The position numbers and the translations under genes were made by a program. From Bacillus marasmi (GTDB lineage: Bacteria; Bacillota; Bacilli; Bacillales; Cytobacillaceae): a stretch of DNA of 64,000 bases. Location: the NCBI RefSeq assembly GCF_902168435.1, contig NZ_LR656170.1, positions 100,927-164,926 on the forward strand, written 5' to 3'. Shown here piece after piece: positions 1-64,000 of this stretch. Each line of letters begins with the position of its first letter. Positions within the stretch are counted from its first letter, which is position 1. Under the pieces are notes generated by a model. It had not been told where the DNA came from. It saw only the letters and a list, made by a program, of their open reading frames with translations, and ran no database searches.

Positions 1-655
1 ATATATAAACCTTCTTGGCCTTAGCATTGCAAACTGCTTTACCTAGTTCAGGTACGAGTAGATTTGGTAATATACTTGTATAAAGACTACCTGGTCCAAT
101 GATGATTAAATCAGCTTGATTAATTGCATATAGCGATTCTGGTAATGGCTCAATTTTTTCCGGAGTCAAAAAGACTTTCTTGATTTTTTTCCCTGAAAAA
201 GGGATTTTTGACTCTCCTGAAACAATGGTACCATCTTCAAGCTCAGCATGCAAAATAACTCCCTGATTTGCCGCAGGTAGTACCTTGCCATGGACGTTTA
301 ATACCCTGGACATTTCTTGAATTGCATGAACAAAATTCCCAGTAATCGAGGTCATTGCTGCTAAAATTAAATTACCAAGTGAATGACCAGAAAGCTCATT
401 CTTCGTTTTAAAACGATGTTGAAACATCTCTTCAACTAAAGGTTCGACTTCTGATAATGCGGCTAGCACATTGCGAACGTCACCTGGTGGTGGAATTTGC
501 AAGTCATCTCTCAGTCTACCCGAGCTACCACCATCATCAGCAACCGTCACAATGGCAGTTATATCAACAGGATATTTTTTTAAACCTCTCAATAGAACAG
601 ACAGACCTGTTCCCCCACCAATGATGACAATTCTAGGTTGGTCGATCTTCGTCAT
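1..655 (-). CDS. yvcK: Gluconeogenesis factor YvcK/GlmR (3' end outside window)
   Basis: Partial gene; the first 218 codons are inside and the C-terminus lies beyond base 1. The N-terminus reads [19 protein letters not shown], the glycine-rich nucleotide-sugar binding loop of the YvcK/CofD-like family, followed by [12 protein letters not shown] and GHSLGNL, both family hallmarks. YvcK proteins bind UDP-GlcNAc and are needed for growth on gluconeogenic carbon and for cell-wall precursor supply. The ATG (655-653) overlaps the rapZ TGA (654-652) as ATGA, so the two are translationally coupled, as in other Firmicutes. Identification is firm from motif and context. Confidence 0.95.
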
Positions 656-1545
656 GTCACTTTTTCCTTCCTTTTATCGATATCGCGATGACTGATTCGG
701 GTATGATAATCCTGTTCGAAGTAGTGACCAATATGTTCTGCTAAAGCGACAGAGCGATGCTGCCCACCTGTGCACCCAATCGCAATCACCAATTGTGCCT
801 TTCCTTCTCGCTTATAATGCGGCAGCATAAACGCAAGAAGCTCGGTTACTTTTTCTAAGAACTTATGAGTTTCATTCCATTTTAATACATAGCTTGAAAC
901 TTCATCATCAAGTCCAGTTTTAGGTCGCATTGAATCGATGTAGTGCGGATTTGGCAAGAATCGAACGTCAAAGACGAGGTCTGCGTCTATCGGAAGGCCG
1001 TGTTTAAAACCAAAAGACATCACATTAACGGTAAATAGAGTTTGTTTGTTTACCGAAAATTCAGTTGCAATTTTCTCACGTAAGTCCTTCGGCTTCATTT
1101 GCGAAGTATTATAAACCAATTGCGCTCTGCCTTTTAACTCTTCTAATAGTTCCCTCTCCAGCTTAATTCCCTCTAGCGGGCGTCCAGACTGTGCCAACGG
1201 ATGAAAACGTCTAGTTTCCTTATAGCGACGCACTAGTGTTGCATCATCGGCATCAAGAAAAAGAATTTGTGGAGTCATCCAATCTGTTTCACTAAGCTCA
1301 TCCAAGGCTTTAAAAAGCGAGTCGAAAAAGTCCCTTCCTCTAAGGTCCATACCGAGTGCGACTTTATTCATTTTATTTCCTGATTCCTTCATCAGCTCGA
1401 GGAATTTAGGTAATAATGTAGGAGGTAAATTATCTACACAGAAAAAGCCCAGATCTTCAAAGCTTTGGATTGCAACTGTCTTTCCTGCACCTGACATACC
1501 TGTAATGATGACCATCTGGGTTTCATTTGTTGAACCAGTACTCAT
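652..1545 (-). CDS. rapZ: RNase adapter/nucleotide-binding protein RapZ (YvcJ)
   Basis: P-loop protein of 297 residues. The Walker A segment GMSGAGKT lies near residues 15-22, followed by the family block FCVDNLPP, and the C-terminal domain carries [11 protein letters not shown]. The family binds ATP/GTP; in E. coli it guides RNase E to the small RNA GlmZ, while the Bacillus member (YvcJ) is linked to competence and sits with yvcK. I chose the ATG at 1545 because GGAGGG lies six bases upstream; an ATG at 1551 would leave no spacing. It follows the Nudix gene closely and overlaps yvcK by four bases. Confidence 0.95.
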
Positions 1546-1566
1546 CTTCATCCCTCCATTACTGAT

Positions 1567-2025
1567 TTAGCTCGGATCAAGCCGATAGGCTAATAACTTA
1601 AAATCCGGCGTATATGTAAATGTCCCATATATGATTCCATTTCCATGAATCATATATTCGATGATATGATGATCGCCTTCAGCCATAGGCAAGCTGCTAA
1701 TTTGATCTAAGTCATGCCATGCAATTTTACCTTCATCTGATTCATGGAGTGTTGGACCTTCAGCTTCTGTAGCAATAAAAGTAAACATCATCCATTCAGA
1801 GATTACTTTGTCACCATCTACCATAATAAACGTGAATATACCTTTTATATTCGGGTTTTTAAGATAAATTCCTGTTTCTTCACGATACTCACGTATGCAA
1901 GAGTCCTTAACTGATTCGCCCGGTTCCATTTTCCCACCTGGTGCTACCCACCAGCCACGACGCGGCTTTTGTAACAACAGAACTTTATTTTCTTTTAGTA
2001 AAACACAATTTGTGACCCTTTGCAT
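1567..2025 (-). CDS. yvcI: Nudix hydrolase (YvcI-like)
   Basis: Small Nudix-fold hydrolase of about 152 residues. The Nudix box is visible as GKMEPGE, seven residues, then REYREETGI, giving the catalytic glutamates that bind Mg/Mn. Nudix enzymes cleave nucleoside diphosphates linked to another moiety; the exact substrate of YvcI is not evident. The ATG at 2025 has GAGGTG six bases upstream; a GTG three codons earlier (2034) is the alternative and would match the N-terminus I remember for B. subtilis YvcI. It heads the yvcI-rapZ-yvcK run with a 21-base gap to rapZ. Confidence 0.9.
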   Translation of the reverse strand: MQRVTNCVLLKENKVLLLQKPRRGWWVAPGGKMEPGESVKDSCIREYREETGIYLKNPNIKGIFTFIMVDGDKVISEWMMFTFIATEAEGPTLHESDEGKIAWHDLDQISSLPMAEGDHHIIEYMIHGNGIIYGTFTYTPDFKLLAYRLDPS

Positions 2026-2223
2026 AAATGACACCTCTATTCAATCCACTCTTTGGTATTTATTTTTATGAAGCTTTACATACATAATTAATAATATCTT
2101 TTTTCAATTTATTATACTATTATTAGGATTCTCTAACAATGATGGGGGCTTGAGAATTGTTGTTCATTCAAATGTGTTAGCCTCTGTAAATTTCCGTCCA
2201 AGCTCTCAAACGAGAAAAAAATT

Positions 2224-2243
2224 GGCACAGGTTTCCCTGTGCC
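2224..2243 (-). terminator. Rho-independent terminator, second stop behind trxB
   Basis: GGCACAGG pairs with CCTGTGCC across a TTTC loop. On the minus strand it is followed by AATTTTTTT. It lies 100 bases past the first trxB hairpin and upstream of the Nudix gene, so it probably insulates yvcI from trxB readthrough. Confidence 0.75.
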
Positions 2244-2342
2244 GAAAGTTTTATTAATAATAAAAGGGGGTCAATTACTTAATGCTATTGTACTTCAGTT
2301 TTATTTCAAAGCTGTTACAGTTGAATTAAAATATAATTAAAG

Positions 2343-2371
2343 AAACCACGCTGACTATTAACAGCGTGGTT
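2343..2371 (-). terminator. Terminator hairpin directly after trxB
   Basis: AACCACGCTG and CAGCGTGGTT form a perfect 10-bp stem with an eight-base loop, starting eight bases after the trxB stop. The downstream T tract on the minus strand is interrupted (TTTCTTTAATT), which may explain the second terminator further on. Confidence 0.75.
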
Positions 2372-2378
2372 ATTTGTG

Positions 2379-3377
<999 letters not shown>

Positions 3378-3430
3378 TTAGTATCTACACTAATCCTATA
3401 AAAACATCCTTGCATAGTCCAAAAATCTGC

Positions 3431-4936
3431 TCAATCCAGTATTTTTTTCACTGCTTTTACATATTTTTGAATAGTAGAAGTAGAGATTCCATATTTGTTT
3501 GCAAGTGCGGACTGGGTGATTTTTTCTTCACGAAGCTGATACCAGCTATACTCGACCGCCGCGGCCCAGCCTTGCTTGTTTTTTAAAGTAAAATCATCCT
3601 GGTTCATTTTTAAACAAATCGTGAACCACAATAAATACATACCTGATTCAACAGAGCCAATTGGATGATGATATTTATATAGAACCTCAGCTGTTTCATG
3701 AGCTGGGAAATCTACAACATCATCATTGGAACTCTTGATAAAGGAAAGATACTCACGTTCTAAGCTTGAAAACTTCTTGTTGTTTTTTTGTAGAACAGTG
3801 GCTAGTATCTCATCCCTTTGCTGCGATACTGAGATTAGGAAGATGGCAAAAAGCCTCTCTTCAACATACTCACTATCAAGCTTTTTCATTATGGACGGAA
3901 TATGTTCCTCAAAGCCTGTATACTTCTCCTTATCCTCGCTCCAAGGCTCAAAGCCTTCTTTTTCCGGATTAATCTCAAGAACTTTATTCCAAACTTGATG
4001 CGCAATTTGCTCATGACCAGTAAAATAGGCTGAATAGGCCAACCAATAGTAATACGCCCCTTCTCCTTCATAGCCTTGCTTTTGAAGTTTACGCAGCCAA
4101 GTATAGGCGAGGTCATATTCTTTAACGAGCGCGAAGGTTGTTCCTAGTTTATATTGATGGTCAATTGATAGCGGTTTGATTTTTTCCAAAACAGCCTTGA
4201 GTTTGTTTACCTCATCACTGTCTTGTTGATAGTAGGCAAACACGAGTCGATTACACATTGCGTGCAAGTTACCAGGGTTCTTTTCTTGTACATCATTAAG
4301 AATCTCGAACGCCTTTATTGGTTCGCCTAAGTAAAAATAAGCCAATGCCAGGTTATTATAAGCCGACCAATACTCAGGGTAATTTTCGATAATTGAGTTT
4401 AATACCTCTATCGCTTTTGGAAAATGCCCTGACTCAAGCAAACTTCGCGCGTGCTCCTGTTGGACAATTAAATCATCATGCTCATAAAAATCATCGTCCT
4501 CGATTTCATCAGCCTCAAGTGTCAGAAGTTGAAGGAGATCCTCGGTATCTTCGGTAAACTCACCATATGGCTCAAGTTCAAGATACAATTTCGCATGATG
4601 ATGTGCATCCTTAAATAAACCTAAATGAGCATAATTATTTGCTAAGAAATAATGGCATTCAAATAGCTCTTCATCTAAATCGTCTAAGATTGAGTGAAGC
4701 AAACGATTTGATTGTTGATATTCGCCGATTTCGGTGTATAAAACTGCTAGTTGGCAGGTAATCATCGGTTCACCAGGTTCAAGCTGCAGCGCACGGAGGA
4801 AGTATTTTTTTGCTTTATGGAAATCCCGACGATTGTAGGCTTTAACACCTTTTGTAAAATAGTACTCAGCCGTTGGGACAAATGATAGGATTTTTGCTTG
4901 CTGTTTCTGTTTCGTCGCTTTAGAGTCTTTACTCAT
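3431..4936 (-). CDS. TPR-repeat protein (YvcD-like)
   Basis: Protein of 501 residues made largely of tetratricopeptide repeats, for example the segment AKKYFLRALQLEPGEP near residue 42 and further helical repeats to about residue 340. The last 30 residues (SALANKYGISTSTIQKYVK) look like a helix-turn-helix. No signal peptide or membrane segment is seen, so it is cytoplasmic. Its place beside trxB matches yvcD of B. subtilis; no molecular function is established that I can rely on. The ATG at 4936 is preceded by CAGGAGG at good spacing. Confidence 0.85.
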   Translation of the reverse strand: MSKDSKATKQKQQAKILSFVPTAEYYFTKGVKAYNRRDFHKAKKYFLRALQLEPGEPMITCQLAVLYTEIGEYQQSNRLLHSILDDLDEELFECHYFLANNYAHLGLFKDAHHHAKLYLELEPYGEFTEDTEDLLQLLTLEADEIEDDDFYEHDDLIVQQEHARSLLESGHFPKAIEVLNSIIENYPEYWSAYNNLALAYFYLGEPIKAFEILNDVQEKNPGNLHAMCNRLVFAYYQQDSDEVNKLKAVLEKIKPLSIDHQYKLGTTFALVKEYDLAYTWLRKLQKQGYEGEGAYYYWLAYSAYFTGHEQIAHQVWNKVLEINPEKEGFEPWSEDKEKYTGFEEHIPSIMKKLDSEYVEERLFAIFLISVSQQRDEILATVLQKNNKKFSSLEREYLSFIKSSNDDVVDFPAHETAEVLYKYHHPIGSVESGMYLLWFTICLKMNQDDFTLKNKQGWAAAVEYSWYQLREEKITQSALANKYGISTSTIQKYVKAVKKILD

Positions 4937-5349
4937 GAAAGCCTCCTGTTATATTGATTTTTAACTAATGTAGTATACCATAGGTTTATGGTACTAGAGA
5001 AGTAGAACCGAGGAGAAAGAAATCGACAGGGCTGGATTTTTAATGGAAGCGGATGGTTTAAGCGTGGATTGGGGTTGTGTTGGTTGGTTGTTTTGTTGAG
5101 GTGTGGTGTGCATATATTTAGGTTCACTCTAAAAAATTGTGCATATATTTGAAAAGTCGTGCATATATCAAAAAAGTTGTATCATATATTTTTTGAAATG
5201 AAGCATATCCACAATTTCCTGTGCATATGACCACTTTCGTGTGCAAATAAATATCCCCAATTAACTCGATTTAATAAAAAACGTACAGAATTCCCCAAAA
5301 TTGCCCCTCTTCACAAGGAAAATGTGCCCAAATCGAAGCACGAAGCCAT

Positions 5350-5829
5350 AAAACGGGCACGTATACGGGCTCTATGTGACCAAACCGAAGTGCCAAACCA
5401 TAAAACGGGCACGTATACGGACTCTATGTGACCAAACCGATGCACAAAACCCAAAAACGGGCACGTATACGGGCTCTATGTGACCAAACCGATACTCAAA
5501 ACCCAAAAACGGGCACGTATACGAGCTCTTTGTGACCAAACCGATACGCAAAACCCAAAAACGGGCACGTATACGGGCTCTATGTGACCAAACCTATGCG
5601 CAAAACCAAAAAACGGGCACGTATTCGAGCTCTATGTGACCAAATCGAAGCGCAAAACCAAAAAACGGGCACGTATTCGAGCTCTATGTGCCCAAATCGA
5701 AGCACGAAACCCAAAAACGGGCACGTATACGGGCTCTATGTGACCAAACCGATGCGCAAAACCAAAAAACAGGCACGTATTCGAGCTCTATGTGACCAAA
5801 TCGAAGCGCCCTACCAAAAAACGGGCACA
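5350..5829. repeat. Tandem array of 52-bp repeats (about 9 copies)
   Basis: The block AAAACGGGCACGTATACGGG starts at 5350, 5402, 5454, 5506, 5558, 5610, 5662, 5714, 5766 and (partial) 5818, exactly 52 bases apart. Each unit continues with GCTCTATGTGACCAAACCGA. Copies differ by a few substitutions but not in length. The whole unit is repeated, so there are no CRISPR-type spacers. Because 52 is not a multiple of three, open frames across the array are accidental. Upstream (4937-5340) is AT-rich, with TGCATATAT recurring near 5109, 5140 and 5160, and no convincing gene. Confidence 0.93.
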
Positions 5830-5840
5830 TAAACGAGTAA

Positions 5841-5866
5841 AGGCCGGCAAATTAAACTGCCGGCCT
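5841..5866 (-). terminator. Terminator hairpin after the his operon
   Basis: AGGCCGGCA and TGCCGGCCT form a 9-bp stem with an eight-base loop, 18 bases beyond the hisI stop. The T tract on the minus side is short and broken. It separates the his operon from the repeat array. Confidence 0.65.
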
Positions 5867-5883
5867 CATTTCATACGATTCTA

Positions 5884-6513
5884 TTATTTATGACGTGATT
5901 CTAATACGTTTAATATTTCCGCAAATGGTAAATCCTGTTCGCGCAATAATACTAGTAAGTGGTATAGCAAATCGGATGCTTCCCATTTAAGCTCTTCGTG
6001 ACTGCGGTTTTTGGCAGCGATAATAACCTCTGCTGCTTCCTCGCCGACCTTTTTAAGGATTTTATCCACGCCTTTTTCAAATAAATATGTAGTATAGGCG
6101 CCTTCTGGACGATTTAATTCACGATCCTTAATCACTTTTTCAAGGGTCAATAAGATTTGATAATCAGATAATGTTGGTGTTGGAGCAGCTTCGCTAGAAT
6201 AAATACTTTCTACAAAACAGCTTACTGTGCCGTTGTGGCAAGCAGGACCAGCTGGCTCAACTAGTACTAATAATGCGTCTTTATCACAATCATATTTGAT
6301 TTCGTGGATTTTTTGGGTGTTCCCGCTTGTTTCACCTTTGTGCCAAAGCTCTTGACGGGAACGACTGTAAAACCAAGTTTCACCAGTTTCTAAAGATTTT
6401 TCTAATGATTCTTTATTCATATATGCTAGCGTGAGGACTTCTTTTGTCGCGATATCTTGAACGATGGCGGCAACTAACCCCTTCTCATCAAACTTAATGT
6501 TTTCAATACTCAT
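5884..6513 (-). CDS. hisI: Bifunctional phosphoribosyl-AMP cyclohydrolase / phosphoribosyl-ATP pyrophosphatase
   Basis: Fusion of HisI and HisE, 209 residues, the usual Bacillus form. The N-terminal half holds the cyclohydrolase metal-site motifs [19 protein letters not shown] and CDKDALL, then [12 protein letters not shown]; the C-terminal half (from about residue 115) is the MazG-like pyrophosphatase with [14 protein letters not shown]. It carries out steps 2 and 3 of histidine synthesis. It is the last gene of the operon, and its ATG overlaps the hisF stop as ATGA. Confidence 0.97.
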
Positions 6514-7268
6514 CGCACAACCACTCCTCTTTCTCTTAAAAAGCCTTTTACCTCTGCAACAGAGGTTTCTTTGTAGTGGAAAATTGACGCTGCCAAAGCC
6601 GCATCTGCCTTCCCTTGTTTAAATGCCTCTTCAAAGTGCTCTGCATTTCCAGCACCACCTGACGCAATAACTGGTACTTGAACCGCTTCACTGACTGCCT
6701 TAGTTAAAGCTAAATCGAAGCCGGATTTTTCACCGTCGCAATCCATACTGGTTAACAATATTTCACCAGCGCCTCTACTTACTGCTTCCTTAGCCCAAGC
6801 AATCACTTCCCACCCGGTCGCGTTTCGGCCACCGTGGGTAAAGACGCGCCAAGAACCTAGTTCAGCATCGTATTTTGCATCGATCGCCACGACGATACAT
6901 TGCGTTCCGAAAAAGCTAGCCCCTTCGTTAATGATATCAGGATTTAATAAAGCTGCTGTGTTCAATGATACCTTATCAGCACCAGCACGTAAAATTCGCT
7001 TCATATCTTCTAATGAATTGATGCCACCACCAACCGTAAATGGAATGGCCAATTCTGAAGCTACTGCTTTAACAACTTCAGTCATCGTTTTGCGACCTTC
7101 ATGGGATGCAGAAATATCAAGAAATACAAGTTCATCTGCGCCTTGCTCATCGTAAAATCGAGCTAGTTCGACCGGGTCACCAGCATCGCGAAGCTGAACA
7201 AACTGAATTCCTTTTACTACACGTCCTTCTTTTACATCAAGGCATGGAATGATTCTCTTTGTAAGCAT
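6510..7268 (-). CDS. hisF: Imidazole glycerol phosphate synthase, cyclase subunit
   Basis: (beta/alpha)8-barrel of 252 residues beginning [20 protein letters not shown], with catalytic Asp in CLDVK and the second Asp in [13 protein letters not shown]. With HisH it converts PRFAR and ammonia into IGP and AICAR. Start and stop codons overlap those of hisA and hisI, so the three are translationally coupled. Confidence 0.97.
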
Positions 7269-7999
7269 TATCCCATCACCTCTTCTAGTGCCTCACGAAC
7301 GGTAAATCTACCTTCATAAATTGCCTTACCGACAATTGCACCTGACACACCTTTATCAAACTGTGATTTCAATACAGTTAAATCCTCTAAAGAACTTACG
7401 CCGCCTGAAGCGATAACGCTTTTACCAGTCTCGATTGCCATTTGCACAACTGCATCGACGTTAGGACCGGATAACATTCCGTCGGTTGCAATATCAGTAA
7501 ATATAAATGTTTCTGCGCCAGCATCTGCAAACCGCTTACCAAGCTCAACAGCTTTCATTTCTGAAGTATTTAACCAGCCGTGTGTTGCAACATAGCCATT
7601 CTTCGCATCAATTCCAACAGCGATATGACGACCATACTTACGAATCATTTCAATCGCAAAGTCAGGGTTAGAAACGGCGATGCTTCCAATAATCACACGC
7701 TCAACGCCACGCTCTAAATAATGGGCAATATCAGCTTCAGTTCTAATTCCACCACCAATTTGAACATTAGCAGTTAATTTTTGTGCCGCTTCAATTACAA
7801 ACGTATCATTAACGCGTTTGCCATCCTTAGCTCCATCAAGGTCCACCATGTGAATCCATTTAGCACCAGCATTTGCGAATGCTTGAGCCATTTCAAACGG
7901 TGAATCTCCATAAACGGTTTCTTTTCCATAATCACCTTGAAGGAGACGAACGCATTTTCCGCCTCTCATATCAATTGCGGGATAAATTGTAAAGCTCAT
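7268..7999 (-). CDS. hisA: ProFAR isomerase
   Basis: 243-residue (beta/alpha)8-barrel homologous to HisF. The sequence [20 protein letters not shown] contains the catalytic Asp near residue 9, and [14 protein letters not shown] contains the partner Asp. It catalyses the Amadori isomerisation of ProFAR to PRFAR, step 4. It shares a base with both hisH and hisF at its ends. Confidence 0.97.
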
Positions 8000-8634
8000 T
8001 ACATCTGACTCCTTTCAACAGCCATCTCCGTAAAATTCCGCAACAGCTCCATGCCAAGCTTGCTGCTTTTTTCTGGATGAAACTGCATTCCATATACATT
8101 CTGACGACCAACTATTGCCGGAACTTTAACATCGTACTCGGCCTCTGCAATCACAACATCCTTATCTTCAGTCACAACATGATAAGAATGAACAAAATAA
8201 ACGTGGTTTTCATCGAGACCATTTAATATCGGTGATGGATGTAAATAGGTAAGCTTATTCCAACCCATATGCGGAACCTTGTATAGCTCTCCGCCCTTAG
8301 TGTGACCGGCAAAGCGGACAACTCGTCCAGGTAGAATGCCTAGTCCCTTTGTTAAACCGTTCTCTTCACTTTCCTCGAAAAGCAGCTGCATACCTAGGCA
8401 TATTCCCAATAGTGGTTTGCCACTGTTTACATAGCTCGCAATCATTTCAGAAAGACCGGTTTCATTGAGGCGTTCCATCGCATCCCGAAACGCACCAACT
8501 CCTGGTAACAGTAGCGCATCTGCTGTTAACAATTCTTCTTTATTTTCCGAGATAAAATAAGGAACGTTTAGGCGTTCAAGTGCCTTAGAGACACTGAATA
8601 AATTGCCCATTCCATAATCAATAATACCAATCAT
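7999..8634 (-). CDS. hisH: Imidazole glycerol phosphate synthase, glutaminase subunit
   Basis: Class I glutamine amidotransferase of 211 residues. The nucleophile elbow [12 protein letters not shown] carries the catalytic Cys and the FHPEKSS segment carries the His-Glu pair. It supplies ammonia through the HisF barrel. The stop overlaps hisA and the start abuts hisB. Confidence 0.97.
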
Positions 8635-9225
8635 TTACAACATTCCTTTCGTTGATGGAAGAACCCCAATTCGTCTAGGGTCAATTGATGTCGCTTCATC
8701 TAAAGCGCGTCCAAGCGCCTTAAAAATCGCTTCGATAATATGATGTGTATTGTGACCGTAATGGACAATGACATGTAGATTCATACGTGCTTCTAACGCC
8801 AATTTCCATAGGAACTCATGGACCAACTCCGTATCAAAGGTTCCAACCTTTTGGCTCGGAAGCTCAGCTCGCATTTCAAGATGCGGTCGATTGCTTAAAT
8901 CGATAACGACTTGCGCTAATGCTTCATCCATTGGAACAAACGCATTACCGTAGCGTTTAATGCCGCGTTTATCACCTAATGCTTCACGAATAGCTTGACC
9001 TAAGCAAATTCCAACGTCTTCAGATGTATGGTGATCGTCGATTTCAATATCGCCTTTAGCGTCGACGGTTAAGTTAAAATTACCGTGCTTTGTAAAAAGG
9101 TCAAGCATATGGTTAAGAAACGGTACGCTCGTTTCAATATCCGATTGTGCTTCACCATCAATTGACAATTGTAATTTAATGTCTGTTTCATTTGTTTTCC
9201 GAACTACTGCTGCCGTTCTTTCCAT
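8635..9225 (-). CDS. hisB: Imidazoleglycerol-phosphate dehydratase
   Basis: 196-residue dehydratase with the paired manganese-binding motifs DDHHTSEDVGI and VHYGHNTHHIIEA. It removes water from IGP, step 6. I set the start at the ATG 9225 because GGAGGG stands seven bases upstream and the sequence from there (MERTAAVVRKTNETDI) matches the family's N-terminus. The frame is open to 9285, but the extra 20 residues have no counterpart. Confidence 0.96.
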   Translation of the reverse strand: MERTAAVVRKTNETDIKLQLSIDGEAQSDIETSVPFLNHMLDLFTKHGNFNLTVDAKGDIEIDDHHTSEDVGICLGQAIREALGDKRGIKRYGNAFVPMDEALAQVVIDLSNRPHLEMRAELPSQKVGTFDTELVHEFLWKLALEARMNLHVIVHYGHNTHHIIEAIFKALGRALDEATSIDPRRIGVLPSTKGML

Positions 9226-9307
9226 TTTTGACCCTCCAATATGGATATTAATAATTGTTTTTCGCTTTGCTAATTTCCGTTCCAATTAACAATAAAACAA
9301 CATCATT

Positions 9308-10576
9308 CTATTTTTTAAACCGTGCTTCGATGGCTCTGGCGTGGGCTTCTAGTCCTTCAATCCGAGCAAACTCGGCAATTTTCGCCGCGTTTTCATGGAA
9401 AGCTGCTTCACTGTACACGATCACACTTGATTTCTTTTGGAAATCTTCAACATTTAACGGGCTTGAAAAACGAGCTGTTCCGTTTGTTGGAAGAACATGG
9501 TTTGGACCAGCGAAATAATCTCCTACTGGCTCAGAACTATAGCGTCCGATAAATATTGCCCCAGCATGTCTGATTTTACCCAATAATTCCATTGCATTTT
9601 CTGTCATGACCTCTAAATGCTCTGGTGCTAGTTTATTGATTGTTTCCACAGCTTCGTCCATATTTTCTGTCACATAAATGGTTCCATAATGATCAATTGA
9701 CGCTTGGGCGATTTCACGACGTGGTAAATCCTCTAGCTGCTTTTCAACCTCTGCCGAAACTGCTTCTGCAAGCTTCATTGATGGTGTTACGAGCACACTG
9801 CAAGCACGCATGTCATGCTCAGCTTGTGAAAGTAAATCTGCCGCCACTTCGTTCGCACGTGCTGTATCATCAGCTAATACAGCAATTTCGCTCGGCCCAG
9901 CTATCATATCTATATCAACATCACCGAATACTTCGCGTTTTGCTAATGCAACAAAAATATTTCCGGGACCGGTGATTTTATCAACTGGTTTGATGGTTTC
10001 CGTTCCATAAGCTAAAGCTGCAATTGCTTGAGCTCCACCAACCTTATAGATTTCTTTAGCACCAGCAACATTTGCCGCAACTAATACCGCTGCAGGAATC
10101 GCACCGTCTTTCCCTGGAGGAGAGACAACTACAATTCGTTCCACTCCTGCTGTTTGCGCAGGAATAACGTTCATTAGCACTGATGACGGATAAGCCGCTG
10201 TGCCTCCTGGAACATATAAGCCAACCGAATCAAGCGGTGTTACTTTTTGACCAAGGATGGTACCATTTTTCTCCGTTGTCATCCAAGATGGGCGAAGCTG
10301 CTTTTCGTGAAAAGCACGAATATTGGCAGCCGCTTCCTTGATGATTGCTAATTGATTTTCAGAAATTTGCTCATATGCCGCTTGAATTTCAGCTTCTGAT
10401 ACTAAGAAGGTAGATAATGAGATGCCATCAAATTTTTCGGTGTATTGTTTGAGGGCATAATCACCATTATCGCGGACATCTTTGATGATTGCCTTAACGG
10501 TATTTCGCTGTTCTTCCGTTCCAGCTTCAACGGATCTTTTTATCGATATATCTTCGCTAACTTGTAAAATTTTCAC
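9308..10576 (-). CDS. hisD: Histidinol dehydrogenase
   Basis: 422-residue zinc, NAD-dependent enzyme that oxidises histidinol to histidine in two steps. Motifs include [40 protein letters not shown] and the zinc-site region AEHDMRA. The start is GTG at 10576, preceded by AAAGGATGA. It stands between hisG and hisB with gaps of 42 and 82 bases. Confidence 0.97.
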
Positions 10577-10618
10577 TAACTATCATCCTTTCTCTGACAC
10601 ATTAGTCATATCGAGAAA

Positions 10619-11248
10619 CTATTCAATTACCTCACTTAATCGTTCAACTAATTCACCGATTCGGTGATCTTTTATTTGATAGCTGACAGGATTCACAATG
10701 AGTCTTGAAGTGATGCCAACGATTTGTTCGTACTCGACTAATCCATTTTCAACTAATGTACGACCTGTAGAAACGATATCCACAATACGGTCCGCTAATC
10801 CGATGATTGGAGCTAGTTCGATTGAACCATTAAGCTTAATTACTTCCACTTGTTCACCTTGCTGGCGGAAATAAGCTGCCGCGACCTTCGGATATTTCGT
10901 CGCAATTTTCGGTGCCACATTACTCATCGAAGTATTTGGCAATCCCGCAACGGCTAAATAGCATTTACTAATCTTTAAATCTAATAATTCGTAAACATCT
11001 CGGTCTTCTTCTAGCATGACATCTTTACCCGCGATTCCTAAATCAGCCACCCCATGCTCGACATAGGTCGGCACATCCATTGGTTTTGCCAGAATAAACC
11101 GAAAATTCTCTTCAGGGACATCTATAATCAGCTTTCGTGAATCCTCAAATTCAGGAGGAAGCGCAAAACCCGCTTTTCGAAGCAAATCAGATGCTTCTTC
11201 AAAAATACGTCCCTTTGGCATCGCAATTGTTAGCATCGTTTTATTCAT
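10619..11248 (-). CDS. hisG: ATP phosphoribosyltransferase, short form catalytic subunit
   Basis: 209 residues, the short HisG form that lacks the C-terminal regulatory domain and works only with HisZ. Visible are the N-terminal MPKGRI and the PRPP-binding [13 protein letters not shown]. It catalyses the first, feedback-controlled step of the pathway. The start overlaps the hisZ stop by four bases, fitting a hetero-octameric HisZ-HisG enzyme. Confidence 0.97.
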
Positions 11249-12423
11249 TCTACAGACCCCCTATCTTGATTTCCGAGTAAAAAGATGGTGTCTGCAAATT
11301 TATTTGTTAATGAATCAATATTTTTTACTCCACTAATATCCTGTAAGACTACCTTTTCACCATTATCCCGCTTTTGATTGGCTAATAGGAATGCCTCCTT
11401 GCGGCGTTCCTCACTATAAACAATACACGAAATCGGATCAAGTTGTTCTAACTGCCCAAGCGCTTCAAGAAGACGATCGACACGAACTGCAAAGCCAGTG
11501 GCGCCTGTTTCTTTACCGAATTTTTCTAACAAATGATCATAGCGACCGCCGCTCCCTAATGGAAAACCAACATTGCCCGCATATAATTCAAATAAAATTC
11601 CGGTGTAATAACTCATATGATTGATGAGCGTGAAGTCGAATTTTACATGCTCTTCCACACCATAATCTGAAATGATTTCCCATAGTTGACGGAGTTGATT
11701 AATCGCCTCGCGACCTGCCTCGTTTTCAATTAATTGGTATGCCTTGTCAATCACATCTGTGCCACCGCGTAATTGTAATAAATCATATAAACGTTGCTTA
11801 TCAATTGAAGATAGTGGCAGTGATTTAACATGCTCGCGATAGCCAACATAGTTCTTCTCATATAAAAACTTCGTTAATGTTTTGACGCGCTCTTCTGTTC
11901 CTAAAATCTGTAAGAATAACTCATGAACATAGCCGATATGACCAACTGAAATTTTGAAATCCGCGAGTCCCGCAGCCTTGATGGAAGATGCCATTAAAGC
12001 GATTACTTCAGCATCAGCACTTAACGTATTATCAGCGATTAATTCAATCCCGATTTGTTCAAATTCCGCGGGTCTTCCTCCTTCGCGCTGCTGTGCCCGA
12101 AATAGATTAGCCGTACTAGCTAAACGTAATGGCAGATCCTTTAACAGCTTTGAAACAGCTACACGAGCAATTGGCGCTGTCATGTCCGGACGAAGTACAA
12201 GAGTATGACCTTGCTGATCCAAAAGCTTAAACAGCATTTGGTCTAAAGTAGCTGACGCTGAACCGACCGTATCAAAATATTCAAGTGTTGGCGTTTCAAT
12301 AAACTGATAGCCCCAGCGTTTCATTTCTTCTTCTAATTTCCGCTTTACCCGTTGCTTTGTTTCATACAAATCTGGTAACGTATCTCTCATTCCAAGCGGC
12401 TTTTCAAACATAAATAAACTCAT
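11245..12423 (-). CDS. hisZ: ATP phosphoribosyltransferase regulatory subunit
   Basis: 392-residue paralogue of histidyl-tRNA synthetase without aminoacylation function; it regulates the short HisG. The class II synthetase motif 2-like segment [15 protein letters not shown] is near residue 75, and [12 protein letters not shown] and [11 protein letters not shown] are present. First gene of the operon. The ATG at 12423 has AAGGGTGA upstream, and a sigma-A promoter lies about 120 bases before it. Confidence 0.95.
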
Positions 12424-12542
12424 AAGCTCACCCTTTTATATCGACTTTATCTTAGGCTGAAAATAGCCTTAATTACCATCACATTCATAAATTTCTGAAA
12501 TCCTTTAGTTCGCTAATGTATTACCATGATGAAGTTATATGT

Positions 12543-12571
12543 AGTGTACCCCTCTTGACAAAAATCGTCAA
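12543..12571 (-). promoter_or_regulatory. Sigma-A promoter of the his operon
   Basis: On the minus strand TTGACG (12571-12566), a 17-base spacer and TACACT (12548-12543) make a good promoter. The -35 box begins TTGAC-N7-GTCAA, a short palindrome that might bind a regulator; that part is inference. No T-box-like specifier structure is apparent between promoter and hisZ. Confidence 0.75.
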
Positions 12572-12612
12572 GCCTTGAAAATTGAAAAAATGCCTATCCC
12601 ACTAAAACAATT

Positions 12613-12661
12613 CACCGCGCCACAGCACTGGGGGACAGTCCCCCAGTGCTGTGGCGCGGTG
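12613..12661. repeat. Perfect 24-bp palindrome with 1-base centre
   Basis: Arms 12613-12636 and 12638-12661 are exact reverse complements around a single A. The core is GGGGGACAGTCCCCC. It sits between the his promoter and the acetyltransferase gene. A second element with the same core is at 49776-49837, and a related partial GGGGACAAGCACC follows at 12669. Confidence 0.92.
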
Positions 12662-12682
12662 ATGTATCAGGGGACAAGCACC

Positions 12683-13159
12683 CTATTTTATTCTTTGCAT
12701 CGGGTTTCCTCCGACGAATGCTCCTGGAGGTACGTCCTTGTGGACAAGTGAGCCTGCTGCAACAATTGCACCATCTCCAATTGTGACACCCGGTAAGATG
12801 AGTGAGTTGGCTCCAATCATCACTTCATTACCTATCACAACCGGGCCGAGACGATATTCTTTAATTAAGTATTCATGAGCTAGTATTGTTGTATTAAAGC
12901 CGATGATTGTATTATTTCCAACGCTAATCAGCTCTGGAAACATTACATCTGGAAAAACCATTAGCGCAAACGAAGTTTTTTCTCCAATCTTCATCCTTAA
13001 GAACGTTCGATAAAGCCAATTCTTTACGCTTAGGAACGGTGTATAGCGCGCAATTTGAATCACAATAAAGTTTTTAGCCACCTTCCAAAACGAGACAGTC
13101 TTATAAATCTGCCACAAGGAATTAGCCCCTTCTACAGGATAACGCTTCGTATTTCTCAT
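12683..13159 (-). CDS. Left-handed beta-helix acetyltransferase (YvoF-like)
   Basis: 158-residue hexapeptide-repeat acyltransferase. Repeats of the I-G-x-x-x-x type run through [19 protein letters not shown] and [20 protein letters not shown], ending [10 protein letters not shown], the usual end of the maltose/galactoside acetyltransferase fold. The acceptor is unknown. It directly follows ppaX, as yvoF does in B. subtilis, so it is probably the last gene of the hprK operon. The ATG has GAGGTG upstream. Confidence 0.85.
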
Positions 13160-13807
13160 TTATTGCACCTCAAGAATTTGCAAAAGGTCCGTCATTTTTT
13201 CTAGCATATAATCTGGCTTGTACTGTTCAAGGATTTCTCTACCTTTTAATGACCAAGCTACCCCAACGGTTTTTGTACCCGCATTTTGTCCGCCGAGAAT
13301 ATCATGGTAGTTATCGCCCACCATGATTGCTTCCTCTGGCTTAGCATCGAGAAGCTCCAACGCCTTCAAAATCGGCTCCGGGTCAGGCTTTATTTTACTA
13401 ACATGATCAATCGCAATAACGACTTCAAAGAATGGCTCTAATTTTGATAGTTGCAACCCCTTTAATGCCACATCAAGTTTTTTAGTCGTGACAACTCCGA
13501 GCTTATAGCCTTTCTCCTTCAATGTCTTCACCGTATCATAAACACCTTCGAATTCCTTAACCAGCAAGTCATGGTGAGCTAGATTATAGGTTCGGTATGC
13601 ATGAATCATTTCATCGGTTTTCTCTGGATTTAGTTTTTCAAAAACCTCCTTTAATGAAGGTCCCATAAACGGAAGGACGTCCTCACGTGTAAATTGGCTT
13701 GGAAAATATTGATCCAAAGTGTGTAAATAGGAAGAGATAATTAAATCATTTGTATCTATTAAAGTTCCATCAAGATCGAATAGAACGGTATTGATGCTAT
13801 TGTTCAT
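13160..13807 (-). CDS. ppaX: Pyrophosphatase PpaX
   Basis: HAD-superfamily hydrolase of 215 residues with motif [12 protein letters not shown], motif III around KIKPDPEP and motif [11 protein letters not shown]. In B. subtilis PpaX hydrolyses the pyrophosphate released when HprK/P dephosphorylates seryl-HPr, so its place near hprK is functional. The ATG at 13807 has AAAGGAAAGGAAG upstream and overlaps the preceding gene by 11 bases. An in-frame GTG-type start at 13834 would add nine residues without support. Confidence 0.92.
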
Positions 13808-14750
13808 ATACGACTGCTTCCTTTCCTTTTGCAAGTTCTAACCGTTTCCAAATCGTCGAAACAACAAGCGTTAATATAATTGCTGAACCTAACCGAATCA
13901 ACAATAAAGGTAATACCGGTATTCCAAGCGGGATAAAGATAAGCGTATCTTCTATTACAGCGTGGCATGCCATCAAAAATACAAAGGCAAGCGTAATATC
14001 CTTCTTGCTCACACCGTCCTCCTTCACCGCTTGAACGACGACCCCCGCCCCATAGGCGAGTCCTAATAACAAGCCTGCTGCTAGTGTGGTAGAAGTATTT
14101 TCTTTCATACCAAGGCTCCTTGTTACTGGAGCAAACCATTTGGAAAAGACATCTAACCATTTCAAGTCTTTAAAAATCTGGATGACCACCATGAGCGGTA
14201 TGACGATGAGTGCAAGTTGAACAATTCCCATTCCGGCTGTTTGGAACCCGTCAAGCAAGACTTCACCAATACCGTTCACTTCAGCATCTCCCTTGACAGA
14301 AACTAGTCCATAAACCGCTAGCTCATTTCCACCATGCCAAAGAAGATTAATCAAAAAGGCAGACAGTAACGCAAGTCCAAACCGTACAACTAGTACAAGC
14401 CACAGTCTCACACCTACGGCTAACGCAACACCCGTTTCAATCAACATATTATGGGAAAAAGAAAGCATGATAGCTATAGTGAACACTTCTTTAACCGTTA
14501 AGTCTAAGGATAAAATCGCACCAATTGACGCATATAAATTTAAAAAATTCCCAATAACGAGTGGTATTGCAGCATCTCCTGACAACCCAAGAACTCCCAT
14601 CAACGGCGCAATCAAATCAATTACCCATGGAAGAATGGGCGTATGCTTTAAGATAGAAACAATTAAGGTAACTGGAAAAATAATTTTCCCAAACTTCCAT
14701 GTCGTCTTAAGTCCAACGAAGAAGCCCTTCTTCATCGATGCTAGCATCAC
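13797..14750 (-). CDS. Nucleoside-recognition (Gate) domain membrane protein (YvoD-like)
   Basis: About 317 residues with eight or so hydrophobic segments and two Gate-type halves ([19 protein letters not shown] near residue 60 and [16 protein letters not shown] near 235). The fold is shared with nucleoside transporters and the spore maturation proteins SpmA/B; substrate unknown. The start is the GTG at 14750 (or ATG 14747), seven bases after GGAGGAG; an ATG at 14774 overlapping lgt is less likely. Position between lgt and ppaX matches yvoD. Confidence 0.85.
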
Positions 14751-14766
14751 TTTAAGTCTCCTCCGT

Positions 14767-15588
14767 TCATTCATTCCCTTTATCTAAATATCGAACATTG
14801 GCTAATCCGCTTTTTCGTCTGTATACAAACAAAGCAGCTGCCAGCAATATTAATCCCATTGAGATGGTTTGTGCCATCCGCAAATTCTCGGTTAACATCA
14901 AACTATCCGTTCTCAGCCCTTCAATAAAGAAGCGACCAATTGAGTACCATATCATATAAGAAAGGAAGATTTCCCCTCTCTGCAAATTCACTCTTCGAAG
15001 CGCAATCAACAAGATCACTCCTGCGAAATCCCAAAGTGATTCATATAGAAAAGTAGGATGATAATAAGTCCCATTAATATACATTTGATCAATAATAAAT
15101 GTAGGTAAGTGCAGATTTTCTAAGAATGCTCGTGTTACCTCGCCACCATGTGCCTCTTGGTTCATAAAATTGCCCCAGCGGCCAATTGCTTGTCCAAGAA
15201 TAATACTTGGTGCAGCAATATCGGCAACCTTCCAGAACGAAATTTGTTTGCTTTTTGTAAAAAAATAAGCAGTTAACACTGAACCAATCAAGGCACCGTG
15301 TATGGCAATACCACCATTCCAAATTTTAATAATTTCCCCAGGATGGTTTTGATAAAAATCCCACTGAAACATTACATAATAAATTCTTGCACTAATAATC
15401 GCAATCGGTATTGCCCAAACCATTAAATCTGGAAAGGTATCTTTTGGCAAACCACGACGGTCTGCTTCGCGAATCGCTAACCATAGGGCAAGTGCTAATC
15501 CCGTACCAATTATCACTCCGTACCAATGCACATCAAATGGTCCGAGTGAAAACGCAATCGGGTTTAGCGGTTGAATATTTTCATTCAT
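14767..15588 (-). CDS. lgt: Prolipoprotein diacylglyceryl transferase
   Basis: 273-residue integral membrane enzyme that transfers diacylglycerol from phosphatidylglycerol to the lipobox cysteine of prelipoproteins. The Lgt signature [14 protein letters not shown] is near residue 135, HGALIG is near 100 and [11 protein letters not shown] is in the C-terminal part. The ATG at 15588 has GGAG eight bases upstream; in-frame GTG/ATG codons at 15609 and 15594 are too close to or upstream of that site. It would modify the several lipoproteins in this window. Confidence 0.96.
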
Positions 15589-15626
15589 GTTCATTTCTCC
15601 TTCGTCCACAGTTAGTCCTATTATTT

Positions 15627-16562
15627 TTAATAATCCTCGTGATCGCCATCTTCTATCGCATCGGTCAGTCGATGGGTAAATTGTTCCGCAGCATTGACAC
15701 CCATTCGCTTGAGACGGAAATTCATAGCAGCAACTTCAATAATAACGGCAAGATTTCGACCTGGTCGAACTGGAATAGTCAGCTTAGTTATATCTGTATC
15801 GATAATTCTCATTTTTTCTTCATCTAAACCAAGGCGGTCATATTGTTTGTTCTGATCCCACAGCTCAAGATTAATAACAAGTGTGATTCGTTTATGACTG
15901 CGCACTGAGCCTGCACCGAAAAGCGTCATAACATTGATAATACCGAGACCACGTATCTCGAGTAAATGCTCAATCAACTCGGGGGCATGACCGACTAAAG
16001 TATCCTGGTCCTCCTGACGGATTTCCACACAATCATCGGCAACAAGACGATGACCGCGCTTTACCAGTTCAAGAGCCGTTTCACTTTTACCAACACCGCT
16101 CTTTCCTGTAATGAGCACGCCGATACCATATATATCAACCAAAACTCCATGTACCGCTGTCGTTGGGGCAAGTTTACTCTCCAGGAAGTTTGTCAAACGA
16201 CTTGAGAATCTAGTTGTTTTCATCGACGTTCTCAAAACTGGCACGGATTCACGTTCCGATGCCTCGAGCAACTCTTTCGGAATCGGTAAGCCTCGAGTGA
16301 TAATGATAGCGGGAGTAATATCTGTGCATAGTTGATCCATACGATATGCTTGCTCAGGCTCATTTAGTTTATCAAAAAAAGATAGTTCAGTTTTACCTAA
16401 TAATTGAATTCGTTCTGCTGGATAATGCTCAAAATAACCAGCTATCTCAATTCCGGGACGGGATATGTCACTAGTTGTAATCGGGCGGTTTATGCCTTCT
16501 TCTCCACTGAGCAGTTCCAAGTTAAACTTCTCAATGATATCTTTGGTGCGAACATTTGGCAA
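15627..16562 (-). CDS. hprK: HPr kinase/phosphorylase
   Basis: 311-residue bifunctional enzyme that phosphorylates and dephosphorylates Ser46 of HPr and so drives CcpA-dependent catabolite repression. The Walker A motif [14 protein letters not shown] is near residues 153-166, followed by ADDCVEI and the HprK signature [11 protein letters not shown]. The start is TTG at 16562, preceded by AAAGGAGGAGG. It heads the hprK-lgt-yvoD-ppaX-yvoF set. Confidence 0.97.
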
Positions 16563-16772
16563 AAAAGCCTCCTCCTTTATTTAAGAATCAGGATAAATTA
16601 TATAGTTTTTATTTTAGCACTTTTTTGTAAAGAACCAAATGAAGTCGTACTTTTGATTTTTATTAACAATTTTTAGTTTTTAAAAGTCTTCCATATCCAT
16701 TTCGGGTCTCTAAACATATATTAATCACGAAGAAGTATTTCCCGAATACTTTAAACTCAGGAAAGGAGTGGT

Positions 16773-17594
16773 ATGATGAAAATCATGTTAGACGCAGGGC
16801 ATGGATACGACACACCTGGAAAACGTAGTCCCGATGGTATGCGCGAGTATGAGTTTAACCGCGCAGTCGCTGCATACGCAAAGGGGTTGTTAGATGGCTA
16901 TCAGAACGTAACTGTTTATTTTGCCCACTCTGACCAAACCGATATCCCTTTACAACAAAGAACAAACAACGCGAATAATTTGCGAGTAGATATTTTTGTT
17001 TCCATCCATGCAAATGCTGCTGGAGGTTCATGGAGTAGTGCTGAGGGAATAGAAACTTTCGTATATCCAACAAGACCACAAGGTGCGTTGTCCCTCGCCA
17101 CCAAAATTCAAAACCAATTGATCAGCAGAACTGGTCTAAGAAACCGTGGGGTAAAAACTGCTGATTTCCATGTCCTAAGAGAAACGAATATGGATGCCGT
17201 GCTGATTGAATGTGGATTTATGACAAATCCTAATGAAATTAAGCTCCTCCGTTCAGAAAACTATCGCCGCACTTGTGCAGAAGCAATTGTTGCTGCTCTT
17301 GCCGACCATTTTAATCTTGTGAAAAAACCTACGGCGCAACCGGCACCATCACCTTCGCCAACACCAACACCACAAACAGGCTTGTACAAGGTTCAAGTTG
17401 GAGCATTTAAACAGAGAAATAATGCAGAAAACCTATCTGCTCGCCTAACCAATGATGGTTTTAATAATTTCATTGTGACTGATAGCGGCTTATTCAAGGT
17501 TCAAACAGGAGCATTCCGAAATAAACAAAATGCCGATGATTTAGCGCAAAAACTTAGAAATATTGGGTACCAGCCCTATGTATTCCGCGCATAA
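16773..17594 (+). CDS. N-acetylmuramoyl-L-alanine amidase with two SPOR repeats (CwlC-like)
   Basis: Amidase_3 domain at about residues 2-180 with zinc-site histidines in MLDAGHG and SIHAN and the catalytic glutamate in LIECGFMTNP. A proline-rich linker (PSPSPTPTP) leads to two SPOR-type repeats, GLYKVQVGAFK and GLFKVQTGAFR. There is no signal peptide, as in the mother-cell lysis enzyme CwlC of B. subtilis, whose layout it shares. Two adjacent ATGs (16773, 16776) follow AAAGGAG; the second has the better spacing. Expressed alone, opposite to its neighbours. Confidence 0.88.
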   Translation: MMKIMLDAGHGYDTPGKRSPDGMREYEFNRAVAAYAKGLLDGYQNVTVYFAHSDQTDIPLQQRTNNANNLRVDIFVSIHANAAGGSWSSAEGIETFVYPTRPQGALSLATKIQNQLISRTGLRNRGVKTADFHVLRETNMDAVLIECGFMTNPNEIKLLRSENYRRTCAEAIVAALADHFNLVKKPTAQPAPSPSPTPTPQTGLYKVQVGAFKQRNNAENLSARLTNDGFNNFIVTDSGLFKVQTGAFRNKQNADDLAQKLRNIGYQPYVFRA

Positions 17595-17630
17595 ACTTCT
17601 CGTTTAGCATGTTAGATATTAATAATGCAG

Positions 17631-17662
17631 AAAAAGCCGACATCCCTAGCTGCCGGCTTTTT
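17631..17662. terminator. Bidirectional terminator between amidase and yvlB-like gene
   Basis: AAAAAGCCG and CGGCTTTTT flank a 14-base loop, giving a stem with T runs on both strands. It serves the converging genes on either side. Confidence 0.8.
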
Positions 17663-17680
17663 CTACGTCTTATATGTCTA

Positions 17681-18811
17681 CTATTCAATTACATTCTTTC
17701 TTACTGAAATAGATCCCGTTTTTGTTTCTGCTTCCAGTTTAAACAGATGCGTTGATGGTACCACTGGCTTAAAGTGGAGACTTTTTTGAACGACATCACT
17801 TTTCTCAGATACAATTTGGATACCATCCAATTCGACTGCGAAGCTTCCCAAATTCGTTTTTAATTCCCCAGTTACAGCTAATCCGCTAGGAATCGCAAGG
17901 TCAATACCGCCAGAGATAGTCTTCGCCTCAATTTCCTCGCAGCGGTCTCCCTTAAGCTTGCAGCCTATATTGCCATTGAAGGATTGTAATTCTAAGCGGG
18001 CATAATCGCCCTCCAATTGAATGGCTCCATTTAAAGTTTCTGCTTCTAATTCAGTGATTTTACTTTCACGGATTTTTATTTTTCCGTTTGCCGTTTCTAC
18101 TTCCATTTTTTCACCGACTAAACCAGTACCACCAATTCTTCCATTCGCTGTTTTAGCCTTTAAGGATTTCACATTTAAGTTTTCAAATCGAATTGGTCCA
18201 TTAAAAAGACGGATTCTAGCGTTTTCATAATCAGCCTTAGGTAAATAAATCGTTGCCTCAACCTTCATCCACTTAGGTTGCGCGGAAAATCTTAATGTCC
18301 CGATATCGACATTAAAAAGAATGTCCCGTAAAAAGCTGGCTCGTGCTTCATCCTGAGATTCCCCACGATAAACCTTCGCCTTACATTCGATTCTTACATC
18401 ATTTTGATCCCAAGGAATAAATTGAACCGAGCCATTTGCAATGTCTACGTCGATGTTTCTTAGCTCAACGTCGCTTTGCTGGAAAATATGGGAAAGCTCA
18501 TAACCTTGACCAAAATTAAAATCGAGATCAAAATCTTTAATTTTTTTAAAGGCAGAGTCAACAAAATCAACAATGACATCTTTTAAGGATTGGAATTTAT
18601 TTTGAAAAGAATCAGTATCCTCCTGCTTACTATCTCCCTGCTTTCCTTCGTCAAATTTGACTACAGTAGAAAGTTCATTCACAAGTTCTTCTTGCTTTTG
18701 TTCAACGATTTGCTGTGACTGTTCGAGTTCGTTTAATAGCGACAGTGCTTCATCTGCGGACAGTTTTCCTTCCTCGACCATCTTTAAAATCCGAATTCTT
18801 TCCTCTTGCAT
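17681..18811 (-). CDS. DUF4097 beta-strand repeat protein (YvlB-like)
   Basis: About 376 residues. The first 40 (MQEERIRILKMVEEGKLSAD) form the short helical SHOCT-like segment typical of YvlB, followed by an acidic stretch and then a long DUF4097 region of repeated turns such as LKAKTANGRIGGTG, VETANGKIKIRES and AETLNGAIQLEG, which suggest a parallel beta-helix. No signal peptide; function unknown, though relatives are linked to envelope-stress operons. The ATG at 18811 follows GGAGGG; the frame is open to 18859 without an RBS. Confidence 0.85.
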   Translation of the reverse strand: MQEERIRILKMVEEGKLSADEALSLLNELEQSQQIVEQKQEELVNELSTVVKFDEGKQGDSKQEDTDSFQNKFQSLKDVIVDFVDSAFKKIKDFDLDFNFGQGYELSHIFQQSDVELRNIDVDIANGSVQFIPWDQNDVRIECKAKVYRGESQDEARASFLRDILFNVDIGTLRFSAQPKWMKVEATIYLPKADYENARIRLFNGPIRFENLNVKSLKAKTANGRIGGTGLVGEKMEVETANGKIKIRESKITELEAETLNGAIQLEGDYARLELQSFNGNIGCKLKGDRCEEIEAKTISGGIDLAIPSGLAVTGELKTNLGSFAVELDGIQIVSEKSDVVQKSLHFKPVVPSTHLFKLEAETKTGSISVRKNVIE

Positions 18812-18922
18812 CCTAATCCCTCCACCTTGGTTCAAATTTATTTTTTCACCATTCTTCATTCTTTAATATGTACGCAAAAAGAAAGGTGAAGTTTCAAAAA
18901 TGTTGTTGCTGTAGAAAAATTA

Positions 18923-18961
18923 AAGGATCTAACAGAGCAATTGCATCGCTGTCAGATCCTT
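18923..18961 (-). terminator. Terminator after uvrA
   Basis: AAGGATCTAACAG pairs with CTGTCAGATCCTT (one mismatch) over a 13-base loop; minus-strand continuation is TTTAATTTTT. Confidence 0.75.
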
Positions 18962-19015
18962 AGTAGTAATATATATTATTGGATAAGTTTGTTGATTTCC
19001 GCTACAGGCACTACG

Positions 19016-21895
19016 CTATGATGGATTGCCGAGGGCTTCTTTTTCGGCGATTACATTTGTCATGCGAGCGCGGTCTCGTTCTAAAACTGGTTTTAAATAT
19101 TTGCCTGTATAGGAATTCGGTACTTTAACAACCTCTTCTGGTGTTCCTGAGGCAACAATGGTTCCACCTTTATCTCCACCTTCAGGTCCTAAGTCAATTA
19201 TATAATCTGCCGTTTTAATTACGTCAAGATTATGTTCAATTACTAGGACAGTATCACCGTTTTCAACTAGACGTTCAAGTACGACGAGAAGGCGGGAAAT
19301 ATCATCCACATGCAAGCCGGTAGTTGGTTCGTCCAAAATATATAAAGATTTTCCAGTTGAACGACGGTGAAGCTCTGAAGCAAGCTTGACCCGCTGCGCT
19401 TCCCCTCCAGACAATGTTGTGGCCGGTTGGCCTAAGGTAATATAACCTAGCCCTACATCAGCAATTGTCTGTAACTTACGACTGATTTTAGGATGATTTT
19501 CAAAATAGACAACAGCATCCTCAACCGTCATTTTTAGTATATCAGAAATATTCTTTCCTTTGTATTTTACTTCCAACGTTTCACGATTATATCGCTTGCC
19601 GTTGCAGACTTCACAAGGGACATAGACATCAGGGAGAAAGTGCATTTCAATTTTAATAATGCCATCGCCTTTACATGCCTCACAACGGCCACCCTTAACA
19701 TTGAAACTAAAGCGTCCCTTCTTATAACCACGTACCTTCGCTTCATTTGTTGACGCAAAAACATCACGAACATCATCAAACACGCCGGTATAAGTTGCCG
19801 GATTCGACCTTGGTGTCCGTCCAATTGGTGATTGATCAATATCAATGACCTTATCTAATTGTTCAATCCCCTTGATTTCTTTGTGCTCACCAGGTTTAAT
19901 TTTAGCTCGATTAAGCTTTTGCGCTAATGATTTATGAAGAATCTCATTGATTAATGTACTTTTACCAGAGCCAGATACACCCGTTACAGCAATAAACATT
20001 CCTAGTGGGATTTTTACATTAATATTTTTTAAGTTGTTTTCTTTAGCACCTTTAATTTCAATGTAACGACCATCCTGGTTGCGGCGCTCGATTGGAAGTG
20101 GAATAAACTTCTTCCCGGCTAAATATTGGCCGGTTAATGAGTTGGCATCAGCCATCACTTCCTCTGGTGTCCCTTGTGAAATAATCGAGCCACCGTGTAC
20201 ACCAGCCCCTGGTCCGACATCAATTAAGTAATCCGCGGCTAACATCGTGTCTTCGTCATGCTCGACAACAATCAAAGTGTTACCAATATCGCGCATATTT
20301 TTTAGCGAACTGATGAGTCTGTCATTATCGCGTTGATGAAGACCAATTGATGGTTCATCTAGGATATACAAGACTCCGGTTAAGCGTGAACCGATTTGCG
20401 TGGCGAGACGAATTCTTTGTGCTTCTCCGCCTGAAAGTGTCCCAGCTGCACGGCTAAGGGTTAAATAATCAAGTCCTACATTTATTAGGAAGCCTATGCG
20501 TTCTTTAATTTCCTTAAATATTTGATGGGCAATTTGCATCTCTTTCTCAGTCAGTTCAATATTCTCAAAGAAGCGATAAGCATCCCCAACTGAAAGTGAA
20601 GTAATTTCGCCGACATGTTTACCGGTAATCAATACTGCCATTGCTTCCTTCTTGAGGCGGTAGCCTTTGCAGGTTGGGCAGTAATGGTGCGCCATATATT
20701 TCTCCATTTGCTCACGGATAAAGTCTGAGCTTGTTTCCTTGTGGCGCCGTTCGACGTTACGAATGACTCCTTCGAATTCGATATAGCCTTCGCGCATTTG
20801 ACCAAAGTCATTTTCGTAATGGAAAAAGATTTTTTCTCCGTTTGAGCCATAAAGAATTTTTTCTAGTAAATGCTCTGGAATATCCTTTACTGGAGTGTTC
20901 ATATCGACACCGAAGTGGTCACATGCCGCTTTAAGAAGTTGTGGGTAATATTGCGAGCTGATTGATTCCCACGGTGCAATGGCATTTTCATTTAAGGTTA
21001 ACTCACGGTTCGGAATGATTAAATCCATATCGACCTCTAGCTTGGCACCAAGTCCATCACAATCAGGACAAGCTCCGAATGGACTGTTGAACGAAAACAT
21101 GCGCGGCTCTAATTCACCGATTGAAAAACCACAATGTGGGCATGAATGGTTTTCGCTAAACAAAAGCTCCTCTTCACCAATTACATCAATAAAAACATTA
21201 CCTCCGCCTAGTGACAGAGCAGCTTCTAATGAATCTGCAAGGCGTGTCGCAATACCTTCTTTAATGACAATCCGGTCGACTACTACTTCAATCGAATGCT
21301 TTTTGTTCTTATCCAATTCAATTTCATCGCCGAGGTCATACATTTCACCATCGATGCGGACGCGGACATAACCTTGTTTTTTAATATCTTCAAGTGTTTT
21401 GACATGAGCACCTTTTCTACCTGAAACAATCGGACCAAGAATTTGCATTTTTGTTCGTTCAGGATACTCTAAGATACGATCGACCATTTGCTCAATCGTC
21501 TGCGAAGTGATTTCGATTTTATGAATCGGACATGTCGGCCGACCTACTCTAGCAAATAATAAACGTAAATAATCATATATTTCGGTAACAGTCCCCACCG
21601 TTGAACGTGGATTCCTGCTGGTTGTTTTTTGGTCAATTGAAATGGCAGGAGAAAGGCCTTCAATCGAATCGACATCCGGTTTATCCATTTGCCCTAGGAA
21701 TTGCCGTGCATATGCCGATAACGATTCCACATAGCGCCGCTGACCTTCAGCATAGATCGTATCAAAAGCCAAAGAGGACTTCCCAGAACCAGAAAGTCCT
21801 GTTAATACAACAAGCTTATCTCTCGGAATGGTGACATCAATATTTTTTAAATTATGAGCCCTGGCTCCTTTAACGATGATTTTATCCATTGCCAT
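19016..21895 (-). CDS. uvrA: Excinuclease ABC subunit A
   Basis: 959-residue DNA-damage sensor with two ABC ATPase modules: Walker [14 protein letters not shown] near residue 33 and [13 protein letters not shown] near 640, each with an LSGGEAQR signature. Zinc-finger cysteine pairs are seen at CPHCG/CPDC and CEAC/CEVC. It loads UvrB at bulky lesions in nucleotide excision repair. It lies nine bases after uvrB and is probably co-transcribed. Confidence 0.98.
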
Positions 21896-21904
21896 GTTAT
21901 TACG

Positions 21905-23884
21905 TCATCCTTCCGCTTTTAACTCAAATATTAAATCACGAAGCTCGGAGGCCTTCTCAAAATTGAGAACCTTGGCTGCTTCCTTCATTTCTTTTTCTAA
22001 ATCAGCAATAACCTTGTCGCGCTCTTTTTTGGTCAGCTTGCCAAGCGCTGTTGCCGGTTTATTATCTTCTTGATCTTCTGCAGCATGGGTAGCTCTAATT
22101 GACTCACGAATATCCTTTTGAATCGTTTGCGGCGTAATTCCATGATTGCGATTGTACTCTTCCTGAATCTCACGGCGTCGCTTCGTTTCATTTAAAGCGA
22201 TTTCCATCGACTTAGTGATTTTATCAGCATACATAATCACGTGTCCGTTTGCATTTCGGGCTGCACGGCCAATCGTTTGAATTAAGGAGCGCTCAGAACG
22301 GAGGAAGCCTTCCTTATCAGCATCGAGAATCGCAACAAGTGATACTTCAGGTATATCTAGCCCTTCCCTGAGCAAATTGATACCGACAAGCACATCATAT
22401 TTTCCAAGACGCAACTCACGGATGATTTCAATCCGCTCCAGTGTTTTAACTTCAGAATGGAGGTACTGAACCTTAATACCAATCTCTTTAAGATAATCAG
22501 TTAAATCCTCTGACATTTTCTTCGTTAAGGTGGTAACAAGCACCCGTTCATTCTTTTTCACTCGTTCGTGAATTTCAGCGATTAAATCATCAATTTGCCC
22601 TTCAATTGGACGGACATCAATTGTCGGATCAAGCAGTCCCGTTGGGCGAATAATTTGTTCAATAACATCCGGTGCATGCTCCATTTCATATGGACCAGGT
22701 GTTGCTGATACGTAAACGATTTGATTCACATGCTTTTCAAATTCTTGGAAAGTAAGTGGCCGGTTATCAAGCGCTGATGGTAGACGGAAGCCGTAATCGA
22801 CTAACACTTGCTTTCTCGCTCTATCCCCGTTAAACATTCCGCGAATTTGCGGCAAGGTAACATGGGATTCATCAATAACTAGTAAAAAATCCTTTGGAAA
22901 ATAATCAAGTAACGTGTAAGGAGTCGACCCCGACGGCCGTAATGTTAAGTGACGGGAATAGTTCTCAATCCCTGAACAGAACCCCATTTCTCTCATCATT
23001 TCCAAATCATATCGAGTCCGCTGTTCAAGACGTTGTGCTTCCAACAGCTTATTATCTTCCCGGAGCTCCTTTAAACGTTCTTCAAGCTCAGCTTCGATAT
23101 TTTTAATCGCGATTTGCATTTTCTCTTCGCGGGTAACGAAGTGGGATGCTGGAAAAATCGCGACATGTTCTCGTTCAGCCATAATTTCTCCGGTTAACGC
23201 ATCTACTTCACGAATCCGGTCTATTTCATCGCCGAAAAACTCGACCCTGATGCAATGTTCATCTCGTGATGCTGGAAAAATTTCTACTACGTCGCCGCGA
23301 ACCCGAAATCTTCCGCGTTGGAAATCAATATCGTTTCGGTCGTATTGGATATCAACCAGTTTACGAAGCAGTTGATTCCGATCGATTTCCATTCCAGTCC
23401 GTAGCGATAAAACTAATTCACGATATTCTTCTGGAGACCCCAATCCATAAATACATGATACGCTTGCAATGATGACAACATCTTTTCGTTCAAACAACGA
23501 GGAGGTTGCCGAGTGACGCAACTTATCAATTTCATCATTAATACTGGCATCTTTTTCAATAAAAGTATCAGTCGATGGCACGTAAGCTTCAGGTTGGAAA
23601 TAATCATAGTAGCTAACAAAATATTCAACTGCATTATTAGGAAAAAACTCCTTAAATTCACTGTAGAGCTGTCCTGCTAATGTTTTATTGTGAGCAATAA
23701 TTAAGGTTGGTTTATTTACCTCTTTTATGACGTTGGAAATCGTGAATGTTTTACCGGTACCTGTTGCACCAAGTAATGTTTGGTGACGTTTATTTTCGTG
23801 AATACCTTGGACAATTTTCTTGATTGCTGCCGGCTGGTCGCCTTGCGGGGTGTATTTTGATACAAGTTCAAACTGGTCCTTCAC
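21905..23884 (-). CDS. uvrB: Excinuclease ABC subunit B
   Basis: 659-residue helicase-like repair protein. Walker A GATGTGKT is at residues 39-46, and the beta-hairpin [12 protein letters not shown] that clamps DNA is near 90. The late helicase motif QTIGRAARN and the C-terminal UVR coiled coil ([20 protein letters not shown]) bind UvrC and UvrA. First of the uvrBA pair; a LexA-like box lies about 150 bases upstream. Confidence 0.98.
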
Positions 23885-24033
23885 TATTAAAACCTCCCTT
23901 GAGTGAAATGACAGTATATAATTCTTTTATTGAAAAATCTGCATCATAAAGATAGCGGATCTTGGTTTATTTTTCATAAAAATAACTCACTTACCATTCT
24001 ACCACAATTACAGGAAAACAAACCAATAATACA

Positions 24034-24047
24034 CGAACAAATATTCG
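24034..24047. promoter_or_regulatory. LexA (DinR) box-like site upstream of uvrB
   Basis: CGAACAAATATTCG differs by one base from the Bacillus SOS consensus CGAAC-N4-GTTCG. It lies 150 bases before uvrB, just past the csbA terminator. uvrBA is SOS-induced in B. subtilis, so a damage-inducible promoter here is expected. Confidence 0.6.
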
Positions 24048-24048
24048 T

Positions 24049-24084
24049 AAAAAAACCCCGCAGCCGGAATAATAGCTGTGGAGT
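24049..24084 (-). terminator. Terminator after csbA
   Basis: ACCCCGCAGC and GCTGTGGAGT form an imperfect stem followed on the minus strand by TTTTTTTACG. It ends transcription from csbA before uvrB. Confidence 0.75.
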
Positions 24085-24086
24085 CC

Positions 24087-24323
24087 TTATCGTGCTTTTG
24101 TTCTCTTTTTTTGTAGCATTTGCGTACTGTACCAAAATCCGACTGTTAACGAAAAGGCATCAACAATGATTAACCACCATGTATCTGTATAGCCTTTGTA
24201 TACAGAAGCTGCAATTAACGCAACAGACAGGATTAAACCAATCACATGGTTATAGGTAACCCGTGAAAACAATATGACGACCATTCCTGGCAATATGAGT
24301 GCAGACAAATACTTAATCACCAT
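24087..24323 (-). CDS. csbA: CsbA family small membrane protein
   Basis: 78 residues with two or three hydrophobic segments (ALILPGMVVILFSRV, VIGLILSVALIAASV, WLIIVDAFSLTVGFW). Length, the KGYTDT turn and the position upstream of uvrB match csbA of B. subtilis, a sigma-B controlled membrane protein of unknown function. The ATG is preceded by AAGAAGGTG. Confidence 0.88.
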   Translation of the reverse strand: MVIKYLSALILPGMVVILFSRVTYNHVIGLILSVALIAASVYKGYTDTWWLIIVDAFSLTVGFWYSTQMLQKKRTKAR

Positions 24324-24361
24324 TGCACACCTTCTTTCAAACGCACATCTCTAGTATTACT

Positions 24362-24390
24362 AGAATAACCCCAAAATCTAGTAATTGCAA
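24362..24390 (-). promoter_or_regulatory. Candidate promoter of csbA
   Basis: TTGCAA (24390-24385), a 17-base spacer and TATTCT (24367-24362) read toward csbA on the minus strand as a sigma-A type promoter. No clear sigma-B pair (GTTTAA/GGGTAT) was found, although GGGGTTAT occurs just before the -10. Confidence 0.45.
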
Positions 24391-24546
24391 AGGCTTTGAG
24401 CAGTTATTTATCGTTAATTCCAAGTTAACTTATAAGAATTATAAATTTAGTGTTGTTTTTCTCCCGATTTCCTTTTATAATTAAAAACAAGAAAATTCGA
24501 ACTATCATTGAGAAAAGCTCAATTATTTATAGAAAGTGGTGTAAAT

Positions 24547-25299
24547 ATGAACATGACACAAGAGGCGGTTATTACGGGCGCAGAGTCCTTCTTTCTTAAA
24601 GGCAACAATATTGGAATCCTTTTATCACATGGATTCGTCGGAACTCCACAGAGCGTGCGAGAGGTTGGTGAGCTCTTGAATCATTATGGCTACACTGTTT
24701 TAGCACCGCGCTTAACAGGTCACGGAACATCCATTTACGATTTTGAAACTGCAAAGCATACTGACTGGCTTCGTGATCTTGAAAATGCCTATTTAACATT
24801 GCGAGAAACATGCGAGGAAATCTTTATTGTTGGGCAATCAATGGGGGGAGCGCTTTGCCTTCAGCTTGCGGCAATGTATCCTGAAATCAAGGGTGTTATC
24901 ACGATTAACGCCGCGCTTCACGTCCCAGCCTATGATGAATACCGCAACGAAATTGGACCACGATTTATTCCAGAAGGTGCACCAGATATTAAGGACGCTA
25001 GCGCAGTTGAGATAACGTATGAATCTGTACCACTAACAGCAATTCATGAGTTGCAAAAGGTGCTTGATAAAACGATAAACTCTCTTGGACTTGTAAAAAA
25101 CCCTGTGTTAGCGCTCGTTTCGGAGGAGGACCACGTCGTTCCACCGTCGGACTCTGACCAAATCATAGCGGGGGTTTCTTCTAAAAATAAAGCACAAGTG
25201 GTATTGAAAAATTCCTACCATGTCGCGTCTTTGGATTTTGATAAAAATCTAATAACCTATTATTCTCACATTTTTATCACAAAAATGATAAATAATTAG
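24547..25299 (+). CDS. Alpha/beta hydrolase, carboxylesterase/monoacylglycerol-lipase type
   Basis: 250-residue alpha/beta hydrolase. The oxyanion segment LSHGFVGTP is near residue 26, the nucleophile elbow GQSMGG places Ser at 98, SEEDHVVPP gives the acid residue and NSYHVASLD the histidine. The pattern fits the Est30-like carboxylesterases of Bacillus/Geobacillus that act on short acyl esters. The ATG at 24547 is taken as start; upstream codons to 24508 are open but the weak GTGGTG element lies just before 24547. It is transcribed alone. Confidence 0.85.
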   Translation: MNMTQEAVITGAESFFLKGNNIGILLSHGFVGTPQSVREVGELLNHYGYTVLAPRLTGHGTSIYDFETAKHTDWLRDLENAYLTLRETCEEIFIVGQSMGGALCLQLAAMYPEIKGVITINAALHVPAYDEYRNEIGPRFIPEGAPDIKDASAVEITYESVPLTAIHELQKVLDKTINSLGLVKNPVLALVSEEDHVVPPSDSDQIIAGVSSKNKAQVVLKNSYHVASLDFDKNLITYYSHIFITKMINN

Positions 25300-25419
25300 T
25301 CCGTTGTGCTAATAAACATGTAACGTTCGGAAAATTTCTGAAGTTTCGTTGATGTTCCGTTTTATGAAAATTAAAATGGAATATCCGTCGTATTCTTTGT
25401 AAAGGAGATTGAAGGCAGA

Positions 25420-25572
25420 GTGAAACTGTTACGAGAACGATTTTACGTGTTTATTAGCTTATTGGTCACAGCATTGGTGTTTGCGTTTATTATTAGTAAT
25501 TTTCCGTTTAGTGAGGAGGTTCCGAAGCCTGCCCCAGTTGCAGATGCAAGCTTACATAACGGTGGGGAGTAG
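25420..25572 (+). CDS. Small single-pass membrane protein, 50 aa
   Basis: GTG-initiated frame of 50 codons ending TAG at 25570-25572. After VKLLRERFY comes a hydrophobic stretch (VFISLLVTALVFAFIIS) and then an acidic, proline-containing tail (SEEVPKPAPVAD). AAAGGAG and GAAGG stand upstream at 25401-25415. It looks like a real short membrane protein, but I recognise no family. Confidence 0.5.
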   Translation: MKLLRERFYVFISLLVTALVFAFIISNFPFSEEVPKPAPVADASLHNGGE

Positions 25573-25612
25573 TTGGAGGGGTAAGAGTGAGTGTGCACCC
25601 ATTTAGCAAAGT

Positions 25613-26083
25613 GAGGCTGGGACATAATTATTTCAACTAAACAAAAAAAGCGAACTATCGTGAAAATTCTAACTTAGAATTTCGTAATAGTTCGTTTTTT
25701 TATTCCTTTTTACAATCGGCATACCCTGAAAAGACTGTTGATAACATTTATATTGATGTGTGTTATCCCGAATCTTGATTTCCCTGTGTTTGAAAATAAG
25801 CGGAAGAATTCCGCTTATTTTGGGAATTATGGGTTTTTTGCTAAGAATAAAGGGAGTTTTTCCGCTTATTTCATAAAAATCACTGGAATTTGTCTGTTTG
25901 GGAGTAGTTAAGCGGAAATTTTCCTCTTATTTCAGCTCAATTTGCCCCCCTGACATACAATAACGGGAAATTCTCCTCTTATTTATTCTCATACCTACAT
26001 AAAAATCAACATAGAACTTTAATATATTCTTCAATAAAAATCATTCAGTTTTAATACGGATGATTTAGTTCTGTCCCAGCTTC
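25613..26083. repeat. Intergenic element with 12-bp inverted ends and degenerate internal repeats
   Basis: GAGGCTGGGACA at 25613-25624 is matched by its near-complement TGTCCCAGCTTC at 26072-26083. Inside are a hairpin (25647-25694) and the motif CCGCTTATTT or CCTCTTATTT at 25811, 25862, 25923 and 25975 (spacings 51, 61, 52). No open frame is convincing. Ends of this GAGGCTGGGACA type are common between genes in Bacillus as I know them. Confidence 0.65.
25641..25701. terminator. Strong hairpin with T runs on both sides
   Basis: CGAACTAT and ATAGTTCG close a stem that contains a second pairing of GAAAATTCT with AGAATTTC; seven A residues precede and seven T residues follow. It would stop transcripts from either direction. 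Confidence 0.75.
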
Positions 26084-26104
26084 ATAATGTTTATAATGAC
26101 CTTG

Positions 26105-26605
26105 TTATGCTTCTCGTTTGACTGGACTCAACACCGAGATATAAACTTCACCATCTTGTATTACTGATTCGAAGGTATCCAATGGTCGCGGTGGTGGACC
26201 ACTAACATTTTTTCCAAATTCATCGTATTCTCCTCCATGACATTTGCAAAAGTAACGAACGCCTTTTTCTTGACTCGAAACTTCTGCATCCCCTGCGGTA
26301 CAGCCAAGGTGTGTACAGGTTGGCGACATAATGATTAAGGAACCATCTTCCTGTTTATTGACATAAACAAAGCCATCGAGATCTTGCGTGGTCCAGGCAT
26401 CTTTAATCTTGACGTTATATTGTACCTTTTTTGGAAATTCTCCACTTTCTAACTTAGCCAACGGACCTAAGCTTGCCATCGTGCTAGTGTCCATTGTTTT
26501 TTCCTTACTACCACATGCAGCCAATCCGAGCGGCAACACTGATACAGCAAATAGACCAGCAGTGCTTTTTAATGATTTACTGATAAATTCTCGCCTTTGC
26601 ATCAT
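26105..26605 (-). CDS. Rieske 2Fe-2S lipoprotein with Tat signal
   Basis: About 166 residues. The N-terminus has a twin-arginine motif (QRREFISKS) followed by a hydrophobic run ending LGLAAC, which is also a lipobox, so the protein is probably Tat-exported and lipid-anchored. The cluster motifs CTHLGC and CKCHGGEYD bind a Rieske centre, and GPPPRPL is the usual proline loop. It resembles stand-alone Rieske lipoproteins rather than QcrA. Two adjacent ATGs (26605, 26602) follow AAGGAGG; either could be used. Confidence 0.87.
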   Translation of the reverse strand: MMQRREFISKSLKSTAGLFAVSVLPLGLAACGSKEKTMDTSTMASLGPLAKLESGEFPKKVQYNVKIKDAWTTQDLDGFVYVNKQEDGSLIIMSPTCTHLGCTAGDAEVSSQEKGVRYFCKCHGGEYDEFGKNVSGPPPRPLDTFESVIQDGEVYISVLSPVKREA

Positions 26606-26692
26606 TGTCCCTCCTTCATTTAACCATGCTTTTTGATACATTCATTATATAACAAATTTGGTATTTTTAGGAAAAAATAGGTCTATTTTTAC

Positions 26693-26748
26693 AAAAAAAG
26701 GCATATCGGGTTTGACCAATGATCAGCTGGTCTTACCCGAATGCCTTT
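26693..26748 (-). terminator. Terminator of the csoR-copZ-copA operon
   Basis: AAAGGCAT-TCGGGT-TGACCA pairs with TGGTC-ACCCG-ATGCCTTT in a long hairpin; on the minus strand it runs into TTTTTTTG. Confidence 0.82.
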
Positions 26749-26753
26749 ACTAC

Positions 26754-26882
26754 TTATCCTTGTTCTTCTTGTTTCATATCCATTTGCTGTTCATTTGGTT
26801 CAACTGTTGAGCTATAGATGCCGTAACCGACCACCACTAAAAGTAAATAAGCCACTGCGGCCAATACCCATTTTTTGATCAA
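26754..26882 (-). CDS. Small membrane protein, 42 aa, downstream of copA
   Basis: TTG-initiated frame with GGAGTG seven bases upstream, ending TAA at 26756-26754. It begins LIKKWVLAAVAYLLLVVVGY (one transmembrane helix) and ends in a polar tail containing QQMDMKQEEQ. It lies between copA and the operon terminator, 48 bases from copA, so it is probably the last gene of the copper operon. Family not recognised; the methionines in the tail might bind copper, which is only a guess. Confidence 0.55.
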   Translation of the reverse strand: MIKKWVLAAVAYLLLVVVGYGIYSSTVEPNEQQMDMKQEEQG

Positions 26883-26930
26883 GACATGTCACTCCATTCC
26901 ACTTGAGGTATTTTTCTTAATAACCTTTTA

Positions 26931-29354
26931 TTACAGCTTCACTTTTTGCAATCGCAACGCATTTAACACGACTGAGACGGAGCTGAATGCCATCGCTGCA
27001 CCTGCTAGCCATGGTGCCAAGAATCCTAAAGCTGCAATTGGAATGCCGAGAGTGTTATAGCCAAAGGCCCAAAATAGATTTTGCTTTATGTTTTGAATCG
27101 TTTTTTTACTCATGTAAATGGCTTCGGCAATGCTATTTAGGTCACCGCGAATTAACGTGATATCGGCGGCTTCCATTGCTACATCTGTTCCAGTACCGAT
27201 GGCCATTCCAATATCGGCGACCGCTAAGGCTGGTGCATCATTGATTCCATCACCGACCATTGCTACCCTTTTACCTTGAGCCTGGAGCTTCTTCACTTCA
27301 TCAGCCTTGCCTTCTGGTAAAACCTCAGCAATGACGTGATTGATCCCAACTTGAGCTGCTATCGATTTAGCTGTTTGCAGATTATCGCCGGTAATCATAA
27401 TTACCTCAAGTCCCATATCGTTTAAGCGACGGATCGCTTCCTTCGAGGTTTCTTTAATCGTGTCAGCTACGGCAACAATTCCAGCGTAGTGACCGTCGAT
27501 AGCTGCCAGCATCGCCGTTTTCCCCTCTTTTTCTAACCTATTCATCTGGGGTAAAGCTTCACCAATTTCAATATTTTTCATAAGCATTAATTTGCGGGTA
27601 CCAACGAGAACATTTTTTCCAGCAACGGTTGCACGAATACCATAGCCTGGGATTGCTTCAAATCCGAATACATCTTGTATAGTGATTCCTTTATCCTTAA
27701 TACCTTGAACAATTGCCTGTGCCAATGGATGCTCTGATTGCTTTTCAGCCGAACCAACGAAAGTTAAGAACTCAGCCTCTGTAAATCGATTGCCGGCCAG
27801 AATGACATCGGTTAATACAGGTGTTCCGTTCGTAACCGTTCCGGTTTTGTCTAAAATAACACTTGAGATGCGGTGCGTCATTTCGAGGTGCTCGCCACCC
27901 TTAAACAAAATCCCGAACTCGGCCGCCCGACCGGAGCCTGCCATAATCGACGTCGGTGTCGCAAGTCCCAACGCACAAGGACATGCGATGACCAGAACAG
28001 CAATTAGTTTTTCCAAAGCCTCAGCAAAGTCACCAGGAGCTGCCCAGAAATACCAAACCAAAAAGGTTACAACAGCGATACCGACTACAATTGGCACAAA
28101 TACACCAGAAATTTGATCAGCAAGGCGTTGGATTGGTGCCTTTGAGCCTTGAGCCTCTTCCACCACTTTAATGATTTGGGCAAGAGCAGTATCTTTGCCA
28201 ACCTTGGTTGCTTCTATCTTCAAAAATCCATTTTTATTAATCGTAGCGCCAATAACACTATCGCCAATGGTTTTGTCAACCGGAACACTCTCACCTGTTA
28301 ACATGGATTCGTCGATAGCCGACTGTCCGGCAGTAATTTTTCCATCAACCGGAATCTTTTCACCAGGTTTAACGTGCAGGATATCACCAACGACGACTTC
28401 CTCGAGCGGAATTTCAGTCTCAACGCCATCCCGCTCAACAACCGCATTCTTTGCTTGGAGCCCCATTAGCTTCTTAATCGCTTCAGACGAACGGCCCTTC
28501 GCCTTTGCTTCAAACAGCTTTCCTAAAATAATCAACGTAATCAGCACTGCACTTGTTTCGTAATAAAGTTCTACAGTGTGCGTTGTTTCATTTAATGAGA
28601 GCAATGACAAATACAAACTATAGAAATAGGCTGCCGATGTGCCAAGGGCGACGAGTACATCCATATTGGCACTCCCGTTTTTTAACGCCTTATAAGCACC
28701 GACATAAAACTGTTTTCCGATGATAAATTGGACTGGAGTAGCCAGGGCTAGTTGGACCCAAGGATTCATAAACATGTCTGGCACATACATCCAGGAGGTA
28801 AATTCAAAGTGGCCAACCATCGCCCATAACAGTGGCAGTGACAAAATCGCTGAAAATAAAAACTTTCCGGTTTGATTATCGATTTCACGTTGACGATGGT
28901 CGGCAGCGTCCTGACTCTTCACTTCTTCTTTAATTGCTGCGCCATAACCCAGTGCTTGAACTTTTTTGATGATATCCGACTTTGATAAAGCGGCAGGATT
29001 ATATTCAACACTGGCTTTTTCTAAGGCAAGATTGACATTTGCTTTAACGACGCCTTCGAGTTTATTTAAGCCTTTTTCGATGCGGGCAGAACAAGCAGCA
29101 CACGTCATGCCAGTAATCTCAAATTCTGATTTTTCGGTTACAACATCGTAGCCTAGATTTCGAACTTTAGCTTGAATATTTTCTATATTTGTTTTTGTAG
29201 GGTCGTATTTAATGGCTGATTTTTCTAAAGCAAGATTGACCGTGGCCTCTTCTACACCTTCGAGCTTGTTTAGACCTTTCTCGATGCGAACAGCACATGC
29301 TGCACAAGTCATTCCTGAAATTTGCAAGCTAGTTTCCTTGAGGTCTTGGCTCAT
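26931..29354 (-). CDS. copA: Copper-exporting P1B-type ATPase CopA (first copy)
   Basis: 807-residue P-type ATPase that exports Cu(I). Two N-terminal heavy-metal-associated domains each carry GMTCAAC (near residues 14 and 82). The membrane copper site CPC is at 458-460, the phosphorylated aspartate is D502 in DKTGT, and the hinge [10 protein letters not shown] is present. It follows copZ by 81 bases, and that gap holds a CsoR operator-like palindrome. A second CopA, clearly paralogous, is encoded at 37131-39596. Confidence 0.96.
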
Positions 29355-29372
29355 GTTTCACAACTCCCCTTC

Positions 29373-29389
29373 ATACCCGGTGTGGGTAT
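29373..29389. promoter_or_regulatory. CsoR operator-like palindrome between copZ and copA
   Basis: ATACCCGGTGTGGGTAT is a perfect 6-bp inverted repeat with a 5-base centre, the form of Bacillus copper-repressor operators. It lies only about 20 bases before the copA start, inside the operon. Confidence 0.65.
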
Positions 29390-29435
29390 ATATAATTCCG
29401 AGAAAAGCGCGCTATTGCTAGCACGCTAGTATCAA

Positions 29436-29642
29436 TTATTCTACATCATAGCCTTGATCATCGATCGTTTCTTTAATGGTAGCAAGTGTAACAGCTTCAG
29501 GGTTAAATTCGATATTGACTGTCCCTGCTTTTAAATCAACCTTCACAGTTTGAACGCCATTTAATTCTCCAACGCTTCCCTCAACTGCTTTTACGCAATG
29601 ATCGCAAGACATTCCTGCTACTTTTAATGTAATGTTTTCCAT
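29436..29642 (-). CDS. copZ: Copper chaperone CopZ
   Basis: 68-residue HMA-fold protein with the Cu(I)-binding loop GMSCDHC near residues 10-16 and the usual beta-alpha-beta-beta-alpha-beta length. It hands Cu(I) to CopA and can deliver copper to CsoR. It lies 16 bases after csoR and upstream of copA. Confidence 0.95.
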   Translation of the reverse strand: MENITLKVAGMSCDHCVKAVEGSVGELNGVQTVKVDLKAGTVNIEFNPEAVTLATIKETIDDQGYDVE

Positions 29643-29658
29643 GTTGTCATACCCCTCA

Positions 29659-30081
29659 CTATTTTTTCATTAGTCTTTGGATGGTAGTAAGCAGCTCATC
29701 AATTATTTCAGGATCTCCCTCTTGAATCCGTTCGACAACGCAGCTTCGCAAATGCCCTTCAAGCAATAGCTTAGCGACACTGTTCAAGGCTGCTTGGGTT
29801 GCGGCAATTTGGGTGATCACATCATCACAATAAGTATCCTTCTCGATAAGCCCCTTTATTCCACGAATTTGTCCCTCAACCCGATTTAACCTGGTGATGA
29901 GGTTTTTCTTCGATTGTTCTGAATGGTGGCTTTTACGCTCAGAGCCTGAATGACAAGTTGAACATGCAGCATCCTCAGCTTCATGATCATCGACCTGGGT
30001 CGACTCACCCATCATTTGAATGATGTCATCTATGATGCTTGCTTCTTGAGATTTGTTTTTCTTTGGGTTTGATTGATCCAC
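29659..30081 (-). CDS. csoR: Copper-sensing repressor CsoR with long N-terminal extension
   Basis: 140 residues. From about residue 57 the sequence is a normal CsoR/FrmR-type four-helix repressor (RLNRVEGQIRGIKGLIEKDTYC), with the Cu(I) ligands Cys in TYCDD and His/Cys in GHLRSC. The first 50 residues are extra compared with the roughly 100-residue B. subtilis protein as I remember it; they are acidic and include ACSTCHSGSERKSHH, which could bind metal. The start is GTG with GGGAGG upstream. It represses its own copper operon and releases DNA on Cu(I) binding. Confidence 0.93.
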   Translation of the reverse strand: MDQSNPKKNKSQEASIIDDIIQMMGESTQVDDHEAEDAACSTCHSGSERKSHHSEQSKKNLITRLNRVEGQIRGIKGLIEKDTYCDDVITQIAATQAALNSVAKLLLEGHLRSCVVERIQEGDPEIIDELLTTIQRLMKK

Positions 30082-30109
30082 AACTTACCTACCTCCCTTA
30101 TACTTAAGG

Positions 30110-30131
30110 TACCATACCCCCCTGTAGTATG
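30110..30131. promoter_or_regulatory. CsoR operator upstream of csoR
   Basis: ATACCCCCCTGTAGTAT at 30114-30130, with flanking TACC, resembles the GC-tract operator before copZA in Bacillus. It lies 30-50 bases upstream of the csoR start, overlapping the expected promoter. TACCATACCCCC recurs before the second copA. Confidence 0.7.
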
Positions 30132-30181
30132 TAAAGTGGTTGTTAGCCTATTTTTTAAAAATTTATATTTGTTGAAGCTGT

Positions 30182-31504
30182 TTAAGTCGGTCTCCGCTTG
30201 CGCCACAAGCTTTCAGGCACCCAATTATTAAACGGATGGGATGGATGCTGAACGGGAGCATGCCTCACTTTTGGAGCATGCTTTGGTCCATTTGGTTTTT
30301 CCGCTGCTGCCTGTAAAAGTTGATTGAGCGGTTGCCATCTCCTTAAAAACAGGATAACAATCAGGCTCAAAACTATCCCACTGCTAAAATAAACGAGCCA
30401 CGGTAGGTACCCCAGTGTGGTACCGACGTCAAGGAGACGACCGCCGGCGAATTTCCCACCAGCTTCTCCTAACCCAGAGACAACATTAGCCATTGCAAAG
30501 AAAATCCCGATTAAATCTGCCCGTGACAGCTGAGACACAGTACTATCAATCGTTGGTAATATCAGCATTTCACCAAAAATAAAAATTGCTGCACTTAGCA
30601 TTAAATGAATAAAAGCGCTCGCAAAATAAAGCGAACCAACTCCAATACCAATGATGAAAACACCAAGTCCAAGCGCGGTAAAAGGGTGAAGCCGCTTAAT
30701 AATCCAATTTGTTACAAGACCTTGAGAGAAAATAACAATAATACTGTTAATGGTCCAAATAAGAGCAACATCCTCCGGATCCGGTAAAATGACTGCAGCG
30801 CGTAACGGAAGTGCAAATGACAATTGAGCATACAAGGCCCATATAAAAATACTAACGCCGCCGAAAACTAAAAATGGTTTATTTTTAAAAACCTCAAAGT
30901 AAGAGCCCTTAGGAAGTTCAGGACATGGTTGGTTGCCACAATTATTTGGAACAAATAACCAGCTTTGTACTGCAAGAATTGCAAAAATTGCCCCAGCTAT
31001 CCAAAAAATGAGCTTAGACGATGTGCCAGAGATAAAGAAAAACACCATAAGACCCGATGCAGCAATTCCTACATTTGCCGCAATCCCTCTAAGCGAAAAT
31101 GCTGTCGTTTGATTTTCCTTTGATGCCAAGGCTGCTATTGCTGCTTTTGTTGAAGGTGCGTACAAACCATTACCTATCCCTATTACGATAGCCATTAATA
31201 CTAAGAAAACGAATGAACTAAAGAGTCCAAATCCAATATATCCTAATGCAACGAGCAGTGAGCCTAAGCTAATAATCGCTCTTCTACCAATCCGGTCGGC
31301 CAAAAAGCCTCCAAAAATACTGCCAAACTGGAACGAAATCGCAAGTGCCGCAAGCACAGTGCCGATTTGGATAAACGAAAGCCCCGCTTGAGCCTGCAAG
31401 ATAATCGGCAAGATGGGGGTAACCATATAGGTCCCAAAATGAAACAATAAAACACCAACCATTAGAATCAACATTGGCCGGTCTAGTTTTAGCAATTCGT
31501 TCAT
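30182..31504 (-). CDS. Major facilitator superfamily transporter
   Basis: 440 residues with twelve hydrophobic segments. The motif between helices 2 and 3, GGFLADRIGRRAII, is the MFS signature for drug/proton antiporters. The C-terminal tail is unusual: a His/Pro-rich stretch (KHAPKVRHAPVQHPSHP) that could bind metal. The substrate is unknown; it lies 100 bases upstream of the csoR promoter region on the same strand. The ATG at 31504 has GGGGGGAG five bases upstream; the open frame to 31588 lacks an RBS. Confidence 0.85.
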   Translation of the reverse strand: MNELLKLDRPMLILMVGVLLFHFGTYMVTPILPIILQAQAGLSFIQIGTVLAALAISFQFGSIFGGFLADRIGRRAIISLGSLLVALGYIGFGLFSSFVFLVLMAIVIGIGNGLYAPSTKAAIAALASKENQTTAFSLRGIAANVGIAASGLMVFFFISGTSSKLIFWIAGAIFAILAVQSWLFVPNNCGNQPCPELPKGSYFEVFKNKPFLVFGGVSIFIWALYAQLSFALPLRAAVILPDPEDVALIWTINSIIVIFSQGLVTNWIIKRLHPFTALGLGVFIIGIGVGSLYFASAFIHLMLSAAIFIFGEMLILPTIDSTVSQLSRADLIGIFFAMANVVSGLGEAGGKFAGGRLLDVGTTLGYLPWLVYFSSGIVLSLIVILFLRRWQPLNQLLQAAAEKPNGPKHAPKVRHAPVQHPSHPFNNWVPESLWRKRRPT

Positions 31505-31609
31505 GTACTCTCCCCCCATGATGCATTCTGTAATTTTATTGTTATCTAACGGGTGGCAATTACACTGGAAAAAGTAAGAAAAGCACAAGGACGTTTAAAA
31601 AGGAGCCCT

Positions 31610-32179
31610 TTACAACGGATGACTCCCTTTTTTGGGACGATTTGTTTTTTTAAATAACGTGAATAATAAAAATCCTGCCAAAATCGTAATGATGATTTTA
31701 CCCTGCCAAGACCATTGAATCAGTTCGTTCGCAGAATATGCTTCAATCAATAAAGCAGGCAACTTACCCAAAGTACTTGATAGAACAAAAACGATAAGGG
31801 ACATTCGACCAATTGCTGCTAAAAACGTTATGACACCGGATGGGACAAACGGAAGTAAACGCAATGAAAATACTAATATAAAGGCATGTCCACCCTCCAC
31901 CTCTAAAAGCTTTCTAACTATTGGTCGTTGTAAAGCCTTTGAATCAGCAATACCTGCCAAGCCCTTTCGGTAAACTAGGAACGAAACTACTGCACCTATC
32001 ACTTCTCCTACAAAGGACACAAGCGTTCCTTCCCAAAATCCAAACATGACAATATTCGCTGCTGTTAGAAACAAGCTTGGTATAAATCCGATAAGACTTA
32101 TAATTACATTTAATATGATACTAATGAACAATGCATATGAATCATATTGTTGCAGTAATTGAACTACTTGTTCTTTCAT
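31610..32179 (-). CDS. TVP38/TMEM64 (DedA-like, VTT domain) membrane protein
   Basis: 189 residues, five or six membrane segments, with the family block FGFWEGTLVSFVGEVIGAVVS and the later RLLPFVPSGVITFLAA. Such proteins are linked to lipid transport or proton-coupled uptake, but this member is uncharacterised. It has GGGGGGAACC before the ATG and is 105 bases upstream of the MFS gene, so the two may be co-transcribed. The adjoining gap to 32525 holds a plus-strand promoter. Confidence 0.82.
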   Translation of the reverse strand: MKEQVVQLLQQYDSYALFISIILNVIISLIGFIPSLFLTAANIVMFGFWEGTLVSFVGEVIGAVVSFLVYRKGLAGIADSKALQRPIVRKLLEVEGGHAFILVFSLRLLPFVPSGVITFLAAIGRMSLIVFVLSSTLGKLPALLIEAYSANELIQWSWQGKIIITILAGFLLFTLFKKTNRPKKGSHPL

Positions 32180-32481
32180 TTAGGTTCCCCCCATGCATCA
32201 TGAGCAAATTACTGCTATTGCCAGTTCACATACAGTCCCACTTACGAATGATTAATATTTTACTTAATGAATTTAGCTATAAAAAATCCAGTTTCCTGCC
32301 TAAATGACCATTTAATTTTTATTAAAGATAAACAAAAGTCACTGTAATGACATTTTTAAAACATTAATCTTCATATCATCTTCAAATCTTACTGGTATGC
32401 TAACTTATGTTTCAGCGTAAACAGCCTGGCCATTATGTCATGAATCCGTACCATTTTACACAGTATCTATTATCGTTATGT

Positions 32482-32490
32482 TGTTATAAT
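32482..32490 (+). promoter_or_regulatory. Extended -10 promoter of the PCYCGC selenoprotein gene
   Basis: TGTTATAAT is a consensus extended -10 element 35 bases before the start codon. No good -35 is seen at 17 bases, as expected for extended -10 promoters. The rest of the 345-base gap shows no gene. Confidence 0.55.
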
Positions 32491-32525
32491 GAAATAGCAA
32501 ACTAGAGATTGGAGGATGCACACTT

Positions 32526-32969
32526 ATGAAGAAATACCTTTTCACAGTCCTATTAGGCGCCATTGCAATGATCCTATTATCTGGCTGTGGTTCTAAAGAA
32601 GAATTAGCATTAGACTCAAAACACTTGGAACTGCCTGATTATGTAACAAGCGCTAAGGCAGAAGTCAAAGAGGCATATATTATGGCAGCTCAATATCCAC
32701 AAGCACTAGCTTCTGTACCATGCTATTGTGGCTGTTATGAACAGGATGGACACATCAGCAACCTTGACTGTTTCGTTGATGGAATGGACAAGAATAATGC
32801 CGTTACTGGCTGGGACACAATGGGGATAGCCTGAGACATTTGCGTAGTGATCGCCCGTGAGGCGACTGAAATGTATCAAGACGGTAAAGACCTTAAGGAA
32901 ATCAATAAAACCATTACGAAAAAATACGAATCATACGGTACACCAACCCCAACTCCAATTCCTGAGTAA
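32526..32969 (+). CDS. Putative selenoprotein: PCYCGC-motif lipoprotein with in-frame UGA at codon 103
   Basis: Frame runs from ATG 32526 to TAA 32967-32969 (147 codons) if TGA 32832-32834 is read as an amino acid. The N-terminus is a lipoprotein signal (lipobox LLSGCG). The family motif PCYCGC is near residue 65, followed by DCF and W-D. After the TGA the same frame continues DICVVIAREATEMYQDG, the C-terminus expected for PCYCGC proteins, where relatives I recall have C-x-V-C. The TGA thus replaces the first Cys of C-x-x-C, giving U-D-I-C. A stem-loop stands 21 bases downstream. A nonsense mutation is the alternative, but the conserved tail is intact. GGAGG precedes the start. Confidence 0.8.
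32836..32874 (+). other. Candidate bacterial SECIS element
   Basis: Directly after the TGA, ACATTT (32836-32841) pairs with AAATGT (32869-32874), AGT with ACT, and CGCC (32852-32855) with GGCG (32861-32864), leaving the loop CGTGA. The loop begins 21 bases after the TGA, inside the 16-37 range described for bacterial SECIS, with G in its first two bases. SelB would bind it during decoding. Confidence 0.7.
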
Positions 32970-33159
32970 TTGGTAGAAGGATTTGTACCTGAAATCATCA
33001 CCGATTTTTAGTTTTTAGATGAAATACTTTATATGAAGAGGATGGATTGCTGACATGCATTGCGCTGTCAAAAATCTGTCCTTTTTTTGAAAGTTCATAT
33101 CATCAACATATCATCCAAGTATAATCGATTGGGTAAACTAGCTAGACGGAGGAACCTAT

Positions 33160-33891
33160 ATGTATGGAATTCTTTCAGATATTAGCAGGATGCTAAGCAG
33201 TCCGTTCATTAATATTGTCAACGAGCTGAACCAAATTCCGATTTTGGCCAGTCTCGTGTTAGGGCTGATTGGGGCACTTGCACCTTGTCAGTTGACCGGA
33301 AACATTGGCGCAATCACCTTTTACGGCAATCGTAGCCTGCAATCTAGGAGCCAATGGGTCGAAATTGGTTTTTTTGTGCTCGGAAAAATCGTTGTATTCT
33401 CAGGGTTGGGACTCGCTGTATGGCTGCTCGGCCGAGAGTTTCAAGATGTTTTACCAAACTATTTCTCTGTTTTCCGAAAGCTGATGGGTCCGCTCTTTAT
33501 TCTGATTGGACTTGTCTTGATTGGATTTGTGAAAATGAGATGGCTGGATTCAGTTTCTAGGCTGATCCCGCTACGTAAAAAAGAGGGTAAGCTTGGTTCG
33601 TTTTTAATGGGCGTAAGCTTTTCGATTGCGTTTTGTCCAACAATGTTTACACTTTTTTTCTTTTCGTTAATGCCGATTGTGCTGACTTCTCCCTACGGAG
33701 CTGTGCTGCCATCTTTGTTTGCGGTCGGGACATCGCTTCCAGTACTAATCTTTGCCGGAATCATCACCTTTATCGGTCTTGACGGGGCGCTGATGAAAAA
33801 AAGCCGCAAAATCGGAAACACAATCCAAAAAGCAGCAGCTTTTCTATTTATCGTAATCGGAGTACTAGACACAATAACATACTGGTTTTAG
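33160..33891 (+). CDS. CcdA/DsbD-type thiol-redox membrane protein
   Basis: 243 residues, six to seven membrane segments. Paired cysteines lie in LAPCQLTGN (first half) and AFCPTMFT (second half), the arrangement by which CcdA-type proteins carry reducing equivalents across the membrane. It is annotated here as CcdA-like; the partner could be one of the extracytoplasmic thiol proteins of this block. It follows the PCYCGC selenoprotein by 190 bases on the same strand. GGAGG precedes the ATG. Confidence 0.8.
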   Translation: MYGILSDISRMLSSPFINIVNELNQIPILASLVLGLIGALAPCQLTGNIGAITFYGNRSLQSRSQWVEIGFFVLGKIVVFSGLGLAVWLLGREFQDVLPNYFSVFRKLMGPLFILIGLVLIGFVKMRWLDSVSRLIPLRKKEGKLGSFLMGVSFSIAFCPTMFTLFFFSLMPIVLTSPYGAVLPSLFAVGTSLPVLIFAGIITFIGLDGALMKKSRKIGNTIQKAAAFLFIVIGVLDTITYWF

Positions 33892-33892
33892 A

Positions 33893-33954
33893 GGTGCCTG
33901 TCACCACCCGAATTTTGTCGAAAAAGGTGACAGGCACCACCCGAATTTTGTCGA
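33893..33954. repeat. Inverted and direct repeat, GGTGCCTGTCACC type
   Basis: GGTGCCTGTCACC (33893-33905) and its complement GGTGACAGGCACC (33926-33938) are each followed by the same 16-mer ACCCGAATTTTGTCGA. The second copy runs into GAGGTG, which serves as the RBS of the response regulator. Confidence 0.88.
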
Positions 33955-33965
33955 GGTGATTTAGT

Positions 33966-34652
33966 TTGAAGAATATTTTGGTTGTGGAAGATGAAGTGAA
34001 TGTTGCGACGGTTTTGAAGGGTTATTTGGAGAAGGAGGGCTATGTGGTTTATACGGCTACTTCTGGTTTGGCGGGCCTTGATTTGTTTAAGGCTCACGAT
34101 TTTCAACTAATTCTTCTCGATTTAATGCTACCCGATATTAGCGGTGAAGAGGTTTGTAAAATCATTCGGCAAAGCTCTAATGTCCATATCTTTATGCTTA
34201 CTGCCAAGGGGGCATTAGAAAATCGAATCGAGGGCTTGAACATTGGTGCCGATGAATATTTAATCAAACCCTTTAGTCCACGTGAACTTACCGCCAGAGT
34301 AAATGCACTTTTCCGCAGACTCAATAACGGCGATGGCTCCTCTCAATACCTTTTCAACGATGGTAATTTAATTATCGATTACGAGAAAAGAATCGTGAAG
34401 GTGCAAAACGAAGTGGTTCTATTAACACCTAATGAATTCGATATCCTTTATACACTCGTTGCCAATAAAGGGAAAGTCCTGTCGCGCGAGCAATTGATTA
34501 ATAAAATCTTTGGTGCTGATTTCGAAGGCTACGACCGTACAATTGATGTTCACATCAAAAATATCCGCAAAAAAATCGAAACAGATACAAAAAACCCTAA
34601 ATATGTTGTGACGGTAATGAAGGTTGGCTATAAATTTGGCGGTGAGCAATAA
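33966..34652 (+). CDS. OmpR/PhoB-family response regulator
   Basis: 228 residues. The receiver domain has acidic residues at the N-terminus (VVEDE) and the phosphorylated aspartate D52 in LLDLMLPD, with the lysine in YLIKPFSP. The C-terminal winged helix ends EGYDRTIDVHIKNIRKKI and YVVTVMKVGYKF. The start is TTG with GAGGTG upstream. Its stop overlaps the kinase start as TAATG. Target genes are unknown; the lipoprotein and copA downstream are candidates. Confidence 0.93.
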   Translation: MKNILVVEDEVNVATVLKGYLEKEGYVVYTATSGLAGLDLFKAHDFQLILLDLMLPDISGEEVCKIIRQSSNVHIFMLTAKGALENRIEGLNIGADEYLIKPFSPRELTARVNALFRRLNNGDGSSQYLFNDGNLIIDYEKRIVKVQNEVVLLTPNEFDILYTLVANKGKVLSREQLINKIFGADFEGYDRTIDVHIKNIRKKIETDTKNPKYVVTVMKVGYKFGGEQ

Positions 34653-36016
34653 TGCAAACCATTCGCAAACGACTCAGTCTGATGTTTGTCAGCTGTTCAA
34701 TCGTATCGATTTTGCTCGTCACATTGTTTGTGAACATAACAGTTAACAAAAAATTCGATCATTATATGGAGGATCTTCAGGACAAGCGCTATCAACGAAT
34801 AGTGAACTATATCAATGAGGACTACAAACGTGATGGTAAGTGGCTCGAAAGCACTGGTAAAGAATTGATGCACGAGGCATATATGGGTAATTATTGCCTA
34901 ACCGTTAAGGATGTAAATCAAAATGTTATTTGGGGTATGGATTCTCACGATTTACAAAATCGCGACCATTTAAAATCGATGTTTACGCAGGATAACGGAG
35001 TTTACACCACAAAGACGTTCGAAATCACCGACGGTGGAGATGTCGTCGGATATGTAGAGATTGGCCAGTACTCCTCTGTGCTTTTATCAAAAGAGGATAT
35101 TGACTTTAAAGCTTCAATTAATAAAAGCATTATTGCCGGTGGTTTGCTCACTCTCGTATTAACAATACTTTTAAGTCTTTATTTTTCCAAACAATTCTCA
35201 AATCCAATTAAGGATGTCGCAAATATGTCTGTCACCCTCTCAAAGGGTAACTTCGATATTAAATCTAGTTCGGAAAGTAATATTGAAGAATTAGAGAATC
35301 TCAGGAATAGTATTAACATCCTAGCTGAAAAACTAAAGGTACAGGATACTTTACGTAAGAAATTAGTTTCTGATATTTCGCATGAAATTAGAACGCCGTT
35401 AAACGTCTTGCAGAACAATTTAGAGGCGATGATTGATGGAGTCTTTCCCGTCACGACCGAGCGCTTGACCAATTTAAATGAAGAAGTAATAAGATTCGGA
35501 CGATTAATCAATAATCTGAATGTCTTAAAAGAATTTGAGTCTGAAAGTATTAAGATTCATTTGGAAAAAATAAAACTAGATGAGTTTCTTAGCGATATTT
35601 GTAAGGACTTCTATCTTGCAGCTGAAGCGAAGAATATTACTATTGAGTACTACATCGCACCAGGCATGAGCTATATGATTAACGGTGATCGCGACAAGCT
35701 GAAACAGGTATTTATTAATCTATTATCAAATGGACTGAAGTTCACAAACCAAAACGGTTCTATTACGATTAAGCTATACGGTGATGCCCAGCATTTTATC
35801 GTCGAAGTGAAGGATAATGGAATCGGGATCAGCAGTGAGGATTTGCCGTTCATTTTCGAGCGTTTATACCGCGGGGATAAAAGCCGAAATCAAATAGACG
35901 GAACTGGTATTGGACTGACAATCGTCAAAAACATCATCGACCTTCACAAGGCCACCATCGACGTTGATAGCATTGAAGGACAAGGCACAACCGTAAAAGT
36001 TAAATTTGAAAAATAA
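34652..36016 (+). CDS. Membrane sensor histidine kinase
   Basis: 454 residues: transmembrane helix near 10-30, an extracytoplasmic sensor of about 130 residues, a second helix near 160-180, HAMP linker, then the H-box SDISHEIRTPLN with phosphorylated H244 and the ATPase boxes (INLLSNGLKFTN, VKDNGIGI, DGTGIGLTIVKN). Partner of the preceding regulator by one-base overlap. The stimulus cannot be read from the sequence; envelope or metal stress is plausible from context. Confidence 0.93.
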   Translation: MQTIRKRLSLMFVSCSIVSILLVTLFVNITVNKKFDHYMEDLQDKRYQRIVNYINEDYKRDGKWLESTGKELMHEAYMGNYCLTVKDVNQNVIWGMDSHDLQNRDHLKSMFTQDNGVYTTKTFEITDGGDVVGYVEIGQYSSVLLSKEDIDFKASINKSIIAGGLLTLVLTILLSLYFSKQFSNPIKDVANMSVTLSKGNFDIKSSSESNIEELENLRNSINILAEKLKVQDTLRKKLVSDISHEIRTPLNVLQNNLEAMIDGVFPVTTERLTNLNEEVIRFGRLINNLNVLKEFESESIKIHLEKIKLDEFLSDICKDFYLAAEAKNITIEYYIAPGMSYMINGDRDKLKQVFINLLSNGLKFTNQNGSITIKLYGDAQHFIVEVKDNGIGISSEDLPFIFERLYRGDKSRNQIDGTGIGLTIVKNIIDLHKATIDVDSIEGQGTTVKVKFEK

Positions 36017-36049
36017 AGCATAAGTCGCTCTCATGCTTTATTTTTTTTT
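36015..36049 (+). terminator. Terminator after the two-component operon
   Basis: AAAGCAT and ATGCTTT form a stem with an 11-base loop followed by nine T residues. Confidence 0.8.
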
Positions 36050-36179
36050 GCCTTTTAATGCAATTTTGTTTTTCAACTGTGGCTAAAATTTGAATTTAAT
36101 CCGTTCTTCATATTGTCTACATAAGAATTCATTACTCTAATGAAGTAATCATAACAGATTCTAAAGGAGCACGATTAAC

Positions 36180-36893
36180 ATGAAGAAAATATTAGCAACA
36201 GCGCTTATTTCAACTGCATTATTAGTTGCCTTTACCGGCTGCAGTCGCCCAGTAACAGGAGATAAAGATGCAGACAAAGCACTAGATTCCTTTAATAAAA
36301 TCGTCAAGGCTTATCCGGATAAAAAAGGCTTCCACGACGCTCTAAAGCACTGGGGCTTCGAGCTTCCTAGCGGGGAAAAATTTGAGTGGAGCAAGGATAT
36401 GTCAGCAAACAAAGCTGATTTTGCCATGGTCATGCTCGCTGATCCATTAATTGAGGCTGGACTTGACGTAGAAAAGCTTGATAAAAACGAGTGGTTATTT
36501 GAACCAGCTGGCAAGGATGACAAAGGTAAAGAGCTTCCAAACCGCTTAATTAAGCCTTACAATGTCTCTGACAAAAAGCAAGCATCGAATGGCTCTGAGG
36601 ACTCCATGCGCCGCTTATTAAAAACAGACACAGAAATGGTTGCCTACCACAAAGACCAACAACACTATGCATTAACGATTGGTGAGGGCTATCAAGTTCA
36701 GTGGACTGAAGAGCTTGGAATCAATGATGCGGACATGGTTTTCGTCTTAAAAGCAGAACCACTAGTTAAAGCCGGATTAGACGTGGACAAGCTCGAAGGC
36801 AGCGGCTGGACCTACCAAGAAGCAACGGACGACGACATGGGCATGGGAGCAAGCCCTGATCGAATCGTTAAAATCTACGATATAAAAAGTTAA
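36180..36893 (+). CDS. Lipoprotein with internal duplication, unknown function
   Basis: 237 residues with a lipoprotein signal ending VAFTGCS. Two related segments of about 55 residues follow: one around GFELPSGEKFEWSKDMSANK and one around YALTIGEGYQVQWTEEL, each continuing into a D-P/E-P-L-(I/V)-(E/K)-A-G-L-D-V-(E/D)-K-L stretch. No ligand motif is evident and no family is recognised. It lies after the two-component operon and before the second copA, with its own RBS (AAAGGAGC). Confidence 0.75.
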   Translation: MKKILATALISTALLVAFTGCSRPVTGDKDADKALDSFNKIVKAYPDKKGFHDALKHWGFELPSGEKFEWSKDMSANKADFAMVMLADPLIEAGLDVEKLDKNEWLFEPAGKDDKGKELPNRLIKPYNVSDKKQASNGSEDSMRRLLKTDTEMVAYHKDQQHYALTIGEGYQVQWTEELGINDADMVFVLKAEPLVKAGLDVDKLEGSGWTYQEATDDDMGMGASPDRIVKIYDIKS

Positions 36894-36898
36894 TCAGA

Positions 36899-37013
36899 AA
36901 AGCGGAAGCGGCTCGCTCGTGGCGACAGATACAAGACGAGCCGGCCGAAAGGTTGTTCTTTAACCTTTTGGACGGATTGACTTGTGACCTCGAGGGGCTT
37001 GCCGCTAAAGCTA
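36899..37013. repeat. Intergenic structured repeat, copy 1
   Basis: A region of about 115 bases starting AGCGGAAGCGGCTCGCTC and containing GGCGACAG, TTGACTTGTGACC and GCCGCTAAAGCTAGA. The two ends are partly complementary. A diverged copy with the same ordered blocks is at 61369-61481. Similar sequences are frequent between genes in Bacillus as far as I recall. Confidence 0.7.
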
Positions 37014-37015
37014 GA

Positions 37016-37027
37016 TACCATACCCCC
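37016..37027. promoter_or_regulatory. Candidate CsoR half-operator before the second copA
   Basis: TACCATACCCCC is identical to the 12 bases of the csoR operator at 30110-30121. The second half of the operator is not conserved here. It is followed by a hairpin (37032-37058, AACCACCTCTT with AAGGGGTGGTT) in the leader of copA. Confidence 0.45.
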
Positions 37028-37130
37028 TTTATTAACCACCTCTTAAAAGGGGTGGTTATCTCTACAAATGGCAGAAACACAATAACTGGTTTATTTTTAT
37101 AAAAAAACAACCAGACTGAGGTGACAGACA

Positions 37131-39596
37131 GTGGAAAAAAGTTTAAAAATTGGCGGTATGACTTGCGCTGCTTGTGCGAAACGAATCGAAAAGGTAACGT
37201 GCAAGCTCGATGGCGTAATCGAATCAAGCGTCAACTATGCAACTGAAAAACTTCTCATTCAATTTGATGAAACAAAGGTTACACTAGCCGACATTCAAGC
37301 AAAAATCGAAAAAGCTGGCTATGAAGCTATGATTGAAGCAAATTCGAAATCTCTTAAAATTGAAGGAATGACTTGTGCAGCTTGCGCAAAGCGGATTGAA
37401 AAAGTAACTGGAAAGCTTGATGGGGTTGTACAAGCCAATGTCAATTACGCAACTGAGAAACTAACAATCAGCTTTGAACCATCCAAGGTGAGAGTTTCCG
37501 ATATTAAAAAAGCAATTGAAAAGGCTGGCTATAAAGCACTTGAAGAAGAAGCTGCAGTCGATAATGACAAAGAGCGAAAAGAACACGAAATTAAAGTGCT
37601 ATGGCAAAAGTTCATTATATCCGCTATCTTTACAGTTCCATTACTCTACATTTCAATGGGACACATGGTGAAAGAACAATTTGGGTTGGAATACGAGATT
37701 CCTGAGCTAATTGACCCAATGATTAATCCTTTATACTTTGGGCTTGTTCAATTGTTATTAGTAATTCCAGTACTGATAGCTGGATATAAATTTTTCACCG
37801 TCGGTTATTCTTCACTTTTTCAAAGAAGTCCAAATATGGACTCGTTGATAGCCATTGGTACTTCAGCGGCCTTCCTATACGGACTTTTTGCCATTTATCA
37901 AATCAATAGTGGCAATATTGATTACGCCTACGATCTTTATTTTGAAGCTGCAGGCGTGATTATCACCTTGATTATGCTCGGGAAATATTTAGAAGCAGTA
38001 ACGAAGGGTAAGACTTCTGAGGCGATTAAGAAGCTGATGGGGTTGGCGCCAAAAACAGCCATTATTTTACGAGATGATAAAGAAATTGAAATCTCGATTG
38101 ATGAAGTAGAAGTTGGCGACATCATCATCGTTAAACCAGGCGAAAAAATGCCAGTCGATGGTGTTGTGATCGAAGGAATCACTTCTGTTGACGAATCGAT
38201 GCTGACTGGAGAAAGTATTCCGGTTGAAAAAAATATTGGTGATAAAATTATCGGTGCTAGTATTAATAAAAATGGTTCTATAAAATATAAAGCCACACGT
38301 GTAGGTAAGGATACCGCTTTAGCTCAAATTATTAAACTTGTAGAAGATGCGCAAGGCTCTAAAGCACCAATTGCCAAAATGGCGGATGTCATCTCAGGCT
38401 ACTTCGTTCCGGTGGTAATCGGGATTGCCATTTTAGCCGCAGCAGCTTGGTACTTCTTTGCTGGAGAAACTGGCGTGTTCTCACTAACAATCTTTATTTC
38501 AGTCCTTGTTATTGCTTGTCCTTGCGCGCTAGGCTTAGCAACACCGACAGCCATCATGGTTGGTACTGGTAAGGGCGCTGAGCATGGTGTATTGATTAAG
38601 AGCGGAGTTGCTTTAGAGACTGCGCATAAAATTAATACAATTGTATTTGATAAAACAGGAACAATTACAGAAGGTAAACCAAAGGTTACTGATGTAGTCG
38701 TAGTCAATAACAGCATTACCGAGGATTATTTATTAGCCATTTCCGCTTCTGCCGAAAAAGGTTCAGAGCATCCGCTTGGTGAAGCAATTGTAAAAGGCGC
38801 TGAAGACCGCGGCTTAGAGTTTAAGAAGCTTGACTTATTTAAGGCGATACCTGGTCATGGTATTGAAGTTTCGATTGATGGAAAGTTAGTTCTATTAGGA
38901 AATCGAAAGCTCATGGTAGACAGAGACATCTCTTTGGTAGAACTTGAACCTGTTTCGGACCGCTTAGCAAGCGAAGGCAAAACACCAATGTATGTGGCAT
39001 TTGATGGTGAGATGGCGGGTATTATCGCCGTAGCCGATACAGTGAAGGAAAATAGTAAAAAGGCGATTGAACAGCTTCATAAAATGGGAATTGAAGTGGC
39101 GATGCTCACAGGTGACAATCGCCGCACTGCCGAAGCAATTGCTCGCCAGGTTGGGATTGATCGCGTGCTTGCTGAAGTGCTCCCACAGGATAAAGCAAAT
39201 GAAGTGAAGAAAATTCAAAGTGAAGGTCGTAAAGTGGCAATGGTTGGAGACGGTATTAATGACGCTCCTGCATTGGCCCAAGCTGAAATCGGAATTGCGA
39301 TTGGATCAGGTACGGATGTTGCCATGGAATCTGCGGATATCGTGCTAATGCGCAGCGACTTGATGGATGTTCCAACAGCGATTCAATTAAGTAAAAAAAC
39401 GATATCAAATATTAAGCAAAACCTGTTCTGGGCGTTTGGATACAATACTTTAGGTATTCCAGTGGCGATGGGCGTGTTGTACTTGTTCGGCGGACCATTG
39501 TTAAATCCAATTATTGCGGCTGCAGCGATGAGCTTTAGTTCAGTTTCCGTGTTGCTGAACGCATTGCGATTGAAAGGGTTTAGACCTGCGCGTTAA
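37131..39596 (+). CDS. copA: Copper-exporting P1B-type ATPase CopA (second copy)
   Basis: 821-residue paralogue of the CopA encoded at 26931-29354. Two N-terminal HMA domains have GMTCAAC; the two are nearly identical to each other ([12 protein letters not shown] in both), pointing to a recent internal duplication. CPC is at 463-465, phosphorylated D507 is in DKTGT, and [10 protein letters not shown] is present. GTG start with GAGGTGA upstream. No copZ or csoR beside it, but a CsoR-like half site lies upstream. It could be a constitutive exporter or one that loads cuproenzymes. Confidence 0.94.
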
Positions 39597-39608
39597 ATTA
39601 GTGATTTT

Positions 39609-39640
39609 GTCTCATAGAATGCTTCTATGAGACTTTTTTT
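39609..39640 (+). terminator. Terminator after the second copA
   Basis: GTCTCATAGAA and TTCTATGAGAC form an 11-bp stem with a three-base loop, followed by seven T residues. Its 3' arm resembles the TCTATGAGAC of the repeat array that follows. Confidence 0.88.
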
Positions 39641-39683
39641 GTTGTTTTTTTCGGGAGGGAGGGTGGTTTCTTGGTTCTCTGTG

Positions 39684-40560
39684 CTTGAGTTTTGTTCCTT
39701 GGGGACCTGCAATGAGACACTTATTTGGTTTGGGGCTTGAGTTTTGTTCCATTGAGACCCTCTATGACACACTTCTTTGGTTTAGGGCTTGTGTTTTGTT
39801 CTATTGAGACTCTCTATGAGACACTTATTTGATTTTGGGCTTGTGTTTTGTTCCTTTGAGACCTTCTATGACACACTTCCACGATATTTCACATGAGTTT
39901 TGAACTCATAAACCCTCCATGAGTTCATTTCCACGATATTTCACATGAGTTTTGAACTCATAAACCCTCCATGAGTTCATTTCTAAGAAATTTCGCATGA
40001 GTTTTGAACTCATAAACCCTCCATGAGTTCATTTCTAAGAAATTTCGCATGAGTTTTGAACTCATAAACCCTCCATGAGTTCATTTCCACGATATTTCAC
40101 ATGAGTTTTGAACTCATAAACCCTCGATGAGTTCATTTCCACGATATTTCGCATGAGTTTTGAACTCATAAACCCTCCATGAGTTCATTTCCACGATATT
40201 TCACATGAGTTTTGAACTCATAAACCCTCCATGAGTTCATTTCTAAGAAATTTCGCATGAGTTTTGAACTCATAAACCCTCCATGAGTTCATTTCCACGA
40301 TATTTCACATGAGTTTTGAACTCATAAACCCTCGATGAGTTCATTTCCACGATATTTCGCATGAGTTTTGAACTCATAAACCCTCCATGAGTTCATTTCC
40401 ACGATATTTCACATGAGTTTTGAACTCATAAACCCTCCATGAGTTCATTTCTAAGAAATTTCGCATGAGTTTTGAACTCATAAACCCTCCATGAGTTCAT
40501 TTCCACGATATTTCACATGAATTTTGAACTCATAAAACCTCCACGAGTTCATTTTGGCGG
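39684..40560. repeat. Tandem array of 52-bp repeats (17 copies, two subfamilies)
   Basis: Units start every 52 bases from 39684 to 40516. The first four (39684, 39736, 39788, 39840) are of a CTTGAGTTTTGTTCC...CTATGAGACAC type; the next thirteen are of a CATGAGTTTTGAACTCAT type with TAAACCCTCCATGAGTTCAT. Each unit of the second type holds the perfect hairpin ATGAGTT-TTG-AACTCAT. Higher-order alternation is visible (CCACGATATTTCA against CTAAGAAATTTCG). No reading frame persists. The rest of the 1.1-kb gap holds only the flanking terminators. Confidence 0.95.
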
Positions 40561-40652
40561 CAACTATTTCTATTCTTGAACTTATGAATGACCAAAAGCA
40601 AAATGTTATCTCCCACGAACCAACCCACACCACCAAAAACAACAAATTAAAA

Positions 40653-40690
40653 AGCGCCAGCGATGATGCTTACAAGCATCACCACTGCCG
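40653..40690 (-). terminator. Terminator after the HMA-TauE gene
   Basis: TGATGCT and AGCATCA close an extended imperfect stem (GCGCCAGCGA with CCACTGCCGCC side); the minus strand continues CTTTTTAATTTG. Confidence 0.65.
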
Positions 40691-40706
40691 CCAACTTACT
40701 AATATA

Positions 40707-42506
40707 TTATCCTAGATACTTACTACGCATTTCCTCTGGATCCTCGCTATTCAAATCCTCAACTGTCTCAAACACGCCTAGCAACTGCTCGTCTTTATAG
40801 ATTCCGTAAGTACGTGAACTTTCACTTGTAAACTCGACATTCACCACACCACTTTGCCCCGTAAACTTCTGGATAATTTGTTTATTTTCCATATCTACAA
40901 ACATAAATTCACTATCTGGTTTATCAAATTCTGTCAAATCAAACGAGAACTTCGTTAAAACTCCCGTCTGGGACACAATGATTAATGGCTCAAATTCAAA
41001 GCCAATCCCTTTTACGAGAACAGTTTGCTCATTTCCGGCTCCAACCAATTCTGCTTTTTTCACTAAGCGCTCTGTTGGAACTTTCGATAAATCATCTCCA
41101 TAAATACTTGGGTTTGTTTCTGTTGTTGCTCCACCATTTGATGTACCAGTTGATGCATCATCAGACGAAGCTGTACTTTCAGACGCTGAGACCTTCTCAA
41201 GATTGTCAACAACCTTTATTGTGCCACGAATCATTCCCATCCAGCAGCTGAAGGCAAGATCCTTATCTTCTGGTGTAAATTCAATAGTATTTAAGCCACT
41301 TTGAAGCTTTTGTTGAATATTTAAATCCGGAATGACAATTGCATTATTACAGCCTGAAAGCTCTTTGCCGTCAACTACCCATTTAACTGGAAGGTCTTTT
41401 TGAACATAAATCGTATTAGGATTATAGCCACTATATGAAGCTGTCATATTAACATATTGAACGCCATCTTTAATCGTAGCTTTTACTGCATTGGCTGATG
41501 CAACATTTTCTGTGCCAAATCCACCAATTTTCTCGACCAATGACATCGGGCTCATATTCATACCAGCTAGCGCTAAACCACGATTCCCCATGATGATTCC
41601 AAGTACGATGATCAAAATCCCACCAAACTTAAGCAATTGCTTTGTATAGCCCTTGCTTAACAAACCTGTTACAGCACCAAATGCCAGCATCAACGGCACT
41701 GTTCCTAAGGAAAACATGAACATAGATAAAGCACCTGCCACTGCCGAACCTGTTCCTAATGCAAAAATCTGCATTGTTTGCAGCGGGCCACATGGCATTA
41801 AGCCATTGAAAAATCCAACCATGAACGGCGCCTTTGGGCGCGCCTGCATTTTACAAACTGCAGCAGGTAATTTAATTTGAAACTTACGGAACCAACTAAA
41901 GCCTGCCATATTAAAGCCCATCATAATCATGAACACACCGGCAAAGATTTGTAGTCCAGCTTGTGCGGATAATGATAGAGAAAAGACCGAACCGATTGCA
42001 CCGATAATGCCACCAAGAATGGTATAAGAAACAACCCTACCCATGTTATAAAAAATGGCCGGCTTCATCGCTTCAAATTTGCTTGTTTTGGTCGCCTTGT
42101 TCAAGCTTTGTGAAAGCATAATACCACCGCACATGCCAACGCAGTGAATTGAAGTTAGCACCCCTACCATAAATAAAACGGCATACGAAGCGTTGGTCAA
42201 TTTCGCATCCATATCAAAGCCACTTGTATTCATTCCGAGCAATGCGATTGCAGCGACTACAACCAAAATTCCAATGAATTTGTAATCCTTCCTACCGTCG
42301 GTTGTATAACCCGCTTTTTGGATTGCATCCTTAATTTCACTAACGCTTACAACTTTATCATCGTATTCGAGTTCAGCAAATTGACCGCTGAAGTTTGCTT
42401 TCACTTTTTTTATTCCGGGTAATTTATTTATTGACCGTTCAACCCGTTTTTCGCAAGACGTACAGGTCATATCGTAAACATTAATCTTTTCCCGTCTCAT
42501 ACTCAT
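40707..42506 (-). CDS. HMA-TauE/SafE-cupredoxin fusion membrane protein
   Basis: About 599 residues in four parts. An HMA domain comes first (MTCTSCEKRVERSI, residues 12-25). A TauE/SafE-like transporter of six or more helices follows, with SIHCVGMCGGIM and NGLMPCGPLQTM, the UreH/CcdA-like cysteine motifs. Next is a cupredoxin-like domain (LSGCNNAIVIPDL and FSCWMGMIRGTI) that offers Cys/Met copper ligands, then a Ser/Thr-rich linker and a final domain of about 120 residues. The layout suggests copper handling across the membrane. The ATG at 42506 is preferred; a GTG at 42515 is possible. Confidence 0.83.
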   Translation of the reverse strand: MSMRREKINVYDMTCTSCEKRVERSINKLPGIKKVKANFSGQFAELEYDDKVVSVSEIKDAIQKAGYTTDGRKDYKFIGILVVVAAIALLGMNTSGFDMDAKLTNASYAVLFMVGVLTSIHCVGMCGGIMLSQSLNKATKTSKFEAMKPAIFYNMGRVVSYTILGGIIGAIGSVFSLSLSAQAGLQIFAGVFMIMMGFNMAGFSWFRKFQIKLPAAVCKMQARPKAPFMVGFFNGLMPCGPLQTMQIFALGTGSAVAGALSMFMFSLGTVPLMLAFGAVTGLLSKGYTKQLLKFGGILIIVLGIIMGNRGLALAGMNMSPMSLVEKIGGFGTENVASANAVKATIKDGVQYVNMTASYSGYNPNTIYVQKDLPVKWVVDGKELSGCNNAIVIPDLNIQQKLQSGLNTIEFTPEDKDLAFSCWMGMIRGTIKVVDNLEKVSASESTASSDDASTGTSNGGATTETNPSIYGDDLSKVPTERLVKKAELVGAGNEQTVLVKGIGFEFEPLIIVSQTGVLTKFSFDLTEFDKPDSEFMFVDMENKQIIQKFTGQSGVVNVEFTSESSRTYGIYKDEQLLGVFETVEDLNSEDPEEMRSKYLG

Positions 42507-42683
42507 CGAGTTCACTACCTTTTCGTGTATTAAGAATAGAAAAAGTATATGAAATAGTTATGTTGATGATGTGAAGAAAACCTCAGGGAAAGTGAACATT
42601 GTTTAACAAAAATTCGGCATTAATTTGTCGTCTATAGAAGCCGGCTAGAATGCAGAAAATATTACTTCTTTTAAAATAAAAAC

Positions 42684-42709
42684 AGGAACAGCCCCTACCG
42701 ACTGTTCCT
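42684..42709 (-). terminator. Terminator after the CDF gene
   Basis: AGGAACAG and CTGTTCCT with a 10-base loop; minus strand continues TTTTTATTTT. Confidence 0.8.
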
Positions 42710-42722
42710 ACTTTTATTACAA

Positions 42723-43649
42723 TTAATTACATGTCCCATGCGGGCTAGCGCAACCTTGGGCTGTTTGTTCCACTTGGATTGTACTATGGTCAATTCCAAA
42801 TTGGTCATGGAGCAGTGATTGAGCGTTAGTTAGGACGGTGTCGTGACTTGTCGCATCCCCAATCGAGATGTGGCAAGTTAGCATCGGCATTCCTGAGGTA
42901 ATTGACCAAACATGCAAGTCGTGGACATCATTCACACATGGAATCTTCATTAACGCCTGCTTTACTTTTTCGCACTCAATATTTGATGGCGTTCCCTCCA
43001 TCAAGATGTGAAGTGATTCCTTCGTGACATTCCAACCGCTAAACAAAATTAAGATAGCAACAATGATACTAGCGATTGGATCGGCGAATCCCCAGCCGAA
43101 GAAATAAATGAGGAGTGCTGCACAAATTGCCCCAACAGACCCTAGCATATCACCAATGACGTGTAGAAAAGCGCTGCGGACATTTAAATTCCCATCCTTA
43201 TCTCCGCTCATAAGGATAAACGCGGCTGCAATATTTACTAAAAGTCCAATAAGTGATATGGTCAACATCCCAAGGCTTTGAATTTCCGGCGGGTCCTGAA
43301 AGCGTTGATAGGCCTCAATAAAAATATATAAGGAAATAACGATTAAGGTAATGCCATTCAAGCCAGCAGCAATAATCTCAAAACGCTTATAGCCATAAGA
43401 CTTACTAATAGTTGCCTTACGCTGCCCTATTTTAATTGCAAAGAAGCTTAAGCCGAGGGCAACCGCATCACTAAGCATATGTCCTGCATCAGATAGTAAA
43501 GCCAAGCTATTAGTTAGTATCCCTCCAATTACCTCGACAACCATAAATATGGCGATGAGAATGAAAGCCCAAAAAAGTGCTTTTTGGTTGCTTGAGTGAT
43601 GGTGATGACCATGCTCATGGGAATGACCGTGGTGATGATGATGCCCCAT
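42723..43649 (-). CDS. Cation diffusion facilitator with His-rich N-terminus (CzcD/ZitB-like)
   Basis: 308 residues. The N-terminus GHHHHHGHSHEHGHHHH is a zinc-binding tail, followed by six membrane segments with the transport site LLSDAGHMLSDAVAL and HVIGDMLGSVGA, then a cytoplasmic domain (VNDVHDLHVWSIT). Family members exchange Zn, Co or Cd for protons. The C-terminus contains a Cys pair (CASPHGTCN). AAAGGAGG precedes the ATG. A hairpin terminator isolates it from the genes on both sides. Confidence 0.92.
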   Translation of the reverse strand: MGHHHHHGHSHEHGHHHHSSNQKALFWAFILIAIFMVVEVIGGILTNSLALLSDAGHMLSDAVALGLSFFAIKIGQRKATISKSYGYKRFEIIAAGLNGITLIVISLYIFIEAYQRFQDPPEIQSLGMLTISLIGLLVNIAAAFILMSGDKDGNLNVRSAFLHVIGDMLGSVGAICAALLIYFFGWGFADPIASIIVAILILFSGWNVTKESLHILMEGTPSNIECEKVKQALMKIPCVNDVHDLHVWSITSGMPMLTCHISIGDATSHDTVLTNAQSLLHDQFGIDHSTIQVEQTAQGCASPHGTCN

Positions 43650-43771
43650 AGTCTGTTCCTCCTTTTATCAATCCTTAATGAAATATCTCTATGTTTATGT
43701 TATTCAAACAACCGTTTGATTGTCAATCACCTTTTAACGAAATTATCGAATAGTTTTTGTATTTAAAAAAA

Positions 43772-43808
43772 ACCGGGTTTCACTCAAATACATCGAGCAA
43801 AATCCGGC
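43772..43808 (-). terminator. Terminator after the TlpA-like selenoprotein gene
   Basis: ACCGG-GTTT-CTC pairs with GAG-AAAT-CCGG; minus strand continues TTTTTTTTAAATAC. Confidence 0.72.
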
Positions 43809-43821
43809 AGTCATTTATTTC

Positions 43822-44316
43822 TTATTTAGCAACCTGTTCTGCAGCAAAGGAAATAATTCCTTCTGCTTCATTTCCGAATGGATCGACGACTTCGGAACTT
43901 AGTACATTACCAGCTTTATCAAGGACTGCAAAGCCACGCAATGATTTTGGTGCACTCTTATCCACCATTTCCGCTTTTCTAATTAAATCTAAATCTTCAT
44001 CAGATACGAGCGGATAATCGAGTCCAAGCTCTTCCTTTAATTTTTTATGATCCTTTACGGATGAAACACTGACAGCGTAAATATTTCCAGGGAATTCTTT
44101 GAAAAGTTCCTTTTTATTTTGCAGCTCGACCAGCTGCGATTTACAGTAGTCTCAGGTGTTTCCAGTAAAGAAGAAAACTAACGCCGGCTCGTCCATGTTT
44201 TCGAATGTGACATCTTTGCCTTGGTCATCTTGAAGTGTGATTGGGCCATCATTACCACAACCAGTTATGAATAAACCAATCATAATTAAAAGCACAATCA
44301 TTATGTATTTACGCAT
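43822..44316 (-). CDS. Putative selenoprotein: TlpA/redoxin-like lipoprotein with in-frame UGA at codon 55
   Basis: Frame from ATG 44316 to TAA 43824-43822 (164 codons) if TGA 44154-44152 is decoded. The signal peptide ends FITGCG (lipobox), then a thioredoxin-fold reads ALVFFFTGNT-[TGA]-DYCKSQLVELQ. The family motif here is C-x-x-C, so the TGA replaces the peroxidatic/attacking Cys and gives U-D-Y-C. The fold continues to the end (IYAVSVSSVKDHKKL, SLRGFAVLDKAGNV). A perfect stem-loop with GGTCG loop stands 20 bases downstream. AAGGAGG precedes the start. An ordinary gene-finder would miss it, because neither half is long enough. A nonsense mutation is unlikely given the intact second half. 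Confidence 0.82.
44121..44137 (-). other. Candidate bacterial SECIS element
   Basis: On the minus strand GCAGCT-GGTCG-AGCTGC is a perfect 6-bp stem with a five-base loop starting GG. The loop begins 20 bases after the TGA. The GGUC loop start is like that of the E. coli fdhF SECIS as I remember it. Both position and loop agree with SelB recognition. Confidence 0.75.
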
Positions 44317-44450
44317 TTTCTTCCTCCTTATATATACTCCTATTTAGTATAGGGTTTGCGTACAGGGTATTTTTATGTAATTTCCGAAAGTTATGTTGCA
44401 ATATAATTCCCTTCATTATTTTGTAATAAATAATTTGGGTGTCAAGCATG

Positions 44451-44498
44451 TTTTTTCACTTATAATTAACCTACGGAGGTTGATTATAAGTGAAAAAA
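44451..44498 (+). promoter_or_regulatory. Long hairpin burying RBS and start codon
   Basis: A 21-base arm (44451-44471, TTTTTTCACTTATAATTAAC plus C) is complementary, with one mismatch, to 44478-44498. The loop TACGGA and the first two bases of the right arm contain the GGAGG, and the GTG start (44490) is inside the stem. If formed in the mRNA it would shut off translation of the 91-residue protein. Confidence 0.75.
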
Positions 44499-44765
44499 AT
44501 CATTATTTCGATATTATTTGTCTCGACCTTATTTGGATTGGGTGGAGCAGTTTTGGCAAATACAATAGATTTAGAAAAAAGAGTACAAATTGAAACAAAT
44601 GTTGCTCAAATGGTCGAAAGTTGCAAGGCACTTATGGGATTTGAAACTAAAAATGGGGAAGCTTCCAGAAAAACCTGTAATATGGATATGGCAGAAACAA
44701 ATCAGCAAATTTTAAATCAAATAGATCCATGTCTGACTGAGAGTCAAGAAAATGTCATTGATTAA
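44490..44765 (+). CDS. Small secreted protein, 91 aa, unknown
   Basis: GTG start, GGAGG ten bases upstream. A signal peptide is clear (KKIIISILFVSTLFGLGGAVLA, cut after VLA-N), leaving about 68 residues with three cysteines (ESCKAL, KTCNMD, DPCLTE). No family is recognised. It is followed by its own terminator and lies between the redoxin-type selenoprotein gene (opposite strand) and a CDF transporter gene. Regulation by the leader hairpin is likely. Confidence 0.68.
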   Translation: MKKIIISILFVSTLFGLGGAVLANTIDLEKRVQIETNVAQMVESCKALMGFETKNGEASRKTCNMDMAETNQQILNQIDPCLTESQENVID

Positions 44766-44773
44766 TTCTCTAT

Positions 44774-44799
44774 AACCGCTAATTGTTAGCGGTTTTTTT
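44774..44799 (+). terminator. Terminator after the 91-aa secreted protein gene
   Basis: AACCGCTAA and TTAGCGGTT, three-base loop, followed by TTTTT. Confidence 0.9.
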
Positions 44800-44852
44800 A
44801 TTTTAATAAAAAAGGGAATACTAACGAAAATTCTTTTTGGAGGATTAACAAC

Positions 44853-45854
44853 GTGGAACATACAACACAACAAGATAATTTTTTCACCCTTGTAAAGCGA
44901 GGAAATAAATCATCCGCAGTAGCAATGGCTGGGAATGCTGTTATCGCAGCAACAAAAGGTGTTGCAGCTGCAATGAGTGGCAGTGGAACAATGTTTGCTT
45001 CCGCCATGCATTCATTGGCCGATGCGGTCAATCAAGGCTTTGTGTTTATTGGTAGTATTTTATCAGAAAAAAAGCCAACTGCCCGGTTCCCGACAGGGTT
45101 CGGTCGGGTCATAAATCTCTTTTGTATGGTAGCGGTCATTGTCGTAACCATTATGGCCTACGAAACTGTAAAGGAAGGTTGGCATCTCATTCAACACCCT
45201 GCTGTCGTTCATGGCGGGCTATGGTTAAATATCGCTGTCCTCGTCGTCAATTTAGCGATTGATGGAGCAATCCTAATCAAAGCAATGAAGGAAATAAATG
45301 TAGAAACGAACTCGCTCGCTAAGGGTAGTGGAATCTTCTTCGGTGCCTTCAAAAATGTTCGCCGTGCCGCACCGGCCACAAGATTGGTGTTTTATGAGGA
45401 TTTAGTTGCCGTCTCAGGTGCTCTTCTTGCCCTAACTGCTGTGGTGGTGACTGCTATTACCAACTTTGCTGCTTTGGATGGTCTCACAACGATATTAATC
45501 GGCCTGCTTATGTTCGTGGTGGGATTTCGGGTTGGTTTCGATAATATGGTTGGATTAATTGGTGTAGCTGCACCTAAAGACATTGAGGAAAAGGTAATAA
45601 AAATGATTTTTAGCGACACTGCCGTCACTGATATTAATAAAATTAGGATTACACAGGAAGGACGATACTATCATGTTGAAAGCTATGTAGAGCTTTGTCC
45701 CGGCCTTTCATTAGCGGATGCTGATGATATTAAATTCCGAATCCGCGACCATTTGATGACTGACCCAGACATTGCCGATGTTACGATAGGAATAATCGAA
45801 GACAATGGTATCAAGGACTGGCCACCATTATATCGCGAAGAAGTGGTGAAATAA
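44853..45854 (+). CDS. Cation diffusion facilitator family transporter
   Basis: 333 residues, distinct from the His-rich CDF gene 1.2 kb away. Transport-site residues are seen in FASAMHSLADAVNQ, and further helices run to about residue 220, with a C-terminal cytoplasmic domain (KIRITQEGRYYHVESYVEL). Metal specificity cannot be told; the H-S-L-A-D form differs from the H-x-x-x-D of zinc exporters. GTG start with TTGGAGGA upstream. Confidence 0.85.
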   Translation: MEHTTQQDNFFTLVKRGNKSSAVAMAGNAVIAATKGVAAAMSGSGTMFASAMHSLADAVNQGFVFIGSILSEKKPTARFPTGFGRVINLFCMVAVIVVTIMAYETVKEGWHLIQHPAVVHGGLWLNIAVLVVNLAIDGAILIKAMKEINVETNSLAKGSGIFFGAFKNVRRAAPATRLVFYEDLVAVSGALLALTAVVVTAITNFAALDGLTTILIGLLMFVVGFRVGFDNMVGLIGVAAPKDIEEKVIKMIFSDTAVTDINKIRITQEGRYYHVESYVELCPGLSLADADDIKFRIRDHLMTDPDIADVTIGIIEDNGIKDWPPLYREEVVK

Positions 45855-45965
45855 TATATTTCGTATCCCTAAACTTTTTATTAATCACTGCATAAAAAAA
45901 TACACAAAAACAAATAGTAAGAAATGTGATAGAGATTTTTTAAACGAAAGGAAGGGAAAATTACA

Positions 45966-46475
45966 ATGGTCAGTTTTCTGCGGGAAAATTTAATTGCCTC
46001 AATTATTTTAGCAGTGATACGCATATACATGGGCTACAATTGGTTAACTGCTGGTTGGGGCAAGTTAACTGGAGGCTTTGATGCATCTGGATATTTAAAA
46101 AATGCTGTGGCCAACCCAGTAAAAGGCCCTGATGGCGGAATGGTTTATGGGTGGTATGTTGCATTTTTAGAAAATTTCGCGCTTCCTAATGTAGGCATCT
46201 TTAATACCGTCGTTCCAATTGGAGAGTTCTTAGTAGGTCTCGGATTATTGCTTGGTTGCTTAACAACTGCTGCTGCATTTTTCGGGTTGTTGATGAACTT
46301 CTCATTCTTCCTAGCTGGAACGGTTTCTCATAACCCAACCGATATTTTCTTCGGAACGTTAATTTTATTTGCTGGTTATAACGCTGGTCGCTTTGGACTA
46401 GACCGATGGGTCATTCCATTTCTGCGAAGAACCCTTTTCCGTAAAGGCGACAATGTCGCACCAAAAACGACCTAA
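45966..46475 (+). CDS. DoxX family membrane protein
   Basis: 169 residues with four hydrophobic helices. Hallmarks are RIYMGYNWLTAGWGKL at the N-terminus and PIGEFLVGLGLLLG and ILFAGYNAGRFGLDRW later. DoxX proteins are found with thiol and respiratory functions, such as the thiosulfate:quinone oxidoreductase subunit and the MRC complex, but no role is proven here. It follows the CDF gene on the same strand and ends with a good terminator. Confidence 0.88.
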   Translation: MVSFLRENLIASIILAVIRIYMGYNWLTAGWGKLTGGFDASGYLKNAVANPVKGPDGGMVYGWYVAFLENFALPNVGIFNTVVPIGEFLVGLGLLLGCLTTAAAFFGLLMNFSFFLAGTVSHNPTDIFFGTLILFAGYNAGRFGLDRWVIPFLRRTLFRKGDNVAPKTT

Positions 46476-46484
46476 TAATCTCTC

Positions 46485-46520
46485 CTCCAAATCCGTTTTT
46501 GATTGGATTTGGAGGTTTTA
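46485..46520 (+). terminator. Terminator after doxX-like gene
   Basis: CTCCAAATCC and GGATTTGGAG with a ten-base loop, followed by GTTTTAATTT. Confidence 0.82.
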
Positions 46521-46549
46521 ATTTCATTCTACTTTCATTGCGAAAAAAT

Positions 46550-46586
46550 AAAAGAACAACGAGAAGTCGAGCTTCCCATTGTTCTT
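46550..46586 (-). terminator. Terminator after minJ
   Basis: AAAGAACAACGAGAAG pairs with CTTCCCATTGTTCTTT; minus strand continues TATTTTTTCG. Confidence 0.78.
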
Positions 46587-46660
46587 TGGTAGTGAGTAGT
46601 TTAATGTATGCACCTTAGTCTATTTCCGTGTCGAAAAATGCGATTAATTTTTCAAAAGGA

Positions 46661-47857
46661 TTAATTTCCCATTGCAGTTTGAAACTCATCCTGTTTATCT
46701 TCTTGAACAAAGAGAATCCCTAGTTTATGATGATCGCCTTCGTATAACGCTCTTTGCACAAATCGAATCTCGTTGTTAACATCAAGCACCTCAAGCTTAC
46801 AAAGCGCGCGATTTCGCTGCAGCGCCTCGTAAAACGACTCCTCATCCGCCACTGTTTGTCCATTTACCTTCGTGATCACTTCTCCCACCTTTAGCCCCAT
46901 TTTACTGGCAGGTGTATCAAGGAGTATGCCAAGAATCCTCATACCTTGATTTTTTTTGGAAAAATAAAACGGTAAATTGCGTTCATTCATGATTTGCTTC
47001 CAAGTAAGAGTTTCACGCGTAATCATCGCAACTCCAATCACTCCAAGTGCTGCGAGTGGAAGGAAAAAGCTTGCCAAACCAAGTAGTGTGACGATTGCTC
47101 CGAGGTTAATGACTTGCTTTCCTAGAGCCTGGATAGCCACTTGTGGAACCCTGCCTTGAACCTGCTGGTGAACACCAATCGCGAACGGCACAAGCAGCAA
47201 CGAATAGGTTTCTCCACCTGCTGAAAAGGTTGGCCACCAATCAAGTGGAATCTTGAGAAGCTCCCCGGGAATGACCAAGAAAGCTGGGAGCATCCAAACT
47301 CGTCTTAGCTCGTGAGCACCTACCTTTGCACCACGTTTTCCGTTAATCAACATCGGCGAAGTACCTTTTTTTCCATTCCAATTAATGAGGATACCCTCAC
47401 CCATAATCAATAATCCTAATAAAATAGCGATTGCAGAATATGTAAGCTCCTCTAATTGGATTTCACCAAAAAATGGCAATGAAATGTTTTGCCAATCAAG
47501 GATAATCATGATGATTGCTGCTATTCCAATTGTATAAGCTGGCGACAAGAAACGAACCTTTGTCGTAAGCATGATAATGACAGATATCGAAGCCATTATC
47601 ACAACAAATTCTGTAGGGATCACTATTCCAATAGCCACAAGGAATACTGACAGACAAAGGCCGATTAACGAGCCTATTGGTAAAAGCTGACGCAATTCGA
47701 AATAAGCATTTTCAACACGTACATGGAAATTCCGTCGCTCCCGCTTGACCCGACTAACTCCAAGCCATGCAGCTAAGAAAAATAATAAATAAAAGACCGG
47801 ATTCAAAAACAGCTTTCCCGTCCCAAACAGTAACTCAATTAGCCAATCCTTTGCCAC
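46661..47857 (-). CDS. minJ: Cell-division topological determinant MinJ
   Basis: About 398 residues with six to eight membrane segments and a C-terminal PDZ domain (GMRILGILLDTPASKMGLKV). Size, layout and position next to ctpB match MinJ, which links DivIVA to MinD at the poles and septum in B. subtilis. The start is taken at GTG 47857, five bases after AGGTGG, which gives the family's usual length; the frame is open to 47917 without RBS. Confidence 0.87.
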   Translation of the reverse strand: MAKDWLIELLFGTGKLFLNPVFYLLFFLAAWLGVSRVKRERRNFHVRVENAYFELRQLLPIGSLIGLCLSVFLVAIGIVIPTEFVVIMASISVIIMLTTKVRFLSPAYTIGIAAIIMIILDWQNISLPFFGEIQLEELTYSAIAILLGLLIMGEGILINWNGKKGTSPMLINGKRGAKVGAHELRRVWMLPAFLVIPGELLKIPLDWWPTFSAGGETYSLLLVPFAIGVHQQVQGRVPQVAIQALGKQVINLGAIVTLLGLASFFLPLAALGVIGVAMITRETLTWKQIMNERNLPFYFSKKNQGMRILGILLDTPASKMGLKVGEVITKVNGQTVADEESFYEALQRNRALCKLEVLDVNNEIRFVQRALYEGDHHKLGILFVQEDKQDEFQTAMGN

Positions 47858-48113
47858 TAATGCCACCTGCCCTGCTAGTTTCCGAAATCTATTACTATAT
47901 ATTCTAGCAAAAATCAAGCATAAAACCTATTACTAGTTTCTTGGAAATAGCGACAGATTTGAGGACAATGCTTGTTGGATTAGGGGATGGTGGCATATTT
48001 AGAAAATTTCTCGACGGATTTCTCATGTGCTGTCGACAAATTTGTGTTTTTTTACCAAAATGATAGTGTGATAAGAATTTGATTGGTGATATAACCGATT
48101 CCATAAAGAAATG

Positions 48114-48138
48114 GGAGCTCGCATGAAACCCGAGCTCC
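48114..48138 (-). terminator. Hairpin after ctpB
   Basis: GGAGCTCG and CGAGCTCC flank a nine-base loop; the T tract after it on the minus strand is weak. Confidence 0.55.
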
Positions 48139-48150
48139 TTCAAAGCTGAA

Positions 48151-49599
48151 TTATTTGCTTACATACTTTAACGCTGTTTTCAACTGTAAGTCATTTTTCT
48201 CTTTGCCGAGCTCGTCACGAATCGCCTCCACAAGGCTGTATGCTGTCTTTTCATCAATAATTCCAGTTGGTTTTAGTTCTTTTACCTGTTGAAATGCCTT
48301 TACCGCCGTCGCGGTTTCTTCGCTAAAATAACCATCAGAACGGCCTGGTGAAAAACCAAGTCCTTCTAATATTTCCTGGGCATTTTTAACCTGCTCATCG
48401 TTCATATCCAATTTTAGTGGCTTCTCAAGGTTCAGAGGATGAGTACGATACATCGCCGGCTGACTAACCTCCACGGTTGGTGCAATTCCCTTTTTATGAA
48501 TCCAATTGCCATCTGGGGTCAACCATTTAAATAGCGTTAGCTTGATGTTACTACCATCCCCCATCGGTACAGCTTGTTGGACGGTACCTTTCCCAAAGGT
48601 TTTTTCACCAATTAGCGCATAGCCCTCTGCTTCATTCAAAGCACCTGCTAGAATCTCAGAAGCAGATGCACTGCCCTTATCAATCAAAATAGCAATCTCG
48701 TACGTTTTTTTCTTTTTGAGGTCAGAAAAATAACGAAGCTTTTCGCCGTTACGCTGTTCGATTTGCACATATGGCTTTTTGTCTGTTATAAATTCACGTA
48801 GAATTTGTTCAACGCTTGTCAGCAAGCCGCCTGGATTTCCACGGACATCCAAAATCAGGCCATCAATACCTTCCTTTTCAAAAGCTATCAGCTTCTTCTT
48901 AAAATCCTGTGCGGTATTTTCTGAGAAAGTGGTGATTTCAATATAACCTATTTGTTTGCCATCCTCTTTCTTTATTTCACCATGAACGGTTTCTAACGGA
49001 ATTTCATCACGTTTTATTTCCACCTTTAACGGTTTACTTAAGCCTTCACGTTGAATTTCTAGCTTTACCTTAGTCCCTTTTTCACCACGGATTTTCAGTG
49101 TAGCTTCGTATAAATCCAGGCCGAGAACACTTTCATTATCAACTTTAAGAATTTGATCATTTGGCTTTAAGCCCGCTTTTTCGGCTGGTGAACCTTTGAA
49201 TGGAGACACAATAACAATTTTACCTTCAATGCTGCTCACCTCAGCACCGATTCCTTCGAATGAGGATTCAAGTGTTTGACTGAATTGCTTGGCTGTTTCT
49301 TCATTCATATAAACGGAATACGGATCCTCTAGCTTGGAAAGCATACCCTGAATCGCTCCTTCAACAAGTGTCTCCTCCTCCACTTTCTCAACATAGCGAT
49401 TTTTAATAAGATCATAGGCTTGCGATACCTTTTGCAACTCATCGGCAGCAGTTGATTTTTCATCTTGGCTGTTTTTGCTTGCTACTGTAGTCTTGTCCCC
49501 CTCTGAACGACTTTCCCACCACGACAAGCCAGCATAAGTCCCTCCTGCTCCCGTTAGCAGCGAACATGCTAATATAAGTGCTGTCCACTTTCGGTTCAT
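48151..49599 (-). CDS. ctpB: C-terminal processing protease CtpB (S41 family)
   Basis: 482 residues: signal anchor (MNRKWTALILACSLLTGAGG), PDZ domain (near 110-190), S41 protease domain with the catalytic Ser in DKGSASASEI and Lys in GKGTVQQ, and a C-terminal peptidoglycan-binding domain (GYFSEETATAVKAF). In B. subtilis CtpB cleaves SpoIVFA to trigger sigma-K activation. The ATG at 49599 follows AGGAGG by six bases; the open frame to 49680 has no RBS. It precedes minJ as in B. subtilis. Confidence 0.94.
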   Translation of the reverse strand: MNRKWTALILACSLLTGAGGTYAGLSWWESRSEGDKTTVASKNSQDEKSTAADELQKVSQAYDLIKNRYVEKVEEETLVEGAIQGMLSKLEDPYSVYMNEETAKQFSQTLESSFEGIGAEVSSIEGKIVIVSPFKGSPAEKAGLKPNDQILKVDNESVLGLDLYEATLKIRGEKGTKVKLEIQREGLSKPLKVEIKRDEIPLETVHGEIKKEDGKQIGYIEITTFSENTAQDFKKKLIAFEKEGIDGLILDVRGNPGGLLTSVEQILREFITDKKPYVQIEQRNGEKLRYFSDLKKKKTYEIAILIDKGSASASEILAGALNEAEGYALIGEKTFGKGTVQQAVPMGDGSNIKLTLFKWLTPDGNWIHKKGIAPTVEVSQPAMYRTHPLNLEKPLKLDMNDEQVKNAQEILEGLGFSPGRSDGYFSEETATAVKAFQQVKELKPTGIIDEKTAYSLVEAIRDELGKEKNDLQLKTALKYVSK

Positions 49600-49775
49600 T
49601 CTCATCCTCCTATTCTCTTTTAGAAAAAGCCACTTTAATCTGCTGCTTCGACTTCGATTAAACTTCCATCCAGCCTCCAAAAAGACACCACACGAATAGT
49701 GCGATGTCCATGTCCATACATTTATATGAAACCTAAGGACAAGTTATGCTTACCCAACCTCGGTTTTAGCGCACT

Positions 49776-49837
49776 AACGCAGTGGGGGACAGTCCCTCAT
49801 CGCGGTGAAGCGATGAGGGACTGTCCCCCACTGCGTT
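49776..49837. repeat. Perfect 28-bp inverted repeat (GGGGGACAGTCCC type)
   Basis: Arms 49776-49803 and 49810-49837 are exact complements around GGTGAA. The inner part (CAGTGGGGGACAGTCCC) shares its core with the element at 12613-12661, while the outer bases differ. It sits between the M23 hydrolase terminator and the ctpB promoter region. Confidence 0.92.
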
Positions 49838-49868
49838 AAAGACCAAAAGCAGAGCTAGATGAAAAAAA

Positions 49869-49896
49869 GAGGAGACGCTTTTATTAGCGTCTCCTC
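49869..49896 (-). terminator. Terminator after the M23 hydrolase gene
   Basis: GAGGAGACGC and GCGTCTCCTC, eight-base loop; seven T residues follow on the minus strand. Confidence 0.9.
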
Positions 49897-49920
49897 AATG
49901 GGGAGAATCAAGATTCATAT

Positions 49921-51201
49921 TTACATAGGTATATAGTTTAATGGGTTTACAGCATTTGACTTCGCTGCATTCCACTCACCGACATGCAGCTCAAAGTGTA
50001 AATGTTGCCCAAAGGAATATCCAGTATTCCCCATATAACCAATTACATCACCTTTTCGTACTGTGGCACCGTTCCCAGCGACCCGACTGCTCATATGTGC
50101 ATAGACGGTTGTGTAAACTTGTCCATTGTAATAATGTGAAACAAAAATACAGTTTCCGTAACTTGTAGAATAATAGGATTTAATAACAACACCGTCTGCC
50201 GCTGCAACGATTGGAACAGAAACTTTATTTGCGATATCTATACCTTTGTGATTTTCTCCACCGCGATAGCCAAAGCCCGATGAAAGGGTTCCAACTGCCG
50301 GCTTCGTCCAATAACCGTTTGAAACAACTGGTCCAGAACCTCCACCTGTTCCACCGTTGTTACCGCCATTATTCCCTTGCGACGGTTGAGTAGCTTTGGC
50401 AGCTTCTTCGTCCCTTAGGCGTTGCTCCTCGAGCTTAATTGCCTGCTGAATGGCCGCTTGTTGAGAAGCTAATATGGCCGCTTGCTCTTCCAAAGCAAGT
50501 ACTTCTTCATGAATTTGTTCTTCCTTTTCTTGTAGCGAAGCGAGAACTTGATCTTTTTCAGTTTTTTGCGCAGATAATTGACGATTCATTGCTTCTAAGT
50601 CTTTATACATCTTTTCAACTGCTGCTAAATCTGTTTCCACTTGCTTTTGCTTTTCTTCTAAAAGCTGCTTATCTTCTTTATGATGGCGCAAAATATTTTG
50701 ATCGGCCTCTAAAATAGTAGCTAAAGCTCCAACACGATCAATAAAGTCACCAAAGGTCTGGGCTCCAACCAACACATCTATATAAGTAACACGGCCACCG
50801 TTTTCTTGAAAAGAGCGGGCGCGATCCTTTAACAATTCATTACGTTTTGTGATTCGGTCGGTAATTTGTTGAACCTCAGTTTGAAGCTGCTGAATTTCAC
50901 CCTTTTTTGTTTCAATTTCCTGTGATTTTTCATTCATTTTGAGATTTGTATCACCGATCGCTAAATCGATTCGTTTCATTTCACTAGTAAGTGCTTCTTT
51001 TTCAGTTTTAATAGTGTTCATTTCTTGTGTGGATTCATTTAACTCAGAATTCACACCCGATTTTTCCTTGTTTAATTGTTCTTTTTGCTTATTTAAATCG
51101 CTTAATTTAGAGGCTGTTGCAGTGTCTGCGGTTATCCCCGGAATAGCGTTCCCAAGTAGTAATGCTGTAACGACTGATAGTGTAAAGACTGTTCGTTTCA
51201 T
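49921..51201 (-). CDS. M23 peptidoglycan hydrolase with coiled coil (EnvC/NlpD-like)
   Basis: 426 residues: signal peptide (KRTVFTLSVVTALLLGNAIPG), a long coiled coil from about 30 to 260 (repeated K/E/Q-rich heptads), a Gly/Asn linker, and a LytM/M23 domain with the zinc ligands in NHKGIDIA and HLHFELHVG. Its position beside ftsEX and its coiled coil suggest that it is a wall hydrolase controlled by FtsEX, as EnvC or PcsB are. All residues of an active M23 centre appear present, so it may be a true hydrolase. Confidence 0.9.
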   Translation of the reverse strand: MKRTVFTLSVVTALLLGNAIPGITADTATASKLSDLNKQKEQLNKEKSGVNSELNESTQEMNTIKTEKEALTSEMKRIDLAIGDTNLKMNEKSQEIETKKGEIQQLQTEVQQITDRITKRNELLKDRARSFQENGGRVTYIDVLVGAQTFGDFIDRVGALATILEADQNILRHHKEDKQLLEEKQKQVETDLAAVEKMYKDLEAMNRQLSAQKTEKDQVLASLQEKEEQIHEEVLALEEQAAILASQQAAIQQAIKLEEQRLRDEEAAKATQPSQGNNGGNNGGTGGGSGPVVSNGYWTKPAVGTLSSGFGYRGGENHKGIDIANKVSVPIVAAADGVVIKSYYSTSYGNCIFVSHYYNGQVYTTVYAHMSSRVAGNGATVRKGDVIGYMGNTGYSFGQHLHFELHVGEWNAAKSNAVNPLNYIPM

Positions 51202-51372
51202 GCTCTGATTCCCCCTACTCTCTCTCTGTATAAAAAAACATCATGCTTAAACCGAAAGGAAACTTAGCCGAAACCAATCAGGACTCTGCTAAGCTTCCAT
51301 TTTTTATTTACAACGTGACATCATGCACAAACAACTAGAGTTGTATCGCATATAACGATATTTTCCTTTACT

Positions 51373-52272
51373 TTATACCTTTAGGAATTTGCGAACAGAC
51401 ATTAAGCTTCCCCAAACACCGATTAAGGCACCCATTAAAATAAGTAAGCCTGACACTTGGAAAATAAACGGTGAGAAATCAAGTAATTGAATGAAATGGT
51501 TCTGTAGCTTTGGCTTTAAATAGTCAAGAATATAGAAATAACCAATTCCAATTACAATAATTGGTGCAACCGCACCTAGAATGCCTAACCATAAACCTTC
51601 TAAGAAAAATGGCCAACGAATAAAGGCATTTGTTGCTCCAACAAGCCTCATGATCTCAATTTCTCTTCTGCGTGCAACAATCGTAATTTTGATGGTATTG
51701 GAAATTAAGAAGATCGCCGTAAACAACAACCCTGCAATTAATGCTAGTCCGACATTACGACTTATTTTTGTAAAACCAAATAACTTTTCAACTTCACCTT
51801 GTCCATATTTTACTTTTGCTGCGTATTCAAGCTTTTCAATTTTCTTGGCCGTTTTCATCGTATCAACTGGATTTTTCGTTTTTACGATATAGACATCGTT
51901 TAACGGATTGTCCTGTTCGAACAGTTTAAAAGCTTCTCCCTCTTCTCCAAGGCTATCAATAATCCCTTCCAATTCATCTTCCTTGGATGAGAACTTTACC
52001 GTTTTGACCTCGGGAATCTGCTCGATTTGTGTCCGTAAAATTTGTTGATCTTCTTTATTGGCAGCCACATCAATGTGGACTCGAATTTCAACATCCTCTT
52101 CAATTGTTGTTGCAACATTGTTGAGGTTCATCATAATCACGAAAAATACACCGACAAGTAAGAGTGTAACTGTGACAGCACCAACAGATGCAAACGTCAT
52201 CCAACCATTACGAGCTATACTCCGCAAACTTTCTCTAATATGACGGCGAATTGTCCTAATTTTCATAGCCAT
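51373..52272 (-). CDS. ftsX: Cell division protein FtsX
   Basis: 299 residues with an N-terminal membrane helix (SVGAVTVTLLLVGVFFVIM), an external loop of about 120 residues and three C-terminal helices. It is the permease-like partner of FtsE and couples ATP hydrolysis to wall hydrolases; in B. subtilis it also affects entry into sporulation. The start is ATG 52272 with AAAGG upstream; it overlaps ftsE by 17 bases. Confidence 0.94.
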   Translation of the reverse strand: MAMKIRTIRRHIRESLRSIARNGWMTFASVGAVTVTLLLVGVFFVIMMNLNNVATTIEEDVEIRVHIDVAANKEDQQILRTQIEQIPEVKTVKFSSKEDELEGIIDSLGEEGEAFKLFEQDNPLNDVYIVKTKNPVDTMKTAKKIEKLEYAAKVKYGQGEVEKLFGFTKISRNVGLALIAGLLFTAIFLISNTIKITIVARRREIEIMRLVGATNAFIRWPFFLEGLWLGILGAVAPIIVIGIGYFYILDYLKPKLQNHFIQLLDFSPFIFQVSGLLILMGALIGVWGSLMSVRKFLKV

Positions 52273-52942
52273 ATTCACCTTTCTGTTCATCTCGGACAAT
52301 TTTACCAGATTCAATGGCAATAACACGTTTTTTAATCGTATTTACGATTTCGCGGTTATGGGTCGCCATAACAACGGTTGTGCCTCTGGTGTTAATTTCC
52401 TCAAAGATGTTCATGATCTCCCAAGACGTATCAGGATCAAGATTTCCAGTTGGTTCATCAGCGATGACAACCTTTGGCGCATTTACAATTGAGCGAGCAA
52501 TCGAGACACGCTGCTGCTCTCCGCCTGAAAGCTCAGATGGAAGCATTCTCGCCTTATGCCTTAAACCAACAAGCTCTAATGTTTCCATAACCTGTTTCTT
52601 AATATATTTGGGCTGCTCTTCAATAACTTCTAACGCAAAGGCTACATTTTCATAAACTGTTAAGCCTTGTAAAAGTTTAAAGTCCTGGAATACAACACCA
52701 ATATTTCGACGTAATAGCGGAACTTTGCTATTTTTAATTCTTGATAAGTTAACACCATTAATCATGATGTCACCTTTCGTTGGTTTTTCCTCACGGTACA
52801 TCATTTTAATAAAAGTAGATTTCCCTGCACCACTTGGACCAACGACATATACAAATTCACCTTGTTTAATTTGAACACTAATTCCATTAACAGCTGTAAC
52901 ACCGTTTGGATATTTTTTGTACACATCCTGCATTTCTATCAT
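52256..52942 (-). CDS. ftsE: Cell division ATP-binding protein FtsE
   Basis: 228-residue ABC ATPase with Walker A GPSGAGKSTF near residue 35, signature LSGGEQQRVSIARS and Walker B VVIADEPTGNLDP. Start at ATG 52942, which has AAAGGTGA upstream and gives the usual length; the frame stays open to 53035. First gene of ftsEX. Confidence 0.96.
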   Translation of the reverse strand: MIEMQDVYKKYPNGVTAVNGISVQIKQGEFVYVVGPSGAGKSTFIKMMYREEKPTKGDIMINGVNLSRIKNSKVPLLRRNIGVVFQDFKLLQGLTVYENVAFALEVIEEQPKYIKKQVMETLELVGLRHKARMLPSELSGGEQQRVSIARSIVNAPKVVIADEPTGNLDPDTSWEIMNIFEEINTRGTTVVMATHNREIVNTIKKRVIAIESGKIVRDEQKGEYGYEN

Positions 52943-53102
52943 TAATATCACCTTTAGTCTAAGTATGTCATAGGAGCCTTCTTTTCTCTTTCTATATAAA
53001 AAAGCTTTTTCGACAATTTTTTTATTTTTCCCCAAGCAATTAACGCTGAAATATTATCGAACAAATTACTGCAAAATAATATTTCGTTCGACACCATAAA
53101 CA

Positions 53103-53111
53103 ATTATAACA
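53103..53111 (-). promoter_or_regulatory. Extended -10 promoter candidate for ftsEX
   Basis: On the minus strand TGTTATAAT, about 160 bases before ftsE. No clear -35. The 424-base gap between cccB and ftsE otherwise shows only the cccB terminator. Confidence 0.45.
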
Positions 53112-53325
53112 TTATCAAATGATTAATTGAGAAAAAAAAATATTACAGTTTCGTATCATAAATGCTATTGATGTCATAATTTGTGTAAATTGGTTCTTTT
53201 GTCACAGATGAAATCTTGCGTATTTTTTCCAATAAATTGCAATATATACAGTTTTCTTTCGACCATATTCGACTAATATCTACATTTGTAATATTTATAA
53301 AAAATCACATCGAAATTCCTAATAA

Positions 53326-53360
53326 AAAAACGCCTTGGGCGAAAATGCCCAAGACGCTTT
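53326..53360 (-). terminator. Terminator after cccB
   Basis: CTTGGGC and GCCCAAG within a longer stem (AAAAACG / CGCTTT); minus strand continues GTTTTTTTA. Confidence 0.82.
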
Positions 53361-53366
53361 ATGTAA

Positions 53367-53690
53367 TTATTTCTTTTCAGCTAACCATTCAGCAACTGCA
53401 GTTGCATCTCCACCAGTTAACTGGCCTTTTGGCATTGAACCTTTACCTTCAAGAATTACAGTTTCGATTTCTTCTTTAGAAAGTCTTGAACCAACAGCTG
53501 TTAAATCAGGGAAGGCACCGCCGCCGCCGCCTTTAAGGTCTGCACCATGACAGCTTGAGCATTTTTGTGAAAATAATTTTTCTGGATCTGCTGCGCCACC
53601 TGCAGTATCCTTTGTTTCTTCACCGCCACCGCCACAGGCAGCAAGTAAGATAGATGTTCCGATTAAAAGACCAAAAAGTTTCTTTTTCAT
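53367..53690 (-). CDS. cccB: Cytochrome c551, lipid-anchored
   Basis: 107 residues: lipoprotein signal with lipobox LLAACG, a Gly/Glu linker, and a class I cytochrome c domain with heme motif CSSCH and axial Met in GKGSMPKG. It carries electrons from the bc complex to terminal oxidases. ATG at 53690 has GGGGGA upstream. Position between yvjA-like gene and ftsE matches cccB of B. subtilis. Confidence 0.93.
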   Translation of the reverse strand: MKKKLFGLLIGTSILLAACGGGGEETKDTAGGAADPEKLFSQKCSSCHGADLKGGGGGAFPDLTAVGSRLSKEEIETVILEGKGSMPKGQLTGGDATAVAEWLAEKK

Positions 53691-53745
53691 TTCCAGAAAT
53701 CCCCCTTGAATGTCAATGTAACTTATCACACATATTATAACAATT

Positions 53746-54612
53746 TTATGTCCTTTTGAAACCCTCACCTAATACCTCTGATGCCTCCATAACGATGACA
53801 AATGCAGTCGGGTCAATGCTTTTCACTAATTGTTTCAACTTTGTGAACTCTGTGTGATTAAATACACACATTAAAATAGGGCGTTCAGAGTCGGTATATC
53901 CACCATGCGCAACTAGTTTTGTCACACCTCTGTCCATTACTTTTAGAATAGCTTGACGAACTTCTCCTTCATTATTGGTGATAATCATCGCCATTTTTGA
54001 TAAACCGAGCCCGACCTGAACAAGGTCGATTGTTTTACTAGTAGCATACAAGCTTAATAAGGCATATAAACCGCTTTCAATATTAAATACAAGCGCAGCG
54101 GATAGCACGATTAGTCCATCAATGACAGCAACACAGGTGCCAAGTGATAACCCGCTGTATTTGTGAATGATTTGGGCAGCCAAGTCCGTACCACCAGTCG
54201 AAGCTCTTCCCTTGAACACGATGCCAATTCCCAGTCCCACGACAACCCCGCCAAATATTGAGGCAAGGAGTGGATCCGTTGTCCAGGGCTTCCAATCCTT
54301 TGTTACAAAAACAACTAACGGAAGGAAAACCGTTCCAACAAGCGTCTTTACCCCAAATTGCTTACCTAGCAATAATACACCTGCAATAAAAAGTGGAATG
54401 TTTAATGACCACTGGACATATGCGGGCTCCCACCCCATTACTTCGTATAAAATCGTACTAATTCCGCTCACTCCTCCTGAAGCTACGCGGTTTGGCAAGA
54501 GTAACACATTAAACGAAATCGCTACAAATGCCGCTCCAACTAACACTAAGAAGTATTCAAAGATTTTCGTACTAAGCTTGTTTTCCCCAAAACGATCAAG
54601 TTGTCTTTTCAT
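53746..54612 (-). CDS. YitT/DUF2179 family membrane protein (YvjA-like)
   Basis: 288 residues with five membrane helices in the first 200 and a C-terminal soluble DUF2179 domain (GVTKLVAHGGYTDSERPILM). Function of the family is unknown. Gene order prfB-yvjA-cccB is as in B. subtilis. GAGGAG precedes the ATG. Its stop is 55 bases before the cccB start. Confidence 0.88.
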   Translation of the reverse strand: MKRQLDRFGENKLSTKIFEYFLVLVGAAFVAISFNVLLLPNRVASGGVSGISTILYEVMGWEPAYVQWSLNIPLFIAGVLLLGKQFGVKTLVGTVFLPLVVFVTKDWKPWTTDPLLASIFGGVVVGLGIGIVFKGRASTGGTDLAAQIIHKYSGLSLGTCVAVIDGLIVLSAALVFNIESGLYALLSLYATSKTIDLVQVGLGLSKMAMIITNNEGEVRQAILKVMDRGVTKLVAHGGYTDSERPILMCVFNHTEFTKLKQLVKSIDPTAFVIVMEASEVLGEGFKRT

Positions 54613-54690
54613 ATTGTGCTCCTCAGAGGTTTAGTTATATAGTAAGTTGCGGAAAAAGGTATTTTGATTTTTTCCGTTAGATTTGTATAT

Positions 54691-54818
54691 TAATCGCCGA
54701 AATTCTGATTTAATCGCCGATTTTTCGATTTAATCGCCAAAATTCTAATTTAATCGCCAATTTTTCAATTTAATCGCCAAAATTCTAATTTAATCGCCAA
54801 AATTTCTATTTAATCGCC
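54691..54818. repeat. Seven 20-bp tandem repeats
   Basis: TAATCGCC begins at 54691, 54711, 54731, 54751, 54771, 54791 and 54811, exactly 20 bases apart, separated by AAAATTCTAATT- or GATTTTTCGATT-type stretches. Between the yitT-like promoter region and the prfB terminator; no gene. Confidence 0.92.
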
Positions 54819-54886
54819 GTTCTCTAAAAACAGCTAACTTTAATCTAGCTTATGGAAATTTGTTCGAGAATATTAATATCGCGACA

Positions 54887-54923
54887 TAAAAAAACCTATG
54901 CAATTTGCGCAGATTGCATAGGT
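54887..54923 (-). terminator. Terminator after prfB
   Basis: ACCTATGCAAT and ATTGCATAGGT, eight-base loop; seven T residues follow on the minus strand. Confidence 0.9.
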
Positions 54924-54936
54924 ACAAATATCCTTA

Positions 54937-56038
54937 TTATTTAAGTTTCCAGCGTAGGTAAGCATCAATAAATTGGTTAATATCACCGTCCATTACTGCT
55001 TGGACGTTTCCACTTTCGGTGTTGGTCCGATGATCCTTAACCATTGAGTACGGGTGGAATACATAAGAACGGATTTGACTTCCCCAACCAATGTCCTTTT
55101 GCTCACCACGGATTTCGGCTAACTGCTGCTCCTGCTTCTCAATTTCCTTTTGATAAAGCTTAGCCTTTAACATTTTCATCGCAGCTTCACGGTTTTTAAT
55201 TTGCGAACGTTCCGATTGGCAAGTAACAACAACTCCGGATGGTATATGCGTTATCCGCACGGCAGAATCGGTTGTATTGATATGCTGACCACCGGCACCA
55301 GTTGAACGATACGTATCAATTTTTAAATCCTCAGTACGAACTTCAACTTCAATTTCTTCATTGAATTCCGGCATGACTTCACACGATACAAAGGAAGTGT
55401 GGCGACGACCTGAAGCATCAAATGGTGATATACGCACTAGGCGATGAACACCCTTTTCGGCCTTCAAATATCCATATGCATTGTGGCCTTTAATCGCCAG
55501 TGTAACACTTTTTATCCCCGCTTCATCACCAGGTAAATAATCTAGCGTTTCAACCTTAAAGCCTTTTTTCTCAGCCCAGCGCGTGTACATGCGCAACAGC
55601 ATCGAACCCCAGTCTTGAGATTCAGTTCCACCCGCACCTGGGTGAAGCTCTAAAATCGCATTATTTTTATCATAAGGTTCACTTAGTAAAAGTTCGAGCT
55701 CAAATTTACTCAAACGTTCAGTCAGTTCGTTTAATTCTGTTTCCAATTCAGCCTGAAGTTCCGCGTCTGCTTCTTCCTTCACAAGCTCGTAAGTGACTTC
55801 AAGATTTTCATAGGATTCATTCAGTTCATAAAAAACGTGAACCTGATCCTTTAGGGCATTCGATTCGCTGATAATAACTTGTGCAGCCTGTTGATCGTCC
55901 CAAAAGCTTGGCTGCAACATAATATCTTCAAGCTCAGCAATTCGCGCCTCTTTATTTTCTAGGTCAAAGAGACCCCCTAAATCCCGCTAATTTCTTAGCT
56001 ATTTTCTCCAATTCATTGCGAATATCCGCTAATTCCAT
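54937..56038 (-). CDS. prfB: Peptide chain release factor 2, programmed +1 frameshift
   Basis: 366 residues if the ribosome shifts +1 at codon 25. The zero frame reads [19 protein letters not shown] then FRGSL and meets TGA at 55966-55964; the +1 frame continues [12 protein letters not shown] into the body of RF2 with the catalytic GAGGQHIN. The shift site has an internal Shine-Dalgarno AGGGGG and CTT-TGA-C, the classic autoregulatory signal: low RF2 favours the shift. RF2 reads UGA, so it competes with selenocysteine insertion at the two UGA genes of this window. Confidence 0.97.
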
Positions 56039-56144
56039 GAAACTTCACCTCAAATAAAAGTTATATTATATTATACTGTTTTAAACCGACGCAGGTAAAG
56101 GTATCTGGTTTAGTTAACAAGCACCTTGTAAAAATAATGCAAAA

Positions 56145-56176
56145 GGCAGCTCTAAACCTAATGATTTAGAACTGCC
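56145..56176 (-). terminator. Hairpin after the CorC-like gene
   Basis: GGCAGCTCTAAA and TTTAGAACTGCC with two internal mismatches; T tract is short. Confidence 0.6.
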
Positions 56177-56186
56177 ATAAAGTCAA

Positions 56187-57485
56187 TTATGCTTTTTTCT
56201 TCACTTCTAAAAATAATATATGATGGCCGTCTATCTCTTTTACTTTAAAAATATAGCCTTCGTCTTCCATTTCATCGCCGAGTTTGGCATCAATGTTACG
56301 GGTTAAGAACCAACCACCAATCGTGTCGACATCTTCCTCTGAAAGATTTGTCCCTAGTGTGTCATTCACTTCATCCACTAAAACCCTTGCACTAAAGATA
56401 AAGTGATTTGGTCCAATTTTACGAATTTCAGCAACTTCATCAGCGTCAAACTCATCGCGAATTTCACCCACGATTTCCTCGAGGATATCCTCAACAGTCA
56501 CTAATCCCGAGGTTCCACCATACTCGTCCAGTAAAATCGCCATATGAATTCGTTCCTTTTGCATTTTCACTAACAGATCATGAATCGGGATTGTTTCAAT
56601 AACTCGAATAACCGGCTTTACTAAAGAGCTTAAGTCCATTTCATTTTGAAGGTCCTCGCGTCGCAAATTAGCTGTCAGCAACTCTTTAATATTGATCATG
56701 CCGAGAATATTGTCCTTGTCACCCTCAACTACTGGGTAACGCGTGTATTTCTCTTTTTGGATAATCGTCTTAATTGTCTCAATGTCATCTTCTATATCAA
56801 AGCTAACAATCTCGGTTCGCGGCACCATAATTTCCTTGGCCAAACGCTCATCGAATTCAAAGATGTTATTAACGTATTTGTACTCGCTTTGATTGATTTC
56901 TCCACCTTCTAAGCTTTCAGAAAGCAAGATTCTTAGTTCTTCCTCAGAGTGGGCCAACTCGTGCTCAGAGGTTGGCTTGAGGCCAAATAAACCTGTGACA
57001 GCACGTGCAGAATGATTCAAAATCCAAATAAATGGAAACATCAATTTATAAAACAATCTAATTGGCTTTGCAACTGCTAATGTGACTGATTCAGCTTTTT
57101 GGATAGCCAATGTTTTCGGTGCCAATTCCCCAACCACGACGTGAAGGAAAGTTACACCACCAAAGGCGATCACAAACGATAAGACGCTTGAGATAGATGT
57201 GTCTATCTGCAACTTTTCAAATAGCGGGTGCAATAGACGTTCAACCGTCGGCTCACCTAACCAACCAAGGCCTAGTGAAGTAACGGTAATCCCCAACTGA
57301 CAGGCAGACAAATAATCATCAAGATGTGATGTTACGTCTTTGGCGGCAAGTGCACCTTTTTTTCCTTCATCAACTAATTGATCGAGCCTAGAGCCCCTAA
57401 CCTTTACAATCGCAAACTCTGTTGCGACGAAAAAGCCTGAAAAAGCAATTAATACTGCAAATAAAACAAGGTTTATTATTATCAA
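56187..57485 (-). CDS. CorC/HlyC family protein (CNNM domain, CBS pair)
   Basis: 432 residues: an N-terminal CNNM (DUF21) membrane domain with three to four helices, two CBS domains near 205-330 ([15 protein letters not shown] and [20 protein letters not shown]) and a C-terminal CorC-HlyC domain. Relatives such as B. subtilis YhdP and YugS take part in magnesium or other divalent-cation transport. TTG start with AGGG shortly upstream is the best candidate. In B. subtilis secA lies next to prfB; it is not here. Confidence 0.87.
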
Positions 57486-57535
57486 AATAATGCCCTACAA
57501 TGTAAGGCTTACACCTCCATGATGTAAAAAGTATA

Positions 57536-58219
57536 TTAATCGTCGTCTCCCTGTGTAAAAATCATGACATATTTTAGCAATTCAAGCAAGGAAATTAGTG
57601 CTGCAGCAACATAGGTTAAGGCTGCTGCTCCTAATACTTTTTTAACACCATGCTCTTCGTCATTATATAGGAAGCCTTCTGCAAGCATCAGATTTCGCGC
57701 GCGTGAGCTAGCATTAAACTCAACCGGTAATGTTATTAACTGGAACGCCACCGCCACTGAGAAAAAGATAATGCCTATACCGATTAATGATAGGGCCTTA
57801 AATAGGAATCCACCAATAAGTAAGAACGGCGCAATTCCAGAAGCAATGTTTACGACAGGAAACATTTTGTGACGTAGTGTTAATGCTGTATAGCCTTCTT
57901 TATGCTGAATAGCATGTCCAATTTCGTGAGCAGCAACTGAGATAGACGAAATTGATTTTCCATAATACACAGCTTCTGAGAGTCTTACAACCTTATGGAT
58001 TGGATCATAGTGGTCTGATAGTGTACCACGGACAACTTCAATTGGAATGTGTGACAGGCCGTTTCGATCGAGGAGTGCCCGTGCTACTTCTGCTCCAGAT
58101 GCTCCTGTTCTTGTTGGCACTTCGACCCATTTATTGAAAGTTCCTTTTACGCGAAATTGTGCCCAAAGTGAAATACCAAATGCAATAATGATTAAAAAGT
58201 CCATTGGGTGAAAAAACAA
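57536..58219 (-). CDS. Membrane zinc metallopeptidase (YugP-like)
   Basis: About 227 residues with membrane helices near the start and in the last third, and the zinc-binding AAHEIGHAIQH in the middle. The YugP family is predicted to be an intramembrane-associated protease; substrates are unknown. I place the start at TTG 58219 (LFFHPMDFLIII), because GGAGG stands eight bases upstream; ATG 58234 contains that RBS and has none of its own. Confidence 0.85.
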   Translation of the reverse strand: MFFHPMDFLIIIAFGISLWAQFRVKGTFNKWVEVPTRTGASGAEVARALLDRNGLSHIPIEVVRGTLSDHYDPIHKVVRLSEAVYYGKSISSISVAAHEIGHAIQHKEGYTALTLRHKMFPVVNIASGIAPFLLIGGFLFKALSLIGIGIIFFSVAVAFQLITLPVEFNASSRARNLMLAEGFLYNDEEHGVKKVLGAAALTYVAAALISLLELLKYVMIFTQGDDD

Positions 58220-58341
58220 GTTGAATACCTCCATTTTATTTTGTAGTTCTTTGTTAAAATTGGGAAGGGGACGCCTCGCCCCCGTAAATAATTGGCTTCT
58301 ATTACATTCATACGAACAAGAATACAAAAAGTTTCAATTTT

Positions 58342-59148
58342 CTATATAGCACTTGTTTCGTTATCAGATGATGCTGTAGCTTCTGGTTGTGGTGTTTCTT
58401 TTGAGAAGACCCAACCGCCAAGTGCGATTCCAACTAGGACAACATAGAAGGTTACTTTCCACAGCATTGAATGTGAGAAAGATTCACTTAATACGCCAAG
58501 CGCTGGATGTGAAAGCGTATAAACAGCAAGCTTTACACCAACCCAGCCAACAATCATAAATGCGGCAATTTCCAAACCTGGACGCTTGTGCAATAAATCA
58601 ACAAACAGGTTGGCTGCAAAACGCATGATGATTAATCCAATCATACCACCTGCGAATATAACCAAGAATTTTCCGCCATCTAATCCACCAATGTTCGGTA
58701 GTGGTGTTTCAGGAAGCATGACAGCTAAGGCAACCGCAGCAAGTATAGAATCCACTGCAAACGCGATATCTGCAACTTCAACTTTTAAAACTGTAGTCCA
58801 GAAACCTGAACCTTTTTTCTTCGCCTTTTGCTTTTGTTCTTCTGCTTCATCCACTTTTCCTTTAACAAGCTTTCGAAAAATATGATTCCCTGCCATGAAT
58901 AAAAGATACAATGCACCAATTGCTTGCAGCTGCCATACATCTACAAGGAACGAAATAACAAATAAGGAAACAAAGCGAAAAACAAATGCTCCTGCCAAGC
59001 CATAAAATAAGGCTTTCTTCCGTTTTTCAAGCGGTAAGTGCTTTACCATAATCGCCAGCACCAATGCATTATCCGCAGCTAAAAGTCCCTCTAGAACGAT
59101 TAGGACAAGTAATACCCAGCCGTACTCTAATAATAATGATAATTCCAT
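58342..59148 (-). CDS. TerC family membrane protein, probable manganese exporter (YkoY/YceF-like)
   Basis: 268 residues with seven or eight helices. The TerC signature EGLLAADNALVLAIMVK near residue 20 and VEVADIAFAVDSILAAV near 122 place the acidic metal-site residues in the membrane. Bacillus TerC proteins YceF and YkoY export Mn(II), for instance to load secreted enzymes. A yybP-ykoY manganese riboswitch directly upstream supports that role. GGAGG precedes the ATG. The hydrophilic loop after helix 3 (EEQKQKAKKKGSG) is cytoplasmic. Confidence 0.9.
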   Translation of the reverse strand: MELSLLLEYGWVLLVLIVLEGLLAADNALVLAIMVKHLPLEKRKKALFYGLAGAFVFRFVSLFVISFLVDVWQLQAIGALYLLFMAGNHIFRKLVKGKVDEAEEQKQKAKKKGSGFWTTVLKVEVADIAFAVDSILAAVALAVMLPETPLPNIGGLDGGKFLVIFAGGMIGLIIMRFAANLFVDLLHKRPGLEIAAFMIVGWVGVKLAVYTLSHPALGVLSESFSHSMLWKVTFYVVLVGIALGGWVFSKETPQPEATASSDNETSAI

Positions 59149-59213
59149 TAAAGAAATCCTCCTTTTAAAAGTTAGTTTAATAAGTCACATCCCGTTCAAG
59201 CGGCAACAAAAAA

Positions 59214-59242
59214 GACCCATACCAGAGATGTTGGTAAAGGTC
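59214..59242 (-). terminator. Second terminator behind the manganese riboswitch
   Basis: On the minus strand GACCTTTACCA and TGGTATGGGTC close an imperfect stem followed by TTTTTTG. It lies 30 bases after the first terminator and 65 bases before the RBS of the terC gene. Confidence 0.7.
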
Positions 59243-59252
59243 TCATGAATAC

Positions 59253-59285
59253 AAAAAAGACCTTTACTCTTACAAGTAAAGGTCT
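59253..59285 (-). terminator. Expression-platform terminator of the manganese riboswitch
   Basis: AGACCTTTACT and AGTAAAGGTCT, six-base loop, then TTTTTTG on the minus strand. Its 5' arm overlaps the 3' end of the aptamer (GCGAGACCTTT), so ligand binding and termination exclude each other. Confidence 0.85.
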
Positions 59286-59372
59286 CGCTAACAACGTCAC
59301 GTTGCCAATAAAGCCGGAGAAACAAGTTTCTCGGAATGACGACTTTACTGTCCAGCTACTCCCCTTTAAAAG
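59276..59372 (-). promoter_or_regulatory. yybP-ykoY manganese riboswitch aptamer
   Basis: On the minus strand the conserved blocks appear in order: AAAGGGGAGTAGC, GTCGTCATTCC, CCGGC, TTGGCAACG and GCGAGACC. These form the two docked loops that bind Mn(II) and Mg. It precedes a TerC-family gene, the typical arrangement. Manganese binding should prevent the adjacent terminator and turn export on. Confidence 0.88.
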
Positions 59373-59465
59373 GAAATATGATATTACTATTAATGTACGG
59401 GAATTTCCCGCTGATGTCAATAAAAAAATGTGAATAACACTTAGGATTAGCTATACTAAAATAAA

Positions 59466-59498
59466 AAAGCTGATCCAACAGTACGTTGAATCAGCTTT
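59466..59498 (-). terminator. Terminator after the heptaheme cytochrome gene
   Basis: AAAGCTGAT and ATCAGCTTT with an inner CAAC/GTTG pairing; minus strand continues TTTTTATTTTAG. Confidence 0.75.
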
Positions 59499-59509
59499 AA
59501 TTTTATTAA

Positions 59510-61231
59510 TTATGGCTGTTCTGGAGTTCCCAGCTTCACAGGTGCGTGTGCTGCACTTTGACGCTGTTCTTTTTCTCTCAAAACTGGATCGGCATTTGTA
59601 GAAGTACCATGACAGGTTGAACATGAAATATTATCATTTGTTCCGTCTTGCAAATGACCAACTTGTTCTGGAGAAGGAATCGTTCCCATTTTACCATACA
59701 TATCAGTTGTTCCGTTATGACACTTCAAACAGAAAGCTCGTTCATTTAATGGCGACCAATCACTAACACCGGTTAGCTTGTCAGCTCTGCTTACATGTCC
59801 AAGATTCTCTTTTAATGAAGCATAATTGTCAGAACCGTGAGTTTCATGGCAATCAGCACATGGCATTTGTCCGCCAGCTGAATAGCCTTCAATTCCAGCA
59901 AAATTGTGACCTGATGCCGCTAGAATATCAGCATCTTCATAGTATTTATTGATGTTCGTAACATTTGAATTAGTACCATCATGGCACTTCAAGCACATTG
60001 TGAATTGAGATGCAAGTCCTGTTGATTTACCATAAGTGTTATTCATATGGTTTTTAATCTTACTTGGATTTGCCTCATTTACATCTGGTGTGCTCAGATC
60101 ATCTCCGATCCATGAAGTATGAGGGTTATGACAGCTCGCACAGGTATAACCTTCTTCCTTCGAAAGTTCATGAACCTGGAAATGTCCGCTATCTTTATCA
60201 TAATTAGCCATTTTTACTGCAATCGTGCCATCATGACAAGCCATACATAATGTTTCTGTTGGATCCTGTGAACCTAGTGTTCCACCTAGTAATTTTTCGT
60301 TTTGTCCAGTATGGGTGCTATGACAGTTAGCACATGAATTAGTGTTATTGCCATAATTCCCGTGAATATCTACAGAATGCTTAAATGAGCGAGTTGTAAA
60401 CTCAAGCGTTTTTGTAATGATACCTAAACCGTCAGCATCTTTAACTGCAGGATTCACAAAGAGATAGTAAGTTTTGTTTGCTGCTAATGCTTGTACTGGT
60501 GTTAAGGTCACCTCAGTGTAGTTTGCTTGCTCTGCAAAAGTCAATGCTATTGGTTCTGAACCATCTTCTGGATAAACAAATACTGGTGGATTATTTTTAT
60601 CAAATACAACTGGTTCGCTAAAAGAAAGATAAATCTTCGAGTTTAACCGAACTTGAGTCATATCCTCTGCTGGTTGATAGTCAGCTACATTCGGTGCTCT
60701 ATCTGCTTCTGGTAAAAGTTGTTCGAAGCCAGCATCCAATTTTTCCTTAACCGTTCCTTTTTCAGGAGTACGTAAATCTAATACTTTGCTGTCTGGAGTA
60801 TTTACTTCCGGAGCATTTTCGTAAGCCATTAGCTTGATGCTAGTGACAAACGGTCTTGGGCCGGAATCCACTGAGGATAATGTTAAGTCATTTTCTACTG
60901 CGGCTTCCAAACTACTTTTAGTAAGAGTTGCTGCAGCAGCCTCATTAGGGGTCGGCTTTCCTTCAGTTGTTTTGTCTGTCGTTGCGCTATCATCAATAGC
61001 TACCCCTGAACCATCAGTAGGTACTGTTGGCGCATTGACCTCTTCATTTACTAATTCAACCTTTGAGTCTTCAGTGCTCGATCCATTTCCGGGTGATTGA
61101 ACTGTATCATTCGGATCACTCGGTGCTGAAAGAGCAATGTTCGCAGGAGAATAGATAAGGAAGGAACTAAAGAAAACGCTCCATATTACGATGTAAGTAA
61201 ATAGCCTTCGTTTATAGTTCATCCTTTTCAC
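59510..61231 (-). CDS. Multiheme c-type cytochrome (7 CXXCH) with Ig-like domain
   Basis: About 573 residues: signal peptide (YIVIWSVFFSSFLIYSPANIA region), a low-complexity acidic stretch, a bacterial Ig/SbsA-like domain around residues 190-300, then seven heme motifs (CANCH, CMACH, CASCH, CLKCH, CADCH, CLKCH, CSTCH) many in CXXCHxxH form (doubled CXXCH family). It is probably cell-surface or membrane-associated and moves electrons to external acceptors. The start is uncertain: GTG 61231 has GAAGAGG nine bases upstream; ATG 61222 and 61240 are alternatives. Confidence 0.85.
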   Translation of the reverse strand: MKRMNYKRRLFTYIVIWSVFFSSFLIYSPANIALSAPSDPNDTVQSPGNGSSTEDSKVELVNEEVNAPTVPTDGSGVAIDDSATTDKTTEGKPTPNEAAAATLTKSSLEAAVENDLTLSSVDSGPRPFVTSIKLMAYENAPEVNTPDSKVLDLRTPEKGTVKEKLDAGFEQLLPEADRAPNVADYQPAEDMTQVRLNSKIYLSFSEPVVFDKNNPPVFVYPEDGSEPIALTFAEQANYTEVTLTPVQALAANKTYYLFVNPAVKDADGLGIITKTLEFTTRSFKHSVDIHGNYGNNTNSCANCHSTHTGQNEKLLGGTLGSQDPTETLCMACHDGTIAVKMANYDKDSGHFQVHELSKEEGYTCASCHNPHTSWIGDDLSTPDVNEANPSKIKNHMNNTYGKSTGLASQFTMCLKCHDGTNSNVTNINKYYEDADILAASGHNFAGIEGYSAGGQMPCADCHETHGSDNYASLKENLGHVSRADKLTGVSDWSPLNERAFCLKCHNGTTDMYGKMGTIPSPEQVGHLQDGTNDNISCSTCHGTSTNADPVLREKEQRQSAAHAPVKLGTPEQP

Positions 61232-61368
61232 GATATTCATCCTCTTCAGTGAAATTATCAAGCATTGACTGAGATTTTGATCTCGAATTTATTATATCAA
61301 CATATTGAATGTTGTTTATGTTCGATAAGTCAATATTTTTGACAATTTGCCGACATGTCTAATAGAAA

Positions 61369-61481
61369 AGTGCAAGCGCCTTGCTCAGGGGCGACAGGCA
61401 CAAGGAGAGACCTGCAGGAAATCCTGATTTCCGGAAGGGCTTGACTTGTGACCCGAGCCCCTAGGCGCTTGCGCTAGACTA
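61369..61481. repeat. Intergenic structured repeat, copy 2
   Basis: CAAGCGCCTTGCTCAGGGGC...GGCGACAGGCACAAG...TTGACTTGTGACCC...GCGCTTGCGCTAGAC. The ends are complementary (AAGCGCCTTG with CTAGGCGCTT). Same block order as 36899-37013. Confidence 0.72.
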
Positions 61482-61490
61482 AAATAATAA

Positions 61491-61522
61491 AACAAGGTAG
61501 TAACAAGCATTACTACCTTGTT
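61491..61522 (-). terminator. Terminator after the first hexaheme cytochrome gene
   Basis: AACAAGGTAGTAA and TTACTACCTTGTT, six-base loop; minus strand continues TTATTATTTTAG. It is nearly the same sequence as the terminator at 62980-63013. Confidence 0.82.
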
Positions 61523-61573
61523 TATGCTAAATTGTACGATAAACCTTACTAGAACAAATAGTTGTGCTATTTA

Positions 61574-62605
61574 TTAGCGTGTTGGTTTACCTGAATAGTT
61601 ACCGCCTGCTACAGGAGGTGTATCAATTTTATGAGTAGTTTGGTGACATGCCCAACATACTGTCATGTTAGTGTATTTCTTAATAGCAGAACCACCAGCA
61701 CTAACATCCTTCATGTATGCTTCAGCTTTTTCTTGTGTCCAACCAGTTCTCACATAATCAGCAACTGTTTTACCAGCCGTGTCTTTTAGAAGCGTAATAT
61801 CTGTACCGTGAGCATAGTGACAGCTTGCACAGTTACGTCCAGCTTTGTAACTGTCTGTTGTATGAGTGTAATGGCCATCTGCACGTTGGTCTCCACTTGA
61901 CTTCAAGTAGTCATCATGACATGTTGCACAGAAGTCAGAATATACGCGTTGTGGTACATCTTCGCGGTTTTCGTTTACAAATTTAGGGCCTTTAGATTGA
62001 TAAATTTTTAGACCTGTAGGACCTGTGCTAGCATTGAAATCAGCAAAAGCAGGGTCTTCAACTAGTTCAAGATCAATCGCAACTGTTGAATAAGTTTTAC
62101 CATTTACAGTTGTTTTTAATAAACGGTCATTTGTAGATCCGTGTGGATTGTGACAGCTAGAACATTGTAGTTCTTCTTCGTTTGCAGTTAAAGCACCAGG
62201 AGCTGAGCCAATTGCTACAGTACCTACATTGTGCATTGAAGCACTGTCATGAGTGCTGTTGAATACACCTGCTCCAGAGTTCTTTTCTACGTTGTAGAAG
62301 CCTAGAGTACCATCATGACATGTTAAGCATAAATCTGCTTCTGTTTCTTCAAACTTTAATAGTGTTGCACTGTCACCATTGTGAGTGCTGTGACAGTTAC
62401 CACAAGAGTTTGTATTGTTTTGGAAGTTACCGTGTGTTCTGTGTGTAGCTACATTGCCATTGTTATCAACTGTACCTACATTAATCCCAGGCGCTGGGTT
62501 GCTTGGAGTTGGAACGAATGGTTCCTCAGCAGAAGCCATTGCTGCAAAAAAGCTTACAAGAATAAGCGTTAGTAGTGCAGTAAAGCTAATTTTTAACTTG
62601 CTCAT
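61574..62605 (-). CDS. Multiheme c-type cytochrome (6 CXXCH), cytochrome c3-like
   Basis: 343 residues. Signal peptide cut after AMASA (residue 26). Heme motifs are CGNCH (68), CLTCH (93), CSSCH, CATCH, CASCH and CWACH, most followed by H two or more residues later as in doubled-CXXCH proteins. Free of any anchor, so probably periplasm-like or wall-bound. It is strongly similar to the next gene upstream in order, spacing and linking sequence (for example SCGNCHSTHNGDSATLL in both). GGGAGG precedes the ATG. Confidence 0.9.
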   Translation of the reverse strand: MSKLKISFTALLTLILVSFFAAMASAEEPFVPTPSNPAPGINVGTVDNNGNVATHRTHGNFQNNTNSCGNCHSTHNGDSATLLKFEETEADLCLTCHDGTLGFYNVEKNSGAGVFNSTHDSASMHNVGTVAIGSAPGALTANEEELQCSSCHNPHGSTNDRLLKTTVNGKTYSTVAIDLELVEDPAFADFNASTGPTGLKIYQSKGPKFVNENREDVPQRVYSDFCATCHDDYLKSSGDQRADGHYTHTTDSYKAGRNCASCHYAHGTDITLLKDTAGKTVADYVRTGWTQEKAEAYMKDVSAGGSAIKKYTNMTVCWACHQTTHKIDTPPVAGGNYSGKPTR

Positions 62606-62979
62606 TAAAAAAACCTCCCTATGTTTCTCTCTTTTTTCTCTGTCTCTTTTTTAAAAATCTAAGTAACTCTTAGTTTTTAGCATCACCTCCTTTAAGGAAG
62701 GACTATCTTCAAGGACATGCGGGGCCTCTTGGGCGTGAAAAAACGTCCTATATAATCCCTGTTTTCTTTACAAAATCTCAATTTTATTTAGGTATCCTAT
62801 TATATTAAGATAACTAAATAAAATTATGATTTTCGTGAATAAAGCGCAATAAAAGCTTTATTAATCAACAATCAAATCCTATCAAACTCTCTTTTATTAT
62901 ATCAGCATAACCCAACTTCTTTTTGCCTCTAGTTGCATAGAATATTACAATTTGTAGGCAATTCATTGAATAGGATAGA

Positions 62980-63013
62980 AAGCAAGGTAATAAATTGTAT
63001 TACTACCTTGCTT
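62980..63013 (-). terminator. Terminator after the second hexaheme cytochrome gene
   Basis: AAGCAAGGTA and TACCTTGCTT with an inner AATA/TATT pairing; minus strand continues TCTATCC, so the T run is weak. The rest of the gap to 62606 holds the leader of the next gene, with an AAAGGAGGTG site at about 62689-62698 that heads only a ten-codon frame. Confidence 0.7.
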
Positions 63014-63060
63014 CTTTCTTACATTTAGGAGTTGAAAAATAGGAAACTATTTGTCGGCTC

Positions 63061-64000
63061 CTATCGGATGTTTGCCTTTTCGTTGAATGTAGGAACATAT
63101 GTGTTATATCTTGAGCTCCATACATAGTTCCAATATTCACCAGTACCAGCTAATGAATCTCCACTTTGTGCTGGCATTGGAGTATCAAGCGGATGACTTG
63201 AAGTGTGGCAAGTCCAACATACAGACATGTTAGTGTATTTCTTAAGTGCAGAACCACCGGCACTTACATCTTTCATGTAATTAGTTGCCGCTTCTTCTGT
63301 CCAACCTTTTCCGCCGTCTGCAACTGGTTTCATATAATCCGCAATAGTTTTACCTGCTGCATCCTTTAGAAGCGTAATATCAGTACCATGAGCATAGTGA
63401 CAGCTTGCGCAGTTACGTCCAGCTGAAGAGCTGTTTGTAGTATGCGAATAATGACCTAGCGCAGTTTCCTTTCCGCTACCAGTATCATACGTGTCATGAC
63501 AAGTAGCACAGAAGTTAGCGTAGTTTACTTTATCAGTGCTACCTGCAGGTCCAACTGATTTTGTAATCTTTAAGCCAGAATTTGTTGAGCTGCTGTTGAT
63601 AGCTTCAAAAGCAGGATCTTCAGTTAATTGTAATTTGATTGGTGTAGTTGTATAAGTTACACCTGCAACAGTTGTTTTTAATAGACGATCGTTTGTAGAT
63701 CCGTGAGGATTGTGACAGCTAGAGCACTGTAACTCCTCTGTTGATTTGTTGTCTAATGCACCAGGAGCTGAACCAATTTCTACTGTTCCAACATTGTGCA
63801 TAGAAGCACTTTCATGAGTTGTGTTGAAAGTACCTGCGCCTGAACCTTGACCTAATACGTTATAGAAACCTAAAGTACCGTCATGGCATGTTAAACACAT
63901 ATCAGCTTCAGTTTCTTCAAACTTTAATAGTGTTGCACTATCTCCGTTGTGGGTGCTGTGACAGTTACCACAAGAGTTTGTATTGTTTTGGAAATTACCG
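63061..64000 (-). CDS. Multiheme c-type cytochrome (6 CXXCH), 5' end outside window
   Basis: Partial; 312 codons visible, open to base 64000. Motifs CGNCH, CLTCH, CSSCH, CATCH, CASCH and CWTCH follow in the same order and spacing as in the gene at 61574-62605, with long shared stretches (ASCHYAHGTDITLLKD). The two are tandem paralogues. The C-terminus differs: here it ends in an extra tail with EYWNYVWSSRYN. The start codon and signal peptide lie beyond the window. Confidence 0.9.
   Translation of the reverse strand, partial: GNFQNNTNSCGNCHSTHNGDSATLLKFEETEADMCLTCHDGTLGFYNVLGQGSGAGTFNTTHESASMHNVGTVEIGSAPGALDNKSTEELQCSSCHNPHGSTNDRLLKTTVAGVTYTTTPIKLQLTEDPAFEAINSSSTNSGLKITKSVGPAGSTDKVNYANFCATCHDTYDTGSGKETALGHYSHTTNSSSAGRNCASCHYAHGTDITLLKDAAGKTIADYMKPVADGGKGWTEEAATNYMKDVSAGGSALKKYTNMSVCWTCHTSSHPLDTPMPAQSGDSLAGTGEYWNYVWSSRYNTYVPTFNEKANIR

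Follow-up and report, generated by a model that had tools for sequence, protein, structure and literature searches.

The interrupted lipoprotein gene and its predicted product

The window analysed here is a stretch of 64,000 nucleotides from Bacillus marasmi (contig NZ_LR656170.1). Its minus strand carries at 43822..44316 a coding sequence for a lipoprotein of 164 aa with a predicted peroxiredoxin (Prx) fold, assigned from the sequence, a PF00578 match and homologues. The gene begins with an ATG (44316-44314) behind the Shine-Dalgarno sequence AAGGAGG (44323..44329, minus strand) and ends with a TAA (43824-43822). A single in-frame UGA forms codon 55 (44152..44154, minus strand), with conserved coding on both sides and TGA at the same column in relatives; read as selenocysteine (Sec), it would place U55 in a UxxC motif within the active-site context LVFFFTGNT-U-DYC. 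The signal peptide (44257..44316, minus strand) includes the lipobox ITGC, which marks the product as a lipoprotein and whose Cys20 would be lipidated. This cysteine is invariant in alignments A1 (20 rows) and A4 (54 rows), and a simple pattern finds a signal peptide with a lipobox Cys in 56 of 64 relatives.

Downstream of the UGA, residues C58, Q61, D106, R127 and G128 are invariant in the alignments of relatives. Cys58 (codon 44143..44145, minus strand), the putative partner of U55, aligns in the profile alignment with the peroxidatic Cys of AhpC/Prx. Arg127 (codon 43936..43938, minus strand) aligns with the conserved peroxiredoxin Arg in the motif LRG..ID.G, which we take to be the Arg that has a role in peroxiredoxins. 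An earlier note on this DNA had described a full reading of 164 residues with start, lipobox and C-terminus intact, and a U-D-Y-C active site in the context FFTGNT across the TGA at 44154-44152; direct reading of the sequence (ATG, ITGC, TAA) agrees with it.

Conservation of the TGA codon, the Sec machinery and the in-gene hairpin

Under the standard code residue 54 is the last of the window gene's product, and between 43822 and 44316 the standard ORF list shows nothing of 60 aa or more on the minus strand. This would also be expected of a broken gene, an ordinary Cys redoxin in which a nonsense mutation (or an error in sequencing) leaves a dead or truncated lipoprotein. The read-through protein was searched against its own genome and 60 near genomes, and 20 matches at E <= 6e-16 were obtained, the window's included, each with one TGA; a codon-level check places this TGA in the UxxC motif. 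A family search covered 193 genomes including the window's own, of which 126 matched at E <= 1e-10. All 102 genomes with a strong match (best E below 1e-40) have a TGA inside it, and the other 24 match weakly (best E 2.5e-12 to 9.9e-11), with no internal stop among the weak matches listed. Among 397 sampled genomes of the order, 81 match at E <= 1e-14: 77 with the TGA, three without it (G059, G258 and G291, E about 8e-15) and one fragment (G331). The only one of these three that was read, in G059 (L036), proved to be of AhpC type and has Thr where the family has U. Eighteen order matches fall between E 3.8e-25 and 5.5e-16, and 17 of them carry the TGA, the other being the same fragment. In a phylum sample of 398 genomes only 2 match at E <= 1e-14, both from the window's own family. 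Two plasmid records matched as well, both of them distant peroxiredoxins.

Named species genomes were scanned with peptide patterns from downstream of codon 55, which favour neither Sec nor Cys at that codon. The scan gave 68 loci, and every one has TGA at the column and continues past it. The nearest relative, at 93% across the part that follows U, is in Bacillus sp. DNRA2; further loci come from Mesobacillus, Neobacillus, Cytobacillus, Halalkalibacter, Alkalihalophilus and others, and three distant ones from metagenome-assembled genomes (MAGs) outside Bacillota. When fetched loci were scored with a profile masked at codon 55, all 143 above 150 bits, of which 103 including the window gene are distinct, have TGA at the exact column and none has Cys; the next locus is an AhpC-type protein at 56.8 bits. 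Twenty further loci, 17 from the distant subfamily D and three of types B/C, have TGA in the same UxxC place; they were preselected from the order matches with TGA, and serve as a check of place and hairpin and not as an independent count. No Cys orthologue was found at the thresholds used in the family, order, phylum and named-genome searches.

Several copies deserve separate mention. One (L035, G021:C1:1666991-1667486) is split across two frames just before the active site, by a frameshift or an assembly error. Two copies per genome occur in G022 and G031 (types A and B) and in G004 (both of type A). Copies under the titles Chryseobacterium sp. ISL-80 (L130) and Pseudomonas sp. ISL-84 (L160) are typical Mesobacillus-like and Cytobacillus-like ones, and these titles are probably wrong. 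The three MAG loci, titled Desulfobacterales, Chloroflexi and Latescibacterota (L172, L179 and L184), encode redoxins with SWUGYCKSQLVELQ or SWUGFCKSQLVELQ that are much extended at the C-terminus; the two scanned, L172 and L184, fall short of all the NCBIfam cut-offs listed. Two other genomes contain redoxins with an RGxWUPxC motif (L054, plus strand, TGA near 1574, RGAWUPVC; L055, minus strand, TGA near 1501 of the reverse strand, RGTWUPNC), possibly separate Prx-like selenoproteins.

Searches of the window assembly (4.64 Mb, 46 contigs) recovered the components of Sec insertion: SelA (562 bits), SelB (361.5 bits, cut-off 242), SelD (392.5 bits, with an in-frame TGA of its own and adjoining selA on contig C33) and a tRNA-Sec with anticodon UCA (62.2 bits). 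In the order sample, full SelB is present in 77/77 genomes with the TGA gene versus 102 of the other 320 (Fisher p 2e-32, a value uncorrected for relatedness). Within the family, full SelB occurs in 100 of the 102 strong-match genomes. The two that show none, G064 and G179, are assemblies in many pieces (530 and 720 contigs), in which a looser SelB search gave nothing over the cut-off and weaker matches such as occur in control genomes without SelB. Of the 179 SelB genomes of the order, 102 are without the TGA form of the gene at E <= 1e-14, and therefore other selenoproteins must keep the Sec trait there.

A candidate bacterial SECIS (bSECIS) follows the UGA at 44121..44137 (minus strand), identified by folding and covariation. 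It is a perfect 6-bp stem, GCAGCU/AGCUGC, closed by the loop GGUCG, with the stem 14 nt and the apical loop 20 nt beyond the UGA. The perfect hairpin and GG-starting loop of the earlier note were borne out, its distance of 20 bases being that to the loop. According to the passages of PMC13188914 that deal with the bSECIS model, the upper stem has 4-16 bp, the loop has 3-9 nt, lies 16-37 nt after the UGA and has a G within its first two positions, and the minimum free energy is -7.5 kcal/mol or lower. The stem of 6 bp, loop of 5 nt and distance of 20 nt agree with that geometry as given there, and the loop has G in its first two positions, and at position 2, in 123/123 distinct genes. When the first 49 nt were folded, exactly the 44137..44121 hairpin was obtained, at -10.4 kcal/mol (z -2.58), below the energy limit and matched by 1 of 200 dinucleotide shuffles. 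Against the hairpin, z lies between -0.1 and -1, little above the corresponding shuffles, for three of the six 49-nt folds, and the bare 17-nt hairpins are weak, with -7.5 kcal/mol reached in 56 of the 123 distinct genes. The Rfam scan of the window at gathering thresholds gave no match.

The first 21 sequences have standard pairs in all 126 cells, with GC in 11, AU in 9 and GU in 1 at pair 27-37. In a set of 103 distinct genes, base 3 of the Gln61 codon covaries with base 1 of the Leu65 codon, as G-C in 55, A-U in 43, G-U in 5 and A-C in 0, and both changes are synonymous (Gln CAG/CAA with Leu CTG/TTG). Leu65 is encoded by YTG in 103/103 genes versus 247 of 996 Leu codons further down the same genes; the preceding codon has AG as its last two bases in 102 and is GGG in one. 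On the protein tree the two paired bases change 14 and 13 times and their joint state 15 times, and among 8 independent pairs on starred branches a mean of 7.0 went the same way and 0 the opposite way. The inner five stem pairs are intact in all 123 distinct genes, and the outermost pair is standard in 116 of these (broken in 7, and in 5 of the set of 103). Through different codons, the 17 subfamily D genes have U-A as outer pair in 12 cases and C-G in 3, with the two bases unpaired in 2. The hairpin is preserved by compensatory substitutions, in the distant subfamily D by different ones.

Taken together, the window gene very probably encodes a selenoprotein, an exported lipoprotein of Prx fold in which UGA55 is decoded as Sec, and this is the best explanation as a whole. 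Decoding would involve the ribosome with SelB, tRNA-Sec and the in-gene bSECIS, a step in which we have high confidence. The Sec reading had been put forward in the earlier note, which named missing Sec machinery or homologues that end at this point as grounds against it; the sel genes and tRNA-Sec are present, the relatives run past the UGA, and with the covariation of the hairpin the proposal is strongly supported. Nonsense mutation, sequencing error and a change of the code are ruled out by the TGA conservation across relatives, and a broken gene is further made exceedingly improbable by the conserved protein downstream of the TGA and by a gene presence that tracks SelB. We attach just as negligible a probability to a UGA read in another way, by near-cognate Trp suppression or a changed code, for which nothing specific speaks; TGA is the terminal stop in two relatives (L029 and L049), and such a reading leaves the covarying hairpin and the SelB link meaningless.

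Fold and place among known families

The AF2 model of the window protein (pLDDT 90.7) has a peroxiredoxin fold, and the top structure matches in Foldseek and VIA are peroxiredoxins. Its PF00578 match scores 72.4 bits against a gathering score of 26, which, with a single U55 and the invariant C58, is what characterizes a Prx-like UxxC protein of PF00578. In the profile alignment U55 takes the Thr position of the peroxiredoxin motif PxxxTxxC, Thr51 the Pro position and Cys58 that of the peroxidatic Cys, and the protein reads TGNTUDYC in place of the canonical motif. Ordinary peroxiredoxins have Thr or Ser at the column aligned with U55. Compared with AhpE, PrxQ (BCP) and AhpC, the product appears to be an exported lipoprotein with Sec for the Thr of TxxC and with the Pro of PxxxT replaced.

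These results change two points of the earlier description as a TlpA/redoxin-like protein with the catalytic Cys exchanged. The redoxin-fold lipoprotein stands, and the TlpA label gives way to peroxiredoxins (PrxQ/AhpE/AhpC), which profile and structure comparisons favour. TlpA, ResA and StoA have an extracytoplasmic thioredoxin-like fold and a redox pair with two-residue spacing, features that the window protein would share. The ResA model NF002854 gives 23.3 bits against a cut-off of 170, and on this score the TlpA/ResA assignment was rejected. The best PDB relatives are peroxiredoxins, with no ResA/TlpA among the 50 structure matches that the capped Foldseek and VIA lists show. Likewise, Sec is retained and the exchange of exactly the catalytic Cys is not, given the lack of a Cys orthologue in the searches above and the Thr/Ser of peroxiredoxins. 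The family seems to have Sec throughout the relatives examined rather than a recent Cys-to-Sec swap.

None of the NCBIfam models scanned reaches its cut-off for the window protein, and the same holds for the relatives scanned, one of type C and two of type D. NF053656 (TUGYCR motif thioredoxin fold (seleno)protein) shares the redoxin fold and, by its name, a UxxC-type motif, and gives 20.4 bits against 100; NF040769 (SelL-related redox protein), also of redoxin fold, gives 26.1 against 120, so the window protein is not a member by cut-off. Because these models stay under their cut-offs, standard annotation probably misses or truncates the gene.

Among the entries in Table 1 of a 2026 catalogue are Prx-like UxxC (PF00578) and redoxin family UxxC (PF08534) proteins, along with other Trx-fold selenoproteins (PMC13188914). 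The window protein is like its Prx-like UxxC/UxxU entries in PF00578, in a single Sec in UxxC and in an in-gene bSECIS. It differs as a Bacillales membrane lipoprotein family, apparently without Cys forms, a distinction drawn from the table's description and not from comparison with the representative of the Prx-like UxxC selenoproteins, WP_010940744.1. The main text of that paper contains none of the words Bacillales, Bacilli and lipoprotein, and the parts of a 2006 survey that bear on Bacillales give 3 selenoproteins in 3 families (PMC1794560). In the open-licence PMC literature we found no paper on this Bacillales lipoprotein family, and it is uncatalogued in that sense. Since the catalogue already lists Prx-like UxxC and other Trx-fold selenoproteins, we place the family within a known kind, as a new subfamily that is apparently Sec-only. 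Within the literature searched, its apparently Sec-only distribution across the order, its lipoprotein form and its ctaG-sco neighbourhood appear to be new.

Possible function and genomic neighbourhood

The product would be exported and anchored to the outer face of the membrane through a lipid on Cys20, with a predicted peroxiredoxin fold in which Sec replaces the Thr of TxxC to give UxxC. There, the U55 selenolate may attack an oxidised partner, be it a disulfide, a sulfenic acid or a peroxide, and C58 would then resolve the adduct to a U55-C58 selenenylsulfide, as the motif suggests. Re-reduction could come from a membrane thiol-electron conduit of the DsbD/CcdA type or from another thioredoxin-fold protein.

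With both the canonical Prx Pro and the Thr replaced, the protein more likely carries out thiol-disulfide (selenol) exchange than acts as a classical peroxidase. Peroxidase activity is possible, given the retained Cys at the peroxidatic position and the Prx Arg. That the protein is an extracytoplasmic selenium peroxidase of PrxQ/AhpE type, in which Sec or Cys58 reacts with peroxide, would fit the modelled fold and the PF00578 score in addition to these two residues. We consider it unlikely, since PxxxTxxC is lost and UxxC is given for many thiol-oxidoreductase-like selenoproteins (PMC13188914, Table 1).

The neighbourhood suggests a more particular role in part of the family. In subfamily C, of alkaliphile type within Bacillaceae, the gene directly follows two genes on the same strand which from their sequence we take to be ctaG and sco. 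CtaG and Sco serve in cytochrome oxidase copper assembly. Of 17 type-C loci, 16 showed both genes, as did L203 and L204; L025 and L156 probably represent a single gene, and for L180, where the pair was missed, hardly any sequence is available upstream. The UGA lies 194-324 nt beyond the end of the sco match in 17 of the 18 loci with both genes, and 818 nt beyond it in L203. In Alkalihalophilus pseudofirmus OF4 (L183) the order is ctaG (1127-2044), sco (2063-2653) and the redoxin (2779-3309). Genes presumably of argC/argJ type lie downstream of the seleno-redoxin in type-C loci and in L203 and L204. Because the type-C gene follows ctaG and sco in this way, it may encode a thiol reductase for assembly of the cytochrome c oxidase copper site, a Sco/CtaG partner that keeps the cysteines of Sco or CuA reduced outside the cell. 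This role is tentative and less likely than not. Against it, neither ctaG nor sco was found near the 126 A and B loci or the 17 D loci (tblastn E 1e-15, flanks of about 1.5-3 kb), and the window gene seems to be a unit of its own, with a terminator between it and the czcD-like gene downstream.

That terminator is a probable intrinsic one, a hairpin followed by a T-run at 43772..43808 on the minus strand (-18.3 kcal/mol, z -5.63, reached in 0 of 200 shuffles), which a pattern scan did not pick up. Beyond it are the cation-efflux (czcD-like) gene and then, by Pfam, an HMA/DsbD_2 membrane protein, whose service as an electron conduit is speculative. In the window genome and in three relatives from the genus, with 7 type-A loci that include duplicates, a czcD-like gene is near the redoxin gene. 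Functional linkage to czcD was rejected, as it lies upstream in one and downstream in others, and beyond the terminator in the window. A promoter scan was uninformative (4 sites, 3.3 expected).

The broadest reading is of order-wide, Sec-obligate exported lipoproteins of Prx fold, with Sec at the Thr position, that act with Sco and CtaG as thiol reductases in copper-site assembly of cytochrome c oxidase, at least in alkaliphilic Bacillaceae; we hold it as more doubtful still than the copper-site role by itself. If the Sco/CtaG role is true, selenium would be directly linked to aerobic respiration in Gram-positive bacteria. With SelB in 179 and the gene in 77 of the 397 order genomes, the gene is a candidate reason why these spore-formers keep the Sec trait. 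The SECIS is compact, covarying and in the gene, and the ctaG-sco neighbourhood makes the function testable.

Three other parts of the window may be noted. The divergent ORF at 44490-44765 (plus strand) encodes an exported-looking protein of 91 aa with no Pfam match; its counterpart in Bacillus sp. DNRA2, next to the same gene, is 85% identical. An ORF at 5428-5832 (plus strand) consists of near-identical repeats (KPM.KT.KRARIRALCDQ), perhaps translated DNA repeats and not a gene. Finally, at 32526-32969 (plus strand) a PCYCGC-motif lipoprotein has AUDIC around an in-frame TGA (32832-32834); its product scores 105.5 bits with PF13798 (cut-off 25) and 73.7 bits, under the cut-off of 90, with NF041379 (CYCXC), and it is a probable second selenoprotein of the window.
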